Assembly: GCF_045679555.1 (NCBI RefSeq)
Contig: NC_092096.1
Location: forward strand, 28,776,364-28,840,363
Origin: Salvelinus alpinus
Lineage: Eukaryota; Chordata; Actinopteri; Salmoniformes; Salmonidae
Reading direction: 5' to 3'
DNA: 64,000 bases
Shown here: positions 1 to 64,000 of the stretch, in pieces
Numbering within the stretch: the first letter of the stretch is position 1
How the letters are laid out: every line of letters starts with the position of its first letter
Made by a program: the position numbers and the translations under genes
The notes under the pieces: generated by a model
What the model saw: only the letters and a program-made list of their open reading frames with translations
Databases searched by the model: none
Told to the model about the DNA's origin: nothing

Positions 1-623
<623 letters not shown>

Positions 624-1309
624 CACAAAAACACGACATTGAAACTATCGTACAAAGCAAGCTATCCTATACAGAATAGTTGATAAAATAAGGTTTGACT
701 TACACACGCTATCTTGTTTTTGTCAGTAGAGTAGGTCAGTGACTTACACAGACTCTTTCTTGTTTGTGTGAATAGAGTAGGTCAGTGACTCTTCCGTCTC
801 TCATCTGTCTCTCCTCCAAAATGGGAGTCACAAAGGCAGGACATTTCAGTCACAAATCAAGTTAATGGACAAGCTTAAAGTAATTTCATATACCATATAA
901 AATTCTCAGGGAGTCTCACAAGCCACAACTTGAATATCTTATTTTTTAATTTGTTTATCACTTGTGGTGTACCATGTATATAAATAGCAAAAATATTTTA
1001 ACATATGCATGGATTTCTGGCACTGTGGATTTGCTTTAGAGTTACTCTATTTCTGTATCTGGCTTTAGTGAACTGTTATATACCACGTCTGTCCTTGTGT
1101 CAACCAACAGTAGATACTAAATCCACTAAATAAATCAAATGAAATACTAAATCCACCCACAGTATTAACGTGCAACAATACTGTAATAGCCAACAGATGG
1201 TATTGCATATTGCCATTGGGATCTTCTATAATGGCAAACAGGATAAAACATAATCCAATGTCGTAATCCAAATCCGAGCCTAGTTTCCAAATGAAAGCGC
1301 TGATCATGG

Positions 1310-1567
1310 ACTTTGTACCATAATGACATCATAGCCAATGCACTTACCCTGCAGATCGACTCCGTAATGGTACCTTGTGTACATAGACAAGTTATCGTTA
1401 CTCATTGTGTATTTATTATTACTTTTACTATTACGTGTTATTACATTTCTATTATCTAGCTATTTTCTTTCTCTCTGCATTGTTGGGAAGAAACTTCAAG
1501 TATGCATTTCACTGTTAGTCTACAACTGTTTTTTACGAAGTATGTGACAAATACAATTTTATTTGAT
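1310..1567 (+). mobile_element. LINE 3' end
   Basis: Ends CTGCATTGTTGGGAAG, CATTTCACTGTTAGTC, TATGTGACAAATACAATTTT, ATTTGATTGA. This is the usual tail of a salmonid LINE. Confidence 0.7.
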
Positions 1568-3489
1568 TGAAAGACTGGCGTAATTTAAAATGACCAGGTA
1601 ATTGATAAGAGGTATTTAAGTCTCGAGTAGTCCGTTATTTTGCAACATTGACTAAATACTGAAAGCTGTAGACAAACATCTGTCAAAGATCCTAGAGGCT
1701 TCATCTGGTTAGGCATGAAGGTCAGAACATGGAGCATTTTAATTCCTGAAGGTTTGTGTATGTCTGTAAGTTGTTGTTCGTTTAAAAAAATAAAATGTAA
1801 AACATTTTTAAAAAGTAAATATCATTCCCCCAGTTTTTTATATTTTTTATATATGTATTGTCCTGTGTAATATATTGATTTCCTCCAAGTGCTCTTAATC
1901 ACCACAGCATACTCCCACACCCTCTCTTTCTCTGCTTACGCATGTATAGGGAGTGGGCTGGATGAGCGGAAATGAGGGTAGCGAGAGAAGTGATTAGGGA
2001 TTCTGCCTGATCAGCACCACACGCAGTGCTCATGATTAATGCTCATACTACTCTAGAATGACAATTGCTTTCTACGTCCCTCAATCTAGTTACCAGTCTC
2101 AGAGTTTACAGTGGAAATACACTCTCCTTCAAATCTAACACTGTCATGTTGTGTTGATCATCTTTTATCATGCTTTAGGATCAGTGACATAGTCAGGATT
2201 AAATATATTTCCCAGTAATAAAACAACCACTCTAAAGGGTCAGTTAAGGGCACATTGCTAACGCTACAACTGTGGTTGCTGGACTAATGGATTCCTAAGG
2301 TGCAAGCCAAAAGGTCCCTCTTTGTGGATGCAATCCAGCTGGTTCCTAGTGTTCCTTACGAACACTCTTAAGAAACTGCCATGATGCTTCAGAGGAAATC
2401 ACTTCAGTGTCATTGCTTGTCATTTCATGTACTGTCAGGTATATAGTCATTCTTATGACAGTGTCACAACAATGTTTAGTGTCTACTTACAGTAGTGTTA
2501 GCCTCGCGCGACCATCCTGACCTCGCAAACTTACATGAAGTGAAAGGAAAGTTCAGCGCAGTGGTCAGGCTGGTGGATCAGGCTAACTTAGCATCTAAAC
2601 AGAACACTAAACACAATACTACAGTACACAGCATAAAGTCATGTTTTGGTATCACCCTGACCCTACCTTAAGAGTCAATGTACTGTATACTGTAATGAGT
2701 AGAAGAGCCCTCCTGCTCTGACCAAGACTCTAATAACCACTCTGGAGTGGAGGACAAGAAAGATGGATATTTTCCTCCTTCACTGATACACCACATTTCA
2801 CTGGTCATGCTACAGATTGCTCCTAATGAAACTGAAATGAATACTGAAAATAGACCAAAATTATCCACTCATGTAAACATTGAAGTCTATATAAAGAACA
2901 TAATTTCGGTATAATATAATTTCATAATTTTCAGAGATGAAATATTCAAAACTAGTTTAAGTTTTTGTGCTTACATGTCCGTCTCCCTTTATATGAACAG
3001 TGTGACTGAACAAGAACCTAATCTTTCTCTCTCTTAGAAAGGCTTGACAAAAAGAGTCATGTTTCTGTAAGGCGATTGAAAATGTCAAACTCACCAGTAT
3101 GTGTGAGATATTTCCAGGCACTTTGTAATGTAACGTTAATGTGCGCCTTGTTTTCTGGACCTCTCTCTCTGTGTTTCCATGCTGCAGGAGTTTCTTTGTC
3201 AAGGGCTTGTTTGTCGTTGCCATGTGGCAGCTTGAAGTCCATAAGACCAAGCAACAATAGAGGGTTTAAGATTTGATTTACAGCAGCCTACATACTGTAT
3301 GCTGACCCACACCCCTACTGCCATTGGTGCCATCTTTTACCTGCCAACTTGTGCTAATCAACCATCTGATCCTATGGATAAAACCTAAATGTTACATTTA
3401 ATACAATCAGTGAAATCCAATGTTGATGTGTCTATTATTAGAGATAGAACAATTAAAGGGGCATTACATTCCGAAATCATATTCATTTC
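1568..3489. other. No gene recognised
   Basis: AT-rich; short frames only, with no conserved motif or splice-supported exon. A small inverted pair (GTTAGCCTC / GGCTAAC) near 2500-2585 is all that stands out. Confidence 0.5.
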
Positions 3490-3845
3490 GTGAAATGTAT
3501 TCAGACCCCCCCCCATCCAGCCCACTCCTTATGGTGGACCATTCTTGATACACACGGGAAACTGCGTGAAAAACCCAGCAGTGTTGCAGTTCTTGACACA
3601 AGCCGCTGTGCCCGGCACCTAGTACCATACCCTGTTCAATGACACTTAAAAACTTTTGAATAGCAGACACACAATCCATGTCTCAAGGCTTAAAAATCCT
3701 TCTTTAACCTGTCTCCTCCCCTTCATCTACACTGATTGAAGTGGATTTAACAAGCAACATCAATAAGGGATCATAGCTTTCCTGGATTCACCTGGTCAGT
3801 CTATGTCATGGAAAGAGCAAGTGTTCCTAATGTTTTATACACTCA
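3490..3845. repeat. Uninterrupted copy of the repeat at 13840-14790
   Basis: Shared blocks: CCATTCTTGATACACACGGG, AAGGCTTAAAAATCCTTCTT, GATTGAAGTGGATTTAACAAG, TCATGGAAAGAGCA, TTCCTAATGTTT. The class is uncertain. Confidence 0.6.
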
Positions 3846-3969
3846 TTGTATGCATGTGACTGTAGGTGTGTGAGTACCAATTAAAATAATTATTAGAACA
3901 AAACAGGAGACATTTTGACCCCAACAAACTGTCCAACAATTAAGACATCTATAGGCTATCATAATGTGA

Positions 3970-4238
3970 AGTAAGTAGCCTTATGCGAGCCAGACCAGTT
4001 CATATGGCAGGATCCTATCTCCTGTTTCTATAACGTGAAGCCGCTTTATGTAGAAGCACACCCCCTGGACAGGACACTAGTCTATCGTAGGGCCTTACCA
4101 TGAATCTGTCTCATTAATGCCAAGCAGACACATCAGGTCCCATTTTTACAGTTTTTGGGATGACTCAGCCAGGCATCAAACTCACAACCTTCCAATCTGA
4201 GGGCGGATGCTCTAACCACAAGGCCACTGAGTCATAAT
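3970..4238 (-). mobile_element. tRNA-derived SINE
   Basis: Read on the minus strand from 4238: GACTCAGTGGCCTTGTGGTT, AGAGCATCCGCC (A box region), then GGTTGTGAGTTTGATGCC (B-box-like), followed by a tRNA-unrelated body. Confidence 0.65.
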
Positions 4239-4249
4239 TGCGAGACCAC

Positions 4250-4436
4250 TCAAAATTTCAAAAGTACTGACCTCAATGTCCCTAGTTTACAGTGTGATTG
4301 CTTCAGTCCAGCTAAGAGAACACAGTCTGCCCTCACCATAACTCTCCTCAGGTCCAGCTCTTTTAGAAGTGAGTCTGATGATTGGAGTATGAAGGCCAGT
4401 GATTCACAGCTCTCAACTGAAAGACTATGTCTAAAC
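4250..4436 (-). pseudogene. NLR (NLRC3-like) leucine-rich-repeat exon fragment
   Basis: The minus-strand frame reads SVESCESLAFILQSSDSLLK, then ELDLRRVMV, then CVLLAGLKQSHCKLGTLR. This follows the ribonuclease-inhibitor-type LRR exon of fish NLR proteins (SCxSLAxxLxS, LKELDLxxN, LLxGLxxxxCKLxxLR). Consensus residues after LDL are lost, no neighbouring NACHT or LRR exons are seen, and it sits between repeats, so it is called a stray, decayed exon. Fish genomes hold very many NLR exon copies. Confidence 0.55.
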
Positions 4437-4701
4437 AATCTATAGAAGCAAAGAAAATATAATTCATACAGAGTGTCATATGTTTGTCCCCAATGCTGTT
4501 GTGTCTTGCACCGTATTGATGCATCAAAGTGTCAAAGTGAATTTAAAAAATAACACACCAAAGCCCCTAATGTCTAAAATTGTATAATTATTTATAGTTT
4601 TGTGGTATGTGTGAGTTTGCCATTTTGTTATTAATGTACTTACATTGCCTTTCTACGTTTCCTCACTGCAGGAATCAGTATCTCACTCCCCCAACCAGAT
4701 A

Positions 4702-4908
4702 CAGTGGGGCAAAAAAGTATTTAGTCAGCCACCAATTGTGCAAGTTCTCCCACTTAAAAAGATAAGAGAGGCCTGTAATTTTCATCATAGGTACACTTCA
4801 ACTATGACAGACAAAATGAGAAAACAAAATCCAGAAAATCACATTGTAGGATTTTTAATGAATTTATTTGCAAATTATGGTGGAAAATAAGTATTTGGTC
4901 ACCTACAA
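4702..4908. mobile_element. Tc1-family terminal fragment
   Basis: CAGTGGGGCAAAAAAGTATT and the next 200 bases match the terminal inverted repeat of the 37873-39471 element. No transposase region follows. Confidence 0.8.
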
Positions 4909-4994
4909 ACTAGGTTTCAGAGCAAGTGACGTAACTGATTGAAACGCTATTAGCGCGTACCCGCTAACTAGCTAGCCATTTCACATCCGTTACA
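4909..4994 (-). mobile_element. Truncated LTR of the TRIM family
   Basis: Reverse complement of the first 86 bases of the LTR (TGTAACGGATGTGAAATGGC at 4994 leftwards). It abuts a Tc1 end fragment. Confidence 0.75.
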
Positions 4995-5345
4995 CACACT
5001 CGGGGTAAGTAAAATGGACCAACTCACACAACACACTGCAGAGAGAGAGAGAGTGAGAGAGTGAGAGACAGAGAGAGAGAGAGAGTTAATGTTAAGGGAA
5101 TCTCCTAAAATGAGTTGTTGATTACTGGAGCAATTATAGTGCTTCCATCCTGAGCAGTGATGGTAGACTGGAGACTGGAGGCTGGTCTGTTTACAGAAAG
5201 AGAGAGACAAATGTTGTTCTTAAAAAAAGGCATATATGGTTGTGCCTTCTAGGTACCTCCAAATTGTCCTATGTATATCATTTGTTTCATTTTAGGCTTT
5301 GAACAACCCCTCCCCCCTCACACACACCTCCTGATTGATGGAAAT

Positions 5346-5815
5346 TATGTAAAAATGTACCACTAGCCACTTTAAACAATGCCACTTAATATAATGTTTA
5401 CATACCCTACATTACCCATCTCATATGTATATGTATATACTGTACTCTATATCATCTACTGCATCTTGCCATCTTTATGTAATACATGTACCACTAGCCA
5501 CTTTAAACTATGCCACTTTATGTTTACATACCCTACAGTACTCATCTCATATGTATATACCGTACTCTATACCATCTACTGCATCTTGCCTATGCCGTTC
5601 TGTACCATCACTCATTCATATATCTTTATGTACATATTCTTTATCCCTTTACACTTGTGTGTATAAGGTAGTAGTTGTGGAATTGTTAGGTTAGATTACT
5701 TGTTGTTATTACTGCATTGTCGGAACTAGAAGCACAAGCATTTCGCTACACTCGCATTAACATCTGCTAACCATGTGTATGTGACTAATAAAATTTGATT
5801 TGATTTGATTTGATA
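5346..5815 (+). mobile_element. LINE 3' end with internal duplication and (TTTGA)n tail
   Basis: About 135 bp starting ACCACTAGCCACTTTAAAC occurs twice in tandem, then AGCACAAGCATTTCGCTACA and AATAAAATTTGATTTGATTT. Confidence 0.75.
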
Positions 5816-6356
5816 GCTTTTTATTTAACAAAAATGGTTGCAGAGAATCACAAAGGCCTATTAGCTCAAAAGCAGAACATTGGTAGGGTTGTAGGTCATT
5901 TACATCATCAACCAAAGTTCACCATACACGTTTATTTTGTGTTAGAAAACAATTTTAGGGTGATGCAGATGAGACAGTTAATGAGTTTACTGATAAACAC
6001 AGCACATTCCTGCACATTGCTGACTGTTAAGTGCTCAGAACCTGAGGAAAAGTGGATCTGCGGATTCAATTGGTATGTGTGGCTTTAAACCTGTCCACAA
6101 TGCCTTGCAGTGTCCCATCTACATTACAATGTAATTTACAAGCTTGTGCAATGAGAGATCTGTAATCCTGGCAACAATAACCAACAACTGGCAATAATAT
6201 AACTTCTTATTCTGATAACTGCCATCAAAATAAAAGTCCCCAGTGAAACTGCTTAGTAAATTATAGGAAATCCATGTTTTTAATAAAGGCTCACTTTGAT
6301 ACAGTCTGCACATCCCAAAGGAGTGGGGTGGTGTAACGATCCTAGCTTGCGCCCTG

Positions 6357-6622
6357 GACTCAAACTCAGGTCCCTCTAGTTCTAAGGGTAGGCTACCAGA
6401 GGAGGCTGATGAGGGGAGGACGGCTTATAATAATGAATGGAATGGAGTGAACGGACACATAGAACACAGAAACCAGGTGTTTGATGTGTTTGAGACCATT
6501 CCATTTATTCTGTTCCAGCCATTACAAAGAGCCGTCCTCCCCATTTTAAGTGCCACCAGCCACCACTGTAGGCTACCTACCCTTAGAACTAGACTGGGGC
6601 CTGAGTTTGAGTCCAGGCCGCA
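6357..6622. repeat. Nested inverted repeats (MITE inside a foldback)
   Basis: The outer arms GACTCAAACTCAGG, CTAGTTCTAAGGGTAGG and their inverse enclose a MITE starting CAGAGGAGGCTGATGAGGGG. Outer arm length is about 38 bp. Confidence 0.75.
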
Positions 6623-6659
6623 GTTTAATCTCAATTTAATTTCTACATTATCATATTAA

Positions 6660-7957
6660 CATGTAATTTGTATTTTGTTGTATTGCAATAACATATTGAA
6701 CTGTGCAACAAATGAATTGTGCGTCAATGAAAGTAGGTATCTACCCAGAAGCTCTATCTAAAGCAGACAGCTGTATCAGCAAGTGTAGTCTACCTTTATT
6801 TCCTCCACTTAAGCTTAACTATGATGAGGTGACTGGTGAGAAGATAGCTTAATATTGTAAACGGTTTTTAAATATTATATGAGGGACCTTTATTGTGAAG
6901 GCTGAAGGAATTTACCCAGAAGTGATACTCTGCGGTCCCCTTAAAGCTGCCAACATTACACAAAAAGGAGCTGGAATCAGATGTCCTACAACAGATTGCA
7001 CAGTGTAAACACGCGTGGATATGCAGAGTGCGAACTTTAATTAGGTAGTCTATTTGCACAATATATAAACCTTTGGAATATGCGATAAAATAAACAGCAG
7101 AGAACAATTATCTATCACCCGATTGAATGCCTGAGCGAATTCAGAGTGGGACCAGAGAAAGAGGGGAGTTTCTCATACACTTTTAGCCGGAGGACTGCGG
7201 CTGGAAAGAGGTAAATGGATTTTTGCAATAGGCGCAGTCAATGCCAAAGGCCACTTCGCAGTACAGCGTTAAGAGCGAAAAAAAGAGCCCACCATAGCTC
7301 AAGTATGATGGTGCCTATAGCTGCAAATGTAAAATTGCCTGTGGTATAGCCATGCATTTTCATTCTCTCTAAGTTAATTCATCTATGTTATTTCTACCAA
7401 GAGAAATATACACCCACATACAGTTTGGGTGGCCTCAAATATTAAGTTAGGGTTCTAAAAAAAAGTCTGATCACATAAAAAATATTGCCAGATGGGATTA
7501 GGGGAATTTTCCCTAATTGAATAGCCTATGGATGTAGGGCCCCCTTCAGTAGACTATGTGACCTAAACAAATCTCTGGACTATCTGTACTGGTTGCAGAA
7601 TACCTTGTCACTTTGAATGTCAATGGAATTTGGATTAATAAGAAAAAGTGTGTGTGCGTGCGGTCACTACTGTAACTCGCTTCAACATGTCAACAGGACC
7701 TGAAAATGATTACAAATATATATATATATATATTAAACATTGGTGAGCAATTTTTTAATTTTTTATAAATGTATCCAACAACTAGCAATCTTGTGTAATG
7801 CTCCAGCTCATGTGAAAGTTCTGTGTGACACAAGGGGTTGGATTCAATCAAACCTGTCATCATGTTCATGTACTAGGCTTTGTTTAAGTTACAGTACTGT
7901 ACCATAACATTCATGCTCTCTCCCAAATCTGGAACCATCTATGTTGGAAAGAATCTA
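6660..7957. other. No gene recognised
   Basis: A TATATATA run at about 7720-7733. A TATA-like ATATATAAACC at 7060 precedes a GT-ended stretch near 7212, too weak to call an exon. Confidence 0.4.
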
Positions 7958-8645
7958 CAGTACCTTCACAAAGTATTCACACCCCTTGACTTGTCCACAT
8001 TTTTTTGTTACAGCCTGAATTTAAAATGGATTAAATTGAGATTGTGTGTCACTGTCCTATGCGCAATACCCCATAATGTCAGGGGAATTATGTTTTTAGA
8101 CATTTTTACAAATGAATAAAAAATTAAAAGCTGAAATGTCCGCAGTAAAAATGTGCTTAACAAGTCACATAATAAGTTGCATGGACTCACTCTGTGTGCG
8201 ATTAATAGTGGTTATCATGATTTTTGAATGATTACCTCATCTCTGTACCCCACACATACAATTATCTGTAAGGACCCTCAGTCGAGCAGTGAATTTCAAA
8301 CACAGATTCAACCACAAAGACCAGGGAGGTTTTCCCAATGTCTCACAAAGAGCACCTAATGGTAGAGGGGTAATAATAAAAAAGCAGACATTGAATATCC
8401 CTTTGAGCATGGTGAAGTTATTCATTAAACCTTGGATGGTATATCAATATACCCAGTCACTACAAAGATGCATGAGTCCTTCCTAACTCAGTTTCTGGGG
8501 AGGAAGGAAACCATGAGGCCAAAAGTGACTTTAAAACAGTTACCGAGTTTAAGGTCTGTAATAGAAAACTTAGGGTGTTTCAACAACATTGTAGTTACTC
8601 CACAATATTAACCTAAATGACAGAGTGGAAAAAAGGAAGCCTGTA

Positions 8646-10191
8646 CAGTCGTGGCCAAAAGTTTTGAGAATGACACAAATATTAATTTTCACAAAGTCTG
8701 CTGCCTCAGTTTGTATGATGGCAATTTGCACATACTCCAGAATGTTATGAAGAGTGATCAAATGAAATTGCAATTACTTGCAAAGTCCCTCTTTGCCATG
8801 CACATGAACTGAATCCCCCAAAAACATTTCCACTGCGTGTCAGCCCTGCCAGAAAAGGACCAGCTGACATCATGTCAGTGATTCTCTCGTTAACACAGGT
8901 GTGAGTGTTGACGAGGACAAGGCTGGAGATCATTCTGTCATGCTGATTGAGTTTGAATAACAGACTGGAAGCTTCAAAAGGAGGGTGGTGCTTGGAATCA
9001 CTGTTCTTCCTCTGTCAAACATGGTTACCTGCAAGGAAACACGTGCCGTAATCATTGCTTTGCACAAAAAGGGCTTCACAGGCAAGGATATTGCTGCCAG
9101 TAAGATTGCACCTAAATCAACCATTTATCGGATCATCAAGAACTTCAAGGAGAGTGGTTCAATTGTTGTGAAGAAGGCTTCAGGGCGCCCAAGAAAGTCC
9201 AGCAAGCGCCAGGACCGTCTCCTAAAGTTGATTCAGCTGTGGGATCGGGGCACCACCAGTACAGAGCTTGCTCAGGAATGGCAGCAGGCAGGTGTGAGTG
9301 CATCTGCACGCACAGTGAGGCGAAGACTAATGAAGGATGGCCTGGTGTCAAGAAGGGCAGCAAAGAAGCCACTTCTCTCCAGGAAAAACATCAGGGACAG
9401 ACATATTCTGCAAAAGGTACAGGGATTGGACTGGTGAGGTCTGTAGTAAAGTCATTTTCTCTGATGAATCCCCTTTTTATTGTTTGGGGCATCTGGAAAA
9501 AAGCTTGTCCGGTGAAGACAGGACCATCAGTCCTGTGTCATGCCAACAGTAAAGCATCCTGAGACCATTCATGTGTGGGGTTGCTTCTCAGCCAAGTGAG
9601 TGGGCTCACTCACAATTTTGCCTAAGAACACAGCCATGAATAAAGAATGGTACCAACACATCCTCCGAGAGCAACTTCTCCCAACCATCCAGGAACAGTT
9701 TGGTGACGAACAATGCCTTTTCCAGCATGATGGAGCACCTTGTCATAAGGCAAAAGTGATAATTAAGTGTCTCGGGGAACAAAACATCAATATTTTGGGT
9801 CCATGGCCAGGTAACTCCCCAGACCTTAATCCCATTGAGAACTTGTGGTCAATCCTCAAGAGGTGGGTGGACAAACAAAACCCCACAAATTCTGACAAAC
9901 TCCAAGCATTGATTATGCAAGAATGGGCTGCCATCAGTCAGGATGTGGCCCAGAAGTTAATTGACAGCATGCCAGAGCGGATTGCAGAGGTCTTGAAAAA
10001 GAAGGGTCAACACTGCAAATATTGACTCAACTTCATGTAATTGTCAATAAAAGCCTTTGACACTTATGAAATGCTTATAATTAGACTTCAGTATTCCATA
10101 GTAGCATCTGACAAAAATATCTAAAGACACTGAGGCAGCAGACTTTGAAAATTAATATTTGTGTCATTCTCAAAACTTTTGGCCACGACTG
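8646..10191 (+). mobile_element. Tc1-like transposon nested in a second Tc1
   Basis: The terminal inverted repeats (CAGTCGTGGCCAAAAGTTTT at the left) are near perfect, and a TA flanks each side (8644-8645 and 10192-10193). The length is about 1546 bp. It is younger than its host and its transposase is only lightly broken; see the pseudogene entry for 9009-10024. Confidence 0.93.
9009..10024 (+). pseudogene. Broken Tc1 transposase
   Basis: The N-terminal half is open (MVTCKETRAVIIALHKKGFT, paired-like HTH, then GRPRKSS). After about 9430 the frame shifts more than once: VIFSDESPFYC with the first catalytic Asp is in another frame, and short deletions follow. From 9600 the C-terminal half is open again with FQHDGAPCHKAK (second Asp) and [12 protein letters not shown] (DDE triad Glu). 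The three catalytic acidic residues survive, but the frame breaks remove function. Confidence 0.85.
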
Positions 10192-11340
10192 TACAGAATA
10201 CAAATATTCCAAAACATGCATACTGTTTGCAATAAGGCACTAAAGTAAAACTTTGAAAAATGTGGCAAAGAAATTCACTTTATGTCCTCAATAGAAAGTG
10301 TTATGTTTGGGGCAAATCCAACACAACACATCAGGGAGTACCACTCTTCATATTGTCAAGCACGGTGTTGGCTGCATCATGTTATGGCTATGCTTGTCAT
10401 CGGCAAGGAATAGGGAGTTTTTTAGGATACAAAAATAAATACCGGAATAGAGCTAAGCTCAGGCAAAATCCTAGAGGGAAAACCTGATTCCATCTGCTTT
10501 CCAACAGACACCGGGAGACACATTCACCTATCAGCAGGACAACAACCTAAAAAACAAGGCCAAATATACACTGGTTGTTTACTAAGATGACATTGAATGT
10601 TCCCGAGTGGCCTAGTTACAGATTTGACCTAAATGCGCTTAAAAATCTATGGCAAGACTTGAAAATTGCTGTCTAGCAATGATCAACAACCAACTTGACA
10701 GAACTTGAAGAATATTGTGCAATCAAGGTGTGCAAAGCTCTTAGAGAAAGACTCAACTGTAATCGCTGCCAAAGGTGATTTAAAAAAAACTATTGCATCT
10801 GGTGTGAATACTTATGTAAATGTTCTGTATTTCATTTTCAATACATTAGCAAAAATGTCTAAAAACATGTTTTCACTTTGTCAGAGAAAAAAACAACAAT
10901 TTAATAAATTCTTAGCTCAGTCTGTAACACAACAAAATGTGGAATAAGTCATGGGGTATGAATACTTTCTGAAGCCACTGTAGATGCCTTTCTTTCATTG
11001 ACCCCTAATATTCTGAACCTATTTTATAGATATATTATATTGAGTCTGTCAAAAAAAAATCAAACTACAAGGTACACCGTATTTAAATGGATGGCTTAAG
11101 ATAAATGTACTGAAAACCCTATTGAATGAAAAATCCATGAGAAAAGCTGTTGGCTAGCAAGTGGGAGGATTTTCAGCGGTTCAATTACATTTATTTAGAG
11201 CGTGCAAGGGAACCACGCCAGCAAAGCCCGTTATGCACCTTCATAAGGTAAGTCTGAAAACCAACTACTGAGAAGTGCGTATGAAAGGCGCGCGTAAGAA
11301 AGGCATCATTTCCTAAGTCGCAATCGGGCCCTTAGAGACT

Positions 11341-11621
11341 TACCCAGAAAGACGCATAACTGTAATTGCTGTCAAAGGTGATTCTAACGTGTATTGACTC
11401 AGGGGTGTGAATACTTCTGTAGATGAGATATTCCTGTATTTAGTTTTCAATGAATTTGCAAACATTTCTAAAAACATGTTTTCACTTTGTCATCATGGAG
11501 TATTGTATGGAGATGGGTGAGGGGAAACATTTATTTTATCCATTTTGAATTCAGGCTGTATCACATAAAATTGTGGAATAGGTCAAGGGGTATGAATACT
11601 TCTGAAGGCATTTTACCTGCA
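11341..11621. mobile_element. 3' fragment of Tc1-family element
   Basis: Matches the right end of the 7958-10980 element: AACATGTTTTCACTTTGTCAT, then TTGAATTCAGGCTGTA, GGGGTATGAATACTTCTGAA. There is no left end, so this is a truncated copy. Confidence 0.75.
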
Positions 11622-13000
11622 ATATTTCACCATTTACCTATTTTATGTGACAGTGGTGATTTATATTTTTTTCAGGCCAAGGCATAAATTCTGCTTGTTT
11701 GAATTGAACCTTCCGTCTCATTTCTTTGTTTGATGTGGCAGTTCTGTTTTCTGCTGACTGTTTGTCTAACAAGTTGGAGCCTGAGTCCCTATTGAGCTTC
11801 TTGCAAGGACATTTAGAGTAACACTTTATTTCATGGTACATAAGTTACCAGGTATTTACTGAAAAGTTACAGGGTGCAATGGTAATCACACAATGCAATA
11901 ACCAATTCATTGTTTGTTTCTTTGCGATTCATTTGAATATACATACCGGTAATTTCCTATTAAAGCAATGGAAATAATAGGCTTATTGTAAAGTAAAGAA
12001 CCACTGAAAGTGGAACTACAAGTTGTAAAAGGGGCAGCAGAAGTTTCAGAAAAAGCAAACACTCACATCTTTTCAAATTGTGGCTGTGTGCTCTTACGAT
12101 TTAAAACAGTCCAATATAGTTTGGTTATTTTGCCCTTCATGAGTGAACAGCCAGCTACTGGATGATTTACATGGTATGACAATGTGCAATCAAACACAGA
12201 CAACCCACTGAAGTCAAGCAGACTAGTGTAATTGCCAACACGTGTTTGTACTGTCACTGACAAACTTCCATGCACTTTTCTGCACCTATCTCCTGTCCAT
12301 GTATGGGGCTGTGTTAGACGTGAATTTACATTGTGTAACGGTTCAAAGCTCTTTCAGGATTGATACTAATCTGTGAGGTAAAGGACTGTGAGACTGTATT
12401 CATGCTTGTAGCACAGCCGGTGAACAACACAAACACAGGTTTTATGGAATCCCTGTTAATGGTAACATACCTGATGAGTGGTATCACAGGAAATGAGGCA
12501 TTGTTGGAGTTATACGGGTGGATTTGCTTGCCAATAAAATGATGGGAAGAGGTGAACGGAGGCATACAGTACAGCTGGAATGAAACAACACCAGAAAATG
12601 TCCTTTGCTAAACCTAAAAGAGCAGACCAGTTTTAGGGATGTAGTACTTTTTATAGTGTGTGTTTTAAATTAAACTAATTTAAATAGTCAGAGGGTCCAA
12701 CATCTTTGAGGGGTTACCAGGGTTGTACAGTGGGTGGGGCAGAAACAGTTGTTTTCAGGCAGCTTCAGACATCAAGAGAGACCCCCAGGATTAGACTATT
12801 ACTCCCCCGCAACTGTAGACCTTCTCTTCCCCCTGTGGGGAGACTGAGCATGTTTCTCCAGAGTCGTGGATCTTATTTCATTGCTAGAGAATATACACTG
12901 GGCTGTAATTACAGGTGGCCTACCAGGACCCACAGTTGGAATGAAAGTTCATCCTTAAAATAAACCAAAGAAATGAGGACTACTTTTTAACAACATACAT
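11622..13000. other. No gene recognised
   Basis: No coding frame, transposon end or tandem repeat that I can support. Confidence 0.5.
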
Positions 13001-13147
13001 GGAAAATGTGACAAACACATTTACTTGAAGTACAGTGCAGATGCAAAGTTTGGTAACAGAATGACTGTTTGTGCTGTCTGTCATTCTGTTACCAAACATT
13101 GCATCTGCACTGTTCTTCAAGTAAATGTGTTTTTGTAAAATTTTCAG
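13001..13147. repeat. Long hairpin with 50-bp arms
   Basis: ACACATTTACTTGAAG, CAGTGCAGATGCAA, GTTTGGTAACAGAATGAC pair with 13080-13132, with two or so mismatches and a loop of about 14 bases. Confidence 0.85.
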
Positions 13148-13744
13148 TGGAAATTGTTAAAAGAAGTCCTTGTGCATAGAATTGTATGTTTCGTTTAACT
13201 TTGCAGTCATTTGTTTTTGTTTGGCATACATTTTAAAGTGAAATTGCACATGGGCTAAAACTCCTCTGTTGAGCATAGCTGGGGGAGTGTTGGAAGGTTG
13301 CACATGTTTAGGACTCATTGTTTTTGGATGAAACAATAAAAAAAAAAAGATAAAACAAAGGGTACACACTCCATATAGCAACTAATTATTAGCTAAGCTA
13401 GTTATTATTTCAATTAGTGTGTCTTGAGGGTCTACACACCAGGTCTTAATTAGTATGTGAAAGGCCAAGGTGGAAAACCCGGCATATACTGTGGTCCTCT
13501 AGCCGGACAGGAGTTGTGTACCCCTGCCTCTCACCCATGCATGGAATCTCTGATATAGATGCTGTTATACAGTAGCACAAATTGCTAGCCTACTTGAACT
13601 CTCTCATGAAATCCTCCTCATACAATAAGCTCACAATAGTGGCCTAGGACAGTGTTTCCCAAACTCGGTCCTGGAGCCCTCTGGGTGCACGTTTTGTTTT
13701 TTGACCTAGCACTACATAGCTGATTCAAATTGTTAGCCTAGATA

Positions 13745-14800
13745 CAGATACTTGTGAAAGGTCCCTCAGTCATGCAATGAATTTCAAACACAGATTCAAC
13801 CACAAAGACCAGGGAGGTTTTCCGATGGCTCGCAAAAGTGTTGAATGCGTGTTGACTCCAATGCTTCCCACAGTTGTGTCAAGTTGGCTGGAAGTCCAAT
13901 GGCTGATGGACCATTCTTGATGCACACAGGAAACTGTTGCGTGTGAAAATGAAAAACCCAGCAGCGTTGCAGTTCTTGACACACTCAAACCGGTGCACCT
14001 TACCCATTTAGCCTCTGAATGGCACACATACACAATCCATGTCTCAATTGTCTCAAGGCTTAAAAATCCTTCTTTAACCTTTCTCCTCCTTCATCTACAT
14101 GGATTGAAGTGGTATATCTCACTGGTCATCCCCAAAGCCAACACCTCCTTTGGCTGCCTTTCCTTCCAGTTCTCTGCTGCCAATGACTGGAATGAATTGC
14201 AACAATTGTTGAAGCTGGAGACTTCTATTTCCCTCACTAACTTTAAACATCAGCTATCTGAGCAGCTAACCGATCCCTGCAGCTGTACATAGCCCAATTG
14301 TAAATAGTCCATCCAATCTACCTACCTCATCCCCATATTGTTTTTATTTACTTTTCTGCTCTTTTGCACACTAGTATTTCTACTTGCACATCATCATCTG
14401 CACATCTATCACTCCAGTGTTAATTTGCTAAATTGTAATTACTTCGCTACTATGGCCTATTTATTGCCTTACCTCCTCACACTATTTGCACACACTGTAT
14501 ATAGACTTTCTTTTTTTATATTGTGTTATTGACTGTACACTTGTTTATTCCATGTGTAACTCTGTGTTGTTGTTTATGGCGCACTGCTTTGCTTTATCTT
14601 GGCCAGGTCGCAGATGTAAATGAGAACTTGTTCTCAACTAGCCTACCTGGTTAAATAAAGGTGAAATAAAATATAAATACATTTAACAAGTGACATCTAT
14701 AAGGGATCATAGCTTTCACCTGGATTCACCTGGTCAGTCTATGTCATGGAAAGAGCAGATGTTCCTAATGTTTCGTACATTCCGTTAAATATTGAGCGCC
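13745..14800. repeat. Composite: Tc1 scrap, repeat copy, LINE 3' end inserted
   Basis: 13745-13835 matches the inner part of the 7958 Tc1 (CAGATTCAACCACAAAGACC). 13840-14110 and 14685-14790 match 3490-3845, interrupted at GATTGAAGTGG by a LINE 3' end (14110-14680, CAATGACTGGAATGAATTGC ... AAATAAAGGTG). Confidence 0.7.
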
Positions 14801-17349
14801 TTGTTACACCAGTTACTGAAAGGACTATTGAGAACCCAGATGAACTTGGGAAAACACATGACAGATTGCACGCTGTGGCTTGTTTACTACTACTTGGCTT
14901 TCTCCATCCCCTGTTGTCAACATAAGCTCCTCTTCTTACAGGGTTAACAGCTTATTGCTCTCCCCAAGCTGCTTACGTTCAACCTTTGAGGCTCCACATT
15001 TTCTCACTAGGAGCGATGCAGTGGAAGATGATTAGGTGCGCCATCCTGAGTGATGGGATATTAAGCATGTGACCAACAGAGTGAGCTGATTTAGCCATGT
15101 GTCTTAGTTCACTATTCCTATTCGTTAAGGTTGGCCTTAGAACTGGAAAAGGCGGCTGTGCATTTATTTTAAAAAAACGTTATGAACCAAGCATGCGGAT
15201 TCAAAAATCTATTTTGTTTTTTATGCTGGTTTTGTCATCAGTAGTGGAAGATATGGTTTTGATCATGTCTGCCGACTACAGTAGACCACCAGACTGTTGT
15301 ATAAGTAGCAGCATCAGTTGAAGGCACATTTAGTGTTTTAACTTGAAGATACTTCATATCATGTCCTGTTGAACTACCCCTGGTCTGCTGAAATTGTGAT
15401 TCAATAGAAGCTGCAGTCTTTCCCTTCAATTACTCAATGAGGCACTAATCCTGTACCCCCCCCCCAGAGCAGACTGAGTTAGAGATCTGGACAGCCACAC
15501 TTGGTCATGTGGAGCTTTACCATGTGTCTCTTCTTTGTACTCAACCCTTCCAAAGCACAATGTTCTAAGCATGTACTGAACCCTTCCAAAACAAAAGGCA
15601 AATCTTCCAATTTCAAGTAAAGTCATCTAGTAAATCTGGCCAAGCAAGACTTGCCAGTACCACCCTGTCAGTCCAACTACGTAACACTTGAGTGAGCTCA
15701 TTCAAGCATCCCGTGATCTTTCAAGAAAAGGCCTACTGGGGAAGGTTATTTATTTTTGGAAACTCTTGAAGCCTATATAACAGAATTGATTTGAAAGTTA
15801 ATCTTTACCAACTATAGATGGACAGCCAAGTGATAGAATTGTTCTTGGAGCAGCATTTGCATCAGTCATTTCCAACTGAATGAGATCAGGAAATAGACTC
15901 TCGCTGTGCCCAGTGTGTCACCACAACGGCGCAGTAAATTATTGCCTCATTAACCTCACTGGGTGACTTTAAATTAACTTCTCTTAACTGAGTGTAAGGC
16001 TACCAATCTACTACTACTAATAACCTCCCCTGATTCTAACAAAACTGACAGCTCTCTGTGTGGCAAAGTGCATATCTTTTCCTTTTTTTTCTCATATTGG
16101 CTCACTATGAATTTTAGAACTAAGCATCAGCTTTAACATTAGTTGACCATATGTGAAGGCTCACTTAACGTCCTTGCCTGCCTTCATTATAAACTGAACC
16201 TCTTTAAATTCTGATGACAGTGAGGCATTTGGAACTACTGATCAGACTAGCTGATTCGGTCCAAAGGAGCTGAATTCCTTTCTCCCTTCCTCCATCGGTC
16301 TTAAAGGGCACCAGAGAGACCAAAACTGTCTGTTTGGTGACTGACTAAGCTGAAGCTCCCTGTTATATAAGTAAAAACAAAATTCGCTGCATATGCTGCT
16401 GGAAAGGTAAGTCTAGGCTCAAGTTTCAGGTATTGTGAGTAAGAAATGTCAGTCACGTGGTTAACAGGTGTTGTAAACACCCAGTTTTTGGGACATTTTG
16501 GGAAATTTCTGTGATATAATTCCAGGCGAGCCCATCCTAGGAACTCCTCTGCCAATGCCATGTTGTTTGCGATGCCATGCCTGCTATCTGCAGCTAGCCT
16601 CCCAGCCTCATAACTGGGTCAGTAGCAGTTCATCTCTGCCTGGTTCATTACTCCAACCTACAGTATATCACCAGGAAATGAAGTGATTTTGGCTGCTCGG
16701 GGATCCGTCTGTACTCAGTAAAGCTGCTGTCAGATTAAGTGAAATTAAATGTAATTTTAGACAGGCAGAGAGTGGGACAAGTCTGTGGTCCTCCTGCTGA
16801 GGGGCTTACCTGGGAAAATCTCACCTGTTGAATATGGCATGTCTTGGGAAGAATGCAACGCTTGGGGATGGAGTTATTTGACAAATGACTGACAATGCCG
16901 ACTGCCAATCAGCAATCAGCAATACTATCCATTTTATTTCTAGTACAGCACCCTAACATCAATCGTCTGTTTAGGCCTTCCTCTCGCTCTAGTGGAATGA
17001 GTCAGATATTTTACACGTTTTAATTCCAAACCATCTTTGCTTCAAAATGAAATTTCTCTTTATCCAAGGGTAAAATTGAGGTAAAATCTTGACATTTCCA
17101 GTTTTTCACACTTGAAAGACTAGCAGCCCACTTTGACATTTCTATTAGCTGTTTCAAAGGACAAAGTTCCCTTGGCTTAGTTTCAGAAGCATGAAGGCAT
17201 TGTCACCATACCAACAATTAGTATAAAATACAGGCAAAAAATGTCAGCACAATTAGGCTGATAAACTCTCTGCAATGGAGAGCTGGTAAATGAAATTAAG
17301 GAATCCTTACTTGCTACATCCATTTTTGGACTTCTACATTAAAGATATA
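14801..17349. other. No gene recognised
   Basis: Mostly unique-looking, AT-rich sequence. Short frames lack family signatures. Confidence 0.5.
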
Positions 17350-17676
17350 CAGTGCCTTCAGAAAGTATTCACACCCCTTGACTTTTTCCACATTTTGTTG
17401 TGTTACAGCCTGAATTTAAAATGTATTAAATTGAGATTTTGTGTCACTGGCCTACACATAATGGTGAAGTTTATTAATTACACTTTGGAAGGTGTATCAA
17501 TACACCCAGTCACTACAAAGATACAGGCGTCCTTCCTAACTCAGTTGCTGGAAAGGAAGGAAACCGCTCAGAGATTTCACCATGAGGCCAATGGTTACTT
17601 TAAAACAGCTACAGAGTTAAATGAGTGTGATCAGAGAAAACGGAGGATGGATCAACAACATTGTAGTTACTCCACA

Positions 17677-19176
17677 GTCTGTAACGGTGTATGGGTAAAA
17701 TCACTGGGGAAGCAAAGCCAGAAAAAAATGCCATATTGCAACCTATGTGTTGTGATAATTGCGTTGTTTGCTTTATAACCTGTTAGTTTAGATGCATTGC
17801 GACCGTGATATATAGGCCTAAGTCCCAGACAATAAGAAGACACAGTGGTAGAATAAATTAAACCACACTTTTGTTTCATCACAAAACCGGGGAGCAACCT
17901 CTGTCTGATGAAGTCCACAAAGCATATTGCATGTAAAAAACAGTAGCATGAACTACAGCATGGTCAAGCAAGTTGTTTCCGAAATTTTCAGACTACTTAA
18001 CAACTATTTATTTAGAACCATGGAGAGTTACCGCAAGTAGCAAAGAAAACAGGAGCTGCCTCCACTATTCCAGCACCATTTCAACTTCAACATTTCAACA
18101 TCATCAAATCACCTATGCTTAGTCTAATACAGTGACAACTAAAAGATACTAAAAACTATTTAGTCCAATCAACATAAGATAAATCTGATTTGGTTGTCCA
18201 TGGTTCAGACTTTTTTGTGTGTGTGCAAGCGTGCAAGTAGAAAAAACATGTTGACTCACCCTACTTGTAGAGAAACACCAATGCCGTCCTGTCTATGGCT
18301 CTGTCATACAGTACATGCTTTTATTTTTTGTTGTCCCAGGCTACCTAGCTAAAATGATTGCTCGCCAGCCTAACTTCCTTTGATGGGCAACGTTAGCTAG
18401 TTAACATTAGCCTTCTACATCTAGCTACATATTGAACTTCCATCATCTTAGTCCAGAGGCACAATGTATACATTTATGGTTGGATCAGCATCGCCATTAT
18501 AATCATTGGCCATTATGGAGAATTAAGTAAAACCACAAGTCCAAATTCCTACCTCCATCCATGGCTAATTTAGGAAAATAACACAAGATGCAACAATTCA
18601 AGTTGTTTCTGTCAATGACGAATTTCTCTCGATGTGATACACTCCTCCACATTGAACTCTTTTCCACCCTCTGTGGAAAAGGTTCTATGTGGAACCCAAA
18701 ATGGTTCTACCTGGAACAAAAATGGTTATACCTGGACCCAAAAGGGGCTCTTCAAAGGGTTCTCCTATGGGGACAGCCGAAGAATGCTTTTTGGTTCTAG
18801 ATGGCACCTTTTTTTTCCTAAGAGTGTAGGCGTGAAGTCAAATCCAAACTGGCTTCCCTTCACACTTTTTTTTTTTTTGGTGCACCAGGACCATTCATAT
18901 TTGAGCTCACTTGCATTCAATGCTACGGGCGTCAACAATGTCATACTATTTTTGACCAGACAGCATCAGACAGATGGCCTACACATACGCAGGCAGAGGG
19001 GCGCTATTTCGCTCGCTCGGATCCTTTCTCTGGTGAGATACATTCAGCCTCTTGCGAATGGCAGAAAAAGTATGAAACACAGAGAGACAAAAGATAAATT
19101 ATTTTATGTTTTTTTATAGGTACATTTTTTTGGAGGAATCCTGGCTTCCCTTGGCATCCATGAATACATGCCACTG
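17677..19176. mobile_element. About 1.5-kb non-autonomous DNA element inside a Tc1
   Basis: Comparison with the 7958 copy shows the Tc1 interrupted between ACTCCACA and CCACAATACTAAC, with TCCA(CA) on both sides. The ends read CAGT... and ...CACTG, which fits a hAT-like element, but a full 8-bp duplication is not clear. It holds no open frame of interest. It contains another repeat at about 18658-18827 with tandem GGTTCTACCTGGAAC-like units. Confidence 0.5.
18658..18827. repeat. GGTTCTA/TGGAAC-rich internal repeat
   Basis: A run of short related units (GGTTCTATGTGGAACCC, GGTTCTACCTGGAAC, GGTTATACCTGGACCC) followed by CTATGGGGACAGCCGAAGAA and CTAAGAGTGTAG. It looks like one half of a foldback repeat. 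The partner half is missing. Confidence 0.6.
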
Positions 19177-19683
19177 TCCACAATACTAACTTAATTGACA
19201 TTGAAAAGAAGGAAATATTCCAAAACATGCATCCTGTTTGGAAAAAAGGCAGTAAATTAATACTGCAATTAACTTTATGTCCTGAATACAAAGTGTTATG
19301 TTTGGGGTAAATCCAATACAACACATTACTGAGTACCACTCTCCATATTTTCAAGCATAGTGGTGGCTGCGTCATGTTATGGGTTGCTTGTAATCGTTAA
19401 GGACAAGGGAGTTTTTCAGGATAAAAAAATTGCATATGTTGTACAATCCAGGTGTGCAATGCTCTTATAGACTTACTCAGAAAGATTCACTGTATTGATA
19501 CTTGTGTAAATGTTATATTTCTTTATTTCATATTCAATACATTTGCAAACATTTCTGAAAACATGTTTTTACTTTGTCATTATAGGATACTGTGTTTAGA
19601 TGGGTGAGAAAAAAATCTATTTAAACCATTTTCAATTCAGGCTGTAAGAATTAAATGTGGAATAAGTCAAGGGGTATGAAAAC

Positions 19684-19842
19684 AGGCTAAGTTTAGCTCC
19701 AGGTTTTCAGTGGAGGCCAGACGGCCACCCTTCCTGGGTAAACTGTAGATACTGTAGCCCCTCAGCTGTCAGGGAAAGCAGGCTTCAGCCATGTGCTCGA
19801 CCCTGAGCAGGGAACCACCAAAGACCAAGGAGACCTGCCATC
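19684..19842. repeat. 159-bp templated insertion with 9-bp target duplication
   Basis: The segment AGGCTAAG...GCCATC is identical by eye to 21236-21394 and interrupts the tail of a Tc1. TATGAAAAC flanks it at 19675-19683 and 19843-19851; removing insert and one copy restores the Tc1 end. Confidence 0.85.
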
Positions 19843-20236
19843 TATGAAAACTTTCTGAAGACACCCATTGATCCCTGAAGAATCTAACTTAGAAGTGCCT
19901 CATGAGCTTAGTTCAGTTGTCCTACCCCATCAGAACCAAAGATATACACTTTTTTGCTCCAATGTAAATGTAAACAAACACTGTATAGCCTCAACATGGT
20001 TAAAACTATAATGTTTATATCATGGGTGGTCAGTCCTTGCATCCATAATCCTATGAATTTGAGAGTGGTCCATTTGTCCAGACACTTAATTGTTTCAACT
20101 GACACTTAATTGTTTCAACTGCGGATTCTAGCTTTAAGAGGGCTCTGTTCGGCCCCTTACAAAAAATATCCACTGGGGGATAAGACTCACACCAAGACAC
20201 CACTAAGCCAGCCCAGAAAATGTGGCTTCTGTTTTT

Positions 20237-20411
<175 letters not shown>

Positions 20412-21235
20412 TGAGTATGTAACTGTGACGGTCATCAATTGCTGACATGGAGTAAAAATGCTGAATGATGTCATTATGTTCAATGTCATCCGCTGCACCA
20501 CTTTTCCTCTCCTGTATTGTTTAAAAAAATAATTTTACCCAGACAAAACCTGCACAGAGGAACTCTCTTACCTCTAGCTTTGATAAAGAGAGTTTATGCT
20601 TATCCACGGTCTAGTCCACTCCACTCTGACCATATTGTCGAAAAATGTGAAGTGACAGAAATACATGGATTATTTCCTAATTGCCAGTGAATGTTTGTTC
20701 TTTCCCAGGGCTGAGCCAACTAATCCGGTCAGCGTTGTTGGGGCCTTACAAATCCAGGGGCTAGTTGCCATGGCGAGATATTGTTTGCATCCAGTCATGC
20801 CAGCGCCGCCAATGTGGGCGGTCCCCTCGTCAGCATGCTTCTTTGTTTGTGTACCACTTGTTAGAACAACCCCCCTCGTCTGTGCACACATCCTTGGAAG
20901 CTTTAAAGTTCTCTCCGTAGTGCATTGGTCTATCACTCAGGTTCATCTTTGGTTTTAGCAGTGGAAAATCTGGAATAATATCTGTTTATTTTATCAACTG
21001 TACTTTTAATGGATTAGTATAGTATTTGGATTTCCTATTTACTAAAGAAATAACTCAATTTAATAACAGGCAACATTATGATATCAAAGAGCAACTTCTA
21101 TTCTCACATTTTCTCTCCTGCGAAGCTGTGCAAAACTGCCGACCTTTCACTCTTCTGTGATCTTACTGTGCAGTAGAGTCCTTCCCCTCCCCCCGTCTTC
21201 AAGGCATGGAGAGAATGCAGGTTGAATAGAGGGCC

Positions 21236-21394
21236 AGGCTAAGTTTAGCTCCAGGTTTTCAGTGGAGGCCAGACGGCCACCCTTCCTGGGTAAACTGTAG
21301 ATACTGTAGCCCCTCAGCTGTCAGGGAAAGCAGGCTTCAGCCATGTGCTCGACCCTGAGCAGGGAACCACCAAAGACCAAGGAGACCTGCCATC
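21236..21394. repeat. Probable source copy of the 159-bp segment
   Basis: Identical to 19684-19842 but without flanking duplication or an obvious transposon host, so it is the likely donor. No open frame or known motif was seen. Confidence 0.75.
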
Positions 21395-24300
21395 TTTAGG
21401 TCATCGTGCTTCACAATCTCTTGCCCTTTAGACTGGCGCCATGATTTAGTTAGATTAGTTAGTTAGATTTAGTTATAGTCAAGGTAGGTCTGTACTGAAG
21501 AAAAGTCCAGATTTCCCACTCCTGACAAAGTGAATTTGGTACCACCAGAATTGAGGTATTAAGGTAAACACACTATCAAATGTTTTATGCATGTAGCTAT
21601 ACTAATTTGACTGTGTAGCATTCAAAGACTGTAAGTAGGCTAAATGACGCTCAAGGGCTCAAGTTTCTCCACTACCAATTCTGAGGCTGTGATTGCATCT
21701 GGTTGCCTAATATCCAGTACTACGTGATAATCTTACGATGGAGGGGCGAATGACTTCAACACAAATATTCTCATAGATGTGTCCATACCATGTCCTCTTG
21801 GTAATTAGGAATACACAATATTGTGTGTATGTGGTCTTTTGTTAGTTCAACTCAGGTCAGAACTATGATTGAGTGTCAATTGGCATTAAGACAGTAACAG
21901 TAGTACTGTATTTGATTAGCGATGTTGTGTCATCATTACAGCGTATTTTCCACATTGATGATAATTGATTATGTATTTCACATTGTTCAATAACATCAAT
22001 TAAGGCATTAGGCATCCAAAGTTACATCAATATTCTGATGAAAGACAGGTTTTCTACAAAGCCAATTTGAAGAGTTTTCTGAGTCGGATGACATTTATAC
22101 ATGATCCACCAAAGAACCATGACTGTTGATATTCACCCCAAACAAATACTTTGGCATTGAAGAAATAACTTTGATCTAAGTGCTAATTCATACATTTTGT
22201 AGTCCCTGTGTACGGGTGCTGATGATGTCAGATGTGAGTGTGAGCCTTACAGGATGAAGTAACATAGGCAACATTGCCAAAGGAGACCAAAATTTGCACC
22301 CAGAGGGGGCCCCAGGACCGAGTTTGAGAAACTCTGCTCTAGTATCTAATTTCTTTGTCATATTCCTCTCCCATTACTGCTACAGTCAATATTGGCAGCC
22401 AGACAATCCCATAGAATCAGAGCATATAAAAAAAAATATATATATACAGCACCAGTCAAAAGTTTGGACACCTACTCATTCAAGGGTTTATTTGTACTAT
22501 TTTCTACATTGTAGAATAATAGTGAAGACATCAAAACTATGAAATAACACTTATGGAATTCCATATGTACAGACTGTCAGCTTTAATTTGAGAGATTTTA
22601 ATTCATATCGGGTGAACCGTTTAGAAATTACAGCACTTTTTGTACATAGTCCCATTTTAGGGGAGCAAAAGTATTGCGACAAATTCACTTATGTGTATTA
22701 AAGTAGTAGAAAGTTAAGTATTTGTTCCCATATTCATAGTACACAATGACTACATCAAGCTTGTGACTACACATTTGTTGGATACATTTGCTCTTTGTTT
22801 TGCGTTTTTGGGAGGACGCCCTGGACCCCCCCGTCTACTTCCCCCGCCCAATATGTACACCACAATTTCGCCCTTGTGAAGTAATGACATCCTTTATCCT
22901 TAGTAGTCAAGCTTCTTTTTCCATCGAGGCTCTCAGTCAAAGAAGGGTGGTTTCAGTTATACTTAACATGTGACAGATGTTGAGAATAGAGGATGGAGAG
23001 AGAATCTCACAGGGAGCTCCTCAGTCTGACACCCAGCCCCTGCCTTCAGAGGTCCTGTGGTTAAAGATTCTATAACCCAATCCATATTTCTCAGTATTCC
23101 ACAAAAGGTATTTTTATGATCTTATCAAATGCTTGAGGAATGGAATTTATTAGATTGGAAAAACACCATACTTCTACATTGTGTCATATAATCCCATATC
23201 CTTACCTCCTCTGCCACCCAAAATACAATTTCCATGTGAACACTTAACACCTGGCAGCCTGCACCTCTCTCTCCTACCCCTGAGCTGTGTGCAGCATGGG
23301 AATGGCCCTATTTACAGCCAGTTACCAGGCGGCTCTGGCCTGGAGATTCTGCAGTAACTGTCTACAGTTACAAATCACTCTGCCAGTTCCCAGTGCAACA
23401 CAAGACTGCCTCCGGGATTCCAAAGGCCTGTATACGTAGCGTGGTGCCCCTGAACGGCTAGCTCAGTCAGGGAAGGCCTCAGTAACCAGAGGTGTCTCGG
23501 AGGGATACCCGCGGCAGGATGGTGTTGAACCAGAGGGAACGTGACAGGGAATTGTTGTGAGGCTGGCAGCAGGTGTGATGAAGATGCTTAAAGAGGCAAG
23601 GGAGCTGTTGCCATCTTACGTGTCATTAGGGAGTTAAGGATCAGAAAGTGGATAATGGGACGAAACAGGAAAACGGATGGCCGTTCCGAGAGAGGGATAA
23701 AAAATGACGCTTAAACTCCGTGCATCTGTGTTTCCCTGGCCCGGCAGGCTGGCGGTTCAGATCTGCACTGTTGCGTCTGCTTGATGCCTTGCCAGGTCTG
23801 TAATCATTGCCTTTCAGCTAAGGTGCTTGTGTCAGCAGTTTAAAGGGTTCCTCATGCAAGCGACCAGAGAAAGCTTTCCCGTAGGCATTACCAAATAGAA
23901 CCCCCATCGTCAGATAGGGCCTTCGAGACAGACCGACAGACACTGCATTAAACCCCTTATTCCAATGATTAAATGTGTACCTCGAAACCAGAAACTGTAA
24001 CTAAACTTCTGCTGAAGTTTCTCCTTCGTCCTTGGTAGTAGATACAGAGGGACTCCTAAAGTAGCTTTTAAGTGCATGTAGTGCAGCAACAGATTCCTAA
24101 ATGTTGAGAGAGTGCGGTTCTGATTTATAAGCCTTTTTCTATCCATGTAACCCGCATCAGTTTGGAAATGCAATGCTCTGATTCTATGGGACTCTATGGC
24201 TGCCAATACTGACTGTAGCAGTAATGGGAGAGGAATATGACAAAGCAATAAGACACGAGAGCAAGTTTTCTCAAACTTGGTCCTGCCCGTTTTGATAGAG

Positions 24301-24565
24301 ATACGGGGTGATGTTGAGTGGTTTAATTCGCATCAATGAACTGGAATCTTCTTTGCTGTCTCATCTCACTTGTAGTCACCAAGAAAGTTGCAATTTCCCA
24401 GAACCTCTTATTTGTACATTTTTAAGCTTACTGAGCAAGATGGATAATTTAGCATTGTTTGTGAGTCTCTGTATTTCAGTGTTTTGTGTGTGTGCATTTT
24501 GGAATACAGTAAACTCACAGAGCTATATAGTAAACCCAGCATTTGACAGTCTCTCTGTTCTATAG
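21395..24565. other. Region upstream of rassf8 coding exon 1
   Basis: Apart from the Tc1 ends at 22447-22800, no gene or repeat is recognised. GC content rises at 23300-23800. An upstream rassf8 noncoding exon could lie here but none is identified. Confidence 0.4.
22447..22800. mobile_element. Two adjacent Tc1-family end fragments
   Basis: 22447-22562 begins CAGCACCAGTCAAAAGTTTG, the end of the family at 27807. 22563-22800 carries a different Tc1 end (CAGACTGTCAGCTTTAATTTG and GGGAGCAAAAGTATTGCGAC). Neither has a partner end. Confidence 0.6.
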
Positions 24566-24636
24566 AATGCTGGAGAGATCCTGTGTAGCGCCCCCTTGTG
24601 TGGAGGAGGAATGACGACGCCCCCTCGATGAGAGCT
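24566..24636 (+). promoter_or_regulatory. rassf8 5' leader with two overlapping upstream ORFs
   Basis: ATG at 24567 opens 15 codons ending in TGA at 24612-24614. A second ATG at 24611 overlaps that stop in an ATGA arrangement and runs six codons to TGA at 24629-24631. The second stop in turn overlaps the alternative in-frame main ATG at 24628. The preferred main start is 24637. Chained uORFs commonly reduce main-frame initiation; that effect here is inference. Confidence 0.5.
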
Positions 24637-34898
<10,262 letters not shown>

Positions 34899-35002
34899 CC
34901 CCTGACCTTTACCTTCTGCTGCCTACCATCAGTGACCCTCTGCTGGAGTTGAGTCGGCTTCTCCCCTGGAGGATCCATCTCTTATCTCCATTGGAGCGCC
35001 AC

Positions 35003-35144
35003 CAGAGGAGGCTGGTGGGAGGAGCTATAGGAGGAAGAGCTCAATGTAATGGCTGGAATGGAATAAATGGAATGGTACCAAACACATGGAAACAACCATT
35101 ACAATGAGCACTTGCGCTGGCAGCTCATCCCCTAGCCTCCTCTG
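35003..35144. mobile_element. Short MITE in the rassf8 3' untranslated region
   Basis: CAGAGGAGGCTGGTGGGAGG at the left; the right end CCTAGCCTCCTCTG is its inverse. A relative lies inside 6357-6622. Confidence 0.65.
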
Positions 35145-36804
35145 ATCTCCACCCTGTCCTCACACAATGCCATCCTTCCCCTTCTCTCTGCTGACTTTCC
35201 TCTATCTTCCATGAGAACACACAGAGACCCTCAACAGTTTTGTCAAGACTATAGGATTTAGAATGTTTGCCTCGTTTTGGCTGATCTGCCACTGGTAGAT
35301 AGCTGGAGAGCTCGACCGTGTCCTTGCTATGCATTTCAAACAGTCATGCTTCTTTGAGGAACAGAATGCCCAACTTCTCTATTTCCTCTCGAAGATCTAC
35401 AAGGACTCAGTAGATGCGAAAAATATGGTATTAACACCACCTAGCACTCTGTTACCTTCATATAGCAAGCTAATGGACTAGTAAAGTGCACAATCACAGT
35501 CATGTGATGACAACTAGAGTCAACCGCTGCCCTTGGCCCTGTACAACCATGAGGAAATCCAGCTGTTTGTAGGGGTTGAGACTGAAGAAAGTCCCTTTGA
35601 GATCAGGCGATATAGAGGAAATGAAAATATCTTCAGACAACCATGATTTACAAAGACAGAGGTCTCAAAAGTCTATTGGGCATTTGTTACAGAAACAGAA
35701 TGGGTCAGAAAACCATATTTTACACAGATAGGCCACCTTGTGTGAGACCTGTGGTGTGTAGCAGAGCCATATCTGACTGCCTTATAAGTATTTTTCTGTT
35801 TTAAAGACTTTAAGAACAGTAAAGGCTGTTATAACAGATACTTATAGACATGGCAGCTATGCTCCAGAGATCCGATGGACCATTCATGGTCAACACAGCA
35901 GTCTAGTGACTAATTGTTGATCAGTTTTGTATTTTTTTTGTGACTGATGACAATAGCTGTATAATCTGGTCTGCCACTGGGTGGCAGAATACATCTCACA
36001 AAACATTTTGCTAGGATCTTAATATTGGTCATTTCATATTGATTATACATGCAAAAATGTTACATTATGCAATTTATGTGGTTACTCACTTTCATCGTTG
36101 GAATCTTTTAGTATGCTGTAAGTTTACCGTTGCACTTTTACTTTGGAAGGGCCTGTACAATTTGTACTTACCACTTAGTTTTTATAGATAATGTCCTGTT
36201 TGTGTTGAGTGGTTTTCTTTTCTCATTTGTAACCTCTTGAAGAATCGTGGGTTTGTCTATTGTCTTACATGGCTAATCATTTTTATGAAGTTAAAAGATG
36301 TCTCACATGAACCAAAGCAAGTTAGACAATGTGATTGGTGGCGGTCAACCTGAATGTACTTAATTTGTTAAAACAGAACATGCTCTGTAAATACCTTTAC
36401 AGGGGCCACTGTATCTGCCTCCACTTTAAAAGTGATGCATTTGTAATGGAGAGTTATTGGACTGTGAATGTATCTGTCAATAGATCGTACTCCACTCTGT
36501 GGCTCTTCAGCCTCGTGGAGAGAGAACTGAGTGAGATAAGAGGTTGTTGTTTGGTTGTGGACTAGTTGATACCAGGGAACCCACCAACAGCAAAGTCGGT
36601 GGACGCACGTCAAGGTCAACAGACTGACCTGAAGCTCGTTCCATTCAGTATTATTGATGTCCTAGTTTGGATCATGAAGGGTTGAGCTGTGTCGCCGAAA
36701 TGTAACCGAACTGTAACCCACTAAAACAAGAACAATGGCTCTTAACAACGTACACAGTGTAGACTATTAGCATGCCTTACTGAATTGTAAATAATCACTA
36801 CATA
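35145..36804. other. Probable rassf8 3' untranslated region and flank
   Basis: Repeat-poor, no coding frame. No clear polyadenylation hexamer decides the end. Confidence 0.4.
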
Positions 36805-37342
36805 TGTAACGGATGTGAAATGGCTAGCTAGTTAGCGGGTACGCGCTAGTAGCATTTCAATCAGTTACGTCACTTGCTCTGAAACCAATATGTAGTGTTG
36901 CCCCTTGCTCTGCAAGGGCCGTGGCCTTTGTGGAGCGATGGGTAACGATGCTTCGTGGGCGACCGTTGTTGATGTGTGCAGAGGGTCCCTGGTTCGCGCC
37001 CGTGTCGGGGCGAGGGGACGACGTAAAGTTATACTGTTACATTGATGCTGTTGACCCGGATCACTGGTTGCTGCGGAAAAGGAGGAGGTTGAAAGGGGGG
37101 TGAGTGTAACGGATGTGAAATGGCTAGCTAGTTAGCGGGTACGCGCTAGTAGCATTTCAATCAGTTACGTCACTTGCTCTGAAACCAATATGTAGTGTTG
37201 CCCCTTGCTCTGCAAGGGCCGCGGCTTTTGTGGAGCAATGGGTAACGACGCTTCGTGGGTGTCAGTTGTTGATGTGTGCAGAGGGTCCCTGGTTCGCGCC
37301 CGAGGTCGGGGCGAGGGGACGGTTTAAAGTTATACTGTTACA
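36805..37342 (+). mobile_element. TRIM: miniature LTR retrotransposon with tRNA-like LTR
   Basis: Two direct repeats, 36805-37041 and 37105-37342, each start TGTAACGG and end GTTACA (TG...CA) and flank only 63 bp. The 63 bp begins TTGATGCTGTTGACCCGGAT, close to a primer-binding site for tRNA-His (TGGTGCCGTGACTCGGAT as I know it). It ends in a purine tract (AAAAGGAGGAGGTTGAAAGG and on) directly before the second repeat. CATA flanks both ends (36801-36804 and 37343-37346). Each LTR holds a tRNA-like part with a B-box-like GGTTCGCGCCC. There is no coding capacity. Confidence 0.78.
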
Positions 37343-37633
37343 CATAGTATTGGAATATTTTTTACAATATTTAAAATAATGCATAATGCTGACAAAGACA
37401 ATAGTTGTACATAATATGAATTAACTTTTGTTTTATCCTGCTACTCTGTGGACAGCTTGGTGCATGCACTGATGGCTTGGTTTCATTTATGTTTTTGTAT
37501 TGTTGAAATGACCAGAGGCTTACGATAATAGTGGATTATAAGTACGGAAGTATAATGTTTATCACAGTGTATGTTACTGACTGCATGGCTCTGTCTTCTA
37601 CGGTGGCATGTCTTGGTCCCAGACCAGTGCAAG

Positions 37634-37858
37634 TGTAACGGATGTGAAATGGCTAGCTATTTAGCGGGTATGCGCTAATAGCGTTTCAATCAGTTACGTC
37701 ACTTGCTCTGAAACCTAGAAGTAGTGTTGCCCCTTGCTCTGCAAGGGCCGCGGCCTTTGTGGAGCGATGGGTAACGATGCTTCGTGGGCGACCGTTGTTG
37801 ATGTGTGCAGAGGCGCCCGGGTCGGGGCGAGGGGACGTACTAAAGTTATACTGTTACA
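37634..37858 (+). mobile_element. Solo LTR of the TRIM family
   Basis: Single copy of the TGTAACGG...GTTACA repeat. It lacks about 11 bases around the B-box-like GGTTCGC present in the two LTRs upstream. No target duplication is seen. A Tc1 starts 15 bp downstream. Confidence 0.75.
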
Positions 37859-37872
37859 CATTCACTCAGATA

Positions 37873-39471
<1,599 letters not shown>

Positions 39472-39904
39472 TATGTCAGAGGACACCGAAATGCAAACTG
39501 TTTATTAGACACAACCTACGAATAAAGGCCCAAAGATGCAGGGTCGTTTCGCCTCAAAAAGCACATGAGGATTTCGACACCCACCATCTCAGATTTTTCT
39601 GAAATCGTTTCTGTAGTGAGTAACAGATACGATTAGCATTCCTGAAACATTATTTTGATTAAATTCAATTTCAATAAAATAATGTTTTAGGAATGCCAAT
39701 CTTACCTGTTTCTAACAAATTATTTCTGAACAATCTGAGATGGTGGGTGTCATTGCTCGCTGAAATGACATGGAATGGCTGCACTGAAATCTAATCTACT
39801 CTTATCTATTAGGACTGTTCTTAAATGTTGCACCAACTGAGTATGGCGTTCTCAGAAGTCTTTTAAGGGTCTGACTTCGTAAACATGTCTGAAATCAACG
39901 TTTT

Positions 39905-40115
39905 TCCAGACACAGATTAAGGGCTGGATTCAATCTGTAGCGCTCTAGCGCGATTGAAATGTTTATATAATTTCTGATTGAGCTGACATATGCAGCGTTT
40001 ACCATGAATGCGGTCTCCACGAACGCGGGAACATTGCCTTTACGTTTCTATTGTGCAGCCAAAGACAGTAATGTAGGCATAAACTGCTTCTCCAAAAGAA
40101 ATACCTGCCCACACT
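39905..40115. repeat. MITE copy 1 (GGATTCAATC family)
   Basis: Shares TTCAATC, GACATATGCAG, GTTTACCATGAA and GGAACATTGCCTTT with 41086-41276. The right end is less clear. Confidence 0.55.
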
Positions 40116-40589
40116 TGTAGGCGATGTCATGGCAACGTTGGAAACACCTCATCGGGTCTAACGGTCGTCTCGCACCGTACTGCGCATGTGCAGGACTCCA
40201 ATCAAAGGCGCAAAAATGAAAACGTGTCAGTTTGTCACTTTCACGAGGTTGGAGTAATAACATGTTCAATTTCTTAAAATATTGTCTCGAAGCTAGGTTG
40301 TGCCTTTAAATTGAGAACAACTCATTCATAATTTTTCACTTCTCTCATTGACTTCTCAAACCACAGCCTGGTTTGCTTGGTCTGTTTCACAAGCGTTCCC
40401 GGAAGTCTCTGGGTTTAGAAACTCTGTGGCTCAGCGATACGGATTAAATCTAGCCTTAAATCTATTTTTCGATTGAGAAGGTCGTTCAATAGAGAATCTC
40501 CCGTGAACAGTTTTTAGTCTAGGACTAGGCTGACGATATGTCCGGGAAACCGGCCCAAAGAGTAAATGATTGGAAGGAAATTCTGCCAA

Positions 40590-41045
40590 CATGTCGGACG
40601 GAGCTGTCATATATGAGAATGACATGTTCTACTTCCTTTTCCCCACACACATCTGAGAGAAATGACTGCCACATCCTTGACATCATTGTAATAAACTGAT
40701 GTTATTATATGAAATGCTTAATACATTTAGACCAGTGTTGAAAGTTTGTCCTTGTGTTGATTTCTGTTGTAGCGGATTTCAACTCAAATGAAAAGACAAT
40801 ATTTGTTTTGTTGTCCTGCAGCACTAATATTATGTCACAGCTGACTCATTCAATGAATGATATTACCTAATGTAAAGAAATTAGGAATTGAGAGGATTAG
40901 ACGCTACAATCTTGTCTGTCCACAAATGATTTTGTGTCTTGGAACAATCCTAATGCGCCACTTGAGGATTGGCAGATTTGTTGAGTTATAGTGTGTATCT
41001 CAATAATCCAACACACAAGAAAAGATGGATTTGAACCCTGGACCA
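40590..41045. repeat. Direct repeat R1, downstream of gene A
   Basis: About 460 bp matching 47280-47775: GAGAATGACAT, CTTCCTTTTCCCCACA, ATGTTATTATATGAAATGC, AGGATTGGCAGATTTGTTGAG, TTTGAACCCTGGAC. Same orientation as R2. Confidence 0.8.
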
Positions 41046-41085
41046 CTGGTTTTGCAGATCTGGGAGAGAAATGTATAGACTATGG

Positions 41086-41276
41086 CTGGATTCAATCCGT
41101 ATCACAGAAGATCTGTGTTCAAATTTAAAGGTTATTTCCGACTGAGTCGACATATGCAGTGTTTACCATGAACACAGTCTCCGCAAACGCAGGAACATTG
41201 CCTTTCAGTTTTAATCGAGCTATAACGCAAATCTTCTGCGATCATTCTGCAACACAGATTGAATCAAGCCCGTTTA
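41086..41276. repeat. MITE copy 2 (GGATTCAATC family)
   Basis: Inverted ends TGGATTCAATCCG, CAGAAGATCTG and CGCAAATCTTCTGCG, GATTGAATC. Same family as 39905-40115. Confidence 0.65.
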
Positions 41277-41559
41277 TACCTTGCTCTAACATAAGTTCTG
41301 ATCTTCTTCAACATTCTGATTGTGCCCACATTTTTACACAATTAAAAAGACATCTTGAACCGAATGTTTTCAGATCTCCCTGAACACCACGGGAGGTAGT
41401 TGGGGATGCATTGTTTCTGCATATTTTACAAGTGTAAAGGAATCTGGAGGTTTAAACCGTTTTAAATTGGGTCAATGTCAATCATAATCCCGCTTCTAAA
41501 ATCATTATTGTTATTTGTAGTCTCGAATATCATGTGTAGACATGAAAAATCTGAAGAAG

Positions 41560-41565
41560 TTTATT
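41560..41565 (-). terminator. Polyadenylation signal of gene A
   Basis: AATAAA on the minus strand, about 104 nt beyond the gene A stop. The same hexamer in the same local context lies at the matching place behind gene B, so it predates the duplication. Confidence 0.6.
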
Positions 41566-41668
41566 GAAAAACATGTTTTGGTATGATAATCTGATATACA
41601 AAAGAGGACCTGTAAAATCATGTGTATACTGCTAGTATTTACATTGGAATTAACTCCTTCTTTTGGTC

Positions 41669-42756
41669 TCATTTTGTTTTTTTTACGAGACTTTGTCTTT
41701 CTTTCTGTTGGGAGTACTTTTGGAGAATCTTAACCGGTCTATGAACTCTTCTCATATGATTTACCATATTACCCCTTTGAGTAAATGTTTTCCCACACTC
41801 TGAGCACCGGTGAGGTTTCTCCCCAGTGTGAGTATATATGTGCGTTCTAAGAGAGTCTGAGGTAGTGAAAGATTTGGGGCATTGGGTGCAGGTGTAAGGA
41901 CGCTCGCCTGTGTGAGATCGCAGATGAACCGTAAGATGGCAAGATACTTTGAAACCCTTTCCACAATGTTTACAGGTGTGGGGGTTTTCTCCTGTGTGCG
42001 TTCGTGTATGCAACCGCAGTTCTCCTGAGGTAAGGAATGCCTTACCACATATGCTACATAAATAATTCTTCTCCCCAGCATGCATTCGCGTGTGTCTCAC
42101 TAGTGCACACTGCTGGGTAAACCTCTTACCACAGACAGTACACATGTGACGGCGCTCCCCAGAATGAATGCGTATGTGCACTTTGAGATCATATGCACTC
42201 CTGTACCTCCGGTCACAGTGTTCACATGCGAATGGTCTTTCTTCTGTGTGAAGTAGCTGGTGCTTTTTCAGAGCCCCAGGAGTAGCATATCGTTTGGGAC
42301 ACTGGTCACAATGATATGGCATCGTGTGAACTCCCATATGTAGCGTCAGCAGTGATGGTTTTTTGAAAACCTTCCCACACTCACATGTATGAGTCCTGTT
42401 TTGGGGTGCAGGGGATCCATCTTTTTTCTTGTCAACCTGTTTGATCACCCTCTTTTTGTCCCCCTTTCTGACCACCTTTTTTTTCTTAACCTGTTTGATC
42501 ACCCTCTTTTTGTCTCCCTTTCTGACCACCTTTGTTTTCTTGCCAACCTGTTTGATCACCCTCTTTTTGTCTCCCTTTCTGACCACCTCCTCTTTCTTGT
42601 CAACCTGGTTTCTGTCCTTTTCTACTTGGTCGGTCTTGATGTCCTTGCAGAGGTTGGCCATTTCACTGTGAGATAATGGAGGCAGAGTCCAGGTAAGAAC
42701 CTGGGATGGCTCGTCAGCATTCATCATTACGTTGAGAGAATGATCCAAGTCCAATT
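41669..42756 (-). CDS. Gene A exon 8: basic linker and eight-finger array
   Basis: The largest exon of gene A. After the acceptor (TTACAG) it reads [13 protein letters not shown]. The Lys/Arg-rich tandem repeat follows, then eight C2H2 units beginning [16 protein letters not shown] and ending [20 protein letters not shown] before VH. Linkers such as HTGERPY and HTGEKPH are the canonical inter-finger type, which supports sequence-specific DNA binding. Open-frame translation of this exon alone misses the N-terminal domain. Confidence 0.92.
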
Positions 42757-45700
42757 CTGTAAGGAGAAAATACAGGAGATAAGATTACATAACCACCATA
42801 TATATAGATTCATATTTTTACACAGGTAACTGCCAAACTAAAGGAAACACCAATATAAAATGTTTTCAAAGGGCGTTGGGCCACCACGAGTTGGGCACCT
42901 TGGCATAGATTCTACAAGTGTCGAACTCTATTTGGAGGGATGCGACACCATTCTTCGACAACAAATTCCATCATTTTGTGCTTTGTTGATGGTGGTGGAA
43001 AATGCTATCTCAGGCACCCCTCCATAATTTCCCATAAGTGTTCAATTGAGTTGAGATCTGTGACTGATGGCCATGGCACATAGTTAACATCGTTTTCATG
43101 CTCAAACCATTCAGTTACCACTCGTGCATTGTGGATGGGGGCATTGCCATCCTATGGAGGCATAGCCATGGTAGGCAAAATATTGGCCTGCCCAGCATTT
43201 CTATACATGACCCTAAGCATGTGACTTTAATTGTTTAATTAAGTCAAGAACCACACCTGTGTGGAAGCACATGCTTAGAATATACTTCGTATGCCTCATT
43301 TACTCAAGTGTTTTTATTATTTTGGCAGTTACTTGCACATGGTAATTCATATACTTTATTAGTCATAAACAATGGATGAGTGTTTGACCTTTTATATTTT
43401 CCTTACCATCACAGGGTACTGGAGTAACCAACACTGAGGTCTCTGCAGGTGACAGACCCTCCTGTTCCTGTGATGTTGACAGTCCTAGATCCTCCAAACA
43501 TCTATCAGTGCCTTCATCCAGGATTTCATTGTGGTCTTCATATTCACAGACCTCTACCCCCTTATCTATGCATTCATCGTCATCTGAGTATGGCCTCACA
43601 TTGTCAGAGTTGTCTGGCTCGTAGTTAATAACAACTCTCATTTTGGGAGGGAGGGACAGTGTGGACAGGATGGTATCTGCAGTGTATTTAGAGACATGAC
43701 CTGAGTAGGAGAGAACATCAGTTAAACTCACCTACATTGGCAAGTAAAAAATACAAGGTGTCCAATTGGACTATTTACTTCATAGCCATTATCTGGATGG
43801 AGACTTACACTTGTTCAGGTTTCCATGACGCTGATGGTGCTGCAGCACTGTCTTCAGTTGTTCAGGGTCAAAGACAGTATGTCCACATCCCTCCAGGACA
43901 GAGGGGGCAGCACTGAGCCATGCTGTTGTCTAAGAGGAGCAGGGCAAGGGGAGCAGGGCAATACAGAATAATAAAGAGTTCAAATACATTGTACCAGCCA
44001 CTTGAGGTTTTAGACAAGTTTTGAAAGGACCAAATACACCATTCAATTCATCTGTAGAGCCACATGAGGTGATGTTCCGTCAATCTTTTAGAACTGAGAT
44101 GTTTTCCTCAGTACCTGCGTGAGGTCTGGTACAGGCAGCAACTCCTCCAGTCTGGAAAGGAACTCCCACATCAGTGTCTGCAGCGCTGTGTCATACCGAG
44201 GGCCATAGTGGACTGGGAACACCTCCTGTGAAATAGACAATTTAGCATGAAATGAGTCTAGTGCCAAATGTCTCCATTAAAGATGCACTCCAGCTTTTTT
44301 GGAACTTTTCCTTTAGAGAAACAATATCCCAAATATAAGTACTGTAATGTACACACATGTAAGGGTGCAAACTACAAGCAGTAGGCCATTCGAGGAGTTG
44401 GTCTGATGTGATGTCATCAGCCTCCTCCCTTACTTGTGGGAACAATGGAGGAGCAGTTGATCTAAGTAGATGTTCAACTGGTAGCCTACTTCAGAAATAT
44501 ATTCAAGCAAAAGGATCATAAAGAAGTCTAGAGAGAAAGTTCCTCACCTGGAAGAAATGCTCCCTCTCAGAAGGGTCTTCCAGCAGGGTTTGGACCAGCT
44601 CCACAAAGTTACAATCTGCAGCCTCCAATTCATCACCATGACTCTGTCATTAGGTGCAAACAAAACATCAGACAAATGTACAGGAGTGAATCCCTCAGAA
44701 ATAATGTTCTCCTGTGTCTCATTCATAAAGTGTTGCCTATTTAACTAACCTCTTTGTGTAAAGACTTTTCTGTCAACGTGTTGATTATGTCCAGGTGGGC
44801 CTGGATGGTCAGCAGGTCAGCTGTGTCCTTACTGCGACACAACTCTAAAACCAGCTGGAACAGAGGTGGATATGTGAAAAGCAGGACTAGGGCCAATGTA
44901 GTCTGATTAATCAGGGTGTAATACACTATTTATTGGTACATACACAATTTTGTAGGCATTCATTTCATGCTGTAAGTGTTCCTTACAAGCCAGAATGTTG
45001 AATAAAGTTGAATGTAAACTTACTCTACCAGTTGTCTGTGTGGTTTGTCCTTCAGATGCTTGAAACTCGAGAAAATATCCACAGGAAAGTATTGTCTAGG
45101 GCCTACAAAGGTGAAGGTAATTATATATTGTATTTTTTTCTCTCTCTCCAAGCTTGCCACGACAATTGTATGTTCTGAATCGGGAGGATGGATAATGTTT
45201 TTGTGTGGAATTGTAGGGGAAAGAAATATTGAAAAATATTCGCACACAAAAAAGGTGTGGATTGTTCTCCATCCTCCCCCGATTCAGAATATTGGTTCTA
45301 TAGCTATTGACGAGAAAAACAAATATCCGATATAAAACTAATTTTACCTAAGTGCCGAACCACATCTCTAAAAGGTTGGGTAAACAATACTTTCCTGTGG
45401 AAATGTCGCAAATGCTGAAGTACAATCCGCCAGACAACCGGTAGAGTAAGTTTAAATGTAATTTTATTCAACATTCTGGCTTGTAATGAACATTCATACA
45501 ATTTTGCAGGCATTAGTTGCTGTCTGTATGTACCAATGAATTGTGTATTACAGCCTGATTAATCAGAGCAGGGCAGACATACAGTAATTGCAGCAAGTGG
45601 CTGCCCATAGTTTGTTCCATCATAAGACTCTTCCCATCCCAACCCTCAATATTTACACCTCTCACCCTTGCTCTCAGTCCCAGGATGAGCTGGGTCCTCT

Positions 45701-46039
45701 GCCTGGAACTCAGCAGCTCTGGAACCATCTCTGTCACCAAAGTCACAAACTCCTCCAGCTTCCCATACTGCATCACATTACGCTCTTGAGCCACTTGCCA
45801 CATGAAAGCAGACATCAGGCGTAGAGGTGGAACCAGGAGACGCAAGGAGAACAGATGGAGATCTGTCGCCGAAGAGAAGAGCAACTAACAGATAAACAAA
45901 TACATTCCATAACTCAGCTAGTTAATATTATTACAAGCTATGTGTAGGCTATAACGTTAGGACATATTTGAATGGACATAATTTTTCTACATTTAACAAA
46001 CTAACCTTGTTCTGATGCTGGATCAATAATGTTATCCAT
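41669..46039 (-). CDS. Gene A: TIN2-N-like domain plus eight C2H2 zinc fingers, eight coding exons
   Basis: Minus-strand exons are 46039-46006, 45862-45666, 44854-44750, 44643-44548, 44225-44115, 43929-43809, 43700-43407 and 42756-41669. They join in frame to 681 codons plus stop, all with GT-AG introns. Residues about 12-190 resemble the N-terminal domain of shelterin TIN2: [33 protein letters not shown], then [20 protein letters not shown] and [12 protein letters not shown]. An acidic segment follows ([16 protein letters not shown]). Next comes a basic linker with three copies of VVRKGDKKRVIKQV at about 377-430, then eight C2H2 fingers at 444-657 with TGE-type linkers. Likely a nuclear DNA-binding protein; telomere involvement is only suggested by the domain. 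AATAAA lies about 104 nt past the stop. Gene B is the tandem paralogue. Confidence 0.88.
42823..43335. mobile_element. Short terminal-inverted-repeat element in gene A intron 7
   Basis: The left end CAGGTAACTGCCAAACTAAAG and right end TTTTGGCAGTTACTTG are inverted copies. About 510 bp, no intact frame; the text resembles a deleted Tc1 relative. Absent from gene B. Confidence 0.65.
44893..45572. mobile_element. Foldback insertion in gene A intron 2
   Basis: Arms of about 190 bp (44903-45095 and 45372-45565) are inverted copies: CTGATTAATCAGG, CATTCTGGCTTGTAA, CCACAGGAAAGTATTGT. In gene B the flanks are directly joined (ACTAGGGACAGACGTGCAG), giving an empty site. Confidence 0.8.
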
Positions 46040-46340
46040 AGCTAGTTTGCAAAGAAAAAGAAGCCACTGAAACAAGCTACTGTTAGCTAGCTAAAGAGTT
46101 TGATGCTAACGTTAGGAGTGACCAAGCCTAGAATATACACTGAGGGCTTACAACGTAGCTAAAAAGGTTGATATCTTTATGCAAGCTAGCTAATACTATA
46201 CTAGTTAGCTAGCAAACTATACCCGTTTTCTATAGATAGCCAACATTTGCACATCCCATTACTTTTACCAAAGATGTTCTACTCATCTATCTGTGCTTTC
46301 ACTAACAACAAACAAATCATTGACCTCGACGAAATACTGT

Positions 46341-46350
46341 ACTTCCGGGT
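46341..46350 (-). promoter_or_regulatory. ETS-type site upstream of gene A
   Basis: The minus strand reads ACCCGGAAGT, a full ETS/GABPA consensus, about 300 bp upstream of the gene A start codon. The matching position upstream of gene B (59196-59205) reads ACCTGGAAGT, which keeps GGAA but loses the CCGG core. Such sites are common in TATA-less promoters. Promoter status is inferred from position only. Confidence 0.35.
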
Positions 46351-46884
46351 GATGTTTAAAAACAATCCTTCAGAATAAAGGTCCTCATTTAAAAAAAGAA
46401 AGATGCATACCACAAAATATTATTCTCTTTGTATTTAGTCATTGCAATATATCATTTATTTTTATTGAGGGTTTATAATATTGCCCACCAAAATAGCCTA
46501 ATTCTCCTAACCTGCTGCGTAAGTTCTCCTAACCTGCTACAAAACTGTTCCTGTATACCACCTAGTCAAAACCCTGACTGAGAGACAGCTCCACTTCCAT
46601 AATTAAAATGAATTAAATATTATTAATGGTTCATATTTTTGTTTCAAATGTCAACAAAATTGCCGTTACTGTCCTGCCATCTTACTAAGAAAATTTGAGC
46701 GCTCATCATTGTGGCAAAGGCTTGTCCAGCCTACTTGCCTTGTCAGACGGAGGTCAAAGTCATCTGCAGTTTTCTGGGGAGCTGCCTCTTAACCATCAAC
46801 ATGAATTAATAGGGATGATAATAGAGCTCGCCAGCTTGTAGTCCTAAAAGCCGGAAATTAGTTAACTCTCATATACGTTCAGCC

Positions 46885-47225
46885 ATTCCCATGGGGAAAA
46901 TGGATGGGGAAAGAATAGGGTTTTGGGATAAATGCCAAAAATAAGGTCAGAGGTTAACACAGGCTTAGGAGATCTTGAACGTTTTGTTCTATAAGATAAC
47001 ATCAGTCATTTAACATGACCTTAATGAATTATGAAGCCTTTATGTGCTTTGTGATTTTTTTATTACATAAATGCTTAAAAATGGACAAAAAGTGACTTTA
47101 GCTGATGATGATCTCATAGAACAAAACGTATAAGATCTCCCAAGCCTGTGTTTACCACAGAACTAATTTTTGCCATTTATCCAAAAACCCTCCAAAAACT
47201 CCACTAATTTCCCCATAAGCTTCGT
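46885..47225. mobile_element. Foldback MITE upstream of gene A
   Basis: Inverted blocks TTTTGGGATAAATGCC / GGCATTTATCC-like and ACACAGGCTTAGGAGATCTTG / AAGATCTCCCAAGCCTGTGT form a long imperfect hairpin. No frame. Confidence 0.6.
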
Positions 47226-47279
47226 CCAACGAACCATGGCGGAGTTAGTGCCTACAAAAATGCACCATTGTTATTGCTC

Positions 47280-47775
47280 TCTATGTCGGAGCTGTCGTGG
47301 ATGAGAATGACATGATCTACTTCCTTTTCCCCACAAACATCTGAGAGAAATGACTTTGCCACATCTATGGCAACATTGTAATAAGCTGATGTTATTATAT
47401 GAAATGCTTAATTAATACATTTAGACCAGTGTTGAAAGTTTGCCCTTTCTTGTGTTTGTTACTATTGTAGCGCATTTCATCTCAAAATATGAAAAGACAA
47501 TATTTGAACTTTTGGACTGCAAGAACTCATTTTGTTGACATGCAGCAATAATATTAAGGCATAGCTGACTCATTCAATTAATGATATTACCTAATGTAAA
47601 GAAATTAGGAACTGACAGGATTAGATTAAGCTACGATCTTGTCTGTCCACACATGACTGTGTATCTTGAACAATCCTACTGTACTATGATAGCCACTTGA
47701 GGATTGGCAGATTTGTTGAGTCATTGTGTATCTCAATAACCCAATACAAGATAAGAAGACAAGGATTTGAACCCT
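47280..47775. repeat. Direct repeat R2, upstream of gene A
   Basis: Partner of R1; the two enclose gene A. Its right part also forms the left arm of the 47646-50546 inverted duplication. Confidence 0.8.
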
Positions 47776-47934
47776 GGACATCAAATCGTATTTATGTGCT
47801 GAATACAACTGGTGTAGACTTTACCATGAAATGCTTACTAACCAACAATGCAGAGTTTAAAAATAAAATAGTAACAAGAGGAATATTAAAAAAACGAGTG
47901 GAGTACCAGTACCAGATCAATGTGTAGAAGTACA

Positions 47935-48892
47935 AGGTATTTGAGGTAGATATATACATGTAGGCAGGGTAAAGTGACTAGGTATCAGGATAGATAATAA
48001 GGTATTTGAGGTAGATATGTACATGAAGGCAGGGTAAAGTGACTAGGCATCAGGATAGATAATAATGAGGTATTTGAAGTAGGTATGTACATGAACGCAG
48101 GGTAAAGTGACAAGGCATCAGGACAGATAATAATAAGGTATTTGAGGTAGGTATGCACATGTAGGCAGAGTAAAGTGACTAGGCATCAGGACAGATAATA
48201 ATAAGGTATTTGAGGTCGATATGTACATGAAGGCAGGGTAAAGTGACTAGGCATCAGGATAGATAATAATGAGGTATTTGAGGTTGATATGTACATAAAG
48301 GCAGGGTAAAGTGACTAGACATCAGGATAGATAATAATGAGGTATTTGAGGTTGATATGTACATAAAGGCAGGGTAAAGTGACTAGGCATCAGGATAGAT
48401 AATAATAAGGTATTTGAGATAGATATGTACACGAAGGCAGGGTAAAGTGACTAGGCATCAGGATAGATAATAATAAGGTATTTGAGGTAGATACTGTATG
48501 TACATGAAGGCAGGGTAAAGTGACTAGGCATCAGGATAGATAATAATAAGGTATTTGAGGTAGATATGTACATGAAGGCAGGGTAAAGTGACTAGGCATC
48601 AGGATAGATAATAATAAGGTATTTGAGGTAGATATGTACATGAAGGCAGGGTAAAGTGACTAGACATCAGGATAGATAATAATAAGGTATTTGAGGTAGA
48701 TATGTACATGAAGGCAGGGTAAAGTGACTAGGCATCAGGATAGATAATAATAAGGTATTTGAGGTAGATATGTACATGAAGGCAGGGTAAAGTGACTAGG
48801 CATCAGGATAGATAATAATAAGGTATTTGAGGTAGATATGTACATGAAGGCAGGGTAAAGTGACTAGGCATCACGATAGATAATAACACAAG
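47935..48892. repeat. Minisatellite, about 14 units of about 68 bp
   Basis: Head-to-tail units with core AAGGTATTTGAGGTAGATAT and GGCAGGGTAAAGTGACTAGG. Units differ by a few bases and small indels. A single inverted unit remnant lies at about 50238-50285. Confidence 0.95.
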
Positions 48893-48929
48893 TAAAATAA
48901 ATAACAGAGCAGCAGCAAATTATGAGTTT

Positions 48930-49080
48930 TAAAGTGTGTGTGAACGTGCATGTGTGTGTATTGTGTATGTATGTGTGTTTGTGTTGTGTCGGTCTGCGTG
49001 TGTGTGTGTGTGTGCATATGAGTGTATGTGAATGTGTGTGGGAGTGCCAATGTAGTGGTGTGAGTGATTGTGTATAGGGT
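48930..49080. repeat. TG-rich low-complexity tract
   Basis: Imperfect GTGTGT/ATGTGT sequence between the minisatellite and the truncated Tc1. Confidence 0.85.
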
Positions 49081-49089
49081 TTGTATATA

Positions 49090-50212
49090 CAGTACCTTCA
49101 GAAAGTGTTCAGACCCCTTGACTTTATCCACATTTTGTTAAGTTACAGCCTTATTCTATAATTGATTGAATTGTTTTTCCCCCTCATCAATCTACACACA
49201 ATATCCAATAATGACAAAGCAAGAACAGGTTTGTAGAAATGTTTGCTAATTTATAAAAAATGTAATAAATTAAATATCACATTTACATTAGCATTCAGAC
49301 CCTTTACTCAATAGTTTGTTGAAGCACCTTTGGCAGCGATTACAGCTTAGAGTCTTCTTGGGTATGCCGCTACAAGCTTGGGACACCTGTATTTGGGGAG
49401 TTTCTCCCATTCTTCTCTGCAGATCCTCTCAAGCTCTATCAGGTTGGATGTGGAGCATTGCTGCACAGCTATTTTCAGGTTTCTCCAAAGATGTTCGATC
49501 AGATTAAAGTCCAGGCTCTGGCAGGGCCACTCAAGGACATTGAGAGACCTGTCCCGAAGCCACTCCTGCATTGTCTTGGCTGTGTGCTTAAGGTCATTGT
49601 CCTGTTGGAAGGTGAACCTTCGCCCCAGTCTGAGGTCCTGAGTGCTCTAGAGCAGGTTTTCATCAAGGATCGCTCGGTACTTTGCTCCGTTCATCTTTCC
49701 CTCGATCCTGACTAGTCTCCCAGTCCCTGCCGCTGAAAAACATCCCCACGGGATGATGCTTCACCATAGGGATGGGGCAAGTTCTCCTCCAGATGTGACG
49801 CTTGCCGTTCAGGCCAAAGAGTTCAATCTTGACTTCATCAGACCAGAGAATTTTGTTTCTCATGGTCTGAGAGTCTTTAGGTTCCTTTTGGCAAACTCCA
49901 AGCAGGCTGTCACATGTGCCTTTTACTGAGGAGTGTCTTCCGTCTGGCCACTCTACCATAAAGGCCTGATTGGTGGAGTGCTGCAGAGATGGTTGTTCTT
50001 CTGGAAGGTTCTCCCATTTCCAAAGAAGAACTCTAGAGCTCTGTCAGAGTGACCATTGGATTATTGGTCACCTCCCTGACCAAGGCCCTTCTCCCCCGAT
50101 TGCTCAGTTTGGCCAGGCGGCCAGCTCTAGGAAGAGTCTTGGTGATTCCAAACTTCTTCCATTTAAGAATGATGGGGGCCACTGTGTTCTTGGGGACCTT
50201 CAATGCTGCAGA
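49090..50212 (-). mobile_element. Right-truncated Tc1-family element
   Basis: The left end CAGTACCTTCAGAAAGTGTT lies beside TA. Minus-strand transposase pieces appear: MSAALKVPKNTVAPIILKWK (HTH), NKILWSDEVKIELFG, and VLEWPCQSLDFNLIEHLWRN, with decayed catalytic motifs. The far end is lost at a 28-bp tandem duplication (CTTGGGGACCTTCAATGCT) near 50190-50237. Confidence 0.8.
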
Positions 50213-50728
50213 CATTCTTGGGGACCTTCAATGCTACAGTCACTTTACCCTGCCTTAATGTACATATCTACCTCAAATACCTCGTACTTCTACACATTGA
50301 TCTGGTACTGGTACTCCACTTGTGTATATTTTTTTATTCCTTTGTTATTATTTTATTTTTAAACTCTGCATTGTTGGGAAGCAAGCATTTCATGGTAAAG
50401 TCTACACCAGTTGTATTCAGCACATAAATACAATTTGATTTGATGTCCAGGGTTCAAACCCTTGCTGGGTTACTGAGATACACAATGACTCACCAAATCT
50501 GCCGATCTTCAAGTGGCATAGTACAGTAGGATTGTTCAAGATACAAGACTCTCCTCCTGAGCAGCCACTGTAGGCCTATACACAACACAACCATTGGGTT
50601 AGGCAGCAAATAAAAACGTTTTTGATCAGTGACAGCAGAGCCGGCCGGGCTTCAGGTTTGGAATATCCATTGCAGTGTATAATGCAGCCCAGTTTTACTT
50701 ACACCATCCCAGCAGCTATCTTAGAAAT

Positions 50729-51781
50729 CAGTGGCGATTTGAGCATGTAAATGTTGGTGGGGCAAAAAAAATAAAAAAATATGCATGCCAGCAAAACCAC
50801 TACACAACACAACACTAAACAATACATTCATTGCACTATAACGGTGACAAACGGTGCCCACAAACTGTTAGGGCCTACATAAAGCTGTCCCAACCGCACC
50901 ATAGTGAATTCTTACCACTGCTACACCTGGGTGTCAGCGGAGCCTTGTCTGGCAACGAAACAGTTCATTCAGTCTCATTTACTGCCTTTTTAAAAAACAT
51001 AGCTGATATGACTGACTTGCTTACAAATGTGGTTTCTACTGACAATTGAGATGTACAAGTTATGGCATAAGGGAACAACAAGCGGATAAGAGGCAATCCG
51101 TAATTCCACAATTTCAATTAAGACATTAATGGATGGACAACATACACTTAGTATTACTTTCTTGGATACAGTACACATATCTCCCTGGCATATTACATTA
51201 TGCAGCAGCATACAAGACATTTTTGGACTCCTTGTTGTGCTATGCTCACTTGAACAGGAAGGTGGGGTGGCAGTCCTTCTTGTGGGCTCTAGAAAGAGGC
51301 ACAAAATCCCGACTTGGAATTTTCCATATTTTCCCAGTCTGAGCTAGTTTTATCCGAGTTCCCAATTGTCTTGAACTCACGGAAGTCTGAGATTTCCAAG
51401 TTCACCGTTTCCAGTTCTTTGGAACGCGGCAGAAGTCAAGCTGGATTGACAGCATGGCCAATGTATTCAAACTCTTCTGGCCCATGGTGTTACCCCATTT
51501 TTCTTAATATCCAATTGGTAGTTACAATCTTGTCTCATCGTTGCAACTCCCCATCGGACTCGGCGACGGTCGAGAGCCAAGCCGCACTGCTTAACCCCCA
51601 AGCCAGCCACACCATTGTGTATTACAGCCTGATTAATCAGAGCAGGGCAGACGTACAGTAATTGCAGCAAGTGGCTGCCCATAGTTTGTTCCATCATAAG
51701 ACTCTTCCCATCCCAACCCTCAATATTTACACCTCTCACCCTTGCTCTCAGTCACCTGCCCTGAATGACGCGTAGCCACTG
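50729..51781. mobile_element. hAT-like non-autonomous element carrying a gene A fragment
   Basis: The ends are CAGTGGCGATTTGAGCATG and, inverted, CAGTGGCTACGCGTC. TTAGAAAT flanks it exactly on both sides (50721-50728 and 51782-51789), the 8-bp duplication expected for hAT elements. Inside are a tRNA-derived SINE piece at about 51490-51613 and a stretch at 51614-51753 matching 45547-45683 of gene A. No transposase frame. Confidence 0.85.
51614..51753 (-). pseudogene. Captured fragment of gene A (intron 2 and edge of exon 2)
   Basis: Nearly identical to 45547-45683. It includes the outer edge of the foldback insert in gene A intron 2 (CTGATTAATCAGAGCAGGGC), intron sequence, the splice donor and about 17 bases of exon 2. 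It was therefore copied from a gene A-type allele after the foldback arrived. Confidence 0.8.
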
Positions 51782-51789
51782 TTAGAAAT

Positions 51790-54046
51790 ATAACTTTGCT
51801 CTGTGCTTCTCTGAACATGCACTTTGTTGACTATAGGCTAAGAAAAATTTGATTGAGACCACACAAATAGCCTATAGACACACTTGATATTGTGCGCCCA
51901 GTGGAGAATCATAGATGAGGGGCTCCATCGCGCACATCGATATATAGCCTAATAAGCAACTAATTCTAAAACACTGAGAAATATATACATTTAGTCAATT
52001 ACATGACCATCCCCTGGACTAGATTAAAAAAAATACTAAACCAATATCCCCTTGACTGAAATTGAAAAAGCACGAAGCTCCCCCATTCCTAAGCGCCATT
52101 TATATCTTGCGCTAACATACTGTAAATCCTGTCCTGATTTTGGCCACATTCTGACTATGCCCACATTTGACATTCACATTTTTATTTTCAAAACGCTATA
52201 GGCCAATATCCATTTTCAGAAATGTTGGTAAATTAGTTTTCATCTAATCTATCTAATCATGGCATGGGGTTGTTGAATGACATATATATTTGTTTGAAAT
52301 TACTTTGTTTTTTCAGAGACAAATAATATATATTTTTGCAAAACACTATATCGCCTTACTCTCAGAGAAACTAAGCAGTAGGCCTAGGTTACTGCTATGT
52401 AGTCGAATGTAACAAAGCCTAACTACATTTTAACTGTACAAATGATACATTTGTGACATCAATATTTAAAAAATGAATCAATACCATAATGAGATGTGTA
52501 TGTAAAACATTTACATTTGGAATTTTAGTCACTTAAGCATATGCTCTTATTTAGAGCGATTTACAATTAGTACACAAGACGCACATTCTACATGTTAGTG
52601 AGCTAGCTAGCTTGTTTACACCTGGCAAAAAAGTTCCACGCGACTCGCACTGCTGCTCACAATACGTGGCACTCTGCTACTGGATCCGCTACTCACGCAG
52701 GTCTAGGATTCGTTTCAGCCAGGGTTCATTTGAATTTCACATACAACTTATAGTGTGGATAAGGTTACCAAACACTCCAGGATCCGGACACTTTTTAAAA
52801 ATGTCCTCCTAAAATGACACTCAAATCTAACTGCCTGCAGCTCAGGACCTGAAGCAAAGATATGCATTTTATTGATACCATTTGAAAGGAAACACTTTGA
52901 AGTTTGTGGAAATGTGAAATTAATGTAGGAGAATATAACACATTAGATCTGGTAAAAGACAATTCAAACAAAAAAAACATGCATTTTCTATTTTTCATCA
53001 TCTTTGAAATGCAAGAGAAAGGCCATACATTGAGATAGGATTCTAGGTGTAATTTAGATGTTGTCCACCAGATGACAGCAGTGTGTGCAAAGTTTGACTG
53101 ATCCAGTGAAGAATCACAACACAATATTTTGTATCAAGTCTGCCAGGAGTTTGCCCAAATGTGCCGAATTGGTCAATGTATACATTTTCAAATACATACC
53201 TTTAAAGAACATGCAAAAAAGCTATGGTAATAATTGTTTTTAGTTTACACACTGCCAGGAATGTCATAAATGATGGATCATTAGCTTCCCTACAGAAAAT
53301 ACACTAACCTTCACATCTAGATGGCCAGGCGGGGTGGGTGTGGAGCCAGAGACAGCAGCGGGGTCAAACTGTAAAACCCAGTTCCTACATTTGAATATAA
53401 AAATCTATTTTATCAAACAAAACTATGCTACATTTTATCTCTGGGACCCTCAGGATGACAAATCAGAGCAAGATTACTGAATGTAAGTATATTATTTACC
53501 TTCATAGGTGAATGTATCAAACCAGTTGCCGTGATAAGTGTTTTGTTGTTGTGCACTATCCTCAAACAATTGCATGGTATTTTTTTGCTGTAATAGCTAC
53601 TGTAAATTGGACACTGCTGTTAGATTAACAAGAATTTCATCTTTCTGCCCATATAAGACAAGTCTATGTCCCGGAAAGTTGGCTGTTGTTTACAACATAA
53701 TTCTAATCACATTATCGCATTTTGAGCAACAACTGTCTTGGTTGAGGGACACCAATCCCATAGAGTTAAAGCACCCTTATTAAGATGGCTAGGTGAGACA
53801 ACCACCACATATCACTGTAAAATACCGTATTCAAACATTCCATTTCAACTAAACAATGGATATATAATGTTTTGCATAAAAACAATAGTTTTAATATACA
53901 CCTAAAATCAACAAATAAAAAAATATGAGAACATTAGTATTTGGCACACACATGAAGGTACCCACATGCAATAATTTCAGGTGAAAAAACACCAATGTGA
54001 AAAATTGGTGGACATAGCATTTTGAAAATAAACTCATGGACACTTT
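51790..54046. other. Spacer before the gene B homology block
   Basis: AT-rich, no coding frame or defined repeat end. Homology with the gene A flank starts near 54047. Confidence 0.5.
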
Positions 54047-54190
54047 GTATATGCATATCTTACAAGTGTTAAGGAATCTGGTTGGTCAAACAGTGTAAAT
54101 TGGGTAAATGTCATCATCATCATCCCACTTCTAAAATCATTATTTGCAGTGCAAATATCATGTGTAGATGTGACAAACCTTGATTTGAAG

Positions 54191-54196
54191 TTTATT
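54191..54196 (-). terminator. Polyadenylation signal of gene B
   Basis: AATAAA on the minus strand, about 106 nt after the stop codon, homologous in position and flanks to the gene A signal. Confidence 0.6.
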
Positions 54197-54301
54197 GAAA
54201 AACATGTTTTGATATGATAATCTGATATACAAAAGAGGAATTTCTTGTCTCAATAATTGCAATCAATATTGGAATTACCTATTACATAGTTTCTTTCGAA
54301 C

Positions 54302-55266
54302 TCAAAGCATTTTTACAAGACTTTCTGTGTTTCTTTCTGTTGGACTGCTTTTGGAGAATCTTAACCGGTGAATTCTTCTCATATGATTTACCATATTACA
54401 CCTCTGAGTAAATGTTTTCCCACACTCTGAGCATTGGTGAGGTTTCTCCCCAGTGTGAGTATATATGTGCGTTCTAAGAGAGTCTGAGGTAGTGAAAGAT
54501 TTGGGGCATTGGGTGCAGGTGTAAGGACGCTCGCCTGTGTGAGATCGCAGATGAACCGTAAGATGGCAAGATGCTTTGAAACCCTTTCCACAATGTTTAC
54601 AGGTGTGGGGGTTTTCTCCTGTGTGCGTCCGTGTATGCAGTCGCACTTCTCCTGAGCTAAGAAATGCCTTACCACATATGCTACATAAATAATTCTTCTC
54701 CCCAGCATGCATTCGCGTGTGTCTCACCAGTGTACTTGGATGGGCAAACCTCTTCTCACAGATAGTACACATGTGACGGCGCTCCCCAGAGTGACTGCGT
54801 ATGTGCACTTTGAGATCATAAGCACTCCTGTACCTCCGGTCACAGTGTTCACATGCGAATGGTCTTTCTTCTGTGTGAAGTAGCTGGTGCTTTTTCAGTG
54901 CCCCAGGAGTAGCATATCGTTTGGGACACTGGTCACAATGATGTGGCATCGTGTGAACTCCCATATGTAGCGTCAGCAGTGATGGTTTTTTAAAAACCTT
55001 CCCACACTCACATATATGAGTTCTGTTTTGAAGTGCAGGGAATCCCTCTTTTTTCTTGTCAACCTGTTTGATCACATTCTTTTTGTTCCCTTTTTTGACC
55101 ACCTCTTCTTTCTTGTCAACCTGCTTTCTGTCCTTTTCTACTTGGTCGGTCTTGATGTCCTTGCAGAGGTTGGCCATTTCACTGTGAGAGAATGGAGGCA
55201 GAGTGCAGGTAAGAACCTGGGATGGCTCATTCACCATTACGTTGAGAGAATGATCCAAGTTCAATT
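54302..55266 (-). CDS. Gene B exon 8: basic linker and eight-finger array
   Basis: Counterpart of gene A exon 8, with a single [14 protein letters not shown] unit in the linker. Fingers 1, 2 and 7 are the same or nearly the same as in A. Finger 4 ([20 protein letters not shown]) differs at several DNA-contact positions, finger 6 has Ala for Val, and finger 8 has Cys for Gly. All zinc-binding Cys and His residues are present. The tail after the last finger differs in sequence and length from A. Confidence 0.92.
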
Positions 55267-58200
55267 CTGTAAGGAGAAAATACAGGAAAACAGATTATAT
55301 AACCACTATATATATATATATATAAATGGTTGGTATATATATATGTATATATATATATATGTATGTAAATGGTTGGTCTCATGTTCCCATGAGCTGAAAT
55401 AAAAGATCCCAGAAATTTTCCATATACACAAAAAGCTTATTTCTCTCAAATGTTGTGCACAAATTTGTTTACATCCCTTTTAGTGAGCATCTATCCTTTG
55501 CCAAGATCATCCATCCACCTGAAAGGTGTGGCATATCAAGAAGCTGCTTAAACATTATGATCATTACACAGGTGCACCTTGTGCCATGGAAAATAAAATG
55601 CCACTAAAAAATTTGCAGTTTTGTCACACAACATAATGCCAAAGATGTCTCATGTTTTGAGGGAGCGTGCAATTGGCATGTTGACTGCAGCAATGTCCAC
55701 CAGAGCTATTGTCAGAGAATTGAATGCTAATTTCTCTACCATAAGCCGCCTCTCGAACATCGTTTTAGAGAATTTGACAGTATGTCCAACTGGCCTCACA
55801 ATTGCCGACCACGTGTAATCAGGCCAGCCCAGAACCTCCACATCCGGCTTCTTCACCTGTGGGATCGTCTGAGACCAGCCACCCAGACAGCTGATGAAAC
55901 TGAAGAGTATTTCTGTCTGTAATGAATCCTGTTTGTGGGGAAAAACTAATTCTGATTGGCTGGGCCTGGCTCCCAAGTGGGTGGGCCAATGCCCTCCCAG
56001 GCCCACCCATGGCTGCGCCCCTGCCCAGTCATGTGAAATCCACAGATTAGGGCCTGATGAATTTATTTCAATTGAATGATTTCCTTATATGAACTGTAAC
56101 TCAGTAAAATCGTTGAAATTATTGCGTGTTGCGTTAACATTTTTCTTCAGAATATAAATTAGAATTTAGATGCTATATTAGTCAAACAATGGATGAGTGT
56201 TTGACCTTTTTTATTTTCCTTACCATCACAGGGTACTGGAGTAACCAACACTGAGGTCTCTGCAGGTGACAGACCCTCCTGTTCCTCTGATGTTGACAGT
56301 CCTAGATCCTCCAAACATCTATCAGTGCCTTCATCCAGGATTTCATTGTGGTCTTCATCGTCATCTGAGTATGGCCTCACATTGTCAGAGTTGTCTGGTT
56401 CGTAGTTAATAACAACTCTGATTATTGGAGGGAGGGACAGTGTGGACAGGATGGTATCTGTAGTGTAATTAGAGACATGACCTGGGTAGGAGAGAACATC
56501 AGTTAAACTCACCTACTGTATATTGCCAAGTTAAAAAGACAAGTGGTATCCTATATGACTCTGTACTTCATATCCATCATCTGGATGAAGACATAGGGCT
56601 CGATTAAATCCGATCCGCTTTAGCCAACATCCACATAGTGCTTCCTTTTGGCAGTGTTGGAGGTGGAACTGCGTTAAAGCTGTCAAATCCACAAGTGGCT
56701 ACCGGCATTACATCTAAAACGGACATTGCCATTGGGTTCAAGGAGTCGCATTAACAAAAATCCCATGCAACCTTGTTTACAAGTTTGAACATTGGAATGT
56801 GAGATGTAATCTATACCTCGATTAGGATGACAGAAATCCCCATTATTTAGTTGAATGATTTTTCAATTTGAGCATAATTATTTCTATATAGGCTGCGTAC
56901 TTTCTCGCTCAGAACTTCTAACGCTTGGCAGGTGTGGCTTCATGACCATGATCGGAAGAGCAGCTTCTCACCGATTTGACGGCTCCAACACAGTTCCACC
57001 TCCAACACCACCAAAATGTCCGCTATGCGGGTGTCTACCATCGCCGGTTAGCGGTTGATCTGATTGAATCTAGGCCTTACTATTGTTCAGGTTTCCATGA
57101 TGCTGATGGTGCTGCAACACTGCCTTCAGTTGTTCAGGGTCAAAGACACTCTGCCCACATTCTTCCAGGACAGAGGGGGCAGCACCGAGCCATGCTGTTG
57201 TCTAAGAGGAGCAGGGCAGGGGGAAAACAGTACATTAAAAAGTTCAAAAGTGTTATACCAGCCACTTGAGGTTTTAGACAAGTTTTGAAATGACCAAAAA
57301 CACTATTCAATTCATCTGTAGAGCCACATGACGTGATGTTCCGTCAATCTTTTAGAACTGAGAGGTTTTCCTCAGTACCTGCGTGAGGTCTGGTACAGGC
57401 AGCAGCTCCTCCAGTCTGGAGAGGAACTCCCACACCAGTGTCTGCAGCGCTGTGTCATACCGAGGGCCATAGTGGACTGGGAACACCTCCTGTGAAATAG
57501 ACAATTTAGCATGAAATGGATCTAGTGCCAAATGTTTCCATTTAAGATGCACTTCAGCTATTTTGGAACTTTTCCTGTTGAGAAACAATATCCCAAGTAC
57601 AGTAATTTAAAACACACACTTAAGGTTAAAAACAAAACAAAAAACTTTTGAGCAAAATAGTGTTTTTTAGACAACTACAACCTTCATGGAGGCCATTCAA
57701 GCAGTTGAGTTGGTCTGATGTGATGTCATCAACCTCCTCCCTTGCTTGTGGGAACAATGGAGGAGCAAAAACATCAAATAAAAGGCCCTGACCGCACCTC
57801 CCCCACTTGTACTATGTCATACCTGGACCACCTGTTGAGATGTGCCTTTTGTTAATTAAGTAAATTAGGTGATAAATTATGTGAAAAGGAGACTGGCGTG
57901 CCACTTTTACAAGATCTTTAGGGTATTCTGAATGCAGAAGAAGGATACTTATAATATTTAATCTAAGTAGATGTTGTTCAACTAGTCTATTTCAGAAATA
58001 TATTCAAGCAAAAGGATCATAAAGAAGTCTAGAGAGAAAGTTCCTCACCTGGAAGAAATGCTCCCTCTCAGAAGGGTCTTCCAGCAGGGTTTGGACCAGC
58101 TCCACAAAGTTACACTCTGCAGCCTCCAATTCATCACCATGACTCTGTCATTAGGTGCAAACAAAACATCAGACAAATGTACAGGAGTTTATCCCTCAGA

Positions 58201-58963
58201 AATAATGTTCTCCAGTGTCTCATTCATAATGTGTTGCCTATTTAACTAACCTCTTTGTGTAAAGACTTTTCTGTCAACGTGTGGATTATGTCCAGGTGGG
58301 CCTGGATGGTCAGCAGGTCAGCTGTGTCCTTACTGCGACACAACTCTAAAACCAGCTGGAACAGAGGTGGATATGTGAAAAGCAGGACTAGGGACAGACG
58401 TGCAGTAATTGCCGCCAGTAGCTGCCCATCGTTCGTTCCATCATAAGACTCTTCCCATCCCAACCCTCAACATGTCCCCCTCTCTCACCCTTGCTCTCAG
58501 TCCCAGAATGAGCTGGGTCCTCTGCCTGGAACTCAGCAGCTCTGGAACCATCTCTGTCACCAAAGTAACAAATTCCTCCAGCTTCCCATACTGCATCACA
58601 TTACGCTGTTGAGTCACTTGCCACATGAAAGCGCACATCAGGCGTAGAGGTGGAACCAGGAGACGCAAGGAGAACAGAGGGAGATCTGCCAGCGAATTGA
58701 AGAGAGCAATTAACAATTAAACAGATAAACAAATAATAAATGCAAAATCGACTGATCCCATAACTCAGCTAGTTAGTAATATTACAAGCTATGTGTAGTT
58801 AGACTATAGGACATATTTGAATGATCCATGTAAAAAACAAAAGAAAAATGTAATGAGTCATGACATATCATTTTCTACATTTAACTACTGCTATGTGATA
58901 AGCAATGCATGACAAAGCAGCAAACTAACCTTGTTCTGATGCTGGATCAATAATGTTATCCAT
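54302..58963 (-). CDS. Gene B: tandem paralogue of gene A, TIN2-N-like domain plus eight C2H2 zinc fingers
   Basis: Minus-strand exons are 58963-58930, 58685-58489, 58355-58251, 58144-58049, 57489-57379, 57201-57081, 56481-56224 and 55266-54302. They join to 628 codons plus stop with the same phases and nearly all the same exon lengths as gene A. It starts [11 protein letters not shown] and carries the TIN2-like block ([40 protein letters not shown]). Exon 7 is 36 bp shorter than in A. The basic linker has one repeat instead of three. Eight intact C2H2 fingers lie at about 393-606. The fourth finger's helix differs from A (HPST in place of QQCA before the conserved Leu). No disabling change was seen, so it looks functional. 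The exon 6 donor abuts a transposon. Confidence 0.87.
55304..55362. repeat. (TA)n-rich tract in gene B intron 7
   Basis: TATATATA runs with ATGG and GTAT interruptions. Confidence 0.9.
55378..56158 (+). mobile_element. Deleted Tc1-like element in gene B intron 7
   Basis: A transposase N-terminus is visible in the plus frame: [39 protein letters not shown]. The central catalytic region is missing and the sequence jumps to late parts (GATCGTCTGAGACCAGCC). Gene A's intron 7 lacks this element and has a different one. Confidence 0.65.
56596..57076. mobile_element. Harbinger-like MITE at the exon 6 donor of gene B
   Basis: Inverted ends GGGCTCGATTAAATCCGATC and (reverse) GGCCTAGATTCAATCAGATC bound about 480 bp. 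Flanking ATA/TTA fits a 3-bp TWA duplication. Gene A has the uninterrupted site (GACTTACACTTGTTCAGG). Its right end starts four bases into the intron. Confidence 0.75.
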
Positions 58964-59370
58964 AGCTAGTTTGCAAAGCAAAAAGCCCTCGAAACAAGCT
59001 CGCTAAAGAGTTTGATGTTAACGTTAGATAGTGCGACCAAGCTTAGAATATAGGTTATATTAAAGCGATTGCAACGTAAATAAAAAGGTTGACATATGTA
59101 CTCACGCTAACAATACCCTAGTTAGCTAAGATAAATAAAACCGTTTTGTACAGAGGTTGCTATATCCAGCGTCTCGACAGCAACACTAAAAAGGTACTTC
59201 CAGGTCATGGATTTCGAAATTCTTTCTAAATAAAAGTCCCCCACGTTACGTAATAGTAGAAATGCGTCAATAACCAGTGATTATTAATGATATATGAAAA
59301 ATAGTTGTCTGAACATGAACAATGATTAAAAAAAAATCATAATTAAGGGACATTTTGATTAAAAGTGGGT

Positions 59371-59573
59371 TTTAAAACATTGCGGATCACTGTATAAGGA
59401 ATACATATTGGCTTATATAACAAAAACTATTCAGTAAAAGTAATGTAGGTATTGTAGGGAATACTCCCTTCAATACCCTACGGAGTATTCCCTACAATAC
59501 TTTTACTGAATAGTTTTTGTTATATAAGCCAATATGTATTCCTTATACAGTGATCCGCAATGTTTAAAAACAG
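59371..59573. repeat. Near-perfect 200-bp palindrome
   Basis: Arms of about 90 bp (ACATTGCGGATCACTGTATA, then TTGGCTTATATAACAAAAAC) mirror each other around GGGAATACTCCCTTCAATAC. It lies in sequence present only upstream of gene B. Confidence 0.9.
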
Positions 59574-60373
59574 TGTATTTCATGAGACTCTGAATAATAC
59601 GGAGTGTTGCTGGCTTTTTACTGTGTTCAAACAGCTTAAGGTGGGTTGCCTGGACAATATATATTGTACAAATATAGCACTGTACAGGAAAAACGATTTA
59701 TTGTGTGTCCATACAACCAGGGTCCAGACAACTCACTTGAGTCCCTAGAATACAAAACAGGTGAGTTTGAACAAAAAGCTAGGTCATAGGAAGCTTTATG
59801 TTGACATTTGAACAGTGATACACATAAAAGCTCCATGGACAGCTATCCTTTTAGAATGTTATGTTGTCACTGTCAGCCTAGCTCCAAACATGTGGCAAAT
59901 ATATGTCTCAAAAGCATATGAATATAATTAAAGATTTTAGTCAGTGCAAGACCACACACTGGTTAAGAAAAAACGTTACTACTGGTGTCAAATAAACTGG
60001 GGTGGAAAATACTTAGTTGGGATTCTACTAACCAAATATGTTCCGTTTTTGAGGGGTTCTGTGTCAAACAGCCTGCTGGTTATTTCTCTGTCTTTCTTGT
60101 CATGCATACATTTAATGCTGCATGCTATATTAATTGCTACATGCTATATTAACCTCAACAATTTGTTTTTTCTTACCCTGGTGTGAAGTAAAATAATTCC
60201 ATACATGACTTTCATGCACTCTTGCTTTGCGCTAATGGAGTTGCCAAATACCAATTATTAGCAAGTGATTAGTTATTAAGAAGCCGACTGCAACAACGAT
60301 GGAGTGTCATACCTGTATGACTGACATATTTATACATTGTATTGCTAGTGACAACAAGGTGAAATGAAACAAA

Positions 60374-60758
60374 ATGGTACAAACAGAGAATGTAAATGAG
60401 GCTCAGGTTCAAAACCTCTGGCCGCTGGAGAGTTTAAATGAGGGAATATCAACTGCTCAGCAAAGACCCTCAGACATACTTTTGAGGATAAAGAACATGG
60501 TTCTAATTTTCATCCTGATGTAGCCAAGAGTTCATATGAGGAAGTGTCAGTGGTGCAGCTCAATCAAATCTCAGACACCCAAGATATTGGGAATGAATAC
60601 TACCACTTACAGACAGCAAGTTATGGTAGTGGTTTATTGGTTGAGGAAATCGTAAGCTCTATGACAACTAGCATGTAACTGCAGAGGTTGACGTGGAAAT
60701 ATGCGAGGATACACTGAAATGTGTTTTGTCAGACGCTTTTATGGCCTACCACAACTGA
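60374..60758 (+). pseudogene. Unidentified frameshifted coding remnant
   Basis: Three frames joined by two apparent frameshifts give a protein-like sequence of about 128 codons: MVQTENVNEAQVQNLWPLES, then FEDKEHGSNFHPDVAKSSYE and QLNQISDTQDIGNEYYHLQT, then VTAEVDVEICEDTLKCVLSD up to a TGA. Acidic, codon-like composition carrying across frame breaks suggests a real ancestor, perhaps a retrocopy. It lies inside the roughly 1.8 kb present upstream of gene B but absent upstream of gene A. I do not recognise the protein. Confidence 0.4.
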
Positions 60759-61439
60759 TGTTGTATTGCAGCCACCAATTGAACGGGGGTGAAATAAATT
60801 CCATTACGGATAAAGGAAAAAAAGCTCTGACGAAGGCCGTGAGGCCGAAATGTAAGCTTCTTAAAGATCAGTGATGCTATCGAGAGCAGTGTGCGGTTTC
60901 CTTTTTCCCTCATCTTGTCCAACTGTTGCCATGCACCTGCAACAAAGATTGCTCAGATGTGCGAGTGCCTTTTGAATGTTGAATTACGGATAAAGGAAAA
61001 AAGTACTTTGTTCACAATAAAGAGAAAGATGCAAACCTCAAATATGAATCTCTTTGTATCTAGTCATTCCAATATATAATTTAGTTTAATTGAGGGTTTA
61101 TAATATTGCACAGACAAATCACAACAAGAAATGACACATTACAGACATAAGAAATGTAAGAGACGAACAATGGTTTCCTAACTGTTGGATAGCTCCACTT
61201 CAGTAATTCAAAAATAATTATAACGAATTAAATATTAATGTTTATTTCTCAAATGTCAACAAAAGTACCATTACTCTCATCCTGCCATCTTACCAAGAAA
61301 GTTAGAGCGCTCATCATTGTGCTATAGGCTTGTCCAGACTGCTTACCTTGTCAGACGGAGGTCAAAGTCATCTGCAGTTTTCTGGGGACACAATAGGGGA
61401 GCTGTCTCTCAACCATCAACATTAATTAATAGGGATGAT

Positions 61440-64000
61440 AATGTCTGACCTGCGGCGACATCTGCCTATTATTCCCTCAAGCCGAGAGAAAACAGGGTCC
61501 CTCATATTTCAGCAGCTGATTAATGTTCTCAATGACATTTAGATATGCTGTCTCTTGGCAAATGGAGAATGATCATACATCAGTCTGTTACACAAATTAA
61601 TAATGAACAGTGGGCACACACGTGAGTGGGTATGCAACTTCCGAGCTAATTCTTTTAATAGTATGTGGTAACTTGCCACAATGGAAATATTCAATAACCT
61701 AGCTGCATACAAGCAATGTATTATTATGTAAATGAATGAAGCAACAAGCCCTGCATACTCAAGCCCAGGTATGTGCTGTAATCAACACTGATAGATAGCA
61801 CATAGAATGTCCCAGCCAATGTCTGCTGTTTGGGAGCATCCCTGTAGTGGATAGGAAAATAATTGAATGGAACAGGGACTTTAGTTTTGGTAGGATATGC
61901 CTACAGTATACTGTAGCGTGAACATTTTCTCAGAGCGTATAGGAGCTGGCCCAGCAACAGTGAGACCGATGCTGTTCTGTTTGTTGATTGGTTTTTGCTG
62001 TGGCCCTCCAGCTGCTGGGACACAGTTTGGCATGAGTTGTGTGGTGTCACATGCTGCCAAGTGAGCTGGCCAGATGGAGACAGCTGGACTGGCAGCCCAC
62101 CATCCCTATAGCCTCTTCTTTTGGAGTGGGGAGGGACACTGTGAGTCTCAGAGAGGATGTGATGGGTGTGTGTGTATGTGTTCGCGCTTGCGTGCGTGTG
62201 TGTGTGAGAGACACAGAGAGACAAAGAGAGACACAGAGAGAAAGAGATAATGAGAGAGAGCAAGAGAGAGAGAGAGAGTGGGAGAGAGAGGAGAGAGAGA
62301 GAGAATGAGAGATTTTATGTGTGTGGAGGGTCTACCAAACAGAACCATGTTCATAGCCCAAATCCAAACCCAAGCCTGTGTAAGTTACCCTGATTTTTCC
62401 TCTCTGCAACTTGTGTCTTCTTATTTTCCTTTAACCTACTAAATCAATGGCTCCATCTTTCCATTTTGACCTGCCTAATACAGTTTTCGACTGAGAGCTA
62501 TGACAGACCTATGGAACCATGTCCAGGTGGTCATTGGGTTTAGCAGAAGGGAAGCTGGTTGCTGCTGGCCTGGTCTCTGATTGGCAGTTTAGGCCCAGTG
62601 CAGCTGCTACCACCACCATCTGCTGTCAGGATATATTGATCATCTAATGAAAAAATTGGGTTTAGAATGAATCTCAGTGAAATCAACCCCCTTCCTTTCA
62701 AAGGGCAGTGACTTTAATCAAGTCCCTACAGGGAAGCCGAAACTCATCAACTGAGCCCCCTCCTACCCTCCCCCCTCCCCCACAATTGCAGGAGATAGAT
62801 GGAAAACTACGGGTCACTGATCCCCCGGTAAAATCTCTGCTAGATTTGGCCACAGCTCCAGCATTTTTAGGGTGCCACAGCGGACCTCTTAACTCTCTAT
62901 CTTAACGATGTCTTCATGTAAATGTAGTACTGTAAGTAAAAACAACTTCATGGAAATATAAGGCTGGGATTCAATCAAACCTGCACTATGGGGTGGAACA
63001 GAGGATCAAAAGCTGGCAGTGTTTTAAATGATATGTTTACATGAACATGAATATGGTTGGTATTGTCCTCTTCTGACTGCTGCTTTACAAGCTTCCCCAC
63101 TGCAGTTGATATATTGAAAGTTATTTTCTTGGGTATTGATATTTTTGGGCTTTATTCAAAACATGCCTCAGAACTCACTACAGTGAAATACATTTCAGAC
63201 TCTATGAAAAGGGTATGTGTCAACACCAAGAAGGACAGCCTCTGGCAAGACATCTGGACATTTGAATATCAAAGTATTCCTCTGCTCATTGAAGTGCCCA
63301 TAACCCATTCAGTATCTCTGCATATTCTAATCAACAATTAGAAGGTTTGGTGTGACAACAACGTCAAGGCCTTAGTCAATAACAACTGGTATCCAGCAAC
63401 TGGTTGAGTCTGGTTATTAAAGCGCATGTATTTTTATACTCCACAGACATGTTTGAGCCAGGAGGCCTTTTCTCACAATAAAACATTTTGATCTCCATAA
63501 TTCAAACTATTATTGACTTGGAAACCTCATAAACAAAGTCTGCAGTTTAAATGTTTATCTTGGTGCATCTATTAATCATCTGGCTGCCATGTTTTGACCC
63601 CCAACCACTTCCTCCATACCATAGGTCACCTGTATGGATTCAACTATTGCGTTATAAAATGTTTCTTTATTTGTTCTGAGAGTGAACACTGCTTGCTGAT
63701 GAATTACACAGAGAGACAGAAAGAAATGGGAATAGGGACAGACAGAAAGAAAGAAAGACAGATAGAGGGAGAGAGATGGAGATGGAGTTAGAGAGGTCCT
63801 AATTGACAGCTTGTCACTGCATCTTTTTTATCCTGGCGGTTTGCAGTTTGCAAAGTTAAATCATGTTTCCTGGATTGCAATTTGCAGAGGACAGGAGGCA
63901 GGTAGGATAATAGTGTCTGATTCCCTGGAGTCAAGGGATCTCTTAAATAAAATGTTATCGATCCTGCCCAGTTCTTTTGAACGGGACACACCGGTAACTA
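61440..64000. other. No gene recognised
   Basis: Past the end of the gene A/B homology (about 61435). It holds the low-complexity tract at 62165-62310 and purine-rich runs near 63715-63785; otherwise nothing supported. Confidence 0.5.
62165..62310. repeat. TG then GA-rich low-complexity tract
   Basis: GTGTGTGTATGTG, then AGAGAGAC/GAGAGA for about 110 bp. Confidence 0.9.

What the first reader, a model, noticed from the sequence alone, without database searches (positions are those of the whole stretch)
41669..58963. Tandem genes joining a TIN2-N-like domain to eight C2H2 zinc fingers
After splicing, both genes encode an N-terminal region that follows the TIN2 N-terminal (TRFH-like) domain: WQV start, LEEFV, Lx[20 protein letters not shown]...[18 protein letters not shown]. 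This is fused to an acidic segment, a basic linker and eight C2H2 fingers. TIN2 in mammals is a shelterin hub with no zinc fingers. A protein with both could link sequence-specific DNA binding to telomere-type partners, or show a reuse of the domain as a transcription-factor dimerisation module. The domain is easy to miss because it is spread over five small exons.
Basis: partly seen in the sequence, partly recalled or inferred. Interest (0 to 1): 0.8.

Follow-up and report, generated by a model that had tools for sequence, protein, structure and literature searches.

The report
TIN2-domain zinc-finger gene family
Two neighbouring genes, probably from a fish, join the front domain of the telomere protein TIN2 to DNA-binding zinc fingers, and they belong to a larger family of such genes in the same genome that look like DNA-targeting regulators built on a reused telomere-protein domain.

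Summary
Two tandem eight-exon genes (A 46039-41669, B 58963-54302, minus strand) splice cleanly into 681 and 628 aa proteins. Both have a full-length TINF2_N domain (195 bits, cut-off 29.4), an acidic exon, a basic linker and eight fingers, the first non-canonical. The assembly holds at least 60 TINF2_N N-terminal exons. Of 33 loci classified, 25 have an open C2H2 array downstream (2 by position), 2 a broken one, 4 Myb/SANT-like domains (3 by position) and 2 neither; those two are tinf2 candidates. TINF2_N is under purifying selection. Finger contact residues reach dN/dS 1.1-1.2 in one tandem cluster, with mixed results elsewhere.

Best reading: an expanded family of DNA-targeted regulators using the TIN2 TRFH domain as a reusable docking module, comparable to SCAN or KRAB zinc-finger genes. 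A telomere role is not favoured: the TPP1-docking acid (human E153) is kept in A, B and both tinf2 candidates but lost in 10 of 19 distinct finger-linked domains, and the fingers show no telomere-like periodicity. Splicing, expression and partners are untested. My searches of the held library listed no paper on this family; Pfam probably already contains such sequences.

The parts
46006..46039 (-). Gene A coding exon 1 (start ATG)
   Evidence: GT-AG sites and phases
45666..45862 (-). Gene A exon 2, N-terminal part of TINF2_N
44750..44854 (-). Gene A exon 3, TINF2_N
44548..44643 (-). Gene A exon 4, TINF2_N
44115..44225 (-). Gene A exon 5, C-terminal end of TINF2_N (holds the residues aligned with human F152 and E153)
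43809..43929 (-). Gene A exon 6, conserved extension after TINF2_N
43407..43700 (-). Gene A exon 7, ILSTLSLPP motif followed by acidic segment
41669..42756 (-). Gene A exon 8, basic repeat linker and eight C2H2 fingers (fingers about 42385-41741)
58930..58963 (-). Gene B coding exon 1 (start ATG)
58489..58685 (-). Gene B exon 2, TINF2_N
58251..58355 (-). Gene B exon 3, TINF2_N
58049..58144 (-). Gene B exon 4, TINF2_N
57379..57489 (-). Gene B exon 5, end of TINF2_N
57081..57201 (-). Gene B exon 6, extension after TINF2_N
56224..56481 (-). Gene B exon 7, ILSTLSLPP motif and acidic segment
54302..55266 (-). Gene B exon 8, shorter basic linker and eight C2H2 fingers (fingers about 55012-54368)

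Best explanation
Genes A and B are two members of an expanded family of nuclear DNA-binding regulators. Shown by sequence: each couples a TIN2-type TRFH domain (TINF2_N) to an acidic region, a basic linker and a C2H2 array; the pairing recurs across the genome; TINF2_N is conserved; and in one tandem cluster finger contact residues have been rewired while TINF2_N stayed nearly identical. Inferred: the fingers bring the protein to particular DNA sequences, and TINF2_N is a peptide-docking groove that recruits a partner, as the TIN2 TRFH does with TPP1 and TRF2. The family grew by tandem and block duplication of a tinf2-related module joined to fingers, in the manner of SCAN-, KRAB- or FiNZ-type zinc-finger genes. 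The likeliest output is transcriptional or chromatin regulation, perhaps of transposons, rather than telomere capping.
For: Clean eight-exon models with matching phases in A and B, and matches to all eight exons at L028. TINF2_N at 195 bits over the full profile and a match to TIN2 5xyf. 60 loci with the N-terminal TINF2_N exon, my count of the listing; 25 of 33 classified have an open C2H2 array downstream on the same strand, 23 read in sequence and 2 by position. For scale, 11,254 first-look finger candidates in 2.37 Gb would put one within a given 10 kb about 5% of the time, by crude arithmetic. The nine arrays most similar to A's fingers, A included, all lie in TINF2_N loci; none of the listed matches from rank 10 on does. 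TINF2_N dN/dS is 0.16-0.47 in ten of eleven pairs, the eleventh being identical. In a C37 tandem pair TINF2_N differs by 7 substitutions in 202 codons (dS 0.028) while fingers have dS 0.60 and contact dN/dS 1.24. TINF2_N also precedes Myb/SANT-like domains at L037. TIN2 TRFH docks TPP1 and TRF2 peptides (PMC7617103 passages; PMC8262337 passages and section 8).
Against: No RNA evidence that exons 1-7 join exon 8. No partner or DNA target is known. Contact dN/dS exceeds 1 only in the two comparisons inside the C37 cluster; for A against L028 contacts are more constrained (0.21) than the rest (0.62), and for B against L028 they are close (0.38 against 0.30). These are crude Nei-Gojobori values without a likelihood test. 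27 of 60 loci were not classified, and no random-locus control was run. Some loci are identical (L034/L035; the TINF2_N of L033 and L036), so assembly duplicates may inflate the count. Human TIN2 and A share 27% identity in the domain, so partner retention cannot be assumed.
Confidence: 0.6

Rival explanations
1. A telomere-linked role: the proteins keep TIN2's partners (TPP1, TRF2) and bring shelterin parts to sequence-specific sites or telomeres.
For: In A and B the residues aligned with human F152 and E153, both needed for TPP1 and TRF2 binding in human cells (PMC8262337 section 8), are W and E, as in both tinf2 candidates.
Against: Ten of 19 distinct finger-linked domains have lost E153 (5 G, 4 Q, 1 H) and 7 of 19 have lost the aromatic at 152. 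Human A15 is M in A and B and V in the tinf2 candidates. No strict F/Y-x-L-x-P motif in A or B; only LSLPP, which the tinf2 candidates share. Finger contacts have no period-two pattern expected for TTAGGG repeats (by eye).
Confidence: 0.12
2. TINF2_N works as a SCAN-like dimerisation module that assembles homo- or hetero-dimers among family members.
For: The module is found in front of different DNA-binding domains, and TRF1 and TRF2 TRFH domains homodimerise (PMC7617103 passages).
Against: Those passages credit homodimerisation to the TRFH of TRF1 and TRF2 and peptide binding to TIN2's. I recall, without a call, that the TIN2 TRFH is monomeric. No oligomer model was made.
Confidence: 0.2
3. 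Exons 1-7 and the finger exon are separate transcription units, or the genes are decaying copies.
For: No expression data. L022 and L044 have broken finger arrays, and one gene of L029 has a stop in its exon-3 candidate, so decay occurs in the family.
Against: A and B: 14 GT-AG introns, matching phases, gaps of whole codons, no stops; A against B dN/dS 0.52 over 628 codons; TINF2_N followed by fingers on the same strand at 25 of 33 classified loci.
Confidence: 0.06

Closest known systems
TIN2 (TINF2), shelterin hub
   Same: TRFH-type TINF2_N domain over the full Pfam profile; human 190.9 bits, gene A 195.0 bits
   Different: 27% identity to human in this domain; no strict F/Y-x-L-x-P motif; eight C2H2 fingers in place of a non-finger C-terminal half
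SCAN-ZNF genes of mammals (recalled)
   Same: N-terminal interaction module in front of C2H2 arrays, clustered and expanded; as I recall SCAN also occurs with Myb/SANT-like domains, as TINF2_N does here
   Different: Unrelated module; TINF2_N comes from a telomere protein family; dimerisation not shown
FiNZ-ZNF genes of cyprinid fish (PMC10547256, abstract and start of introduction)
   Same: Fish lineage-expanded C2H2 genes with a conserved N-terminal segment; the abstract reports positive selection and transposon derepression on knock-down
   Different: The N-terminal module here is TINF2_N; tens of loci, not about 700; no functional data
TRF1 and TRF2
   Same: TRFH-type domain in the same protein as a DNA-binding domain; the Myb/SANT-like locus L037 echoes TRFH plus Myb
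   Different: C2H2 fingers or Myb_DNA-bind_4 arrays instead of one telomeric Myb; TINF2_N family rather than TRF family

Membership tests
Pfam TINF2_N (PF14973) | Score above curated cut-off over the full profile | tested here: met
   A 195.0 and B 195.1 bits, cut-off 29.4, profile 1-149
Pfam TINF2_N (PF14973) | TRFH-like fold | not tested
   The spliced protein is not contiguous in the DNA, so it falls outside the stated rule of structure prediction and was not sent; fold inferred from the match to 5xyf
TIN2 / TINF2 orthologue | TRF1-binding motif of the F/Y-x-L-x-P type after the TRFH | tested here: not met
   No match in A or B; LSLPP at 236 under a loosened pattern. One long exon each of the tinf2 candidates was scanned too: L039 has one strict match, L043 none, so the test has limited force here
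TIN2 / TINF2 orthologue | Non-finger C-terminal half | tested here: not met
   A and B carry eight fingers; L039 (10 kb) and L043 (6 kb) show none
TIN2 / TINF2 orthologue | TPP1-docking residues F152 and E153 | tested here: inconclusive
   W and E in A, B and both tinf2 candidates; E153 lost in 10 of 19 distinct finger-linked domains
C2H2 zinc-finger genes | Tandem C2H2 fingers | tested here: met
   zf-C2H2 4e-36 and 7.4e-36; seven canonical fingers plus one C-X1-C
Lineage-expanded N-module ZNF family (SCAN/KRAB/FiNZ kind) | Shared N-module in front of fingers at many loci, in clusters | tested here: met
   25 of 33 classified TINF2_N loci with open arrays, 2 of them by position; clusters on C11 and C37. 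Only one genome was searched, so 'lineage' is inferred
Lineage-expanded N-module ZNF family (SCAN/KRAB/FiNZ kind) | Conserved N-module, diversifying finger contacts | tested here: inconclusive
   TINF2_N dN/dS 0.16-0.47; contact dN/dS 1.08-1.24 in one cluster, 0.88, 0.60 and 0.37 in three older pairs, 0.21-0.58 among A, B and L028
Lineage-expanded N-module ZNF family (SCAN/KRAB/FiNZ kind) | Repression of targets or transposons | not testable with these tools
   needs ChIP-seq and reporter assays

The most novel reading that the evidence does not exclude
A fish lineage turned the shelterin hub's TRFH domain into a mobile targeting module. Tens of TINF2_N proteins with C2H2 or Myb/SANT-like DNA-binding domains bring TPP1- or TRF-type partners to non-telomeric sites such as transposons, so part of the telomere machinery doubles as a genome-defence system.
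Probability: 0.12. Interest if true: 0.85.

Novelty: new variant of a known kind. Interest (0 to 1): 0.55.

Why it matters
It shows that a domain known from the telomere-capping complex stands at tens of loci in one genome as the front end of DNA-binding proteins. If partners are retained, it would link telomere proteins to gene or transposon control. If not, it is a clean case for asking how a docking domain is repurposed. Automatic annotation by TINF2_N could also mistake such genes for tinf2 in fish telomere studies, so separating the two kinds has practical value.

Tried and rejected
Structure prediction of the TINF2_N region was not attempted. A tree of 22 distinct fish domains plus human TIN2 did not resolve whether finger-linked genes share one origin apart from tinf2: 13 of 20 inner branches are open and the human row is very long. 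A first table of finger contacts used the wrong -1 position; one search corrects it, and the contact split used the right one. One search printed nothing because of a wrong option; one search replaced it. Searches for the family in print: searches gave no paper; others (2 papers; 20 of 136 listed; 15 of 24 listed; 15 of 49 listed; 20 of 45 listed) showed no title on TINF2_N zinc-finger genes. I read listings, so this is not proof of absence. A word search of PMC10547256 for TIN2 and TERF1 found none. Two papers, under DOIs I recalled (metazoan shelterin evolution; TIN2-TPP1-TRF2 structure), are not held. PMC9943673 passages were seen but not used. Telomere recognition by the fingers was considered and set aside.
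Full report
What was checked. On the minus strand, gene A has coding exons at 46039-46006, 45862-45666, 44854-44750, 44643-44548, 44225-44115, 43929-43809, 43700-43407 and 42756-41669 (681 aa). Gene B has exons at 58963-58930, 58685-58489, 58355-58251, 58144-58049, 57489-57379, 57201-57081, 56481-56224 and 55266-54302 (628 aa). All 14 introns are GT-AG, and the proteins align at 83% identity (565 of 678 columns, 52 gaps).

Domain identity. Pfam TINF2_N matches residues 33-181 of both proteins over the whole 149-position profile, 195.0 and 195.1 bits against a cut-off of 29.4; C2H2 fingers follow. A phmmer search of the PDB with A's N-terminal region returned one entry up to E 10, human TIN2 5xyf, E 2.4e-12. 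Human TIN2's own domain scores 190.9 bits. It is only 27% identical to A's, so the Pfam model probably already rests on fish sequences like these as well as mammalian ones (inference). The eight fingers are seven canonical ones preceded by a C-X1-C finger. Exon 7 is acidic (A: 23 D/E against 7 K/R over 101 residues) and the linker basic (35 K/R against 18 D/E over 124), with a coding repeat of 3 units in A and 1 in B.

A family, not a pair. The window lies in an unnamed 2.37-Gb assembly. TINF2_N gives 125 exon matches there (150 of 196 candidates scored, so a lower bound). By my count of the listing, 60 are the N-terminal exon, in clusters on C11 (20.4-21.0, 28.5-28.8, 31.6-31.8 Mb), C37 and elsewhere. 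I fetched 10 kb at 20 of these loci. In 17 of 20 an open multi-finger frame follows on the same strand, in L022 the fingers are broken, L037 has Myb/SANT-like domains, and L039 has neither. Adding A, B, L041, L047, L048 and a second gene in L033 makes 23 read in sequence, and C22:276458 and C37:16895037 have finger arrays downstream by position: 25. L022 and L044 are broken. Four loci are of Myb/SANT type: L037 by sequence (one domain at E 2.5e-17; eight matches in a row; splicing not modelled), and C26 twice and C29 by position only, where other Myb matches lie nearby, so neighbouring genes are possible. Two have neither, L039 and L043. That is 33 of 60. 27 are unclassified, including L045 and L049, whose 3-kb stretches showed no fingers. 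'Open' refers to the finger frame: exon 3 was not found in L022, the first gene of L033, L036 and L041, and has a stop in the first gene of L029. Identical loci (L034/L035; the TINF2_N of L033 and L036) may be recent or assembly duplicates.

Fingers and module travel together. Searching the genome with A's fingers, the nine best arrays, A included, are all in TINF2_N loci (440 down to 199 bits). None of the listed matches from rank 10 (180 bits) on is at a TINF2_N match (150 of 11,254 candidates scored, list cut). No random-locus control was run; 11,254 candidates in 2.37 Gb mean one per 10 kb about 5% of the time.

Candidate tinf2. L043 and L039 are the two best matches of human TIN2's TRFH in the genome, by a small margin (E 1.0e-4 and 2.7e-4 against 5.5e-4 for the next, a finger locus). 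They have a long non-finger exon and group together at 100/100. Exons 5 and 6 are contiguous in both, but also in broken finger locus L022, so that is not diagnostic. I take them as tinf2, probably a duplicated pair (dS 0.26). Finger-linked domains are 44-54% identical to L043, and A and B share the ILSxLSLPP motif after the domain with L043. A search meant to show that the non-finger exon is confined to these two did not complete.

Selection. I made Nei-Gojobori counts on eleven pairs; one, L034 and L035, is identical. TINF2_N dN/dS is 0.16-0.47 in the other ten. For fingers, the C37 neighbours in L021 have contact-residue dN/dS 1.24 against 0.38 elsewhere, while their TINF2_N differs by 7 substitutions in 202 codons; a second comparison in that cluster gives 1.08 against 0.44. 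L030/L032 give 0.88 against 0.26, L027/L040 0.60 against 0.37, L030/L038 0.37 against 0.23, A/B 0.58 against 0.24, B/L028 0.38 against 0.30, and A/L028 the reverse (0.21 against 0.62). In two pairs (L033/L034, A/L032) synonymous changes are saturated, throughout or at contacts. So diversification of contacts is clear in one cluster and mixed elsewhere. The near-identical TINF2_N beside divergent fingers suggests gene conversion of the front exons (inference).

Interfaces. In human cells A15R, F152A and E153A abolish TPP1 binding (PMC8262337, section 8 read). In 19 distinct finger-linked domains (identical rows dropped, broken L022 included) position 152 is W in 12, G in 5 and C in 2; position 153 is E in 9, G in 5, Q in 4 and H in 1; position 15 is M in 14, V in 2, and T, F and L once each. 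A, B, L037 and both tinf2 candidates are W/E at 152/153. The window genes could therefore still dock a TPP1-like peptide, while other subfamilies have probably lost it.

Mechanism. I think the proteins bind DNA through their fingers and recruit a partner through the TINF2_N groove, with regulation of transcription or transposons as the likely output. DNA binding, recruitment and output are inferred; anatomy, recurrence and conservation of TINF2_N are shown. Telomere function is possible but not favoured.

Known or new. The kind, lineage-expanded N-module zinc-finger genes, is known (SCAN and KRAB recalled; FiNZ from PMC10547256, abstract and start of introduction). A TIN2-derived module in that role did not appear in the listings of my searches. 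I recall that domain databases list fish zinc-finger proteins with TINF2_N, unverified here. Verdict: a real family and a new variant of a known kind.

Noticed in passing
L037 (G000 C11:31755611-31765610): A TINF2_N domain followed on the same strand by eight Myb/SANT-like (Myb_DNA-bind_4) matches instead of zinc fingers; a related Myb array lies at C37:13884596-13887518.
   Followed up: partly
G000 C22:275815-276595 and C22:261475-263093: Myb_DNA-bind_4 matches lie just upstream of TINF2_N exons on the same strand, so the domain order may be reversed or a neighbouring gene may be involved.
   Followed up: no
L021, L023-L026, L029 (C37:13.97-13.99 Mb and C11:31.59-31.61 Mb): Three tandem TINF2_N finger genes in matching order on two chromosomes, synonymous distance 0.04-0.13 between counterparts, probably duplicated blocks.
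   Followed up: partly
window 51614-51753: A 140-bp copy, 99% identical to the exon 2/intron 2 border of gene A, lies between the two genes: perhaps a fragment of a further copy.
   Followed up: no
window 47879-48999: A 68-bp tandem satellite between genes A and B.
   Followed up: no
window 8961-9434 and 29250-31055: A Tc1-like transposase piece (HTH_Tnp_Tc3_2) and LINE-type pieces: a reverse transcriptase match (RVT_1) and a sub-threshold endonuclease match.
   Followed up: no
window 26487-27458: A 324-aa open frame with a sub-threshold RASSF8/10 Ras-association match, probably an exon of a RASSF-type gene.
   Followed up: no
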